The position numbers were made by a program, and so were the translations under genes. This document shows positions 1 to 44,572 of a stretch of 44,572 nucleotides of DNA, one piece after another. Below the pieces are notes generated by a model. The model made no database searches. It had not been told where the DNA came from and worked only from the letters and a program-made list of their open reading frames with translations. The DNA is from Gemmatimonadota bacterium (GTDB lineage Bacteria > Gemmatimonadota > Gemmatimonadetes > Gemmatimonadales > Gemmatimonadaceae): contig JACREJ010000086.1 in the NCBI GenBank assembly GCA_016218305.1, forward strand, positions 1-44,572. The letters are read 5' to 3'. Positions within the stretch are counted from its first letter, which is position 1. The number at the start of each line of letters is the position of its first letter.

Positions 1-2429
1 TCGGCGGGGAAGTCGGGGTCGGCCCGGTAGATGTAGTCAATGCGATACCCGCCCTTTGCCGGATCGCGGAAGAGCCGTGCGCCCAGTGACGCCACCGGCA
101 CGTTGTCCTCGCCACGGCGCACGTCGCCGCCGCCCACCGACGTGTGCAGCGCGGAGAGCTCGCCGACCGCCCAGCCGATGAGGTCGCTCAGCTCGGCGCG
201 CGTCGTGATGCGCGGCACGAGCGCGCCGTACTTCCTGAGCGTGGCCCGATAGTCCACGCCGTGCAGGTTGGGATCGTAGAACCAGTCGCGCTCCATGCGC
301 CACGCGTCAACGAAGAGCTGGCGGAAGTCGTCGCGCACATCAATGCTGAAGCTCCAGCTCGAGAGGTCGAGGCGGTTGTCCGAGAGGTTGTTCGCCTTGG
401 CGGCCCGCGCGTCGAGCACGTACAGCGCGTTCTCCCGCCGCACGAGCAGCGACCTGCCGTTCCCCGACAGCTCTGCGGAACGGATGCCATCCACGACAAC
501 CACAGGATCGGGCTTCTCGTTGCCGACCTTCAGCGCCATCAGGTCGGTCTTCGCGTCGGCACCCGAGCCGCGCGACGTGTAGAACAGCGCGTCGCCGGTG
601 GCGGCGAGCCAGCCGTAGTTGCCACTGGGGACCGGAAGGCGGCGGATGCGCGCCATCAGGCCGTCGGCATCGATCTGCACCAGCCTGGCGCTCTCGCTCT
701 TCCGCGGGGCCGCGGCGCTGTCGCCTGTCGCCGGCGTCTCGGAACGGTCGCGCCGCGCGCCGCGCGGGGCGGGCTTGTGCAGTTCGTCGTCCGGGAGAAA
801 CGGCGAGCGCAGCCCGGGGCGCAGGGCCACCTGGTAGATCTCGATCTCCTTGTCGAAGTACGGCTCAGGACGCCGGTTCCCCCACGGGGCGCCGACGAGC
901 GTGCGCAGGTTGCGGTCGGAGAGGAAGTAGATGAACTCGCCCTTGGGATCCCACGCCGGCGCGCTGCTGTTGGTGCGGTCCGAGGTCAGGGCGATGTTCC
1001 TGCCTGACTCCACACTGAAGATCTTGATCTGCTGGAACGAGTTCGGCGCCGACATCTCGAAGGCGAGCCAGCGCGAGTCGGGCGACCAGGCCACGTCCCC
1101 GAGCCCTTCGCGGTTCTCGGAGACCTTCTTCATCTCCTTGGTCGCGAGGTTCATCACCCACAGGTCGCGGTTGTTGTCGCTCCACGCGAGCCACTTGCCA
1201 TCCGGCGAGGGGGTTCCGCGGAAGCGGAGAATGTCTCCTCCCTTGGTGAGCGGCTCGTCCTTGCCGACGCCGTTGGCCGGCAGGCGCACCCACTCGAACT
1301 CGCCGCTCTCGTCGCTGAGGGCGAGCAGGGACTTGCCGTCGGCGGTGAAGATGGCGTCGCGGAAGCGCACGCTGTCCTTGGTGGAGGCGCGGACGAAGCG
1401 CCCTCCCTTCACCGGGGCGACGAAGACGCGGCCGCGCGAGGTGAGCACCACGCGCGTGCCGTCGTTGGAAAGATGCGCCGACGACAGATAGCTCATCGGG
1501 TCGCGCACCCACCGCTCGCGCAGCTGGTCGAGGTCGGAGGCCAGGGTGATGGGGACCATGCGCGTCTGTCCGCTCGCCACGTCGAGGACCCAGAGGTCGG
1601 CCTGCAGCTGGTATACGATCTTGCCGTCGGAGGCGAGCTTGGGATGGCGGACGTCCCAGCCGACGTGCTTCGTGACTTGCCGGCGATCGCTGCCATCCTC
1701 CGCCATGGACCAGATGTTCATCTGTCCATCGCGGTCCGTGACGAAGTAGACGCGCCCCTGATGCCACATCGGCGTGTGGCTCTCGCCAGCGTAATCCTGT
1801 CCGGTGAGCTGGATCGCCTCGGCGGCGCCGGCGGTGAACCGCCAGATCTGGCGCGCGGTGCCGCCCGTGTAGCGCTTGGTGACGTTGTTGTGGAAGCCGG
1901 GGCGCGCGAAGTAGATCGTCTTGCCCGACGCGTCGTACGAGCCCTCGGAGGCGCCGGCCAGCGGATTCAGCGTGCGCGTGTTCGTGGCGAGGTCGAGCGT
2001 GACCATGCCGCTCTTGGGGATGCCGGCGTACTGTGTGGTGCGATAGACGAGCCGGCCGTCGGGCGTCCAGGTGGTGGCGATGGCCGCGTCGCCGTCGTAG
2101 GTCCAGCGCGTCGGCGAGCCGCCGCCGACGGGCATTGTATAGAGCGCCGTCTGCCCCTCGTAGCGCGCGGTGAACGCGAGCGTTTTGCCGTCCCGCGAGA
2201 TGACCGCGTCGGTCTCCTCGGCGGCGTGCGTGGTCAGCCGGTGGGCGAGGCCACCGCTGAGTGGCACGGTCCACAGGTCGCCCTCAGCGGCGAAGACGAT
2301 GGTCTGTCCGCTGATGGCCGGGAAGCGGTAGAAACCGAGGGCGCCCTGCGGCTGGGTCTGAGCGACGGCAGTGGCGGCGGTCAGCAGGACGAGGGTGAAC
2401 GCGAGGCGGCGGAGCATGGGCTCTCTCAT
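1..2429 (-). CDS. Tricorn-type S41 protease, N-terminal part (C-terminus beyond window)
   Basis: About 809 residues are present; the gene runs off the left edge. The N-terminus is a signal peptide (MLRRLAFTLVLLTAATAVAQ), so the product is exported. A long series of TolB/PD40-like beta-propeller blades follows, with recurring patterns such as SRDGKTLAF, SPDGKWLAWS and SPDSRWLAF. The last ~120 residues (SWSFSIDVRDDFRQLF..., then RMERDWFYDPNLHG) match the helical C1 region that precedes PDZ and the S41 catalytic core in Tricorn peptidases. The catalytic serine part is therefore outside the window. Family members of about 1050-1100 aa degrade peptides; an exported form probably acts in the periplasm. 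ATG at 2429 gives MREPMLRR; the in-frame ATG at 2417, preceded by AGAG, gives a more typical signal peptide. Family assignment is firm. Confidence 0.9.
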   Translation of the reverse strand, partial: MREPMLRRLAFTLVLLTAATAVAQTQPQGALGFYRFPAISGQTIVFAAEGDLWTVPLSGGLAHRLTTHAAEETDAVISRDGKTLAFTARYEGQTALYTMPVGGGSPTRWTYDGDAAIATTWTPDGRLVYRTTQYAGIPKSGMVTLDLATNTRTLNPLAGASEGSYDASGKTIYFARPGFHNNVTKRYTGGTARQIWRFTAGAAEAIQLTGQDYAGESHTPMWHQGRVYFVTDRDGQMNIWSMAEDGSDRRQVTKHVGWDVRHPKLASDGKIVYQLQADLWVLDVASGQTRMVPITLASDLDQLRERWVRDPMSYLSSAHLSNDGTRVVLTSRGRVFVAPVKGGRFVRASTKDSVRFRDAIFTADGKSLLALSDESGEFEWVRLPANGVGKDEPLTKGGDILRFRGTPSPDGKWLAWSDNNRDLWVMNLATKEMKKVSENREGLGDVAWSPDSRWLAFEMSAPNSFQQIKIFSVESGRNIALTSDRTNSSAPAWDPKGEFIYFLSDRNLRTLVGAPWGNRRPEPYFDKEIEIYQVALRPGLRSPFLPDDELHKPAPRGARRDRSETPATGDSAAAPRKSESARLVQIDADGLMARIRRLPVPSGNYGWLAATGDALFYTSRGSGADAKTDLMALKVGNEKPDPVVVVDGIRSAELSGNGRSLLVRRENALYVLDARAAKANNLSDNRLDLSSWSFSIDVRDDFRQLFVDAWRMERDWFYDPNLHGVDYRATLRKYGALVPRITTRAELSDLIGWAVGELSALHTSVGGGDVRRGEDNVPVASLGARLFRDPAKGGYRIDYIYRADPDFPA

Positions 2430-3074
2430 GGTTCGGGGCAATTCGCCGGAGGCGCCGGGGCCTGGCAAATCTGTGACTGCCGGAACGCGGGCGCCAACTT
2501 CCCTGTGCGAAGTCTACGCCGCACCGCCGGGCCAACGTTGAGGCGGAGCGATGACGACGGTGGCGATCGTGGTCCTGCTGGTCACGATCGAGGTGTTGTA
2601 CGGCACGGCGCGCTCGCGGGGGGCGATGGAGACCTGGTCGCCCGGCTCGAGCAGGCGCGTGGGCGGCTTGTCATGGGCGTCGCGGCGCCGACACCGTGGG
2701 AAGGGCGGTGGACCGACTACCAGTTGCGCGACGTGATGCGCACTCGCGATGTCAGCGTCGCGGCATCCGTCGCGTCGGCAAGCGCGCGCCCGTCCATCAC
2801 GGCCAGCCGGACTCAGGCATGGTCGTCGGAGCTGATGAGCCGCGATCCGGCGACGTCGGCCGGGGCGCGCGTCAGGCAAAGGAGCGCGGCACCTTCGAAG
2901 TGCAGAGGCAACGCGGCGGGCTCGTCGAAGCGCATCTCCCAAACCTAAGAGAAGTGGCCCATCCCGAGCGATGTGCAGTCCTGCCTAGGCGCGAGATCGT
3001 TGATGGAGCGCCCGGTACGCGCCTCGATGGCCCGCTGGAGGTGCACGAGCACCTGATCCAACGGTGCGTGAGGT
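2430..3074. other. 645 bp gap with no confident gene; possible gene remnants
   Basis: No open frame here has convincing similarity to a family I know. On the minus strand a protein-like stretch without an ATG runs from about 3058 to a TAG near 2947 (VLVHLQRAIEARTGRSINDL). It is followed by a 40-codon ORF at 2935-2813 that starts MRFDEPAALPLHFEGAALL and ends in TGA; open frame continues after that TGA for about 30 codons. On the plus strand, ATG at 2551 follows AGGCGGAGCG and opens a hydrophobic peptide (MTTVAIVVLLVTIEVLY) that soon loses coding character. A second plus frame (LVARLEQARGRLVMGVAAP) lies one shift away. The pattern suggests one or two decayed genes, but this is inference. Confidence 0.4.
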
Positions 3075-5039
3075 CTAACTGCGACCCGGCAACGCGGCCT
3101 CGGCCTCGAAGCGAGTGGTCAGCGCCTTGAACTGCGCCTCGACGGCGTGGAACGCGTCAACGACGTCGGGGTCGAACGCCGTCCCGCGGCCTTCGGCAAT
3201 GTGCGAGACCGCCACCTCATGCGACAGCGCGCCCCGATAGACGCGGGCCTGCACGAGTGCGTCGTACACGTCCACCACGGCCATGATGCGGCCCGGCAGC
3301 GGAATGGCCTCGCCGGCCAGCCCGTGCGGGTAGCCCTTGCCGTCCCACCGTTCGTGGTGGGTGCGCACGAGGTCCTTCGCCAGCCGGAGCACGTCGGCCT
3401 CTTCGCCGTCGGTGAGCCCCGCATCGCGCTCGGCGCGCACGATCGTCTCGTAGCCCAGCTCGGGGTGCCGTTTCATCTGCGCGTACTCGTCGTCCGTCAG
3501 CTTGTCGGCCTTGTTGAGCACGGCGTCAGGAATGCCGACCTTGCCGATGTCGTGGAGCACGGCGAGCCGCGCCAGCAGGCGCACGTAGTCCGCGTCGAGC
3601 TGGCCGCGGTAGCGCGGCATCGCGTTCAACTGGGTCGCGATGAGCGCGACGAACTCACCGGTGCGCTTGGCGTGCAGGCCGGTGGACCGGTCGCGCGTCT
3701 CCACCAGTGACGTCAGCGAGCTGACGGCGAAGTCGCGCGTCTGCTCCCGTCGCACCTGCGCGACGTCGGCCCTGTTCCCCTCGTGGCGCAGGGACAGCAC
3801 GGTCAGCGCCGCGAGCGCCAGCGCCACCGCCAGCGTGGGATAGAGCGGGGTGAAGACGACGCCCGGTCCCCGCATGCTCCAGAGGGCCGCGCCCCAGAGC
3901 GCCCCCACGGCCACAAGCGATCCCACCGCGCCGAGCGCGAGCCCTGCGCGCGCGACGAGAACGGCGGCCGCCATGCCAAAGGCAAGCGTGGCCAGCAGCC
4001 AGATGGTGCGCGAGGCGTACGGCGACCACAGCGTGGTTCCATCGAGGAGGTCCGCCGCCAGTGTGGCGTGCACTTCGACGCCCGGATAGGCGGGATCGAA
4101 GGGCGTCGCCACGACGTCGCGCAAGCCAAGTCCCGTGACGCCGACGAACACCACGTGACCGCGCAGCGCGCCCGGCGGCACCCGGCCGCGCAGCACGTCG
4201 GCCGCCGAGACGTGCGTGAACGTCTGGCCGGGTCCGCGGAATCGCACGCGCACCGTGGCGCGCGGGTCGAGTCGCACTTCGCCCACCTTCGTCCGCAGGA
4301 CCAGTCGTCCGTCGCGGGCCTCGAGCACCTGGAGTGGACCGGACGCCCCGATGGCGACGGCCTGCAACGCCAGCGACGGATGCAACCGGCCCTCGAATGC
4401 CATGAGGAGCGGCACGCGCCTGAGCACACCGTCGCCGTCGGCGCCGGCGTTCAGGAAGCCCGTGGCGCCGACGGAGCGACCGAACAGCGGGAGGGCGCAG
4501 ACGGCGCCTGTCGGGTGGAAGACGGCCGCGGGCGACAGGGCGTCGCCGACCTGGACCACCGGGGCTGGATGCAGGACGCAGGCCGAGTGGTCGTCCGTGG
4601 AGGCACGACCGAAGGTGAATCCAGCACCGAGGATCGTCGGGCCTCGCGAAAAGGCTCGGGCCAGCGCCGAGTCGTGCGGGTTCGGATGCTGCGCCTGGCT
4701 GGCGGACGCCGCGCCCGCCGTGCGATCGGGTTCGGAGAACATGATGTCGTAGGCCACGACGGTCGCACCCGACGCGTTGAGGCTGTCGACGAACTGTGCC
4801 ATGACGTCGTGCGGCCACGGCCACTGCCCGATGGCCGCGACGCTCTGGTCGTCAACGGCCACCACCGTCACGCGACTGGCGGGGGCGCGCCCGCCGGCGG
4901 AGACCATCAGTCCGTCCAGCGTGCGCTCCTCTAGCCGCGCGAGGGCATCCGGTGCCGCGACCGCCACGGTGAGCACCACCACCGCGGCGGCGGCGCCGGT
5001 GAGCAGGACCCGTCGGGGAATCGCGTGCGTGCGGGGCAT
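3075..5039 (-). CDS. CHASE2 sensor / HD-GYP cyclic-di-GMP phosphodiesterase
   Basis: The 654-residue membrane protein begins with an N-terminal membrane segment (residues ~10-30). A periplasmic CHASE2 sensor domain follows (~35-335; typical VVAVDDQSVAAIGQWPWPHD and YDIMFSEPD near the start, VFVGVTGLGLRDVVATPF and PGVEVHATLAADLL near the end). Three membrane helices span about 345-418. The output domain is HD-GYP (~435-640): HD pair H496-D497 in LHDIGK, H525, HHE at 561-563, then GKGYP at 567-571 and VVDVYDAL. All expected metal ligands are present, so hydrolysis of c-di-GMP is likely. CHASE2 is more often joined to adenylate or diguanylate cyclases, so this pairing is less usual. The start lies 10 nt after the OmpA-lipoprotein gene and the fecR gene precedes that, forming one transcription unit. 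Confidence 0.93.
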   Translation of the reverse strand: MPRTHAIPRRVLLTGAAAAVVVLTVAVAAPDALARLEERTLDGLMVSAGGRAPASRVTVVAVDDQSVAAIGQWPWPHDVMAQFVDSLNASGATVVAYDIMFSEPDRTAGAASASQAQHPNPHDSALARAFSRGPTILGAGFTFGRASTDDHSACVLHPAPVVQVGDALSPAAVFHPTGAVCALPLFGRSVGATGFLNAGADGDGVLRRVPLLMAFEGRLHPSLALQAVAIGASGPLQVLEARDGRLVLRTKVGEVRLDPRATVRVRFRGPGQTFTHVSAADVLRGRVPPGALRGHVVFVGVTGLGLRDVVATPFDPAYPGVEVHATLAADLLDGTTLWSPYASRTIWLLATLAFGMAAAVLVARAGLALGAVGSLVAVGALWGAALWSMRGPGVVFTPLYPTLAVALALAALTVLSLRHEGNRADVAQVRREQTRDFAVSSLTSLVETRDRSTGLHAKRTGEFVALIATQLNAMPRYRGQLDADYVRLLARLAVLHDIGKVGIPDAVLNKADKLTDDEYAQMKRHPELGYETIVRAERDAGLTDGEEADVLRLAKDLVRTHHERWDGKGYPHGLAGEAIPLPGRIMAVVDVYDALVQARVYRGALSHEVAVSHIAEGRGTAFDPDVVDAFHAVEAQFKALTTRFEAEAALPGRS

Positions 5040-5049
5040 GCGGACGCCG

Positions 5050-5652
5050 CTAGCGAATGGTCACCTCGACGCGCCGGTTTCGCGGTTCCGCCACGTTGTC
5101 GTCCGTTGCAACCAGCGGATTGGACTCGCCGTGCGATGCGACCTCGATGAGGCGCGGTTCGACGCCCGCCGCCAGCAGGCGGTCCCGTATGCCCTCGGCG
5201 CGCGCGAGCCCGACCCGCACGTTCGTCTCCGCCTCGCCGGTGCGGTCGGTGTGCCCGATGACGGTGAGCTCCGGCGTCGGCATGTTGCGCACCGCGTCCA
5301 GGATGCGCGGCAGCAGTGCGACGGATTCAGCCGTCAGTTCGGCTCCGCCCGGCTCGAAGTACAGCAGGAACGTCTGCGGCGCCCGCGGCCGCGCCGACAG
5401 CGCGCTGCCGAAGATCCTCGCCACCTCCTGCTCCGCGACCGGGGCGGGGGCCGACGGCGGTCCGCTCGGCCCCACGCGGCTGCCGCTGCCCGCGGCGTCG
5501 AGCGTGACGCTCGCACCGCCAGCGGTGACCGTCGCCTTGCCGACCTTGCCGTCCTCGGGGTCCGGCATGAGCACGACGAGGTCCTTGGGCTTGGCGCACG
5601 CCGAGGCGACGACCCCGAGCGCGAGCATCAGGACTGCGTGGCGAATCGTCAT
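5050..5652 (-). CDS. OmpA-family peptidoglycan-binding lipoprotein
   Basis: The 200-residue product has a lipoprotein signal with VASAC lipobox (Cys19), so it should be anchored in the outer membrane. Residues ~20-85 are a Gly/Ala/Pro-rich linker. Residues ~90-200 are an OmpA-like domain: LLYFEPGGAEL, then VIGHTDRTGEAETNVRVGLARA, then SHGESNPLV and RNRRVEVTI. The HTD...N..L...RA and NRRVE patterns are those that bind diaminopimelate in peptidoglycan. Its start overlaps the fecR stop by 4 bp (ATGA), implying translational coupling. In other bacteria FecR-domain and OmpA genes often sit beside CHASE2 signalling genes, as here. The likely job is to link the sensor module to the cell wall; that role is inferred from context. 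Confidence 0.9.
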   Translation of the reverse strand: MTIRHAVLMLALGVVASACAKPKDLVVLMPDPEDGKVGKATVTAGGASVTLDAAGSGSRVGPSGPPSAPAPVAEQEVARIFGSALSARPRAPQTFLLYFEPGGAELTAESVALLPRILDAVRNMPTPELTVIGHTDRTGEAETNVRVGLARAEGIRDRLLAAGVEPRLIEVASHGESNPLVATDDNVAEPRNRRVEVTIR

Positions 5653-6104
5653 GGCGCCTCCACCTGCACCAGGAGGTGCGTGCCCCGCACGCCGATCACC
5701 GCCTTCGGCGTCTCAATGGTGATGGACTCCGGCGCGAGCGCGGCAATGCGCCCAGAGATGTAGCTGAGCACGCCGGAGAAGACGCGGAGCGACAGGCCAA
5801 GCTTCTGCTGCTCCGGAGCGAACGCGAAGCCCCGCAGGTGGATGGCCGTCTTGGCGCCGAGCGACAGCCGTGTTCCATCACGGAGCGTGAGGCCCAGGCT
5901 CGACGCCGCGCCGGTGCGGAGCGAATCCGACTCCTGCAACGCGATGCCGGGCTGCGCGGGAATGGTGCGGCCCGCACGAATCACGAATGCGGTGCCGCTG
6001 GCCGACTTGATGGTGCCTGCCGCCGGGCCCTGCGCTTCGACGGCAGATGCGACGAGCAGGAGAACCAGCGCGACGGCACGGTGGAGCCGGGTGGGGTCGG
6101 TCAT
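5649..6104 (-). CDS. Exported FecR-domain protein
   Basis: The 151-residue product has a signal peptide (RLHRAVALVLLLVASAVEAQ) and then a single FecR domain: GTAFVIRAGRTIPAQPGIAL, ESDSLRTGAASSLGLTLRDG, TRLSLGAKTAIHL and, at the end, ETPKAVIGVRGTHLLV. No membrane helix follows, so it is a free periplasmic form and not the anti-sigma type of FecR. Such short exported FecR proteins are commonly found next to CHASE2 signalling genes; their ligand is unknown. The start codon overlaps the stop of the upstream SixA-like open frame (ATGA), and the stop overlaps the start of the OmpA lipoprotein gene. Identity as a FecR-domain protein is firm, the role is not. Confidence 0.88.
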   Translation of the reverse strand: MTDPTRLHRAVALVLLLVASAVEAQGPAAGTIKSASGTAFVIRAGRTIPAQPGIALQESDSLRTGAASSLGLTLRDGTRLSLGAKTAIHLRGFAFAPEQQKLGLSLRVFSGVLSYISGRIAALAPESITIETPKAVIGVRGTHLLVQVEAP

Positions 6105-6456
6105 GGCGAAGGGGGTGGGGAGAATCCTGCTGATTCTAGGCGGCCGGCACGGGGCGTCAAGACGTCGGGCGTTCCGCAGCGTCGCGCCCCTGGCGCGTGA
6201 TCCTTCGGCGTATCCCGCACGATGCGCGCGGCTCCCCCTTTGCGGGCGTCGTTCCGGGACCGGCCGTCAAGGCGCCCGTTCGCGACCCCGTACGGAGGGA
6301 GCTTCGCGAGGCGGGCGTTGGCCAGAGCATTGACGACATCGGCCATGCCCGGGTGGTGGCCGACGAGCATCACGCGCGCGGCGTGGCCGTCGAGCGCGGG
6401 GATCACCTGACCGGATGCCGATCGTCCCCCCCACGGCGGCAAGGCCGCACCGCGCC
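6101..6456 (-). pseudogene. SixA-like phosphohistidine phosphatase remnant, 5'-truncated
   Basis: Right after the stop of the amylase-esterase gene an open frame holds only the C-terminal half of a SixA-type histidine phosphatase. IPALDGHAARVMLVGHHPGM is the block around the second catalytic histidine, followed by LPPYGVA and GGAARIVRDTPKDH, which match the usual C-terminal end. The N-terminal RHG motif that carries the phosphate-accepting histidine is absent, and upstream sequence in this frame is antisense-like noise inside the esterase gene. A GTG at 6406 could still yield a ~101-residue protein. The frame ends in ATGA overlap with fecR, so translation through it could feed fecR. Loss of the 5' half by deletion at the esterase gene end is inferred. 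Confidence 0.65.
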
Positions 6457-9162
6457 TCACCGCCCAATCAGAAACGCCAGCGCCTCCGGCATCCGCACCC
6501 GCCACGCCGTCTCGTTGTGCTCGGCGCCCTGCACCGCGCGGGTCAGCAGGTTGACGCCATCCTTGTATCCGGCTGATCGCATGACCGCGTTGGCGCGCTG
6601 CTGGTACGGCGCGTACATCCCGTCGAGCGTCGCCGTGCCGTGATCGAAGTACATGCGGTGCGTCTTGGGATCGGGCATCGTGCGCTGCAGGTAGTCGACC
6701 ATCGCGCCGTCCACCAGCGGCCAGTGCGTGCTCACGCACCCGGCGCCGCCGAACACCTGCGGATACTCGGCCACCGCATAGCACGAGATCAGTCCGCCCA
6801 TGCTCGACCCCATCGTGAACGTGTCGCCCGGCCCGGTCCTGGTGCGATAGGTCCTGTCAATGAACGGCTTGAGTTCGGTGACGAGGAACGTGAGGTACGC
6901 ATCGGAGATCACGCCGGCCGTGGACATCTTGCGGCCGGGCACCGACGTCATGCTGTCGCCCGCCGGCACCACCTTCTGCGGCATGTACTCCTCGAACCGC
7001 TTGGGCGTGTTCCACACGGCGACGACAATGGCGGGGCGCACCTTCTTCTGCGCGATGAGTTGCGTCATCGTCTCGTCGATGGCCCAGTCCACCCCGGTGT
7101 ACGACGTCGCGGGATCAAAGACGTTCTGTCCGTCGTGCATGTACAGCACGGGGTACCGCGCCGCCGTGTTGGCCGAGTATCCCGGCGGCAGCCACACTTC
7201 CACGTTGCGCGCCGCCACGAACTGCGACGGGAAGTCGCGGTGCATCCGGCGGTCGCCCGTGACGCCCAGCGACGGGCCCGGCGTGGCCTCGCTGATCACC
7301 GGCAGCACGCACGCGCTGCGCCTGGGCACGCGCACCGCCATTCCCTTGCCCCACGTGAATGGCGCGCTGCACGCGCCGAGCAGGTCGCTGCCCACCACGC
7401 CCAGCGGGAGGTGCGCCTCCACGGCCGCGGTGTCGTTGTTGATGACAATCGCCAACGCGCCGCGCTGGTAGACGAGGAGTTGATCCTCGACCACCAGGTG
7501 CTTGACACGTCCACCGCGCAAGTCGGCGCGCTCGGCGCGCAGCTTCAACAGCCTCTGCGTATGGGCCCAGACGGCCTGTTCATCCGCGGTCCGTCCGGCA
7601 GGCGTGAACGCGTCGCGCGCATCGCCGCGCCAGCCGCCGGGGATGGTGCGCCGATTGTCGGGGTCGCGACCGCCCGGAATGGCGATCTCGTCGCCGTAGT
7701 AGAGCAGGGGAATGCCCCGCGTCGTCAGGAGGAACGTGGCCGCCAGCTTGAGGCCGTCGACCGTGGCCCCCTTCTCGTTCATGAAGCGCTCGACGTCGTG
7801 GTTGCCGAGGAAGGGAGAAAGCCGGTTGGGATCGGGATAGACGTGGTCGCGCGCCACCATCATCGCGAGGTGGCGAATGGAGCCGCGCCGTGCAAAGACG
7901 TCGCGAATGGCGAAATGCAGCGGGAAGTCGAACTGATAGTCCACACCCGTCTTGATCTTGTCCCAGTTGGTCGTGCCGTCGAGATGAAAGGCAATCACCG
8001 ACGGGTCGCCGTCGAACGTCTCGCCGACCACGCGCAGGGCAGGGAACTCGCGCTTGATAGCCGCCATCCACGGCGCCCAGTAGCTGCGCGGCACGTACTG
8101 CCACGTGTCCTGGCGAATGCCGTCAATGCCGGTCATCCCGATCCACCAGAGGGTGTTCTGCGTGATGTAGCGTGCCACCTCGGGGTCATTCTGGTTGAGG
8201 TCGGGGAGGAACCCGCCGAACCAGCCGTCGAGCGTTGCGCGCCGCGTGTTGTCGGTGGAGTACGGATCGGCGAGCGCCCAGCCCTGCCAGGTGTTCGACA
8301 GGTGGTTGGCCTTGGTGCCGTTGTACCAGGTCGGCGTCGGCGCGTCGGTCACCCACGGGTGGTACGGCCCCGTGTGATTGGCGACCATGTCGATGACGAT
8401 CTTGATCCCCGCCCGGTGCGCGTCGTCCACCAGCCCGCGATACTCGTCGAGCGTGCCGAGGTGCTCGTCCACGCCGTAGAAGTCCACGGCGCCGTAGCCG
8501 TGGTAGTCGGTGACGCCCTCGTTGTCGTAGCGCTCGACCTCGTTGACCTTGTCGTTGTTGTCGTAGATGGGCGTCATCCAGATGGCGGTGACACCAAGCG
8601 ACTTGAGGTAGGGCAGCTTCTGCCGCACGCCGGCGATGTCGCCGCCGTGGTAGTAGCGTCCCTTGGTCCGGTCGATCAGCCCGGGCGACTTGGCCGGCGC
8701 GTCATTCGACGGATCGCCGTTGACGAACCGGTCGGGCATGATGAGGTACAGCACGTCATTGGCGTCGAATCCCGCGAAGCGGCCGGCTCGTGGCAGCGGC
8801 GCCGACACCGTGAAGTCGAAGCGTGCGTCGCCCGCCGTCGTGCGGACGGTGATCGGGTGCGCGCCGGGCCTGGTGCCCGCGGGGACCGTGACGTCGGCGA
8901 AGACGTACGTGCCGCGTTCGTTCACCTTGGTTGCCCCACAGCGCAGGGCCGCCGGGCAAGAGAGCCTGGCTCCGGCGAGGTGCTCGCCGCGAATGAGCAG
9001 GCGCACGGGGTTGATGGAGTGGCCGGCCCACCAGTTTGGCGGTTCGACCTTGCTGATGACGGGCGCCTGCGCAAAGGACAGCGCGCTCACCAATCCAAGC
9101 GCTGGAAACAGGGCCAGGCGAGGCCAACGGGGCGCACGCCCAACGGGGAACGGGGATGTCAT
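6457..9162 (-). CDS. Secreted GH13 amylase (cyclomaltodextrinase/neopullulanase-like) fused to an esterase domain
   Basis: The 901-residue product has a signal peptide (cleavage near residue 31), then an N-terminal Ig-like starch-enzyme domain (~34-120) and a GH13 TIM barrel (~130-540). Catalytic residues are present: nucleophile D352 in GIRQDTW, acid/base E381 in VVGETF, and D456 in LGNHDVERF. A beta domain ends near 625. The C-terminal part (~635-901) is a putative esterase domain of the alpha/beta hydrolase type: LYMHDGQNVFD, nucleophile S787 in GSSMGG, an acid near FDHGTATLD, and H882 in GAEHNET. The enzyme probably cleaves malto-oligosaccharides or cyclodextrins outside the cytoplasm while the esterase removes an acyl or similar group; the esterase substrate is unknown. 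The start overlaps the transporter stop by 4 bp (ATGA). Confidence 0.92.
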   Translation of the reverse strand: MTSPFPVGRAPRWPRLALFPALGLVSALSFAQAPVISKVEPPNWWAGHSINPVRLLIRGEHLAGARLSCPAALRCGATKVNERGTYVFADVTVPAGTRPGAHPITVRTTAGDARFDFTVSAPLPRAGRFAGFDANDVLYLIMPDRFVNGDPSNDAPAKSPGLIDRTKGRYYHGGDIAGVRQKLPYLKSLGVTAIWMTPIYDNNDKVNEVERYDNEGVTDYHGYGAVDFYGVDEHLGTLDEYRGLVDDAHRAGIKIVIDMVANHTGPYHPWVTDAPTPTWYNGTKANHLSNTWQGWALADPYSTDNTRRATLDGWFGGFLPDLNQNDPEVARYITQNTLWWIGMTGIDGIRQDTWQYVPRSYWAPWMAAIKREFPALRVVGETFDGDPSVIAFHLDGTTNWDKIKTGVDYQFDFPLHFAIRDVFARRGSIRHLAMMVARDHVYPDPNRLSPFLGNHDVERFMNEKGATVDGLKLAATFLLTTRGIPLLYYGDEIAIPGGRDPDNRRTIPGGWRGDARDAFTPAGRTADEQAVWAHTQRLLKLRAERADLRGGRVKHLVVEDQLLVYQRGALAIVINNDTAAVEAHLPLGVVGSDLLGACSAPFTWGKGMAVRVPRRSACVLPVISEATPGPSLGVTGDRRMHRDFPSQFVAARNVEVWLPPGYSANTAARYPVLYMHDGQNVFDPATSYTGVDWAIDETMTQLIAQKKVRPAIVVAVWNTPKRFEEYMPQKVVPAGDSMTSVPGRKMSTAGVISDAYLTFLVTELKPFIDRTYRTRTGPGDTFTMGSSMGGLISCYAVAEYPQVFGGAGCVSTHWPLVDGAMVDYLQRTMPDPKTHRMYFDHGTATLDGMYAPYQQRANAVMRSAGYKDGVNLLTRAVQGAEHNETAWRVRMPEALAFLIGR

Positions 9163-10478
9163 GCGGCGGCCTCCGCGCGGTCCTTCACGCGCGCCATGAG
9201 GAGGGCGGCGAGCGCCATGAAGACGCCTCCGGCGATGACCGCCGCCATCCGGTTGTTGTCGAGCAGGTGGTTCATCACCCAGCCAAAGCCCAGCGAGGCG
9301 ACGATCTCGGGAATGACGATGAAGAAGTTGAAGATCCCCATGTAGACGCCGGTCTTCGCTGCGGGGATCGAGCCGGCGAGGATGGCATATGGCATTGAGA
9401 GCGTGCTGGCCCACGCGATGCCGACGCCGACCATCGAGAGCAGCAGCCAGTTGGGATTGCTGATGACGGACACCGACAGCAGCCCCGCCGAGCCGGCGAG
9501 CAGGCAGGCGGCGTGCGTGACCTTGCGGCTCGTCTTGTGCGCCAGCGGCGGCAGGAGGAACGCGACGATGAAGCAGACCAGCGAGTAGGCGCCGAAGCAG
9601 ACGCCGGCCCACTCGATGCCCTTCTGGTACAGCGGCGACGTGGGGTCGGGAGCGCCGAAGACGTTGGTTGCCACCGCCGGGCCGAAATACAGCCACATGC
9701 AGAACAGGCCAAGCCACGTGCAGACCTGCACCAGCGCGAGCTCGCGCATGGTGTCGGGCATCGCGCGGACGGCCTTCACGATCTCGGCGAAGCCATGCGC
9801 GATGCCGGCGCTCCGCTGCTTCTCCGCTTCGAAGGCGGCGAGGTCGGCGGGCGGCGTCTCGGCGGTCGTGAGCACCGTGTACAGCACCGCGCCCAGGAAG
9901 GCCGCGGAGCCGATGTAGAACGAGAGCTTGACCGTCGTCGGGATGGCGCCGGAGGCCGCGCCGCCGCTCACGCCGAACCAGTTGGTCATCATCCACGGCA
10001 GGGCACTTGCCACGACAGCGCCGATGCCGATGAAGAAGCTCTGCATCGCGAAGCCGCGCGTGCGCTGCGACTGGGGAAGCAGGTCGGCGACGAAGGCGCG
10101 GAACGGTTCCATCGAGATGTTGATGGACGCGTCGAGAATCCAGAGCAGGCCGGCCGCCATCCAGAGCGTGCTGGAGTTGGGCATCAGGATCAGTGCGAAC
10201 GAACTGAGCAGGGCGCCCACCAGGAAGTACGGCCGCCGGCGCCCGAAGCGCGGCGACCACGTGCGGTCGCTCATGTGGCCGATGATCGGCTGCACGATGA
10301 GCCCCGTGAGCGGCGCGGCGAGCCAGAGGATCGGGATCTGGTCGGGCTTGGCCCCGAGGTACTCGTAGATGGCGCTCATGTTGGCCATCTGCAGTCCCCA
10401 GCCGAACTGAATGCCGAGGAAGCCGAAGCTCATGTTCCAGATGGTCGAGAACTTCGTGGGGGCGGGTTGCGTCGCCAT
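9159..10478 (-). CDS. MFS sugar transporter (SLC45/maltose-type)
   Basis: The 439-residue protein has about 12 hydrophobic segments. The opening [21 protein letters not shown] with [10 protein letters not shown], the loop [19 protein letters not shown] after helix 2, and [20 protein letters not shown] are typical of the sucrose/maltose:H+ symporter-like branch of the major facilitator superfamily. Its place between glgX-malQ and a secreted amylase points to uptake of maltose or malto-oligosaccharides released outside the inner membrane. It starts 10 nt after the glgX-malQ stop and its own stop overlaps the amylase start, so the genes are co-transcribed. The substrate is inferred from context; the family call is firm. 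Confidence 0.88.
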
Positions 10479-10488
10479 ATGCGAACTC

Positions 10489-13400
10489 CTAGCGGTCGTA
10501 GAGGTCCACCAGCGCGCGGAGCCGCTGGACGAGATCGGGAGTGAGCTGGTCCCACGTGAAGCGGAATCCCCAGTTGCCGGCCTGGCGCCCTGGGAGGTTC
10601 ATGCGCGCCTCGCCGCCGAGGCCGAGCACGTCTTGCAACGGGATAAGCACGGTGTCCGCCACCGACGCGAGCGCGGCGCGCATCAGCGTCCAGTGGATCT
10701 CGCGGCCGTCCGTGTTCAGATATCGCCGCGCTTCGTCCTTCTCCTTCTCGATGTCCGCGGCGGTGCGGATGGAGTCGGGGCCCGGCGTGGAGTTCCACCA
10801 GCCGATCGTCGTGTCATTGTCGTGCGTCCCGGTGTAGACGACGCGTGCACGCGGATACGTGTGCGGCTGGAAGTTGTGCGCCTGGTCGTCACCGCCGAAG
10901 GCAAATTGCAGGATGCTCATCCCGGGATACCCGAACCGCTCGCGCAGCGCCTCGACCGCGGGGGTGATCACCCCGAGGTTCTCGGCGACGATCGGCAGCG
11001 GGCCGAGCGCGTGGGTGATGGCCTCGAACAGATCGGCCCCCGGGCCGGGAACCCACTCGCCGTGGATGGCCGTCGTGTCGCTCCCGGGCACTTCCCAGTA
11101 CGCCTCGAAGCCGCGGAAGTGGTCAATGCGCACCGTGTCGAACATCTCGAACGCTGCGCGCATGCGGCGCACCCACCAGTCGTAGCCGGTCGCGCGCAGC
11201 TTCTCCCAATCGTAGATGGGATTGCCCCACAGCTGGCCGGTTGCGCTGAAGTAGTCGGGCGGCACGCCGGCCTGCACGGCAGGACGTCCCTGCGGGTCGA
11301 GCTTGAAGAGCGTGGGATTGGCCCAGACGTCGGCGGAGTCGTGCGCCACGTAGATGGGCAGGTCGCCCATCAGCCGGATACCGAAGCGATGGCAAGCCTG
11401 CCGCAGCGCGCGGAACTGCGAGAAGAACAGGTACTGCTCGCGCCGTACGTGCTCGATGTCGTTTGCCAGTCGCGTACGCCAGGTGGCGAGCGCGTGCGGA
11501 TCGCGCCGCGCCGCGCCGTGCTCCCATGACGTCCACGACGCGCCGCCGTGGGCGTGCTTGAGCGCCATGAACAGCGCGTAGTCCTCGAGCCACCACGCCT
11601 GCTCGGCGCAGAAGATGCCATACGCGTCGTCGGGGGTCATCGCGGCGGTCGCGGCGCGCAGCAGGGCGTGCTTGTGCCGGATGACGCGCCCGAAGTCCAC
11701 GGTGTGCACCGGGAAGTCACCGCCGTCCCCCGGGACGTGAATGAGCAGCGGGTTGCCGGCAAAGGCCGAGAAGCACTGGTAGGGCGAGTCGCCGTAGCCG
11801 GTGGGGCCGAGCGGCAGCATCTGCCAGAGCGTGGCGCCCGCGGCGTGGAGCAGTTCGACGAAGCGATGGGCGTCGGGGCCCAGGTCGCCGATACCGTGTG
11901 GGCCGGGGAGTGACGTCGGGTGCAGCAGGATACCAGCGCTACGAGGGAACATCATCTGGGCAGGGGGAGCCTCGTGTGGAGTGCCGGGACGCCGAACGGC
12001 GGCGGCGGTGTGGCTGGCGCCGACGGGAGACACCGCCGCGGGCAGGACGGCGTGGCTCGTCGTGTCGGCGCCCGCGGAGCGGACCGGACGCTCGACGACG
12101 ACCGACACCGAGCGGGCCGCGGCCGCGATGCTTCCCGGGTGCGGGAGCGGCTCCCGCTCGTGGAACGGCGGCTCATGCGCCGTGTCGAGCACGTGGTGCC
12201 AGCGAAAGCCGCGTCGCGGAGGCGGGAGCAGCACGGGAACATCGCGCGCGGAGCTGTTGAGCACGAGGGCCACGCGGTCGGCCGTCGTGAACGACTCGCC
12301 CTCGGCTAGCACGGCGACGAGGACGCGCGCGTCGGGTCCGTCCCAGTCGGTGGCGCTCATCTCGGCGCCGTCGGCGCGGCGCCAGGCGACGTCGGCCAGC
12401 GACGTGACCGGATTCGTGACGCCCGTCAGCCAGCGGTCGGCGCGCAGCGCCGGATGGTCGCGCCGCAGGGCGGTGAGCGCGGAGAGAAAACCGATGAGGT
12501 CGCGATCCGCCGACTCCCACTGCAGCCAGGTCAGCGCGCTGTCCTGCGCGTAGGCGTTGTTGTTGCCTTGCTGTGTGCGCCCGCACTCGTCGCCCATCGA
12601 CAGCATCGGCGTGCCGCGCGCGCAGAGCAGGGTGGCCAGCAGGGCGCGCACATCGCGGCGCCGCGCGGCGTTCACGCGGGCATCGGTGCTCGGCCCCTCG
12701 ACGCCGTGGTTCCACGAGTGGTTGGTCACGGTGCCGTCGCGATTGCCCTCACCGTTTGCCTCGTTGTGCTTCTCCGCGTAGGACACGAGATCGGCCAGCG
12801 TGAAGCCGTCGTGGGCCGCGAGGAAGTTCACCGAACGCGAGGGATTGCGCTGGCGTCGGCGGAGCACGTCGGCCGAGCCGGCGAGGCGTGTCGCCAGCTC
12901 GCCGGTGAGTCCGGAATCGCCGCGCCACCAGCGCCGCACCGCGTCGCGGAACTTGTCATTCCACTCGCCCCACGAGGCGGGGAAGGCCCCCGCCTGGTAG
13001 CCGCCGGGACCGACATCCCAGGGTTCGGCGACGAGCTTGAGGGAGCGGAGCAGCGGGTCGGCGGCGATGGCGGCGAGCAGGGGCGCCGAGGCATCGAAGC
13101 CCTGTTCGCGACGCCCGAGCGTCGTCGCGAGGTCGAACCGGAAGCCGTCCGCGCCGGTTGCCTGCGCCCAGTGCCGCAGCGCGTCGAGCGCGAGTCGCGT
13201 CACGGGCGCGCGGTCGAGCGCCAGCGTGTTGCCGCACCCGGTGTCATCGACGTAGCGCCGCGGATCGCCAGGCACGCTGCGGTAGTAGGTGGCGTTGTCG
13301 AGGCCGCGCAGGGACAGCGTCGGCCCATCGACATCGCCCTCCCCGCTGTGGTTCAGCACCACGTCGAGGATCACCTCGAGTCCCGCCTGCTGCAGCGCGG

Positions 13401-14139
13401 CCACCGCTGCGCGCAGCTCGGCCATGCCGCCCGGCGCGAGCCGCGGGTCGGGCGCGAACCACGCGATCGGGTTATAGCCCCAATAATTCGTCAGCCCGGC
13501 ACGGGCGAGGTGCGGTTCGTCCACCGCGGCGGCCAGCGGCATCAGCTCCACCGTCGTGATGCCCAGGCGCACGAGGTGGTCGATGACCGCAGGATGCGCG
13601 AGCGCGGCGCAGGTGCCGCGCAACGACGGCGGCACGGCGGGGTGCAGCTTCGTGAAGCCGCGCACGTGCAGCTCGTAGATCACCGTCTCGCCCCACGGCA
13701 CCTGCGGCCGCGACGCGGCGATCGGCGTCGTATCGGCTACGGCCACGCCCTTCGGGACGACGGCGGCCGAGTCGTCCGTGCGGCACGTCCCATCGAGATT
13801 GTGCTCGCGCATCGCCGGATGGAAGGCGAAGGCGCGGTCGAGCGCGCGGGCGTACGGATCCACGAGCAGCTTCGCCGGGTTGAACCGATGGCCGTCGTGC
13901 GGGGCGTAGGGGCCGTGTGCCCGCAGGCCGTATCGCGCGCCGGCGGCCACGCCTTCCACGAATCCATGAAAGACGTCGCCCGAGCGCGCGGGCAGTGTGA
14001 TGCGCGTCTCCCGGTCGTCGTCTGCGAACAGGCAGAGTTCAATGCGCTCGGCATGCGCCGAAAAGACGGCGATGTTGGCGCCATCAGGGGTCAGGGTGAG
14101 CCCCAGCGGATCGGGCCGGCCGGCACGCACGGGTGGCAT
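10489..14139 (-). CDS. Fused glycogen debranching enzyme (GlgX) and 4-alpha-glucanotransferase (MalQ)
   Basis: One uninterrupted 1216-residue frame carries two enzymes. Residues 1-~680 are GlgX/isoamylase-type: CBM48 (~10-95), then a GH13 barrel with nucleophile D336 (GFRFD), acid/base E372 (VAEPWD) and D444 (AAHDGF). Residues ~683-728 are an Ala/Pro/Val-rich linker. Residues ~730-1216 are a GH77 amylomaltase: SAGILLHPTSLPGPHGIGDL, D1006 (VRIDHFRG), E1053 (VAENLG) and D1107 (GTHDND). All catalytic residues are intact. GlgX removes short branches left by phosphorylase; MalQ disproportionates the freed malto-oligosaccharides so that GlgP can use them. Fusion would couple the two steps. The gene starts 3 nt after glgA. 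Both halves are cytoplasmic; no signal peptide is seen. Confidence 0.94.
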   Translation of the reverse strand: MPPVRAGRPDPLGLTLTPDGANIAVFSAHAERIELCLFADDDRETRITLPARSGDVFHGFVEGVAAGARYGLRAHGPYAPHDGHRFNPAKLLVDPYARALDRAFAFHPAMREHNLDGTCRTDDSAAVVPKGVAVADTTPIAASRPQVPWGETVIYELHVRGFTKLHPAVPPSLRGTCAALAHPAVIDHLVRLGITTVELMPLAAAVDEPHLARAGLTNYWGYNPIAWFAPDPRLAPGGMAELRAAVAALQQAGLEVILDVVLNHSGEGDVDGPTLSLRGLDNATYYRSVPGDPRRYVDDTGCGNTLALDRAPVTRLALDALRHWAQATGADGFRFDLATTLGRREQGFDASAPLLAAIAADPLLRSLKLVAEPWDVGPGGYQAGAFPASWGEWNDKFRDAVRRWWRGDSGLTGELATRLAGSADVLRRRQRNPSRSVNFLAAHDGFTLADLVSYAEKHNEANGEGNRDGTVTNHSWNHGVEGPSTDARVNAARRRDVRALLATLLCARGTPMLSMGDECGRTQQGNNNAYAQDSALTWLQWESADRDLIGFLSALTALRRDHPALRADRWLTGVTNPVTSLADVAWRRADGAEMSATDWDGPDARVLVAVLAEGESFTTADRVALVLNSSARDVPVLLPPPRRGFRWHHVLDTAHEPPFHEREPLPHPGSIAAAARSVSVVVERPVRSAGADTTSHAVLPAAVSPVGASHTAAAVRRPGTPHEAPPAQMMFPRSAGILLHPTSLPGPHGIGDLGPDAHRFVELLHAAGATLWQMLPLGPTGYGDSPYQCFSAFAGNPLLIHVPGDGGDFPVHTVDFGRVIRHKHALLRAATAAMTPDDAYGIFCAEQAWWLEDYALFMALKHAHGGASWTSWEHGAARRDPHALATWRTRLANDIEHVRREQYLFFSQFRALRQACHRFGIRLMGDLPIYVAHDSADVWANPTLFKLDPQGRPAVQAGVPPDYFSATGQLWGNPIYDWEKLRATGYDWWVRRMRAAFEMFDTVRIDHFRGFEAYWEVPGSDTTAIHGEWVPGPGADLFEAITHALGPLPIVAENLGVITPAVEALRERFGYPGMSILQFAFGGDDQAHNFQPHTYPRARVVYTGTHDNDTTIGWWNSTPGPDSIRTAADIEKEKDEARRYLNTDGREIHWTLMRAALASVADTVLIPLQDVLGLGGEARMNLPGRQAGNWGFRFTWDQLTPDLVQRLRALVDLYDR

Positions 14140-14142
14140 CGA

Positions 14143-15600
14143 TCAGCCGGCGCGGTCGGCCGCGAGCGCGCGGAAGAGCGCGGCGTACTGCTCCGCCGGC
14201 CGCGCCCACGAGACGTCGGTCTTCATGCCGCGACGCTGCATCTGCCGCCAGGACCGCGCGTTGCCGCGCAGCGTCGCGACGCGCTCGAGCGCAAACGCGA
14301 GGGCGTCGCGCGAGTCCGGCGCGAAGACGACCCCGGTGCCGGCGTTTGCCGACAATGCCATCTCGTTGGCGTCGATGACGGTGTCGGCGAGCCCGCCCGC
14401 GCGCGCCACCACCGGCACCGCGCCGTACCGCAGCGCGCAGAGCTGCGTCAGGCCGCACGGTTCGAAGCGGGACGGCACGAGCAGCGCATCCACGCCGCCC
14501 TGGATCTGGTGCGCGAGTGACTCGTCGTACCCAATGCTCACGGCGATGCGATCCGGGTACGTCGCGGCCGTTTCCTGCAGCGCGGCTTCCAGCGTGAAAT
14601 CGCCCGAGCCGAGGAGGGCCAGTTGACCGCCCTGCGCGATCAGCGCCGGGAGCACCGCCGGCAGCAGGTCGAGTCCCTTCTGCCAGGTCAGTCGGCTCAC
14701 CACGCCCACGAGAAGCGCGTCGGGGTCGAGGGCGAGATCCAGGCGCGCCTGCAGCGCCCTCCGGTTGGCGGCGCGCCGCCCCAGCCGGCGCGCATCGTAC
14801 GACGCCGCGAGAAAGGGATCCGTCGCCGGATTCCAGACGTCGGTGTCGATGCCGTTCAAGATCCCCGTGAGTACGTCGGTCCGGTGTCGCAAGAGGCCGT
14901 CGAGCCCCATGCCGTGCTCCGGCGAGCGAATCTCCGCCGCGTACGTCGGCGACACCGTGGTGACGCGGTCGGCGAGCGCGAGGCCCGCCTTGAGGTATCC
15001 GATGTCGCCGTAGTACTCGACGCCGTCAGCGGCGAAGGCGCGCGGCGGCAGGCCGATGACCTCCAGCAGGTCGCGCGGGAATTTGCCCTGGAAGGCGAGG
15101 TTGTGCACGGTCATCACGGTGCCGGGGCGCCGGCCGTCCGCGTAGTGCAGCAGCGCTATGGCGAGCGCCGCCTGCCAGTCGTGCGCCTGCACGATGTCGG
15201 GCGCGAAGCCGGCCACCGCGCCGCGCGCCACGTCGGCGGCGGCCGCGCCGAGCGCGGCGAAGCGCTGCGCGTTGTCGGGCCAGTCGGTGCCGTCCGGCGC
15301 GACGTACGGATTGCCCGGCCGCGCGTAGAGGTGCGGCGCGTCGAGCACCAGCAGGTCGAGCCCGCGGGCGCGCCCCGCGAGCAGCCGCGCCGGACCGCCC
15401 TGCAGGTCGTCGTACTCGCGCACGACGGTCGCCGCCTCGAGCGCGCCGAGGACCGAGGCATACCCGGGGAGCAGCGTGGTCGTCGCGATTCCCTCGTGCG
15501 TGAGCGCGAGGGGCAGCGCCCCCACCACGTCGCCGAGCCCGCCCGTCTTGACGAGCGGAAACGCCTCCGACGCGACGGAGAGCACCGTGCGCAGCGACAT
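14143..15600 (-). CDS. glgA: Glycogen synthase (ADP-glucose type)
   Basis: The 485-residue GT5 glycogen synthase transfers glucose from ADP-glucose to a growing alpha-1,4-glucan. The N-terminal ADP-glucose-binding KTGGLGDV motif is at residues 18-25. Further signatures are [44 protein letters not shown] and [11 protein letters not shown], followed by GTGVVF near the C-terminus. Length is normal for the family. ATG shares one base with the glgC stop (TGATG), so glgC and glgA are tightly coupled, which fits their consecutive reactions. ADP-glucose comes from GlgC next door. Confidence 0.97.
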
Positions 15601-16865
15601 CAGGCGCCCAGCCGGTCGATCATCGGCTGCGTGATGAGGCAGACGCCGCGCTCGGTGCGGCGGAACCGGGCGGCGTCATACGCCGGGTCCTCGCCCACCA
15701 CGAGGCCCTCGGGGATGCGCACACCGTGGTCGATGACCACGTTGCGCAGCCGGGCGTGGCGGCCGATGTCGGTTTCGGGGAGGACCACCGCGTTCTCCAC
15801 CGTCGCGTACGAATGCACGTGCGCGCTCGTGAAGAGCAGCGACCGGCGCACCGTCGCGCCGGAGACGATGCAGCCGCCGGAGACGAGCGAGGAGAAGGCC
15901 TGGCCCCGCCGGTCGTGCTCGTCGAAGACGAACTTGGCCGGCGGCGTGATCTCGGCGTACGACCAGATCGGCCACTCGCGGTCGAACAGGTCGAGCGGCG
16001 GCACCACGTCGGTGAGGTCGATGTTCGCGTCGAAGTACGCGTCAATGGTGCCCACGTCCCGCCAGTAGACTCCCGCTTCGCCCTTGCCGCGCACGTATGA
16101 GTCGCTGAGGTTGTGCGCCACCGCCGTGCCGTGTTTCACCAGGTACGGGATGATGTCGCGGCCGAAGTCGCGCGATGACCCGGGATCGGAGGCATCCCGC
16201 CGGAGCTGATCGTTGAGGAACGTGCGCTTGAAGACGTAGATGCCCATGCTGGCCAGCGCCCAGCCGGGCTTGCCCGGCATCTCAGGCGGGTTGGCCGGCT
16301 TCTCGAAGAAGTCGATGATCCGCTTTGCGCCGTCCACGTGCATCACCCCGAGGCCGCTGGCGTACTGAAGGGGGGTCTCCACGCATCCAACGGTCACATC
16401 CGCACCGGAGTTCACGTGCTGCACAAGCATGCGCTCGTAGTCCATCTTGTACACGTGGTCGCCGGCGAGGATCATGATGTACTCGGGGGCGTAGCCGTCG
16501 ATGATGTCGATGTTCTGGAAGACGGCGTCGGCCGTGCCCGCGTACCACTGCGTCTCCGACACGCGCTGGCTGGCCGGCAGGATGTCGAAGCTCTCGTTGC
16601 GCTCGGGGCGCAGGAAGTTCCACCCGCGCTGCATATGGCGGATGAGACTGTGCGCCTTGTACTGCGTCGCGACCGCGATGCGCCGGATGCCGCTGTTCAG
16701 CGCATTCGACAGCGTGAAGTCGATGATGCGTGACTTGCCGCCAAAGTAGACCGCCGGTTTCGCCCGCCGGTCAGTGAGCTCCATCAGGCGCGCCCCGCGT
16801 CCGCCGGCGAGGACGTACGCCATCGTCGAGCGGGCGATCGGGGTGGAGTAGGTGGCGAGGGCCAT
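15600..16865 (-). CDS. glgC: Glucose-1-phosphate adenylyltransferase (ADP-glucose pyrophosphorylase)
   Basis: The 421-residue enzyme makes ADP-glucose from ATP and glucose 1-phosphate, the committed step of bacterial glycogen synthesis. Visible signatures are the nucleotide-binding [12 protein letters not shown] with [14 protein letters not shown], then [38 protein letters not shown] and [18 protein letters not shown]. The C-terminal left-handed beta-helix region ([31 protein letters not shown]) is also present. The 36 nt spacer from glgB is the longest inside the glg gene run, but I see no promoter in it. Allosteric control by glycolytic intermediates is known for the family and is not readable here. 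Confidence 0.97.
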
Positions 16866-16901
16866 GGGGCGGATTCGGTGCGGGTGGGGTGCGTCGGCCG
16901 G

Positions 16902-19092
16902 CTACTCGCCGGCGTGGGCCAGCCAAAGGGTGCCGAGCGGGGGGAGCGTCACGGCGGCCGAAAACGGGAAACCATGCGACGGGACGGGCTCGGCGGTGAC
17001 GCCGCCCGCATTGCCGACGTTTGAGCCGCCGAACGCGGAGGCGTCGCTGTTGAGAATCTCGTGCCAGCGGCCGCCATGCGGGAGGCCCACGCGGTACTGG
17101 GTGCGTGGCACGGGCGTGAAGTTGGCGATCGCCGCCACGGGCCGCGCACCGTCACCGCCGAATCGCGCCCACGCGAAGACGGAGTGCGCCGCGTCGTCCA
17201 CCGCAATCCACCGGAACCCTGTCCCCTCGCAGTCGCGCTCGTGCAGGGCGCGCTCCGCGCGGTAGAGCCGGTTGCAGTCGCGCACCAGCGCCTGCACCGC
17301 CTGGTGCTGCGGGCGCCCGAGCAGGTCCCAGTCGAGCTGGGTGTCGTGATCCCACTCGCGCCCCTGCGCAAACTCCTGCCCCATGAAGAGCAGCTTCTTG
17401 CCGGGATAGGCCCACATGAGCGCGTAGTAGGCGCGGAGCGCCGCGAATCGCTGCCAGGGATCGCCGGGCATCTTGTCGAGGAGCGAGCGCTTGCCGTGCA
17501 CCACCTCGTCGTGCGAGAGCGGGAGCACGAAGTTCTCGGTGAACGCGTAGAGAAGGCCGAAGGTCATCTTGTCGTGATGCCAGCGGCGATGCACGGGGTC
17601 CTCGCCCATGTACTGCAGCGTGTCGTGCATCCACCCCATGTTCCACTTGAAGCCAAAGCCGAGGCCGCCGGCGAAGACCGGATGCGACACGCCGGGCCAT
17701 GCGGTGGACTCCTCCGCCAGCGTCATCACGCCGGGGTGCCGCGCGTAGACGATCTCGTTGAGCCGGCGCAGGAAAGCCACGGCTTCGAGATTCTCGCGGC
17801 CGCCGTCGCGGTTGGGAATCCACTCGCCGGCCTTGCGCGAGTAGTCGAGATAGAGCATCGAGGCCACGGCGTCCACGCGCAGCCCGTCCACGTGGTAGCG
17901 GTCGAGCCAGTAGAGCGCGTTCGCGATGAGGTAGTTCACCACCTCGCGCCGCCCGAAATTGAAGATCGCGGTGTTCCAGTCGGGGTGGAACCCGAGCCGC
18001 GGGTCCTCATGCTCGTACAGCGCCGTCCCGTCGAACCGCGCCAGTCCGTGCGGATCCACCGGGAAGTGCGCCGGCACCCAGTCCACGATGACGCCCAGCC
18101 CCGCGGCGTGGCACCGGTCCACGAAGCGCGCAAACCCGGCCGGATCGCCGAAGCGCGACGTGGGGGCGAACAACCCGATGGGTTGGTAGCCCCACGAGGC
18201 GTCGAGGGGATGCTCGGTCACCGGCATCAGTTCCAGGTGCGTGAACCCCATGTCGACGGCGTAGGGAACGAGCGACTCCGCCATCTCGTCGTAGGTCAGC
18301 CAGCCGCCGTCGGCACGGCGCCGCCACGAGGCGAGGTGCACCTCGTAGATCGACAGCGGGCGCTGCCGTGCGTCGCCCGCGGCACGCGCCGTCATCCACG
18401 CCTGATCGGTCCACGCGAAGGTCGTGGTGTCGCGTACGACGGACGCCGTGGAGGGGCGCACCTCGGCGCCGAATCCCACGGGATCGGACTTCAGCGGGAG
18501 CAGGTCGCCACCGGCGCCGATGATCTCGTACTTGTAGAGCGTCCCCTCACCGACGGCCGGGACGAAGATCTCCCAGACCCCCGTGCCATGGCGCAGCCGC
18601 ATCACGTGGCGCCGGCCGTCCCACAGGTTGAAGTCCCCCACGACGGCCACCCGGCGCGCATTGGGCGCCCAGACCGCAAAGTGCACGCCGCGCGTCCCCT
18701 CGTGCACCAAGGCATGGGCGCCCAACCGGTCATACAGGTTGGCGTGCGTCCCCTCGCCGATCAGCCAGTCGTCCATCGGGCCGAGCACGGGACCGTAGGC
18801 GTACGCATCGTCCACGATCCACTCGTCGCCGCCGCGCCGGGCGCGCAGCACGTACCGCATGCGCCGCGCAATGCGCCCCGTGAACAGCCCGGCCGCATGC
18901 CGGCGCACGAGCGTGCCGATCGTGCGTCCGTTGCGCGCCACCACCTCCACGCGCTCCGCGCCGGGAATGAACGTGCGCACGTGTACGCCCTGCGCGTCTT
19001 CGTGGATGCCGAGCACCGCGAACGGATCGGCGTGGCGGCCCGCGACGAGCGCGGCGACGACGTCGGGAGTCAGCGCCGGGTCGCCCGGTCGC

Positions 19093-19115
<23 letters not shown>
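16902..19115 (-). CDS. glgB: 1,4-alpha-glucan branching enzyme
   Basis: The 737-residue GH13 branching enzyme creates alpha-1,6 branches in glycogen. Layout: extra N-terminal beta domain (~25-120), CBM48 (~125-225, [21 protein letters not shown]), barrel (~250-620) and C-terminal beta domain. Catalytic residues are nucleophile D415 (GLRVDAV), acid/base E468 (TLAEES) and D536 (LSHDEVVHG). [12 protein letters not shown] is another family signature. The long form with the N1 domain matches the E. coli-type enzyme. Its ATG lies 23 bp inside the 3' end of glgP, so the two genes are translationally coupled; a later start would cut into the N-terminal domain. Confidence 0.97.
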
Positions 19116-21558
<2,443 letters not shown>

Positions 21559-21678
21559 TAATTGCGGCGCAGTGTCGGGTTTGGGACTGCTGAAACTTAG
21601 CGCCCGGCACCGTTCGCCGGAGGACGCCCGGCGCGCTAGATTGTGTCCCATGACTGGACATCAACGGCGGATGCACCC
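21559..21678. promoter_or_regulatory. Divergent promoter region glgP / HPt gene with an 8-bp direct repeat
   Basis: The gap between glgP (leftward) and the HPt gene (rightward) must hold both promoters. On the plus strand TAGATT (21637-21642) is a plausible -10 element for the HPt gene and supports the GTG start at 21679. On the minus strand TAAGTT, just before the glgP leader, is a weaker candidate. The octamer CGCCCGGC occurs at 21601-21608 and again at 21625-21632, a 24 bp period, next to the TAGATT box. It could be a regulator site, but chance in GC-rich DNA cannot be excluded. Confidence 0.35.
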
Positions 21679-22026
21679 GTGACCGGCGTTCCCGACTCGA
21701 CACGGGTCGCGCTCGACGGCTTGCGCGCGCTGGGCGGCGACGGCCTCGTCCGCCAGATGGTTTCCATTTTCATCGATCACTCCGCCGGCCGGATTGCCGC
21801 ACTGCGCAGCGCGCTCGACGCCGGCGACCTGCAGGGCGCGGCGGGCGCGGCCCATACGCTGAAGGGCAGTTCCCGACAGCTGGGCCTGACCGCCATGGCC
21901 GATGCCTGCCTCGCGCTCGAGCAGGCCTGCAAGGGCGGCGACGCCGCATCGGCGCAAACGCTCGCGGCCGCCGTGCACGATGCGTACACGGCGGCCGCGG
22001 AACAGCTGCGCGCGGCTACGGCTTAG
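21679..22026 (+). CDS. Orphan histidine phosphotransfer (HPt) protein
   Basis: About 115 residues form a lone HPt four-helix bundle. The phospho-accepting His59 sits in AAHTLKGSSRQLG, the classic HPt signature, preceded by LVRQMVSIFIDHSAGRIAALRSALDAGD. Such proteins pass phosphate between receiver domains of hybrid kinases and response regulators. No kinase or regulator is nearby, so the partners are elsewhere. The start is uncertain: GTG 21643 would give a 127-residue form, but a likely -10 box lies directly on top of it, so GTG 21679 is preferred. The 3' end overlaps the tail of the DUF2723 gene by 11 bp, tail to tail. Confidence 0.85.
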   Translation: MTGVPDSTRVALDGLRALGGDGLVRQMVSIFIDHSAGRIAALRSALDAGDLQGAAGAAHTLKGSSRQLGLTAMADACLALEQACKGGDAASAQTLAAAVHDAYTAAAEQLRAATA

Positions 22027-24274
22027 CTGGCACCGCCGTCTTCACCGCCGAGTCGCCGGCCGTGACCGGCGGCGGGACTGCGCCGCTGAAGAGGTCGCCG
22101 AGCCCCGTGGCGCGCGCCACCTTCATCGCGTCGCCGATCGCCTTCTCGGAGCCCGTCCGGTCGCCCTGTGCGCTGAGCGCCTCCGCGAGCACGTAGTTGG
22201 TGGAGACGTAGAGGTAGGGAATGCCGACCGACGCGCGGTCCACCCACTTGTTCTTGCGCACGAGGGCCGCCGGCGCCCGGAACTCGGCGGCGAGCGACTG
22301 CATGCGGCCCACGTCCACCCAGCCCTCGCCCTGGACCTGCACGAGGCCCGGCCCGCCCGTGATCGAGTCGGGCAGCAGCTTCCGCGACAGCCCCTGCGTG
22401 AGCACGTAGTTGCCCAGCCCGAGCTCAAACGCATAGCCGCCCGACGTGCGGCTGAAGTAGACGGAGCGCTTGCCGTCCTGGATCATCTTCAGCACGAAGA
22501 TGTCGGCACGCGCGAGGAAGCGCGGCTGGATGACGGCGCGGATGTTGCCCGCCACGAACAGCTGTGGCTGCGACAGTTCCTGCCCCAGCGGCACCGCGTC
22601 CGCCTCGGCCATCGTCATGTTCATCGGCGGACCCGACGGCTTCGGCCAGGCCTTGCCGCGGTACGCGGACGGGCCCTTTGCCGTGTCGTAGTCGAAGACG
22701 GGGCGGCGCAGCAGCTGCCGCGTGTACCAGTCCGTGTTCAGCAGCGACGTGTTCGCCACCACCACGTCCTTGCGTACGCCCAGCACTTCCTGCGCGTACC
22801 ACAGGGGGAACGTGTCGTTGTCGCCGACGGTGACGAGCACGCCGTACGGCTCGACGCTGTTCAGCAGGTCAATGGCGAAATCGCCGGTGTCGGTCTCGCC
22901 GCGCCGCGACGAAGCCTCCCAGTTGCCGAAGAGCGGCACGAACGCGAGGAGCAGGACGGGCGACGTGAGCGCCCAGCCGCGGGTCGTCGGCAGCTCGAGC
23001 GTCTCGCCGCCAAGCTGCGTCTTGGTGCTGCCAACCAAGGCCGCGAGGGACTCCCAGACGAACGTGAGGCCCAGCGCCGCCCAGACCGACCACGCCGAGA
23101 AGCTCCAGAGATAGAAGTAGTCACGGTCGCGCACTTCGCGCGGCACGCTGTCCCCAAGTTCCGGCGCCTGCGAGTAGCCGTACTTGAAATTCATGTAGTA
23201 GATGAGGAGCAGCGTCAGCGTGAACATCAGCGGCCCGAAGAAGGCGAAACTTCGGGGGTCGCGGCGGTAGTGCACCCAGCCGCCGAGAATGCCGAGCACG
23301 AGGAAGATCGCGGCCAGCGATCCCTGCAGCCCCGGCCGCACGCCGTCGACGTCGCGCAGCCACTGCCACTTGAAGTACAGCCACCACATGCCGATCTGCG
23401 CGCCGAGCGGCGCCTGCCGCTCGCTCAGTTCCGGCTTGCCGTACTGGCCGCGGTTGAAGTTGTACATGAACGCGTCGTACGTCCCCTTGGAGAAGGTGCA
23501 CGACAGCTTGAGTCCGTCACGACAGGCTGTGGGCTCGCCTTCATTGATGGCGGGGAAGTGCGCGGCGCGAATGGGCTGCGTGGCGAACGGCGTGCCGCCG
23601 AGCACCAGCGCTCCGGCACAGGCGAGCAGGAGGCGCCAGCGGGTGATGGTGCGCGGCCGGCGGATCAGCACGGCGAGGCCCGCCGCCGGCGCGGCCATCA
23701 TGCCGGCCATGTGGTTGGAGTATCCCAGGCCGCACACGTAGGCAATCAGGACGAGAATGCGGTCGGCGGCCGGACCATCCGGGTCATCGCACCAGCGCAC
23801 CGTCAGCCAGGCCGTGATGGCCATGCCGGCGAGCGACAGGGTGTAGACCTTCTCATTCACGACCGACTGCGACCAGACGGTGAACGCGGTGGCGCCGATG
23901 AGCACGGCGAGCGCGCCGCCCGCGATGCGCTGCCAGCGCTGCGCGAACCAGCCGACCAGCACGCGCTCGGTGATCAGGAACCACATCGCCGCCGAAACGG
24001 CGCTCGACACCGCGGCGAGCAGGTTGATGCGCATCGCCACGCTGGGCGCGATGGGAAGAATCGAGAACACCCGCCCGATGAGCACGAAGAACGGGTTCCC
24101 GGGCGGGTGTGGAATGCCCAGGGTGTACGCGGCCGCGATGTACTCGCTCGTGTCCCACATCGCCGTCTCCGGGGAGAGCGTGATGAGGTAGAGCAGGAAG
24201 ACCGCCACGCCCGCAATGCCGGCGGCGAGGTAGGACGGTCGGGTGTCGAGTTCAGCGGCTGCGGTCGTCGCCAT
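22016..24274 (-). CDS. DUF2723 multi-spanning membrane protein, probable glycosyltransferase
   Basis: The 752-residue protein begins with a DUF2723 domain: an early membrane helix (YLAAGIAGVAVFLLYLITLS), then TAMWDTSEYIAAAYTLGIPHPPGNPFFVLIG, which matches the acidic loop typical of GT-C fold mannosyltransferase-like enzymes, and around ten further helices to residue ~450. The remaining ~300 residues form a soluble tail (VLVTVGDNDTFPLWYAQEVLGV, VANTSLLNTDWYTRQL). The animal relative TMEM260 is a protein O-mannosyltransferase; bacterial members are thought to be lipid-linked sugar transferases, but the substrate here is unknown. It lies 211 nt after purH, behind a large inverted repeat, and may have its own promoter near TATATT (24313-24318, minus strand). 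Confidence 0.85.
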   Translation of the reverse strand: MATTAAAELDTRPSYLAAGIAGVAVFLLYLITLSPETAMWDTSEYIAAAYTLGIPHPPGNPFFVLIGRVFSILPIAPSVAMRINLLAAVSSAVSAAMWFLITERVLVGWFAQRWQRIAGGALAVLIGATAFTVWSQSVVNEKVYTLSLAGMAITAWLTVRWCDDPDGPAADRILVLIAYVCGLGYSNHMAGMMAAPAAGLAVLIRRPRTITRWRLLLACAGALVLGGTPFATQPIRAAHFPAINEGEPTACRDGLKLSCTFSKGTYDAFMYNFNRGQYGKPELSERQAPLGAQIGMWWLYFKWQWLRDVDGVRPGLQGSLAAIFLVLGILGGWVHYRRDPRSFAFFGPLMFTLTLLLIYYMNFKYGYSQAPELGDSVPREVRDRDYFYLWSFSAWSVWAALGLTFVWESLAALVGSTKTQLGGETLELPTTRGWALTSPVLLLAFVPLFGNWEASSRRGETDTGDFAIDLLNSVEPYGVLVTVGDNDTFPLWYAQEVLGVRKDVVVANTSLLNTDWYTRQLLRRPVFDYDTAKGPSAYRGKAWPKPSGPPMNMTMAEADAVPLGQELSQPQLFVAGNIRAVIQPRFLARADIFVLKMIQDGKRSVYFSRTSGGYAFELGLGNYVLTQGLSRKLLPDSITGGPGLVQVQGEGWVDVGRMQSLAAEFRAPAALVRKNKWVDRASVGIPYLYVSTNYVLAEALSAQGDRTGSEKAIGDAMKVARATGLGDLFSGAVPPPVTAGDSAVKTAVPAKP

Positions 24275-24320
24275 TGGGCTCAGAGCGAGGGAAGAGTTCG
24301 GAATAACCCATCAATATAGC

Positions 24321-24474
24321 GGGGAGGGGGAGGGGTGCAGGGGCTTGTCAGGGGGAGGAGTGGAGCGAGGGGAGGAGGGAGAGCAGGCATTCCCGCGATC
24401 GCATGGCCGCCTCTCTCAACCCTCGTCCCTCCACTCCTCCCCCTCCTTAACCCCTGCACGCCTCCTCTACCCCA
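24321..24474. repeat. Long imperfect inverted repeat (G-rich / C-rich arms) between purH and the DUF2723 gene
   Basis: The arms are about 24321-24372 and 24420-24474, separated by a ~47 nt loop. The left arm (plus strand) is G-rich and contains GTGCAGGGG and GGGGGAGGAGTGGAG; the right arm carries their complements in the same order with a few changes. In the direction of transcription (leftward) the purine arm comes just after the purH stop and the pyrimidine arm just before the DUF2723 leader. The first 23 bases of the left arm have four runs of at least four Gs (24321-24343), a G-quadruplex motif on the plus strand. It could end purH transcripts or regulate the next gene. No T-run follows, so it is not a simple intrinsic terminator. 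Confidence 0.75.
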
Positions 24475-24485
24475 GCTGTCCTGTC

Positions 24486-26018
24486 TTAGTGCCTGAACAA
24501 TCGCTGCCCCGTAAACACCATCGCGATCCCGTGCTCATCGGCGGCCGCGATGACCTCGGCGTCGCGGACGGAGCCGCCGGGCTGGACGATGGCCGTCACG
24601 CCCGCTGACGCCGCATGGTCGATGCTGTCGCGGAACGGGAAGAAGGCGTCGGAACCCAGTGCCGCGCCGGCGGTGGCGTGCCCCGTGCCCTTGGCCTTGT
24701 GCGCCGCGAGGAAGGCGGCGTCCACGCGCGACATCTGGCCGGCGCCGATGCCGATGGTCGCGCCGTCGCGGGCGAGCACGATGGCATTCGACTTGACGCA
24801 CGCGACGGCACGCCAGGCAAAGAGCAGGTCGCGCCGCTCGGCATCCGTAGGCGCGCGCTTCGTCACGACCTTCCACGCCGTGTCGTCGATGCAGCTCGGC
24901 GCCTTCTCCTGCACCAGCACGCCGCCGCGGACGCGCTTCACGTCGAGCGCGCCGGGGCGCTCGGCGGCGCGTCCCTCGAGCACGCGCAGGTTCTTCTTGG
25001 CGCCGAGGATCTCCACCGCCTCCGGGGCGAAGGACGGCGCGACGATGCACTCCACGAAGAGCGACGAGATGGCCTGGGCGACAACGGCGTCCACGGCGAC
25101 CGTGAATGCGATGATCGAGCCGAACGCCGAGACTGGATCGCAGGCCAGTGCCTTCTGGTAGGCCTCGAGCGGCGTGGCGCCGGTGGCGAGGCCGCATGGC
25201 GTCGTGTGCTTGACGATGGCGCAGGCGCACTCGCCGGCGAACGGATCCACCGCGAGCAGCGCGCCCTCGAGGTCGAGGAAGTTGTTAAAGCTCAGTTCCT
25301 TGCCGCCCTTCTGAACGAGGCCAGCCAGCCCCGCGCCCCGCGCATCCACGTAGAAGGCCGCCTTCTGGTGCGGATTCTCGCCGTAGCGCAGCGTCTGGGC
25401 GCGCTCGAACGCCAAGGTCATGCGCTGCGGGAAGCGATCGCCGGCCTGCTCGGCGAACCACGCGGCAATGGCGCTGTCGTACGCCGCGGTGTGCGCGTAC
25501 ACCTTGGCGGCCAGCTCGCGGCGCAGCGGCAGCTGGTCGCCACCCGCGGCGAGGGCGTCGAGCACGCGACCGTAATCGGCGGGATCCACCACCACGGTCA
25601 CGGCCGCGAAGTTCTTGGCGGCCGAGCGAAGCATGGACGGGCCGCCGATGTCGATCTGCTCGATCACGTCCTCGGGGGCGACGCCCGCCTTCGCCGCGGT
25701 CTCGCGGAACGGGTAGAGGTTCACCACGACGACGTCGATGGGCGCGATGCCGTGCTCGGCAATGACGGCCATGTGCTCGGGGAGGTCGCGGCGGGCGAGC
25801 AGCCCGCCATGCACCACCGGGTGGAGCGTCTTCACCCGGCCGTCGAGCATCTCGGGAAAGCCGGTGACTTCGCTGATGTCGCGCACGGCGAGGCCGGCGT
25901 CACGCAGCGCCTTCGCGGTGCCACCGGTGGAAATGAGCCCGAATCCGCGGTCGGTGAGGCCACGGGCGAAGTCGACGACGCCGGACTTGTCGGAGACGCT
26001 TAGGAGTGCGAGAGGCAT
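24486..26018 (-). CDS. purH: Bifunctional AICAR transformylase / IMP cyclohydrolase
   Basis: The 510-residue enzyme performs the last two steps of purine synthesis: formylation of AICAR by 10-formyl-THF and ring closure to IMP. The N-terminal MGS-like cyclohydrolase domain (ALLSVSDKSGVVDFARGL, ISTGGTAKALRDAG, VTGFPEMLDGRVKTLHP) is followed by the transformylase domain with AIVKHTTPCGLATG (active-site Lys and His), RYGENPHQKAAFY, DSIDHAA and IVQPGGSVRD. I chose ATG 26018 (MPLALLSVSD); upstream frame is repeat sequence. Length is normal. It follows purN by 64 nt made of a short-period repeat. Confidence 0.97.
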   Translation of the reverse strand: MPLALLSVSDKSGVVDFARGLTDRGFGLISTGGTAKALRDAGLAVRDISEVTGFPEMLDGRVKTLHPVVHGGLLARRDLPEHMAVIAEHGIAPIDVVVVNLYPFRETAAKAGVAPEDVIEQIDIGGPSMLRSAAKNFAAVTVVVDPADYGRVLDALAAGGDQLPLRRELAAKVYAHTAAYDSAIAAWFAEQAGDRFPQRMTLAFERAQTLRYGENPHQKAAFYVDARGAGLAGLVQKGGKELSFNNFLDLEGALLAVDPFAGECACAIVKHTTPCGLATGATPLEAYQKALACDPVSAFGSIIAFTVAVDAVVAQAISSLFVECIVAPSFAPEAVEILGAKKNLRVLEGRAAERPGALDVKRVRGGVLVQEKAPSCIDDTAWKVVTKRAPTDAERRDLLFAWRAVACVKSNAIVLARDGATIGIGAGQMSRVDAAFLAAHKAKGTGHATAGAALGSDAFFPFRDSIDHAASAGVTAIVQPGGSVRDAEVIAAADEHGIAMVFTGQRLFRH

Positions 26019-26082
26019 ATGGCGATTGAGGATTGGGAGCTCGGATGGTGATTCGGGATGACGATCGCGATGACGATGGCGA
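26019..26082 (-). repeat. ATC-rich short-period repeat spacer upstream of purH
   Basis: The whole purN-purH spacer, read in the direction of transcription, is made of ATC-N2/N3-C units of 6-7 bp (for example ATCGTC, ATCACC, ATCCTCA) ending CGCCAT right before the purH ATG. No purine-rich ribosome site is visible. The same CGCCAT-ATG ending occurs before the thiolase gene. It resembles the RTCTNCC repeats elsewhere in the window but is less regular. Confidence 0.55.
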
Positions 26083-26763
26083 TCAGCTGTCCTCTGCGTC
26101 CGGCACGAACGGATGCTGCGGTCCTTCGACTCCGAAGCACGGGAACTCATAGGGGAGGAGACCGTGCACACGACCGTCGGCGCCGAGGCGCACCGTGCCG
26201 CGCGCCACGGCGGCCACGCACCAGGGATAGAGTTGGTGCTCCACGCGCAGGACGCGTGCGGCGAGTGCGTCCGCGGTGTCGCCGACGGGAACTGGGACTG
26301 GCCACTGGGCGATGATGGCCCCGCGGTCGAACTGCTCGTTCACGAAATGCACGGTGGCACCCGAGAGGCGCGCGCCCGCTGCGAGCACGGCTTCATGCAC
26401 ACGGTGGCCGTACATGCCGTGCCCGCCGAAGCTCGGCAGCAGCGCCGGATGGACGTTGAGCATGCGCCCTGCCCAGCGGCGCACGACGGTTGCGGGGATG
26501 AGGCGCAGGTAGCCAGCGAGCGCCACGAGGTCCGTGCCGTGCTCGGCGAGCAGTTGCTCGAGTGCGTCTTCTGGGGCGTTGCGCGGCAGGTGCATCGTGG
26601 CGATGCCGCGCGCCCGTGCGCGCTCCAGCGCGTGGGCGTCGGCACGATCGCTCACCACAAGCGCGACGGTCGCTGGGGCGTCCGCGCCGAGCGCGGCGAG
26701 GTGGTCGAGGATTGCCTGCAGGTTGCTGCCGCCGCCCGATGCAAGCACCGCGATGCGCTGCAT
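26083..26763 (-). CDS. purN: Phosphoribosylglycinamide formyltransferase
   Basis: The 226-residue GAR transformylase transfers the formyl group from 10-formyl-THF to glycinamide ribonucleotide, the third step of purine synthesis. Signatures: AVLASGGGSNLQAIL at the N-terminus, LAGYLRLIPATVV, the active-site block NVHPALLPSFGGHGMYG with catalytic Asn and His, and ATVHFVNEQFDRGAIIAQ with the catalytic Asp. ATG 26763 (MQRIAVLASGG) lies 1 nt after the stop of the phosphatase gene. With purH it makes a small purine cluster inside a longer operon. Confidence 0.96.
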   Translation of the reverse strand: MQRIAVLASGGGSNLQAILDHLAALGADAPATVALVVSDRADAHALERARARGIATMHLPRNAPEDALEQLLAEHGTDLVALAGYLRLIPATVVRRWAGRMLNVHPALLPSFGGHGMYGHRVHEAVLAAGARLSGATVHFVNEQFDRGAIIAQWPVPVPVGDTADALAARVLRVEHQLYPWCVAAVARGTVRLGADGRVHGLLPYEFPCFGVEGPQHPFVPDAEDS

Positions 26764-26764
26764 G

Positions 26765-27403
26765 TCAGGATTCCGGTTCGTGGGGGAGCCCGAGCGCCTT
26801 CGCCGCCGCGTCCGAGAGTGACGACGCGAGCTCAAACCCCTCGGCGAGCGCGCCCTGCACGTCCTCGGGAGACGTCTCGGGCGACGGCACCAGGAAGCCC
26901 CGTGCGCCGTACGCCTTGGCGGGGAGCAGGTCGCGGAGCTTGTCGCCGATGAAGAACGAGGACGCCGCGTCGATCTGGTGTTCCACGATCGCCTGTTCGA
27001 ACATCCCGATGCCCGGCTTGCGGCACTCGCAGGGTCCCGTGATGTCGGGATGATGCGGGCAATGGTAGTGGTCGTCGACGTAGGCGCTGCGCTCTTCGAG
27101 CAGGTCGTCGATGCGGGCGCGCTGGGCGCGGTAGTCGTCCTCGGTCAGCAGGCCGCGGGCGATACCGGACTGGTTGGAGACGATGATGACGGGGACGAGT
27201 GCGTAGTTGAACGCACGCACGGCGTTGGCGGCGTGCGGCACGAGTGTCACGTCCGCCGGGTCCTTCAGGTAGTTCTTGTCCACGATGACCGTGCCATCGC
27301 GGTCGAGAAACGCGACGCGCCGGCGCAGCGCCCGGCTGGTGCGCATCTGGGCGGGCGTGTCGAAGGGCCCGCGCATCGGGGCGCCGTTCGTCTCGTCCGT
27401 CAT
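26765..27403 (-). CDS. gmhB: HAD-IIIA phosphatase, D-glycero-manno-heptose-1,7-bisphosphate phosphatase (GmhB-like)
   Basis: The 212-residue HAD enzyme has the nucleophile motif FLDRDGTV (D34, D36), SNQSG at 76-80, a zinc-binding loop CPHHPD...CECRKP (C115, C125, C127) and the final FIGDKLRD motif. The cysteine-rich loop and DRDGT are typical of GmhB, which removes the C7 phosphate of heptose 1,7-bisphosphate in ADP-heptose synthesis for lipopolysaccharide; relatives dephosphorylate histidinol phosphate. An extra ~28-residue N-terminus precedes the domain. The ATG overlaps the selA stop (ATGA). No other heptose genes are in view, so substrate is inferred from motifs only. Confidence 0.85.
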   Translation of the reverse strand: MTDETNGAPMRGPFDTPAQMRTSRALRRRVAFLDRDGTVIVDKNYLKDPADVTLVPHAANAVRAFNYALVPVIIVSNQSGIARGLLTEDDYRAQRARIDDLLEERSAYVDDHYHCPHHPDITGPCECRKPGIGMFEQAIVEHQIDAASSFFIGDKLRDLLPAKAYGARGFLVPSPETSPEDVQGALAEGFELASSLSDAAAKALGLPHEPES

Positions 27404-28758
27404 CGCACCGCCTCGACGATGGCCTGCAGCAGTCGATCGTCGTCCGCCGCGGCAATGCCGCGCAGGTCGAGCCAGAGCGCGCCGTCGGCGATGCGCCCCA
27501 CCACCGGCAGCGCCCCATCGCGCAGCGCGCGCTCGCGCCGCTCGGCGTCGCCTGCAAGCACGACCGCGCAGGAGGGAATGCGCGAGGACGGAAACGCGCC
27601 GCCGCCCACCGTGGCCTCGGTGCTCGCGACGCGGGCGCCGACCCGTGCGCCGGGGAGCCGCGCGACGAGCGCGGCGGCGCGCGCCTGCAGCGACTCCGCC
27701 GACGCCGTCAGCATGGCGAGCGCGGGGATGTCGCGCACGGCACGCGACGGCTCACGGTAGAGGCGCAGCGTGGCCTGCAGCGCGGCAAGGGTCAGCTTGT
27801 CCACCCGCAGCGCGCGCGCCAGTGGGTTGCGGCGCATCGCGTCCACGAGCTCGGCGCGCCCAAGGACGATGCCGGCCTGCGGACCGCCGAGCAACTTGTC
27901 GCCGCTCATCACCACCAGCGACGCGCCCGCCGCCACCGCGTCGCGCGCCGTGGGCTCGCCGCGCAGCCCCCACGGCGCGAGGTCAAGCATCAGGCCGCTG
28001 CCGAAATCGTACAGCAGCGGGACGCCGGCGGCGTCGGCGAGCTCGGCGAGTGCGCGCGTCGGAACCGCGGCCACGAAGCCGTCCACCGTGAAGTTGCTGC
28101 GATGGACGCTGACGATGGCGCCGGTCTGCGCCGTGCAGGCGCGCCGGTAATCCTCCGCGTGCGTGCGATTGGTCGTGCCCACCTCGACGAGTCGGGCGCC
28201 GCTGCGCGCCATGATGTCAGGTACGCGGAACGAACCGCCGATCTCCACGAGTTCGCCCCGCGACACGATGGCCTCACGGCCGTCGGCCACGGTGTTGAGC
28301 GCCAGCACGAGCGCGGCCGCGCAGTTGTTGACGATCAGTGCGTCCTCGGCTCCCGTGAGTTCACGGAGCAAGCCAGCGCAGTGCACGTGCCGCGACCCGC
28401 GCGCCCCGGTGACGAGGTCGTACTCGAGCGAGGCGAAGCCGCGCGCCACGTCGGCCATGGCGTCGATCGCCGCCTCGGCGAGGGGGGCGCGGCCGAGGTT
28501 GGTGTGGAGGACGACGCCAGTGGCATTGAGCACCGGCTGCAGCGTGGCGCGTTCACTGGCGGCGAGGCGCGCCGCGATGGCGGCCGTCCACGCTTCCTCG
28601 GTGGTGGGAGCGTGCGCCGGCTTGGTGCGGGCGGCGGCGAGCTCGGCCCGGACCGCTTCGGCAACGACACTGCGCGGCACCCGCTCCGCCAAGGCACGCA
28701 CCCCGTCCTGCTCGAGGAGCACGTGCACCGCCGGAAGCGTGCGCCGCAGATCGCTCAC
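27400..28758 (-). CDS. selA: L-seryl-tRNA(Sec) selenium transferase
   Basis: The 452-residue PLP enzyme converts Ser-tRNA(Sec) to Sec-tRNA(Sec) with selenophosphate. Layout: N-terminal tRNA-binding domain (LRRTLPAVHVLL), then RATLQPVLNATGVVLHTNLGRAPL, GSRHVHCAGLLRELTGAEDALIVNN and the PLP lysine K288 in VMSGDKLLGGPQAG. Length matches bacterial SelA (about 460 aa). It implies that this organism inserts selenocysteine; selB, selC and selD are not in the window. Start overlaps the lipoprotein stop and stop overlaps the phosphatase start, both ATGA, so it is fully embedded in the valS-purN operon. No UGA-containing selenoprotein gene is evident here. Confidence 0.95.
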   Translation of the reverse strand: MSDLRRTLPAVHVLLEQDGVRALAERVPRSVVAEAVRAELAAARTKPAHAPTTEEAWTAAIAARLAASERATLQPVLNATGVVLHTNLGRAPLAEAAIDAMADVARGFASLEYDLVTGARGSRHVHCAGLLRELTGAEDALIVNNCAAALVLALNTVADGREAIVSRGELVEIGGSFRVPDIMARSGARLVEVGTTNRTHAEDYRRACTAQTGAIVSVHRSNFTVDGFVAAVPTRALAELADAAGVPLLYDFGSGLMLDLAPWGLRGEPTARDAVAAGASLVVMSGDKLLGGPQAGIVLGRAELVDAMRRNPLARALRVDKLTLAALQATLRLYREPSRAVRDIPALAMLTASAESLQARAAALVARLPGARVGARVASTEATVGGGAFPSSRIPSCAVVLAGDAERRERALRDGALPVVGRIADGALWLDLRGIAAADDDRLLQAIVEAVR

Positions 28759-30101
28759 GGCGTCGTCCGTGCCGGAGGGGGGATGGTGCCGCTGGCCGGC
28801 TTGGCCGGCGCCGCGACGGGCGCCTTCGATTTGTCCGCGGCGGCTGGCGGCGACTCGGGCTCGCCCTTCTTCTCGGCCGGCTTCGCGCGCGTGAAGGTGC
28901 GCTCGCTGGAGCGCGTAATGCGCGACACGCTCACCGCATCGCGGATCCTGATGCGGTACGTCCCCGGCGGCAGGGGTTCGTTGAGCAACGCAACGTAGTC
29001 CGCCGTGATCATCGGGCGGGCCGGCACGGGCGGCGCCATCGACGTCGTCGTGTCACGCGCTGCGCGCCGCGCCTCGACGCGCGCCCGCTCAATCGAGTCG
29101 CGGACGGCGATCACGCGCAGGGAGTCGGCGCGCGTGCGGGCCGCCCGGCCGGCGGCGCTCGTGTCGGCGCGGAGCGCGGAGTCCTTGGCGGCCGCTTCCC
29201 GCGTGCGGGCAAGCGAATCGTACGCGGCCGCGCGCGCCACGATGCGAATGGGTACGCGGGTCGAGTCCGCGCGGCGCACCTCCACCTGGTCAGACGTAAG
29301 CACCGGGTCGAGGGCAAGCGGGCGGTCAAAGCTGAAGCGCAGCGTCACGCTGTCGCGGAGGTCGGCGCCCACCACGCGCGCGCCGAGCGTGTCGTGCACG
29401 AAGCCGTACAGGTCCAGCCGGAGCGAATCGGCGACGCTCACGGTCACGGAGTCCCACGATTCGCGCGGCTCCAGCCGACCGTTGGCGTTGGCGTCGAGCA
29501 CGGCGCGCACCGTGTACGAGCCTGCGGGGAGGAACGGGAGGGTATATCTCCCGGTGCTGTCGGTGCGCGCGATCCAACGAAATGTCGTGTCGCTGCCGAT
29601 GCGGGCGTCGATGAGCGCGCCGCTCGCGGGTTTCAGCGTGCTCCAGTCGAACACGGCGCCGCGTACGATGCCGCCCGGGAGCGTCGCCCCCGTGCTGAAC
29701 ACGTATGTGCGAGCCCTGGTGGTGGCGTTGCCGCTGAGGTCGCCCAAGCCGGGCATGATGGTCAGCGAGTAGGCCGTGTTTGCCCGGAAGCCCTTGCGCG
29801 GGCGGACGGTGATGGCGTCGCGGCGCCACTGCACGCGCGCCGGCCCGTCGGACGGCGACAGGACCACCACCGCGCTGAGGTCGCCGGCACGCGGCCGTTC
29901 GCTGATGACCTCGTTGAACGCGACGGTCACGCTGCGGTCCTTGACGTTCAGCGCACCCGAGTCGGGGGTGACTTTCACGATTACCGGGGCGACGCGATCG
30001 AGCGGGCCGCCCGGTGGCGCGCCCGGGGAGGCGCACGCCGCGGCGGCAGCCGCGGCAGCCGTGGCCGTCACCACCAGCCTCGCCACGCGCCGTGTGGTCA
30101 C
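28755..30101 (-). CDS. Lipoprotein with SbsA-type Ig-like domain and carboxypeptidase-regulatory-like domain
   Basis: The 448-residue exported lipoprotein has Cys23 after an alanine-rich signal sequence. Residues ~36-137 are a bacterial Ig-like (Big_5/SbsA) domain: APVIVKVTPDSGALNVK, VTVAFNEVISE, FRANTAYSLTIMPGLGDLSGN, YVFSTG. Residues ~144-230 resemble a carboxypeptidase regulatory-like fold (TDSTGRYTLPFLPAGSYTVR) with an EF-hand-like calcium loop DANANGRLEPRE (203-212+). A highly charged Ala/Arg/Asp coiled region (~300-370) and a Pro/Ala/Lys-rich tail follow. GTG 30101 overlaps the valS stop (GTGA). Function is unknown; surface or outer-membrane location is likely. Similar lipoproteins are frequent in Gemmatimonadota and Bacteroidota. 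Confidence 0.82.
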   Translation of the reverse strand: MTTRRVARLVVTATAAAAAAAACASPGAPPGGPLDRVAPVIVKVTPDSGALNVKDRSVTVAFNEVISERPRAGDLSAVVVLSPSDGPARVQWRRDAITVRPRKGFRANTAYSLTIMPGLGDLSGNATTRARTYVFSTGATLPGGIVRGAVFDWSTLKPASGALIDARIGSDTTFRWIARTDSTGRYTLPFLPAGSYTVRAVLDANANGRLEPRESWDSVTVSVADSLRLDLYGFVHDTLGARVVGADLRDSVTLRFSFDRPLALDPVLTSDQVEVRRADSTRVPIRIVARAAAYDSLARTREAAAKDSALRADTSAAGRAARTRADSLRVIAVRDSIERARVEARRAARDTTTSMAPPVPARPMITADYVALLNEPLPPGTYRIRIRDAVSVSRITRSSERTFTRAKPAEKKGEPESPPAAADKSKAPVAAPAKPASGTIPPPARTTP

Positions 30102-32851
30102 GTGCCGCCCATTGCGCGGATCTTGGCGCGAAGCTGCGCGGTGCGCGCCGTCCACTCGGCTTCCTTGGCCCGCTCGGCGTCAACCACGGCAGCCGGCGCC
30201 TTGGCGGTGAAGCCCGGATTGGCCAGCCGGCCGCGCAAGCCCGCGAGCTGCTTGTCGAGCTGAGCGAGCTCGGTCTCGAGCTTGCCGCGCTCCTTGGCCA
30301 CATCCACGATCCCCTCGAGCGGGATTACGACCTCGAGGCCGCCGCCAAGCAGGGCGTGCGCCGCCGCGCCGGCCGGAGCGGCCCCTGCCACGAGGTCGGT
30401 GCGGCACATGCGCTGCACGAACGCCGCTTCGGCGAGCGCCAGGGCGGCCGCCGCCGCGTTGCCGTCGAGGTGCGCGGTGAGGGCCTGCGTCGGGGGCAGG
30501 ACATAGTCGTTGCGGATCTGGCGCACCGCCGTGATCACGTCCTTCACCACCTCGAACTCGTGCGCGAGTTCGCTGCGCGCCGGCGCGGTGGGCCACGCCG
30601 CCGTCACCAGCCACTGTCCCGTGGCCCGCCCGGGCAGCCGCTGCCACAGCGTCTCCGTGATGAACGGCATGATTGGGTGCAGCAGGCGCAGGCCCTGGTC
30701 GAAGCAGTGCACGAGCAGCGCGCGCGCGATCTCGCGATCCTCGCCGGAGGCGGCGAGGCGCGTCTTGCACGCTTCCACATACCAGTCGGCGAGGTCGTTC
30801 CACAAGTACCGTCGCGCCGCCTCGGCGTAGGCGTCGAGGCGCAGCCCCATCTGCCGCTGCCGCTCCGGCCACGCCCCGTTGGGCGGGCGCACCGGTCCGA
30901 GCGCGGCGTCGCACTCCGCCACCGCGTCGGCGAGCCGGTTCACGATCCAGTGGTCGGCGCTGCGGAACTTCGTGCGGTCGAGCGCCGCCAGCGGGCGCAC
31001 CGGATCGTGCCCCACCTGCATGAGCAGGAAGCGTCCGATGTTCCAGAGTTTCGTCGCGAAGTTGCGCCCAGGGGCGAACGACTTCTCGAGATCGTCGGGA
31101 TCGAGCAGCACATCCACGCCCAGCCCCATGCCGGCGATCATCGTCCAGCGCAGCGCGTCGGCGCCAAACTTCTCGACGACCTCCAGCGGATCGATGCCGT
31201 TGCCGAGCGACTTGGACATCTTGCGGTGCTGCATGTCGCGTACGGTGCCGTGCAGGTAGACCGTGTGGAACGGCGCCTTTCCCGTGAACTCGTACCCGGC
31301 CATGATCATCCGCGCGACCCAGAAGAACAGGATCTCGGGGGCCGTCACCAGCACATCGGTGGGATAGAACGCCTTCAGGTCGGCGCCGTCCTTCTTGTCG
31401 GGCCAGCCGAGCGTGCTGATCGGCCAGAGCCACGACGAGAACCAGGTGTCGAGCACGTCCTCGTCCTGCGCCCAGGCGCCGCCGCACTTCGGGCACGCAC
31501 CAGTCGGATCCTCGCGGAGCGCGGCCTCGTGCCCGCACGCGCAGCGCCAGACGGGAATGCGATGCCCCCACCAGAGCTGGCGGGAGATGTTCCAGTCGCG
31601 GATCCCCTCCATCCAGTTCACGTAGACCGCTTCCCACCGCTCGGGGACGATGCGCACGGTGCCGTCGCGCACGGCCTCGAGCGCCGGCTTGGCGAGCGGC
31701 GCCATCTTCACGAACCACTGGTCGCTCAGGCGCGGCTCCACCACCGTGTGGCAGCGGTAGCAGTGGCGCACCGCGTGATGATGCTGGTCGACCTTCTCGA
31801 GGAAGCCCTGCGCCTCGAGCATCTTGACCACCTTCTTGCGGGCGTCGAACCGCTCCACGCCGCGCAGCGCGGCGGGGACGCGCCCCTCCGCGTCGTGCAC
31901 TTCGCCCATGTGGCCGTCGGGCGTGATCACCACCGGCATCGCCAGGCCCAGCCGCTTGCCTGCCTCGAAGTCGTTCGGATCGTGCGCGGGCGTGATCTTC
32001 ACCATGCCCGTGCCGAACTCCTTGTCCACGAAGCTGTCGGCGACGATCGGGATGCGGATGTTGGCGATCGGGAGGAGCAGTTCGGTGCCGATCAGCGCCT
32101 GGTAGCGCGGGTCGTCCGGGTGCACTGCGACGGCGACGTCGCCCAACATCGTCTCCGGGCGCGTGGTGGCGACCGTGATGGAGCGCGACGGGTCGTCGGC
32201 GAACGGATAGCGCACGTGATACAGCTTGCCGTGCGTGTCCTTGAACTCCGCCTCCTCATCGGACAGCGACGTCAAACAGCGCGGGCACCAGTGGATGACG
32301 CGGTAGCCGCGGTAGATGAGCCCCTTCTCGTAGAGGCGCACGAACGCCTCGCGCACGGAACGCGACAGCTCCGGCGACAGCGTGTAGGCGGTGCGGCGCC
32401 AGTCGGCGGACGCGCCGATGGCGCGCAGCTGCTGCAGGATGACGCCGCCGGTTTCGCGCACGAAGTCGGCGGTGCGCGCCACGAACGCGTCGCGCCCGAG
32501 ATCGAAGCGCGTCTTGCCCTCCAGCGCCACGAGCTTCTCCACCACGTTCTGCGTGGCAATGCCGGCGTGGTCGGTGCCGGGGAGCCAGAGGGCTTCGTCG
32601 CCCGCCATGCGGCGCCAGCGGACGATCACGTCCTGCACGGCGTTGTTGAGGCCGTGGCCCACGTGCAGCACGGCGGTGACGTTGGGCGGTGGGATGACGA
32701 TCGTGAACGGGTCGCGCGTGCCGCCGCCCCCCTTCGTCTGGTGCGCGTGGGCGTGAAACAGGCCAGCGGCTTCCCACGCCTCGTACAGGGCGCGCTCGGT
32801 GCCGCCCGCGTCGTACTGGGCGGGGATGTCGGAAGAAAGCGGATTGGTCAT
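30098..32851 (-). CDS. valS: Valyl-tRNA synthetase
   Basis: The 917-residue class I synthetase charges tRNA-Val. The HIGH motif is HVGH at 63-66 (PPPNVTAVLHVGHGLN), the KMSKS motif is RKMSKSLGNG, and between them lies the editing domain (TTRPETMLGDVAVAVHP, GTGMVKITPAHDPNDF). A Zn-type CACGH...CPKCG pair is inserted in the catalytic core. The anticodon-binding domain and the C-terminal coiled-coil tail (VDVAKERGKLETELAQLDKQLAGLRGRL) are complete. I chose ATG 32851 (MTNPLSSDIPAQYD); the frame stays open far upstream but is antisense to thrS. It heads the minus-strand operon, divergent from thrS. Confidence 0.97.
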   Translation of the reverse strand: MTNPLSSDIPAQYDAGGTERALYEAWEAAGLFHAHAHQTKGGGGTRDPFTIVIPPPNVTAVLHVGHGLNNAVQDVIVRWRRMAGDEALWLPGTDHAGIATQNVVEKLVALEGKTRFDLGRDAFVARTADFVRETGGVILQQLRAIGASADWRRTAYTLSPELSRSVREAFVRLYEKGLIYRGYRVIHWCPRCLTSLSDEEAEFKDTHGKLYHVRYPFADDPSRSITVATTRPETMLGDVAVAVHPDDPRYQALIGTELLLPIANIRIPIVADSFVDKEFGTGMVKITPAHDPNDFEAGKRLGLAMPVVITPDGHMGEVHDAEGRVPAALRGVERFDARKKVVKMLEAQGFLEKVDQHHHAVRHCYRCHTVVEPRLSDQWFVKMAPLAKPALEAVRDGTVRIVPERWEAVYVNWMEGIRDWNISRQLWWGHRIPVWRCACGHEAALREDPTGACPKCGGAWAQDEDVLDTWFSSWLWPISTLGWPDKKDGADLKAFYPTDVLVTAPEILFFWVARMIMAGYEFTGKAPFHTVYLHGTVRDMQHRKMSKSLGNGIDPLEVVEKFGADALRWTMIAGMGLGVDVLLDPDDLEKSFAPGRNFATKLWNIGRFLLMQVGHDPVRPLAALDRTKFRSADHWIVNRLADAVAECDAALGPVRPPNGAWPERQRQMGLRLDAYAEAARRYLWNDLADWYVEACKTRLAASGEDREIARALLVHCFDQGLRLLHPIMPFITETLWQRLPGRATGQWLVTAAWPTAPARSELAHEFEVVKDVITAVRQIRNDYVLPPTQALTAHLDGNAAAAALALAEAAFVQRMCRTDLVAGAAPAGAAAHALLGGGLEVVIPLEGIVDVAKERGKLETELAQLDKQLAGLRGRLANPGFTAKAPAAVVDAERAKEAEWTARTAQLRAKIRAMGGT

Positions 32852-33025
32852 GTACTCTAAAGATACGGGCGCCCGCGTGCCTGACGGTAGGAGCAGGAGG
32901 CCTGAAATCGCGGGCGAGAAAACTGCTACCACTATGCCCCGTCGAAGGTTCGGCCCTCGCCACCTCCCCCCGCGACCTGCTAACTTCAACTTCCCCTGCA
33001 TTCCTCCCCCGCACTCATTCAGTTG
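32852..33025. promoter_or_regulatory. Divergent valS / thrS promoter region
   Basis: The 174 bp gap must hold promoters for both synthetase genes. For valS, TATCTT lies close to the start on the minus strand, just beside a perfect 10-bp palindrome CGGGCGCCCG (32866-32875). For thrS, TAACTT (32981-32986) is a possible -10 box followed by a C-rich leader without a Shine-Dalgarno sequence. TAACTT also precedes the thiolase gene. I see no T-box leader stem or antiterminator. These assignments are weak. Confidence 0.35.
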
Positions 33026-34969
33026 ATGTCCCTGCTGACCCTCACCCTTCCCGATGGCGCCACCCGCGAAGTGGCGCCAGGCACCCTCCCCAAGGACGTC
33101 GTGGCTTCGATCGGCCCGCGCCTGTTGCTGGCGGCCGTTGCCGTCTCCGTTGACGGCGAGGTCCAGGACCTCATGACGCCGCTCCGGAAGGGCGGGGCGT
33201 TCACGGTCATCACCGAGAAAGACCCGCGTGCGCTCGCGGTGCTCCGGCATTCCGGAGCACATGTGCTGGCCACGGCGGTGCGACGGCTGCGTCCCGACGC
33301 CAAGATCGGCTTCGGTCCCGCCATCGACGACGGCTTCTATTATGACTTCGAGGTCGAAAAGCCGTTCACGCCTGAGGATCTCGAGGCGTTCGAAGCCGAG
33401 ATGCGGAAGGTGGCTGCCGAGAAGCTGCCGTTCGTCCGCGCCGAGGTCTCGCAGGCAGAGGCGCAGGTTGTCTTTGCCGACGACCCGCTGAAGATCGAGC
33501 GCCTCGCCGACTTCGAGGGGACCGACGAGGTGATCAGCACGTACTCCGACGGCGGCTTCACCGACCTCTGCCGCGGCCCGCACGTGCCGGACACCTCGTA
33601 CCTCAAGCACTTCAAGCTGCTGCACACGGCCGGCGCCTATTGGCGCGGGGACGAGAAGCGGCAGATGCTCCAGCGCATCTACGCCACCGCCTTCTTCAAG
33701 AAGGAGGACCTGGACGCGCACCTGCACCGGATCGAGGAGGCCAAGCGGCGCGACCATCGCGTGCTCGGCAAGGCGCTCGACCTCTTCCAGTTCTTCCCGG
33801 TGTCGCCGGGCGCGGCCTTCTGGTCGCCGCGCGGCACCACCCTGTACAACACCGTCGAGGCGTTCGTGCGCGAGCGGCAGCGCGAGGACTTCCTCGAGGT
33901 CAAGACGCCGCTGCTCTACACCAAGAAGCTGTGGGAACAATCGGGGCACTGGGGCAAGTACAAGGAGAACATGTTCCTTGTGCTGAACAGCGAGACGAAC
34001 GAGCACGACATGTCGCTGAAGCCCATGAACTGCCCGTCGCATTATCTCTACTACACGTCGCACAAGCACTCGTACCGGGAGCTGCCGATCCGGTACGTGA
34101 CGTTCGACGTGCTGCACCGCAATGAGGTGTCGGGGGCGCTGTCGGGGCTGACGCGCGTGCGGCAGTTCGCGCAGGACGACTGCCACGTCTTCCTGCGGGA
34201 GGACCAGATCGCCGATGAGGTGAAGTTCCTGATGAACTTCATCCTCGGCTACTACGACGCATTCGGGCTGCCGGCGACGCTGCGCTTCGCCACGCGCCCG
34301 CCGGTGCGCATCGGCTCCGATGAGCTGTGGGACCGCGCCGAGGCCTCGCTGCGCGCCGCGCTCGAGGCGACGGGGCGGCCGTACGAGCTCAAGCCGGGCG
34401 ACGGCGCCTTCTACGGCCCCAAGATCGACTTCGACGTCACCGACTCGATCGGGCGCCAGTGGCAGCTGGGCACCATCCAGCTCGACTACAACGCGCCGGA
34501 GCGGTTCGACCTCGAATACGTGGGCGAGGACAATGCGTCGCATCGCCCGGTGGTCATCCACCGCGCGGTCAGCGGCTCGTTCGAGCGCTTCCTCGCGATC
34601 CTCATCGAGCACTTCGCCGGCGCGTTCCCGGTCTGGCTGGCGCCGGAGCAGGTGCGGGTGCTGCCCATTTCCGACGAACTGGCCGCGGTGGCGGCCGAAG
34701 TGACGCGGCGCATGAAGGAGGCAGGCATCCGCGCGCACCTCGCCACGGACGAGTCCCTGAACTACCGTATCCGCCAGGCGGAAGTCATGAAGGTGCCGTA
34801 CATGGCCGTCATCGGAAAGCGCGAGGCCGAGGCGGGGACGATCGCCGTGCGCGTGCGCGGTGAGGGCAAGAAGCAGGAGGTCGTGAGCGTGGAGTCCTTC
34901 ATCGAACGTGTGCGTAGCGAGATCGCATCGCGGGCCCTGACGCCGTCGAGCGAGGGGCAGTCGGCGTGA
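33026..34969 (+). CDS. thrS: Threonyl-tRNA synthetase
   Basis: The 647-residue class II synthetase charges tRNA-Thr. Layout: N-terminal TGS domain (LTLPDGATREVAPG, 1-62), editing domain with HSGAHVLA and FCR-like DLCRGPHVP, catalytic core and C-terminal anticodon domain. Core motifs include motif 1 region PRGTTLYNTVEAF, zinc ligand Cys in KPMNCPSHY, motif 2 HRNEVSGALSGLTRVRQFAQDD and motif 3 VVIHRAVSGSFERF. The C-terminal WLAPEQVRVLPISDE is normal. ATG 33026 is preceded by C-rich leader and TTG; the TTG would add only one residue. The stop overlaps the next gene by 4 bp (GTGA). Confidence 0.97.
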   Translation: MSLLTLTLPDGATREVAPGTLPKDVVASIGPRLLLAAVAVSVDGEVQDLMTPLRKGGAFTVITEKDPRALAVLRHSGAHVLATAVRRLRPDAKIGFGPAIDDGFYYDFEVEKPFTPEDLEAFEAEMRKVAAEKLPFVRAEVSQAEAQVVFADDPLKIERLADFEGTDEVISTYSDGGFTDLCRGPHVPDTSYLKHFKLLHTAGAYWRGDEKRQMLQRIYATAFFKKEDLDAHLHRIEEAKRRDHRVLGKALDLFQFFPVSPGAAFWSPRGTTLYNTVEAFVRERQREDFLEVKTPLLYTKKLWEQSGHWGKYKENMFLVLNSETNEHDMSLKPMNCPSHYLYYTSHKHSYRELPIRYVTFDVLHRNEVSGALSGLTRVRQFAQDDCHVFLREDQIADEVKFLMNFILGYYDAFGLPATLRFATRPPVRIGSDELWDRAEASLRAALEATGRPYELKPGDGAFYGPKIDFDVTDSIGRQWQLGTIQLDYNAPERFDLEYVGEDNASHRPVVIHRAVSGSFERFLAILIEHFAGAFPVWLAPEQVRVLPISDELAAVAAEVTRRMKEAGIRAHLATDESLNYRIRQAEVMKVPYMAVIGKREAEAGTIAVRVRGEGKKQEVVSVESFIERVRSEIASRALTPSSEGQSA

Positions 34970-35517
34970 CCACGCTACTCACCCTTCGCGTCGCGGCACG
35001 CCTGGTGCTGCTGCTCGCCCTCGTGGCCGGCGCGGCGCACGCGCAGGGCACGACGCCGCGCGACGAGACCGGCGTTCCGGCGGAAGGGAAGCCGAAGCTG
35101 CGTCCGGAACGCGTCGCGGCGGAAGTGGTGGGCGGCACGTACGCGGGCGTGGCTGGCTACTTCGTGGGTCGCGGCATCGGAACGATTGCCACGAGCATGA
35201 TGTCGGCCGAGCAAGAGCGCACCCGGGACCGGATCGTCGACGCCGTGGGCTGGGTCGGTGCGGCCTTCGCGATCGGCGGCACCGTGTACGCCATCGGCGA
35301 CATTGGCGCCGAGACCGGGAGTTTCCGGTCGACGATGGGTGGGGTTGCCGTGGGCGCGGCGACGAGCCTGGCCCTCTCTCGGGTCGTGTTCCGCGGCCGC
35401 ATGGGGCGGAACGCGGTCTCGGGAACCCGCAAATGGTGGCTGGCGACGCTCGAGTGCTCGCTCCCGGCCATCGGCGGGACGATCGCGTTCAATGCGTCGA
35501 GGAAGTGGCAGCGGTAG
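34966..35517 (+). CDS. Small exported membrane-associated protein of unknown function
   Basis: The 183-residue product begins with GTG overlapping the thrS stop (GTGA). It has a signal peptide (LVLLLALVAGAAHAQ), a short charged linker (~27-48) and then glycine-rich hydrophobic stretches: VVGGTYAGVAGYFVGRGIGTIA, VGWVGAAFAIGGTVYAIGDI, GVAVGAATSLALSRVVF and LPAIGGTIAF. These could be short helices of a glycine-zipper-like membrane protein. I do not recognise a family. Coupling to thrS probably only reflects operon packing. Confidence 0.7.
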   Translation: MTTLLTLRVAARLVLLLALVAGAAHAQGTTPRDETGVPAEGKPKLRPERVAAEVVGGTYAGVAGYFVGRGIGTIATSMMSAEQERTRDRIVDAVGWVGAAFAIGGTVYAIGDIGAETGSFRSTMGGVAVGAATSLALSRVVFRGRMGRNAVSGTRKWWLATLECSLPAIGGTIAFNASRKWQR

Positions 35518-35521
35518 TACA

Positions 35522-35551
35522 GAGGGTAGGTGGTCGATGGCAGGTGGTAGG
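35522..35551 (-). repeat. Heptamer repeat block, purine strand on plus, just after a stop codon
   Basis: About four 7-bp units follow the stop at 35517 by 4 nt. Read on the minus strand they match RTCTNCC with single changes (for example ACCTGCC, ACCTACC). On the plus strand they are GG-rich. No matching pyrimidine block precedes the next gene, so this is a lone arm of the repeat family seen at 37714, 40835 and 42129. Confidence 0.7.
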
Positions 35552-35574
35552 ACGACCCCACACGAGGCGGTGCG

Positions 35575-36414
35575 ATGCGGTGGCAGGGCGGACGGCAGGG
35601 CGGCAACGTCGAGGACCGGCGCGGGCTGGGCGGACGCGCGGCGGGCGGCGGCATCGGCGTGGCCGTCATCGCGCTCATCGGCTACTTCGTGTTCGGCATC
35701 GACCCGACCACGACCCGGCAGGTCGCGGGGCAGCTGGGCGGGACTGCCGCGTCCGAACAGGGCACGCTCGGCACGCCGTCCGATCAGGCGGGCGCATTCG
35801 TCGATGTGATTGGCGCCAACCTCAACGACGTGTGGACGGCGAAGCTGAAGGGCTACACGCCGCCCAAGGTCGTGATCTACGAACAGGGCACCCAGACCGG
35901 ATGCGGCTTCGGTCAGTCGGCGATGGGGCCGTTCTACTGTCCCGCTGACGCAACGGTGTACCTCGACCTTGGCTTCTGGACGGCCATGGAGTCGCAACTC
36001 GGCGCCTCGGGTGCGGACTTCGCGCGGGCCTACGTGATCGCGCACGAGTTCGGCCATCACGTGCAGGCGCTCACTGGTGTCTCGACGCGCGTGGCGCAGG
36101 CGCGCGACATCAGTGAGGCAGCGGGCAACCGCGCCTCCGTCGCGCTCGAACTCCAGGCCGACTGCTACGCCGGCGTGTGGGCCGCCGGCGCGTCGGCAGC
36201 GTCCGGCGGCAAAGTGGCGCTCGAGTCCGGTGACCTCGAGGAGGGGCTGAAGACGGCGACGGCCATCGGCGATGACGCGCTGCAGAAGCGCAGCACGGGG
36301 CAGGTGACGCCCGAGAAGTTCACCCACGGCTCCTCGGCGCAGCGCGTCGAGTGGCTGCAACGCGGCTATCGCTCGGGCGATCCCACGCAATGCGAGACGT
36401 TCGCGGGGCGCTGA
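35575..36414 (+). CDS. YpfJ-type neutral zinc metallopeptidase
   Basis: The 279-residue protein begins MRWQGGRQGGNVEDRRG, the usual YpfJ/KPN_02809 N-terminus, followed by one membrane helix (~26-41, GIGVAVIALIGYFVFGID). The rest should be periplasmic. The zinc site is HEFGHH (H157, E158, H161) with the third ligand region ELQADCYAG (E192, D196). PPKVVIYEQGTQTGCGFGQSAMGPFYCPAD (two short blocks with paired cysteines) is also typical. Substrate is unknown; the family is widespread in Gram-negatives. ATG 35575 follows GAGGCGGTGCG. Confidence 0.93.
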   Translation: MRWQGGRQGGNVEDRRGLGGRAAGGGIGVAVIALIGYFVFGIDPTTTRQVAGQLGGTAASEQGTLGTPSDQAGAFVDVIGANLNDVWTAKLKGYTPPKVVIYEQGTQTGCGFGQSAMGPFYCPADATVYLDLGFWTAMESQLGASGADFARAYVIAHEFGHHVQALTGVSTRVAQARDISEAAGNRASVALELQADCYAGVWAAGASAASGGKVALESGDLEEGLKTATAIGDDALQKRSTGQVTPEKFTHGSSAQRVEWLQRGYRSGDPTQCETFAGR

Positions 36415-36432
36415 GCGACATCGGTTTCCTTC

Positions 36433-36459
36433 CGCGACCGGGCATGATGCGCGGTCGCG
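36433..36459. other. Perfect 8-bp inverted repeat in the ypfJ-like / M29-like spacer
   Basis: CGCGACCG (36433-36440) and its complement CGGTCGCG (36452-36459) flank an 11 nt loop. It lies 19 nt after a stop codon and 22 nt before the next start. It may act as a terminator-like hairpin or an operator. There is no T-run after it. Confidence 0.4.
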
Positions 36460-36481
36460 ATTCCAGCGATTCCCGACGACC

Positions 36482-37633
36482 ATGACAGAGACCCTGAATG
36501 CCGGCGAACTCATCGCGCTGGTCGCGCGCGTCTTCGTGCCCACGGAAGAGGACGTCGCGCTCGGCGTGATGATCGACCTGCCCGACGCACGCGTGCCGGA
36601 CGATGCGGCGTGGCGGGCGCGGCGCGAGATCGCGGCGGAGTGGGTGGAACTGCTCGACGCCAAGGAAGAGACGATCGGCTATCGCACCCGCCTGCTGATG
36701 TACCCGAACGTGCATACGAACAACGGGGACCTGCCCGATCGATGCTGGATCCACGCGGGCGGTCCCGTGCCGCAGTCCGTCGCCGAGCTCGATCCGGCCG
36801 TGGCACGGCCGATGGGGAAGGTCTTCGACAGGTTCCCGATGTTGATGGCGCTCACGCGCTTCAGTTCGACGGCGCCCTTGAAACTGGCCGCGAAGAAGCA
36901 CGCCATGCGCGCCGCGACCATGCCCGGCTTCAGCGCCGACATGATCCCCGCGCTGCGCATCGACTACACCGAGGTCAACCGTCGGGTAACCCTCCTCAAG
37001 GACCTGCTGGACCGGGCGACGGGAGCGGATCTCGTCTTTCGGCATCCACGCGGCGAGGACCGACTGCACCTCGACCTGCGGCATCGCACCGGGCACGCGT
37101 CCAGCGGACTGCTGCCGCAGCGCGGCGTGGCGGGAAATCTCCCGTCGGGCGAGGCCTACATCGTGCCCTACGAAGGGGAAGTCGCGGGCGACTCCAGCCG
37201 GTCGGAGGGCGTGCTGCCGGTGCAGTTCGGTGCCGAGGTCGTGTGCTACGAGATCGTCAAGAACCGGGCGGTGCGGGTGCTCTCGGCCGGTCCTGAATCA
37301 GACCGCGAGGCGGCGCTGCTGGCGAAGGAGCCCGCGTACGCCAATCTCGCGGAGCTTGGACTGGGCGTGCTCGCCGCCTTCGGCGTGCGGCCCGTCGGCG
37401 CCGTCCTGCTGGATGAGAAGCTGGGCCTGCACATCGCGTTCGGGCGCAGCGACCACTTCGGCGGCGAGGTGGGGCCGAGTGCGTTCTCCTCACCGGATGC
37501 CGTGGTGCACATCGACCGCGTCTATGTGAAGGAGACGCAGCCGGACGTGATGCCGGTGAGCGTGGACCTGCGGTTCGACGATGGCTCGAGCGTGGCGCTG
37601 ATGCGGAATGGCCTGTTCGGGCCAGTCTTCTAA
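36482..37633 (+). CDS. M29-like (aminopeptidase T family) protein
   Basis: The 383-residue cytoplasmic protein shows the C-terminal features of M29 metallo-aminopeptidases. NLPSGEAYIVP carries a likely metal ligand E224. NLAELGLGVL carries E291, LDEKLGLHIAFGRSDHFGG carries H317 and H325, and VVHIDRVYV carries H343 and D345. The usual M29 N-terminal half is only weakly recognisable, and the protein is shorter than the ~410 aa typical of AmpS/PepS. It probably removes N-terminal residues from peptides, or is a distant relative with other activity. It lies alone between a peptidase gene and the thiolase gene, with 67 nt and 155 nt spacers. Confidence 0.75.
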   Translation: MTETLNAGELIALVARVFVPTEEDVALGVMIDLPDARVPDDAAWRARREIAAEWVELLDAKEETIGYRTRLLMYPNVHTNNGDLPDRCWIHAGGPVPQSVAELDPAVARPMGKVFDRFPMLMALTRFSSTAPLKLAAKKHAMRAATMPGFSADMIPALRIDYTEVNRRVTLLKDLLDRATGADLVFRHPRGEDRLHLDLRHRTGHASSGLLPQRGVAGNLPSGEAYIVPYEGEVAGDSSRSEGVLPVQFGAEVVCYEIVKNRAVRVLSAGPESDREAALLAKEPAYANLAELGLGVLAAFGVRPVGAVLLDEKLGLHIAFGRSDHFGGEVGPSAFSSPDAVVHIDRVYVKETQPDVMPVSVDLRFDDGSSVALMRNGLFGPVF

Positions 37634-37677
37634 CGGCCCACCGCGCGAAGCCGTGTGGCATCGCGGCAAACGCCTGA

Positions 37678-37683
37678 TAACTT
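37678..37683 (+). promoter_or_regulatory. Possible -10 box upstream of the thiolase gene
   Basis: TAACTT, preceded by TGA (extended -10-like TGATAACTT), lies 105 nt before the thiolase start and upstream of the heptamer array, so the array would be part of the transcribed leader. The same hexamer precedes thrS. No convincing -35 box is visible. Confidence 0.3.
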
Positions 37684-37713
37684 TCGAAGCAGAGCGAGCC
37701 GCAGTTCTTTGTG

Positions 37714-37776
37714 GTCTGCCGTCTCCCCGCTGCCGTCCGTCGTCTGCCGTCTACCATCTCCCGTCCACCGTCTACC
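37714..37776 (+). repeat. Array of nine RTCTNCC-type heptamers in the thiolase leader
   Basis: Nine 7-bp units stand in perfect register for 63 bp; six fit RTCTNCC exactly (for example GTCTGCC, GTCTACC, ATCTCCC) and the others differ by one or a few bases. The array ends 12 nt before the thiolase ATG. The strand is pyrimidine-rich and no Shine-Dalgarno sequence is present between it and the ATG. Confidence 0.85.
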
Positions 37777-37788
37777 TTCACTCGCCAT

Positions 37789-38994
37789 ATGTCGACGCCA
37801 GTCATCGTCGCTGCCGCCCGCACGCCGATCGGCCGCTTCCTCGGTTCGCTCTCCTCGCTCCAGGCGCCAGACCTCGGCGCCATCGCCATCAAGGCGGCGC
37901 TGGAGCGCGCCGGCGCCGACCCCGCCGAGATCGGCGAAGTCATCATGGGCAATGTGTTGCAGGCCGGGGTGGGGCAGGCCCCCGCGCGGCAGGCCATGAT
38001 CAAGGCCGGTATTCCAGCGGCCGTCCCCGCGTACACGGTCAACAAGGTCTGCGGTTCCGGGCTGCAGGCCGTGATGCTCGCCGCGCAGGCGATCCGCGCC
38101 GGTGACGAGGAACTGCTGGTGGCCGGCGGGCAGGAGTCGATGTCCAGCGCGCCGCACCTGGTGTTCGGCATGCGCAACGGCATCAAGTTCGGCGCGCAGA
38201 CCATGCAGGACGCGCTCATCAAGGACGGGCTCTGGTGCGCGTTCTACAATAGGCACATGGGCGGACACGCCGAGTACACGGCGAAGAAGGCCGGCATCAC
38301 CAGGCAGCGGCAGGACGAGTTCGCGTACCAGTCGCACATGAAGGCGGTGGCCGCCATCGAGGCGGGGAGGTTTGCCGCCGAGATCGCGAAGGTGGAGATC
38401 GCCGGCAAGAAGGGGCCGACCGTCGTGGACACCGACGAGAGCCCGCGCAAAGACACCACGCTCGAGGCGCTGGCCAAGCTGCGCCCGGCCTTCCCGGGCG
38501 ATGCGCCGAAGGACATGAAGCCCGAGGAACTCACCGTGACCGCGGGCAACGCGCCGGGGCTCAATGACGGCGCCGCCGCGCTCGTGGTCGCCAGCGAGGA
38601 ATACGCCAAGGCGCACGGCCTGCCTATCCTGGCGCGCATCACGGGCTACGCATCTGGCGGCGGTGATCCACAGGATCTCTTCTTCGCGCCCATCCTCGCG
38701 GTGCAGAACCTGATGAAGAAGACCTGCACCACGATCGCGGACTACGATCTCATCGAGGCCAACGAGGCCTTCGCCGCGCAGGCGCTGGCCGACGGCGATG
38801 GGCTGGGCTGGGACTGGGATCGCGTCAACGTGAACGGCGGCGCCATCGCGCTCGGCCACCCCATCGGCAGCAGCGGCGCGCGCATCCTGACTACGCTGCT
38901 CTACGCCCTCAAGGAACGCGGCCTGCACAAGGGGCTCGCGACGCTCTGCCTCGGCGGCGGCAATGCCGTGGCGCTTTCCGTCGAGCGGGTCTGA
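37789..38994 (+). CDS. Acetyl-CoA acetyltransferase (thiolase II)
   Basis: The 401-residue biosynthetic/degradative thiolase interconverts two acetyl-CoA and acetoacetyl-CoA (or cleaves short 3-ketoacyl-CoA). Active-site C88 is in [12 protein letters not shown]357 in [14 protein letters not shown] and C387 in [20 protein letters not shown] is also present. ATG 37789 ([17 protein letters not shown]) is the natural start, since upstream is repeat. Context with 3-hydroxybutyryl-CoA dehydrogenase and acyl-CoA dehydrogenase suggests short-chain fatty acid or branched-chain amino acid catabolism, or feeding of polyhydroxybutyrate; no polymer synthase gene is present. Confidence 0.95.
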
Positions 38995-39001
38995 GCCAGC
39001 C

Positions 39002-39988
39002 GTGAAGACGACGCGCCCCGACGCTGATGGATTCCGCGCGACGGGGCGCGTTTCTGCGTACGACCGGGACGACGCCGGTGGCGCCGCCGAGGGACCCGCC
39101 CTGCGGACGCGCGCCTTCGCCGCGCGTCTGATCGCGTTCATCGGCGCGTCGCTGCTCGCGCTCGCCATCGTGCCGGCGCTGCTCTATCCGTTCATCCAGT
39201 TTTCCGGATCGATCACAGGCACGCGGCTCATCGCATTCGGCGCGATGTCGTGCGCCGCGATGCTGGTCGCGACGGCGGTGACGGTGCACCTGTTCGGCGA
39301 ATCGTGGCGCGAGACCACGCGGCTTGGGGCGGATGCGCTCGGCAGGTGGCCGCTGCTCGGCGGCCTGGCCGCTGGGTGGTTCGCCATTGCCGTGCCGGCG
39401 GGACTCCTCATCTGGGCGGGAGCGTTGCGCATCGTCCCCGCGGAAGCGGGAAGCTGGTGGGAGGGGGCCGGCCTTGCCGTGGCCATCCTCGTGCCTGCCG
39501 CCCTCACGGAGGAGCTGGCGCTGCGGGGGTACGCCTTCACGCTGCTGCGGCGGGCGTGGGGCGTCACGGCGGCGGTGGTGCTCACCAGCGTCGCGTTTGG
39601 CCTGCTGCACCTGTTCAATCCCGGCGTCACGGCGCAGTCCGTGGTGATGGTCGCGCTCGCCGGTGTCTTCCTGGCGTTGGTGCGCCTCGCCTTCGATTCG
39701 CTTTGGGCCGCGTGGCTGGCGCACCTCGCGTACAACGTCGTCCAGCTCGCCGTGCTGCACACGCCGGTGAGCGGGCTCGCGGTGCCGCAGCCGTACTACA
39801 GAACCATCTCCAGCGGGCCCGCCTGGCTGACGGGCGGCGCGTGGGGGCCGGAGGCGGGGGCGGCCGCGGCGTTCGGAATGATCGGCGTTAGTTTTCTGCT
39901 GGCGGTCCATGCCGGGTGGGTGACCGTCCACCGGCGCGGATGGCAATTCGACATCAGCTGGCGGCCGCGGGGCCGCAGGGAGTCATAG
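39002..39988 (+). CDS. CPBP-family intramembrane metalloprotease (CAAX/Abi type)
   Basis: The 328-residue membrane protein has a charged ~38-residue N-terminus, then about eight hydrophobic segments. The CPBP signature is complete: [10 protein letters not shown] (motif 1 EExxxR), [10 protein letters not shown] (motif 2 with FxxxH) and [11 protein letters not shown] (motif 3 HxxxN). Members cleave prenylated proteins in eukaryotes; in bacteria they have roles in stress or bacteriocin immunity, mostly unknown. It starts with GTG 39002, 7 nt after the thiolase stop, and the next gene starts 2 nt after it, so it is co-transcribed with acyl-CoA enzymes with no clear functional link. Confidence 0.86.
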
Positions 39989-39990
39989 GT

Positions 39991-40836
39991 ATGTCCGACC
40001 GCATCGCGGTGATCGGCGCGGGGCAGATGGGGAACGGCATCGCGCACGTGTGCGCCGTGGCCGGCCACGACGTGACGATGATCGACGTCAGCCAGGCCGC
40101 GCTCGACAAGGCCAAGGGGACGATCGACAAGAACCTCGACCGCCAGGTCAAGAAGGGGGCGCTCGACGAAACGGCCAAGGCGGCGGCGCTGGGCCGCATC
40201 ACGACGGCCACCTCCATGGAGGCGGTGGCCAACGCGGCGTTCGTGATCGAGGCAGCCACGGAGAATGTCGAGCTGAAGCACAAGATCTTCGCCGACATGG
40301 ACCGGCTCGCGCCGGCCGGCGCCATCCTCGCGACGAACACCAGCTCCATTTCCATTACCGACATCGCCGGCCGCGTGAAGCGCCCCGAGGCGGTCATCGG
40401 AATGCACTTCATGAACCCCGTGCCGGTGATGCAGCTCGTCGAGGTCATTCGCGGCCTTGCCACGAGCGACGAGACCACCGCGCGCACCATGGCGCTGGCG
40501 CAGGGCGTGGGTAAGACGCCGGTGGAAGTGAACGACTACCCCGGCTTCGTCGCCAACCGCATCCTGATGCCGATGATCAACGAGGCGATCTACTGCGTCA
40601 TGGAAGGCGTGGGGACCCCCGAGGCGATCGACCAGGTGATGAAGCTGGGCATGAACCACCCGATGGGCCCGCTGACGCTCGCCGACTTCATCGGCCTCGA
40701 CACCTGCCTCGCCATCCTCGAAGTGATGCACAAGGGGCTTGGCGACCCGAAGTACCGGCCGTGCCCGTTGCTGCGGAAGTACGTCGCGCAGGGGTGGGTG
40801 GGGAGGAAGGCTGGGCGAGGATTCTATAGCTACTGA
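39991..40836 (+). CDS. 3-hydroxybutyryl-CoA dehydrogenase
   Basis: The 281-residue NAD-dependent enzyme oxidises 3-hydroxybutyryl-CoA to acetoacetyl-CoA. The Rossmann fold is at the N-terminus ([24 protein letters not shown]), with [11 protein letters not shown] and [11 protein letters not shown], and catalytic His in [17 protein letters not shown]. The C-terminal helical domain ends [13 protein letters not shown], a typical end. Its product is the substrate of the thiolase upstream. ATG 39991 follows GGGAGTCATAGGT. The stop codon overlaps the first unit of the GATGGGA repeat. Confidence 0.95.
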
Positions 40837-40882
40837 TGGGAGATGGGAGATGGGAGATGGGAGATGGGAGATGGGAGATGGG
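40835..40882 (-). repeat. Purine arm: seven GATGGG units with 7-bp period
   Basis: Six perfect GATGGGA heptamers plus a partial seventh unit start inside the stop codon of the preceding gene. Read on the minus strand the units are TCCCATC, a rotation of RTCTNCC (ATCTCCC). GGG runs are spaced by exactly 4 nt, which fits the G3N4G3N4G3N4G3 quadruplex pattern on the plus strand. It is complementary to 40928-40962. Confidence 0.93.
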
Positions 40883-40927
40883 CGTGGCTCCCACCGATCT
40901 GCCGTCACCAACGCACCTCTCGAACGT

Positions 40928-40962
40928 ATCTCCCATCTCCCACCTCCCATCTCCCATCTGTC
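40928..40962 (+). repeat. Pyrimidine arm: five RTCTNCC-type heptamers ending 4 nt before a start codon
   Basis: Three ATCTCCC units, one ACCTCCC and one ATCTGTC stand in register and are followed by TCTC and the acyl-CoA dehydrogenase ATG. They can pair with the purine arm at 40835-40882 around a 45 nt loop, with one or two mismatches in about 30 bp. There is no Shine-Dalgarno sequence. Confidence 0.9.
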
Positions 40963-40966
40963 TCTC

Positions 40967-42127
40967 ATGAATCCGTTGCTGCACCTGTCCGAAACACAAT
41001 CCGCCATCATCGACACCGCCCGCGAGTTCTGCGCGCAGGAAGTGTCGCCGTTTGCCGCGCAGTGGGACCGCGACGCGCACTTCGAGCCGACGCTCGTGCG
41101 CAAGCTGGGAGAGCTCGGCTTCCTCGGCATGATGATCCCCGAGGCCTACGATGGCCTTGGCCTCGACACCACGACCTACCTGCTCGCGCTCGAGGAGATC
41201 TCGGCGGCCGACGCGTCGGTGGGCGTGCTCATGAGCGTGCACAACTCGCTGCCGACGCAGATGATCCTGAAGTACGGCAGCGACGCGCAGAAGGCCGAGT
41301 TTCTGGGGCCGCTCGCGCGCGGCGAGAAGCTCGGGGCGTTCGCGCTCTCCGAGCCGGAGGCCGGCTCCGATGCCTCCGCGCTGCGCACGCAGGCCGTGCG
41401 CGACGGCGACGACTGGGTGCTCAACGGCACCAAGTCGTGGATCTCGGCGGGTGGCCATGCGGGGGTGATCCTGGCGATGGCGCGCACCGACACGCCGGAG
41501 GCGCGGCGCGGCGGCAAGGGGATCGGCGCGTTCATCATCACGCCCGACCTCGAGGGCTTCAAGGTCGGCAAGAAGGAGAACAAGATGGGGTTGCGCGCGT
41601 CGGAGACCGTGCAGCTCGTCTTCGACAACATGCGCGTGCCCGCCGACCGGCTCCTCGGCGATGCCTCGATGGGGTTCGCGTACGCCATGCAGTCGCTCGA
41701 AGCGGGGCGGCTCGGCATAGCCGCGCAGGCGCTCGGCATCGCGCGCGCGGCCTGCGAGCATGCCACGGCGTACGCGAGGGAGCGCCACCAGTTCGGCAAG
41801 GCCATCGGCGAGTTCCAGGGCATCCAGTTCAAGCTCGCCGACATGGCGACGCGCATCCACGCGGCGCGGTCGCTGCTGCACGCGACCGCCGCGGCCAAGG
41901 ACCGTGGCGAGTCCGTCACGGAATACGCGGCGATGTGCAAGCTCTTCGCCACTGAGACGGCGATGTGGGTGACCACGCAGGCCATCCAGGTCTTTGGCGG
42001 CTATGGCTACACCACCGACTACCCCGTGGAACGGCTCTTCCGCGACGCCAAGGTCACCGAGATCTACGAGGGAACGTCGGAGATCCAGCGGATCGTGATC
42101 GGCAGGGCGGCGCTGAAGGGCGGGTGA
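40967..42127 (+). CDS. Short-chain acyl-CoA dehydrogenase
   Basis: The 386-residue FAD enzyme introduces the 2,3 double bond into short-chain acyl-CoA and passes electrons to ETF. Family blocks: AREFCAQEVSPFAAQWDRD, GAFALSEPEAGSDASAL, WISAGGHAGVILAMART, YARERHQFGKAIGEFQ and QVFGGYGYTTDYPVERLFRD. The catalytic base is E368 in IYEGTSEIQRIVIGR, placed as in butyryl-CoA dehydrogenases. ATG 40967 (MNPLLHLSETQSAIID) follows a heptamer repeat arm. The neighbouring leucine dehydrogenase suggests that it may oxidise isovaleryl- or butyryl-CoA; specificity cannot be read here. Confidence 0.94.
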   Translation: MNPLLHLSETQSAIIDTAREFCAQEVSPFAAQWDRDAHFEPTLVRKLGELGFLGMMIPEAYDGLGLDTTTYLLALEEISAADASVGVLMSVHNSLPTQMILKYGSDAQKAEFLGPLARGEKLGAFALSEPEAGSDASALRTQAVRDGDDWVLNGTKSWISAGGHAGVILAMARTDTPEARRGGKGIGAFIITPDLEGFKVGKKENKMGLRASETVQLVFDNMRVPADRLLGDASMGFAYAMQSLEAGRLGIAAQALGIARAACEHATAYARERHQFGKAIGEFQGIQFKLADMATRIHAARSLLHATAAAKDRGESVTEYAAMCKLFATETAMWVTTQAIQVFGGYGYTTDYPVERLFRDAKVTEIYEGTSEIQRIVIGRAALKGG

Positions 42128-42128
42128 C

Positions 42129-42156
42129 AGCGGAAGTCGGAGGGCGGACGGCAGAC
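42129..42156 (-). repeat. Purine arm of a heptamer repeat pair after the acyl-CoA dehydrogenase stop
   Basis: Four contiguous 7-bp units begin 1 nt after the stop codon. On the minus strand they read GTCTGCC, GTCCGCC, then two more diverged units. They match the pyrimidine block at 42310-42344 across a ~153 nt interval. Confidence 0.75.
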
Positions 42157-42309
42157 GGCTGGGCTTCCACCGGTGGGGAATGCCGGACAACGAGGCTCCC
42201 TGTTCCCTGATCCGCCGCTGGCGACTTCCATCGCATCATCAACGTAGATTTCAGGCAGTATGCAGGTGCAGGGCAGCCGCCGTCCGCGCCGCCGCCAACC
42301 GGGGCGCGC
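42157..42309 (+). promoter_or_regulatory. Leader of the leucine dehydrogenase gene, possible promoter
   Basis: This stretch between the two repeat arms has no reading frame of note. TAGATT (42245-42250), the same hexamer as before the HPt gene, is a possible -10 box in the most AT-rich part, and GGCAGTATGC follows. No -35 box is clear. Confidence 0.25.
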
Positions 42310-42344
42310 GTCTACCATCTACCATCTACCGTCTACCCTCTGCC
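42310..42344 (+). repeat. Five RTCTNCC heptamers ending 3 nt before the leucine dehydrogenase start
   Basis: Two GTCTACC, two ATCTACC and one CTCTGCC unit stand in perfect register, followed by CCT and the ATG at 42348. Four of five fit RTCTNCC exactly. No Shine-Dalgarno sequence is available between array and start. Confidence 0.9.
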
Positions 42345-42347
42345 CCT

Positions 42348-43420
<1,073 letters not shown>

Positions 43421-43424
<4 letters not shown>

Positions 43425-43870
43425 CCGCGGAACGCATCCCCATCGGCGCCGACCACGCCGGCTTCGAGCTGAAGGAGAAGCTCAAGGGCGTGCTCGCGGA
43501 GCTCGGCTACGCGGTGGAGGACGTCGGCACGCACTCGGCGGCGTCCGTGGACTATCCCGATTACGCGCATCCCGTCGCGCGCGAAGTGGAGACGGGGAAG
43601 GCCCGGCGCGGCGTGCTGCTGTGCGGCACGGGGCTGGGCATGGCGTACGCCGCCAACCGCCATCCGCACGTGCGGGCCGCGGTGGCGTGGAACACCGAAG
43701 TGGCCGCGTACTCGCGGCTGCACAATGATGCCAACATCCTCGTCCTGCCGGCGCGCTGCATCAGCGAGGCAGAGGGCGTGGACATTCTCAAGACCTGGCT
43801 GGACACGCCCTTCGAGGGCGGCCGGCATGAACGCCGCGTCGAGAAGATCGAGCGCGAGGAGGAGCAGTGA
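43421..43870 (+). CDS. rpiB: Ribose-5-phosphate isomerase B
   Basis: The 149-residue RpiB/LacAB-type isomerase interconverts ribulose 5-phosphate and ribose 5-phosphate. Signatures: [17 protein letters not shown] at the N-terminus, [13 protein letters not shown], the active-site Cys in [24 protein letters not shown] and [17 protein letters not shown] 43421 overlaps the leucine dehydrogenase stop (GTGA). A GGAGGAG ribosome site for glyA is inside its 3' end. Gene order rpiB-glyA is common in bacteria. Confidence 0.95.
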
Positions 43871-44572
43871 GCCAGTCGTGGATGTCGTGGGACCGGTGTC
43901 CCCCGGGTGAGGTCCTCCGGGCGCAAGACCCGGAGCTTGCCGGCTACATCGAGGAGGAGATCGCGCGGCAGAGCGACGGGCTCGAGCTGATCGCCAGCGA
44001 GAATTTCGTGTCCCCCGCGGTGCTCGAGGCGCTGGGATCGCCGCTCACCAACAAGTACGCCGAGGGGCTGCCCGGCAAGCGGTATTACGGCGGCTGCGAA
44101 GTGGTGGACAAGGTGGAGCAGCTGGCCATCGACCGCGCCAAGAAGCTCTTCGGCGCCGACCATGCCAACGTGCAGCCGCACGCCGGCGCGCAGGCAAACG
44201 CCGCGGTCTACCTGGCGTTCCTCAAGCCGGGCGACACCGTGCTGGGGCTCAACCTGTCGATGGGCGGGCACCTCACGCACGGCTCGCCGGTGAACTTCTC
44301 CGGCCTGATGTACAAGATCGTCGCGTACGGCGTGAATGAGCAGGGGCTCATCGACATGAATGAAGTCGAGGCGCTCGCGCTCGAGCACAAGCCCAAGATG
44401 ATCATCGCCGGCTACTCGGCGTACTCGCGCGTCCTCGACTTCGCGCGGTTCGCGGAGATCGCCAGGAAGGTGGGCGCGATCCTGATGGTGGACATGGCGC
44501 ACTTCGCCGGGCTCGTGGCGGCCGGCGTCTATCCGTCGCCCATTCCGCATGCCGACGTCGTGACGACCACGA
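43867..44572 (+). CDS. glyA: Serine hydroxymethyltransferase, N-terminal part (cut by window end)
   Basis: About 235 residues are present. The enzyme converts serine and THF to glycine and 5,10-methylene-THF, supplying one-carbon units that purN and purH use. Blocks seen: [76 protein letters not shown] and [19 protein letters not shown]. The sequence ends just before the PLP-lysine motif (TTTHK). GTG 43867 overlaps the rpiB stop (GTGA) with GGAGGAG in front; an internal ATG at 43882 is an alternative. Confidence 0.95.

Follow-up and report, generated by a model that had tools for sequence, protein, structure and literature searches.

The spacer between purH and the downstream DUF2723 gene in the window, the whole stretch of 44,572 nucleotides of Gemmatimonadaceae DNA that was analysed, is largely filled by a long inverted repeat belonging to a dispersed family, here named F5. 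Repeats of this kind are a real and genome-wide feature, which extends beyond the genus. They may best be explained as REP-like dispersed long hairpins at the 3' ends of genes, which would fold in the RNA and close the upstream transcript, a reading in which we place moderate confidence. The features of the window concerned are:

24318-24477, (-) strand: whole inverted repeat, F5 copy, in the purH-DUF2723 spacer (repeat search, fold, gapped alignment)
24401-24477, (-) strand: purine-rich 5' arm, starting 8 nt past the purH stop codon (gapped alignment)
24397-24400, (-) strand: terminal loop of 4 nt (fold and gapped alignment)
24318-24396, (-) strand: pyrimidine-rich 3' arm (gapped alignment)
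24312-24318, (-) strand: TATATTG box immediately 3' of the pyrimidine arm (by eye)
24486-26018, (-) strand: purH (PF01808, PF02142), ending in the stop codon that immediately precedes the hairpin (Pfam)
22016-24274, (-) strand: downstream gene, PF11028 (DUF2723/TMEM260-like) (Pfam)
40841-40959, (+) strand: second inverted repeat, with heptamer words GGGAGAT (repeat search, fold, alignment)
42131-42301, (+) strand: third repeat, weaker but with the same layout: 23/27 pairs, a 112-nt loop and a score of 18 (repeat search and alignment)

The inverted repeat (24318-24477) occupies most of the purH-DUF2723 spacer (24275-24485). The repeat search of the window delimited arms of 68 nt (24321-24388/24406-24473; 74% matched), while in the gapped alignment of 24401-24477 with 24318-24396 59 of 74 positions are paired around a 4-nt loop. 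The RNA of the (-) strand, as transcribed, is predicted to fold with -122.1 kcal/mol (z -6.66), which was equalled by none of 200 shuffles. The long inverted repeat described in the earlier note is thus real; the loop of ~47 nt ascribed to it is not, as the centre also base-pairs, down to a tetraloop. The second repeat (the 40835 repeat of that note) lies between genes for a 3-hydroxyacyl-CoA dehydrogenase and an acyl-CoA dehydrogenase (Pfam), with 45 of 55 positions matched between its arms (40841-40894/40901-40959, gapped alignment) and a predicted RNA fold of -81.7 kcal/mol (z -7.17). Its heptamer arms (97% matched) are separated by 48 nt which are themselves partly paired, and the proposal that the two repeats have nearly equal loops is not borne out by the repeat search or by either RNA fold. 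Their common layout, with the purine arm 3' of the stop codon (here that of purH) and the pyrimidine arm towards the next gene (here DUF2723), was correctly recognised. The spacer orthologous to that of the third repeat contains a repeat with a score of at least 20 in four of the eight relatives compared (G002, G006, G008 and G010).

PF11028 is presumably the family formerly called DUF2723; the Pfam copy used names it TMEM260-like. The TATATTG box belongs to a TATATTnAnnGGTTA-like type which, besides 24312-24318, occurs, as judged by eye, at the same place in the orthologous purH spacers L002, L003, L004, L006 and L014, where the words of the arms are exchanged and the box is kept, and it is probably the promoter of the DUF2723 gene. 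A promoter box following the hairpin is not a general rule, being found in 4/27, 1/7 and 1/4 tandem spacers of the three genomes surveyed below, as against 6%, 4% and 7% in letter shuffles. The purH matches in G004, G010 and G003 (L003, L004, L008) include in-frame stops within the aligned stretch, which perhaps lie upstream of the true start or reflect assembly errors. A known Rfam RNA can be dismissed, with no match in the window at gathering score, and the purH-DUF2723 spacer had no match in the phage collection.

As a DNA query, the purH repeat gave 86 matches in its own genome (G000; 2.0 Mb, 116 contigs, 92% complete), in at least 40 separate places as counted from the list, a lower bound since 40 of 58 candidates were scored. 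The check for further such spacers suggested in the earlier note thus returned many, and since the purH repeat copies a dispersed family, a separate duplication-inversion in each spacer, as had been envisaged, is not the best account of it. The same query yielded 16 (G006), 6, 5 and 1 matches in four of ten congeners and none in the other six. Twenty-nine F5 copies were read with their flanks: 25 are localised in tandem, two in convergent and two in divergent spacers, the repeat starts 0-8 nt past the stop codon in 22 of the 27 non-divergent copies, and no target duplication was seen by eye in the flanks. Within a sampled third of G000 (667 kb), 66 spacers contain repeats scoring at least 24, 44 of them assigned to seven word families and 22 unassigned, while in G001 14 of 24 strong repeats belong to the single family CACGGAG. 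The word of the second repeat, GGGAGATG, taken three times in succession, was matched 202 times in G000 with up to two mismatches, as against three matches for the reversed control. With up to one mismatch it occurred 117 times in G000, 31 times in one other genome and 0-7 times in each of the remaining 148 of the 150 genomes searched. For the reversed control there was no match in G000, whereas G006 had 13 and G004 had 10; it is thus not clean everywhere, probably since reversal yields another word of the same type. The arms show a heptamer periodicity in G000 and G084, but not in G001.

The common design of the repeats was surveyed in the 40-600 nt spacers of G000, G001 and G084 (667, 480 and 400 kb), where gene calls, as elsewhere in the analysis, came from our own codon-usage script rather than from annotation (longest ORFs for loci of the second phylum), so that some spacers may be miscalled. 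Strong repeats were found for 29 of 86 spacers in the convergent class, for 57 of 367 in the tandem and for 19 of 159 in the divergent class. The excess of convergent over divergent spacers (pooled p 8e-5) is evident in G001 (8e-4) and G084 (0.0015) but not in G000 (0.26), in which 15 of 65 divergent spacers have strong repeats and no depletion is seen; an excess of tandem over divergent spacers is confined to G001 (p 0.04; G000 0.60, G084 1). Dinucleotide shuffles of the G000 spacers reached the score in 72/1880 tandem, 14/380 convergent and 22/650 divergent cases. In the Burkholderia control, repeats were found in 1/33 tandem, 0/4 convergent and 0/8 divergent spacers; the Enterobacter control, four spacers from 80 kb, carries no weight.

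The repeats have a median length of 141 nt, and in tandem and convergent spacers the purine-rich arm precedes the pyrimidine-rich one almost without exception (44:1 in G000, n=51; 15:0 in G001, n=23; 8:0 in G084, n=12; the rest intermediate). As both strands of an inverted repeat read the same, this order holds for transcription from either side. Weaker hairpins (score 13-18) are mixed in polarity (14:5 in G000, 11:11 in G001), although the polarity reaches beyond the long repeats in G084, where this band stands at 11:0. The first arm begins within 5 nt of the stop codon in 38 and within 10 nt in 52 of the 86 repeats (letter-shuffled spacers: 7% and 11%). Nearness to stop codons by itself has also been reported for hairpin terminators at large, in passages of PMC8355165. 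A canonical terminator with a U tract is rejected: the stable hairpin after the stop is present, and TTTT follows the second arm in 0/35, 0/15 and 0/6 tails of the three genomes (0/56), the Geomesophilobacter set of this tail and spacer survey counting some spacers twice (L016 overlaps L233). Integron attC sites carry R-box ends of the form RYYYAAC / GTTRRRY; such ends occur in none of the 86 repeats, and this candidate was likewise discarded. A purine bias of coding strands is described as a genomic sign linked to runaway transcription in the portion of PMC13323073 consulted, and the coding strands here are purine-neutral (0.50), so that runaway transcription is rejected as the cause of the stop adjacency.

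The purH spacers orthologous to that of the window also carry hairpins, mostly built of other words, F5 being shared by G006. In the acyl-CoA dehydrogenase spacer, the congeners contain arrays of ATGGGAG, ATGGTAG, ATGGCGG, ACGGTGG, ACGGTAG or ACGGGAG, in register with the stop codon as judged by eye, and G004 has a spacer of 9 nt without a repeat. When every 5' arm was scored against every 3' arm, own arms matched far better than swapped ones at the purH spacer (26.7 vs 11.1; nine genomes) and at the acyl-CoA dehydrogenase spacer (20.9 vs 11.3; eight genomes), both with p 5e-5, the floor of the permutation test. The own partner scored highest in eight of the nine rows and in five of the eight, respectively. 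Repeats scoring below 15 were left out, so that these values represent nine of the 12 purH spacers (without G002, L010 and L013) and eight of the nine acyl-CoA dehydrogenase spacers (without G004; the set does not include the G002 spacer). Among the 29 F5 copies, all with a repeat score of at least 16 and the family word in an arm, own arms scored 33.1 and swapped ones 31.3 (p 0.014). The corresponding own and cross values are 33.6/31.0 for F3, 29.4/25.7 for F1 and 32.4/29.0 for F2, family F6 of G001 has no excess (42.3 vs 43.4), and F7 stands apart (31.2 vs 21.7). As own F5 arms are barely above swapped ones, the arm match at orthologous sites is mainly attributable to replacement of the whole element. 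The covariation of arms among relatives, for which a test had been suggested, is upheld as an arm-specific match at two orthologous spacers, but within F5 it scarcely rises above swapped arms; local compensatory change appears weak, and selection on pairing since dispersal would be weak or undetected.

Of the orthologous tandem pairs in which G000 has a repeat (score at least 20), the relative has one in 18/31, and where G000 has none, the relative has one in 4/83 (4/28 for spacers of at least 40 nt); restricted to spacers of at least 80 nt, the pair test gave p 0.06. Grouped into 25 tandem loci, all six with a G000 repeat (score at least 20) have one in at least one relative, a result that concerns six loci, two of whose repeats fall outside the recognised word families. 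Of the 19 loci without a G000 repeat, one has a repeat in a relative (1/7 for spacers of at least 40 nt, p 0.005; 1/4 for at least 80 nt, p 0.03). Whole elements also come and go: at the locus L213:16187-16498, G000 and G006 have the same family and G005 another, while the spacers of G001 and G004 are short, without a repeat and without a stable hairpin (z 0.1 and 0.6). At L213:9338-9498, G001 and G005 instead have GC hairpins of ~14 and ~15 bp (z -4.1 and -5.4). Among 13 pairs with no long repeat in the relative, its spacer has a fold below z -2 in four, compared with two among 22 pairs in which both members are without one.

Once transcribed, the purH repeat would form a hairpin of ~60 bp a few nucleotides past the stop codon, which could stop RNA polymerase without a U tract or, alternatively, shield the 3' terminus that Rho and exonucleases leave. 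The polarity may have a part in this: with the pyrimidine arm made last, a weaker rPy:dPu hybrid would lie in RNA polymerase at the time when a very strong hairpin folds behind the enzyme. With the RNA:DNA hybrid parameters used, the hybrid of the 3' arm is weaker than that of the 5' arm in all 29 F5 copies (-12.6 vs -15.2 kcal/mol per 9 bp) and in 46/51, 21/23 and 10/12 repeats of G000, G001 and G084. The F5 3' arm hybrid is still far stronger than that of a U run (-1.6 kcal/mol per 9 bp), and the weak-hybrid arm supports at most a contribution to termination. Taken together, the placement, the polarity, the missing U tract and the ordinary hairpins at one site would fit an RNA-level 3'-end signal, and a U-less terminator and a protector of Rho-made ends would fit the data alike. 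The earlier note's view that the design argues for function gains support from position and polarity, short of proof. Should the hairpins end transcripts, they would represent one means of U-tract-free termination in high-GC bacteria, and the purine-first order could then be tested as a design principle.

Selfish or neutral hairpins of the REP/MITE type, persisting at the least harmful sites (just past genes, at a distance from promoters) and serving no host function, would account for several of these observations; this main rival is possible, though not likely. Family distribution is species-restricted (F5 occupies about 40 places in G000, with six of ten congeners lacking a match; GGGAGATG at 117, 31 and 0-7 matches), one word family is patchy across three phyla, spacers without an element exist, arm matching is weak beyond the family consensus and the divergent spacers of G000 also contain repeats. 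Such persistence is less easily reconciled with an orthologous spacer that holds different families, with short hairpins that replace a long one, or with stop adjacency to within a few nucleotides; further, no Y1 transposase was found in G000 (92% complete) and no target duplication was seen by eye. By analogy with REP elements, which passages of PMC3733652 describe as similarly placed, selfish spread, perhaps with later use, would nonetheless be a fair rival.

The palindromes might instead be a by-product of mutation, made and corrected by slippage of short words and hairpin-templated strand switching without selection. The heptamer periodicity of the G000 and G084 arms (G001 lacks it), the array that, judged by eye, keeps register with the stop codon in the acyl-CoA dehydrogenase spacer and the F7 arms (31.2 vs 21.7) point in this direction, but the process by itself predicts neither the purine-first polarity nor the placement at gene ends, and the match of F5, F3 and F6 arms to their own partner is about as good as to the arms of other copies, making it very unlikely in our estimation. 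Even less credence is given to a role at the level of DNA, through pairs of uptake words, protein binding or cruciform extrusion, even though the species-specific words resemble uptake-sequence dialects (PMC3630211) and paired uptake sequences form terminator hairpins in Neisseria (in passages of PMC1852404).

Beyond the genus, the CACCACRGAGRCACRGAG word (up to one mismatch) was detected in 29 of 200 Gemmatimonadota genomes, with 78 matches in G001, 57 in G002 and 54 in a genome of another family, and nine control matches overall. Two further phyla have it as well: 33 of 198 genomes in that of Geomesophilobacter (Thermodesulfobacteriota, NCBI), with up to 56 matches (control 2), and, by word counts, 34 of 299 in that of a Burkholderia, with up to 56 matches (control 4). 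Thirteen of 26 Thermodesulfobacteriota loci have a spacer inverted repeat (score at least 20) at the word, that of L307 not being built of it; four of these repeats begin no more than 12 nt from the preceding gene, and three are in spacers called divergent, on crude gene calls. The CACGGAG family is abundant in G061 (another family, 54 matches) and G060 (another genus, 47), with 0-4 matches in three further genomes sampled from the genus of G061, and its horizontal spread is possible. Other purine-word repeats (GGGGCTAGGG, GGTGAGGGG and ACGTGAA) adjoin stop codons in L016, L036, L055 and G161, which belong to Geomesophilobacter, to Thiobacillus and to a betaproteobacterial record; G161 has 26 matches for the word and also 15 for its reversed control. 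A bolder form of the preferred reading, which we regard as unlikely, is that of mobile 3'-end elements crossing phyla, with a shared vocabulary of short words and the purine arm first, which would settle after stops and act as bidirectional terminators free of a U tract through the weak rPy:dPu hybrid, lineages swapping the word but keeping the hairpin. That three phyla have one word family in common prompts the question of which agent transports it, and the replacement of word families at fixed gene ends constitutes a natural experiment separating structure from sequence.

No report on transcription termination in Gemmatimonadota was found in the open-access texts searched, nor any related report for six of the repeat words in full text, and papers on intergenic inverted repeats or hairpins made no mention of Gemmatimonas among the matches listed; a long, untagged, purine-first, REP-like hairpin of gene ends was likewise not found described in the open-access texts searched. 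One close likeness is to REP/REPIN elements, which, in passages of PMC3733652, are dispersed palindromes of mostly tandem and convergent spacers, occur in lineage-specific families and often adjoin or even supply stop codons, and F5 is itself a dispersed extragenic palindrome. REP/REPIN elements differ in their length of 20-40 nt, as against a median of 141 nt and purine-first arms here. A tagged REP with its Y1 transposase is rejected, as the GTAG/CGTC tag is not enriched at repeat ends (12/86 vs 363/1836 random) and a REP-associated Y1 transposase was not found in G000 (92% complete), three of the 13 genomes searched having one, including G006. The uptake-sequence terminators of Neisseria and Pasteurellaceae, in the account of PMC1852404 as far as consulted, similarly form hairpins from a species word and its complement and are richest tail-to-tail, whereas several words per genome, long arms and no T tail are found here. 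Passages on 'I-shaped' intrinsic terminators without a poly-U tail (PMC12288462) and on hairpin clusters (PMC8355165) describe GC-rich hairpins without a U tract, most placed near the stop codon; the repeats here are likewise GC-rich and close to the stop, but much longer, grouped in dispersed families and strongly purine-first. In the P6b stem of the Nostoc trnL intron, as described in parts of PMC4476775, complementary 7-nt repeats flank the stem and motif classes are replaced by lineage while the structure is kept, as here, although that stem is intronic and restricted to a single locus.
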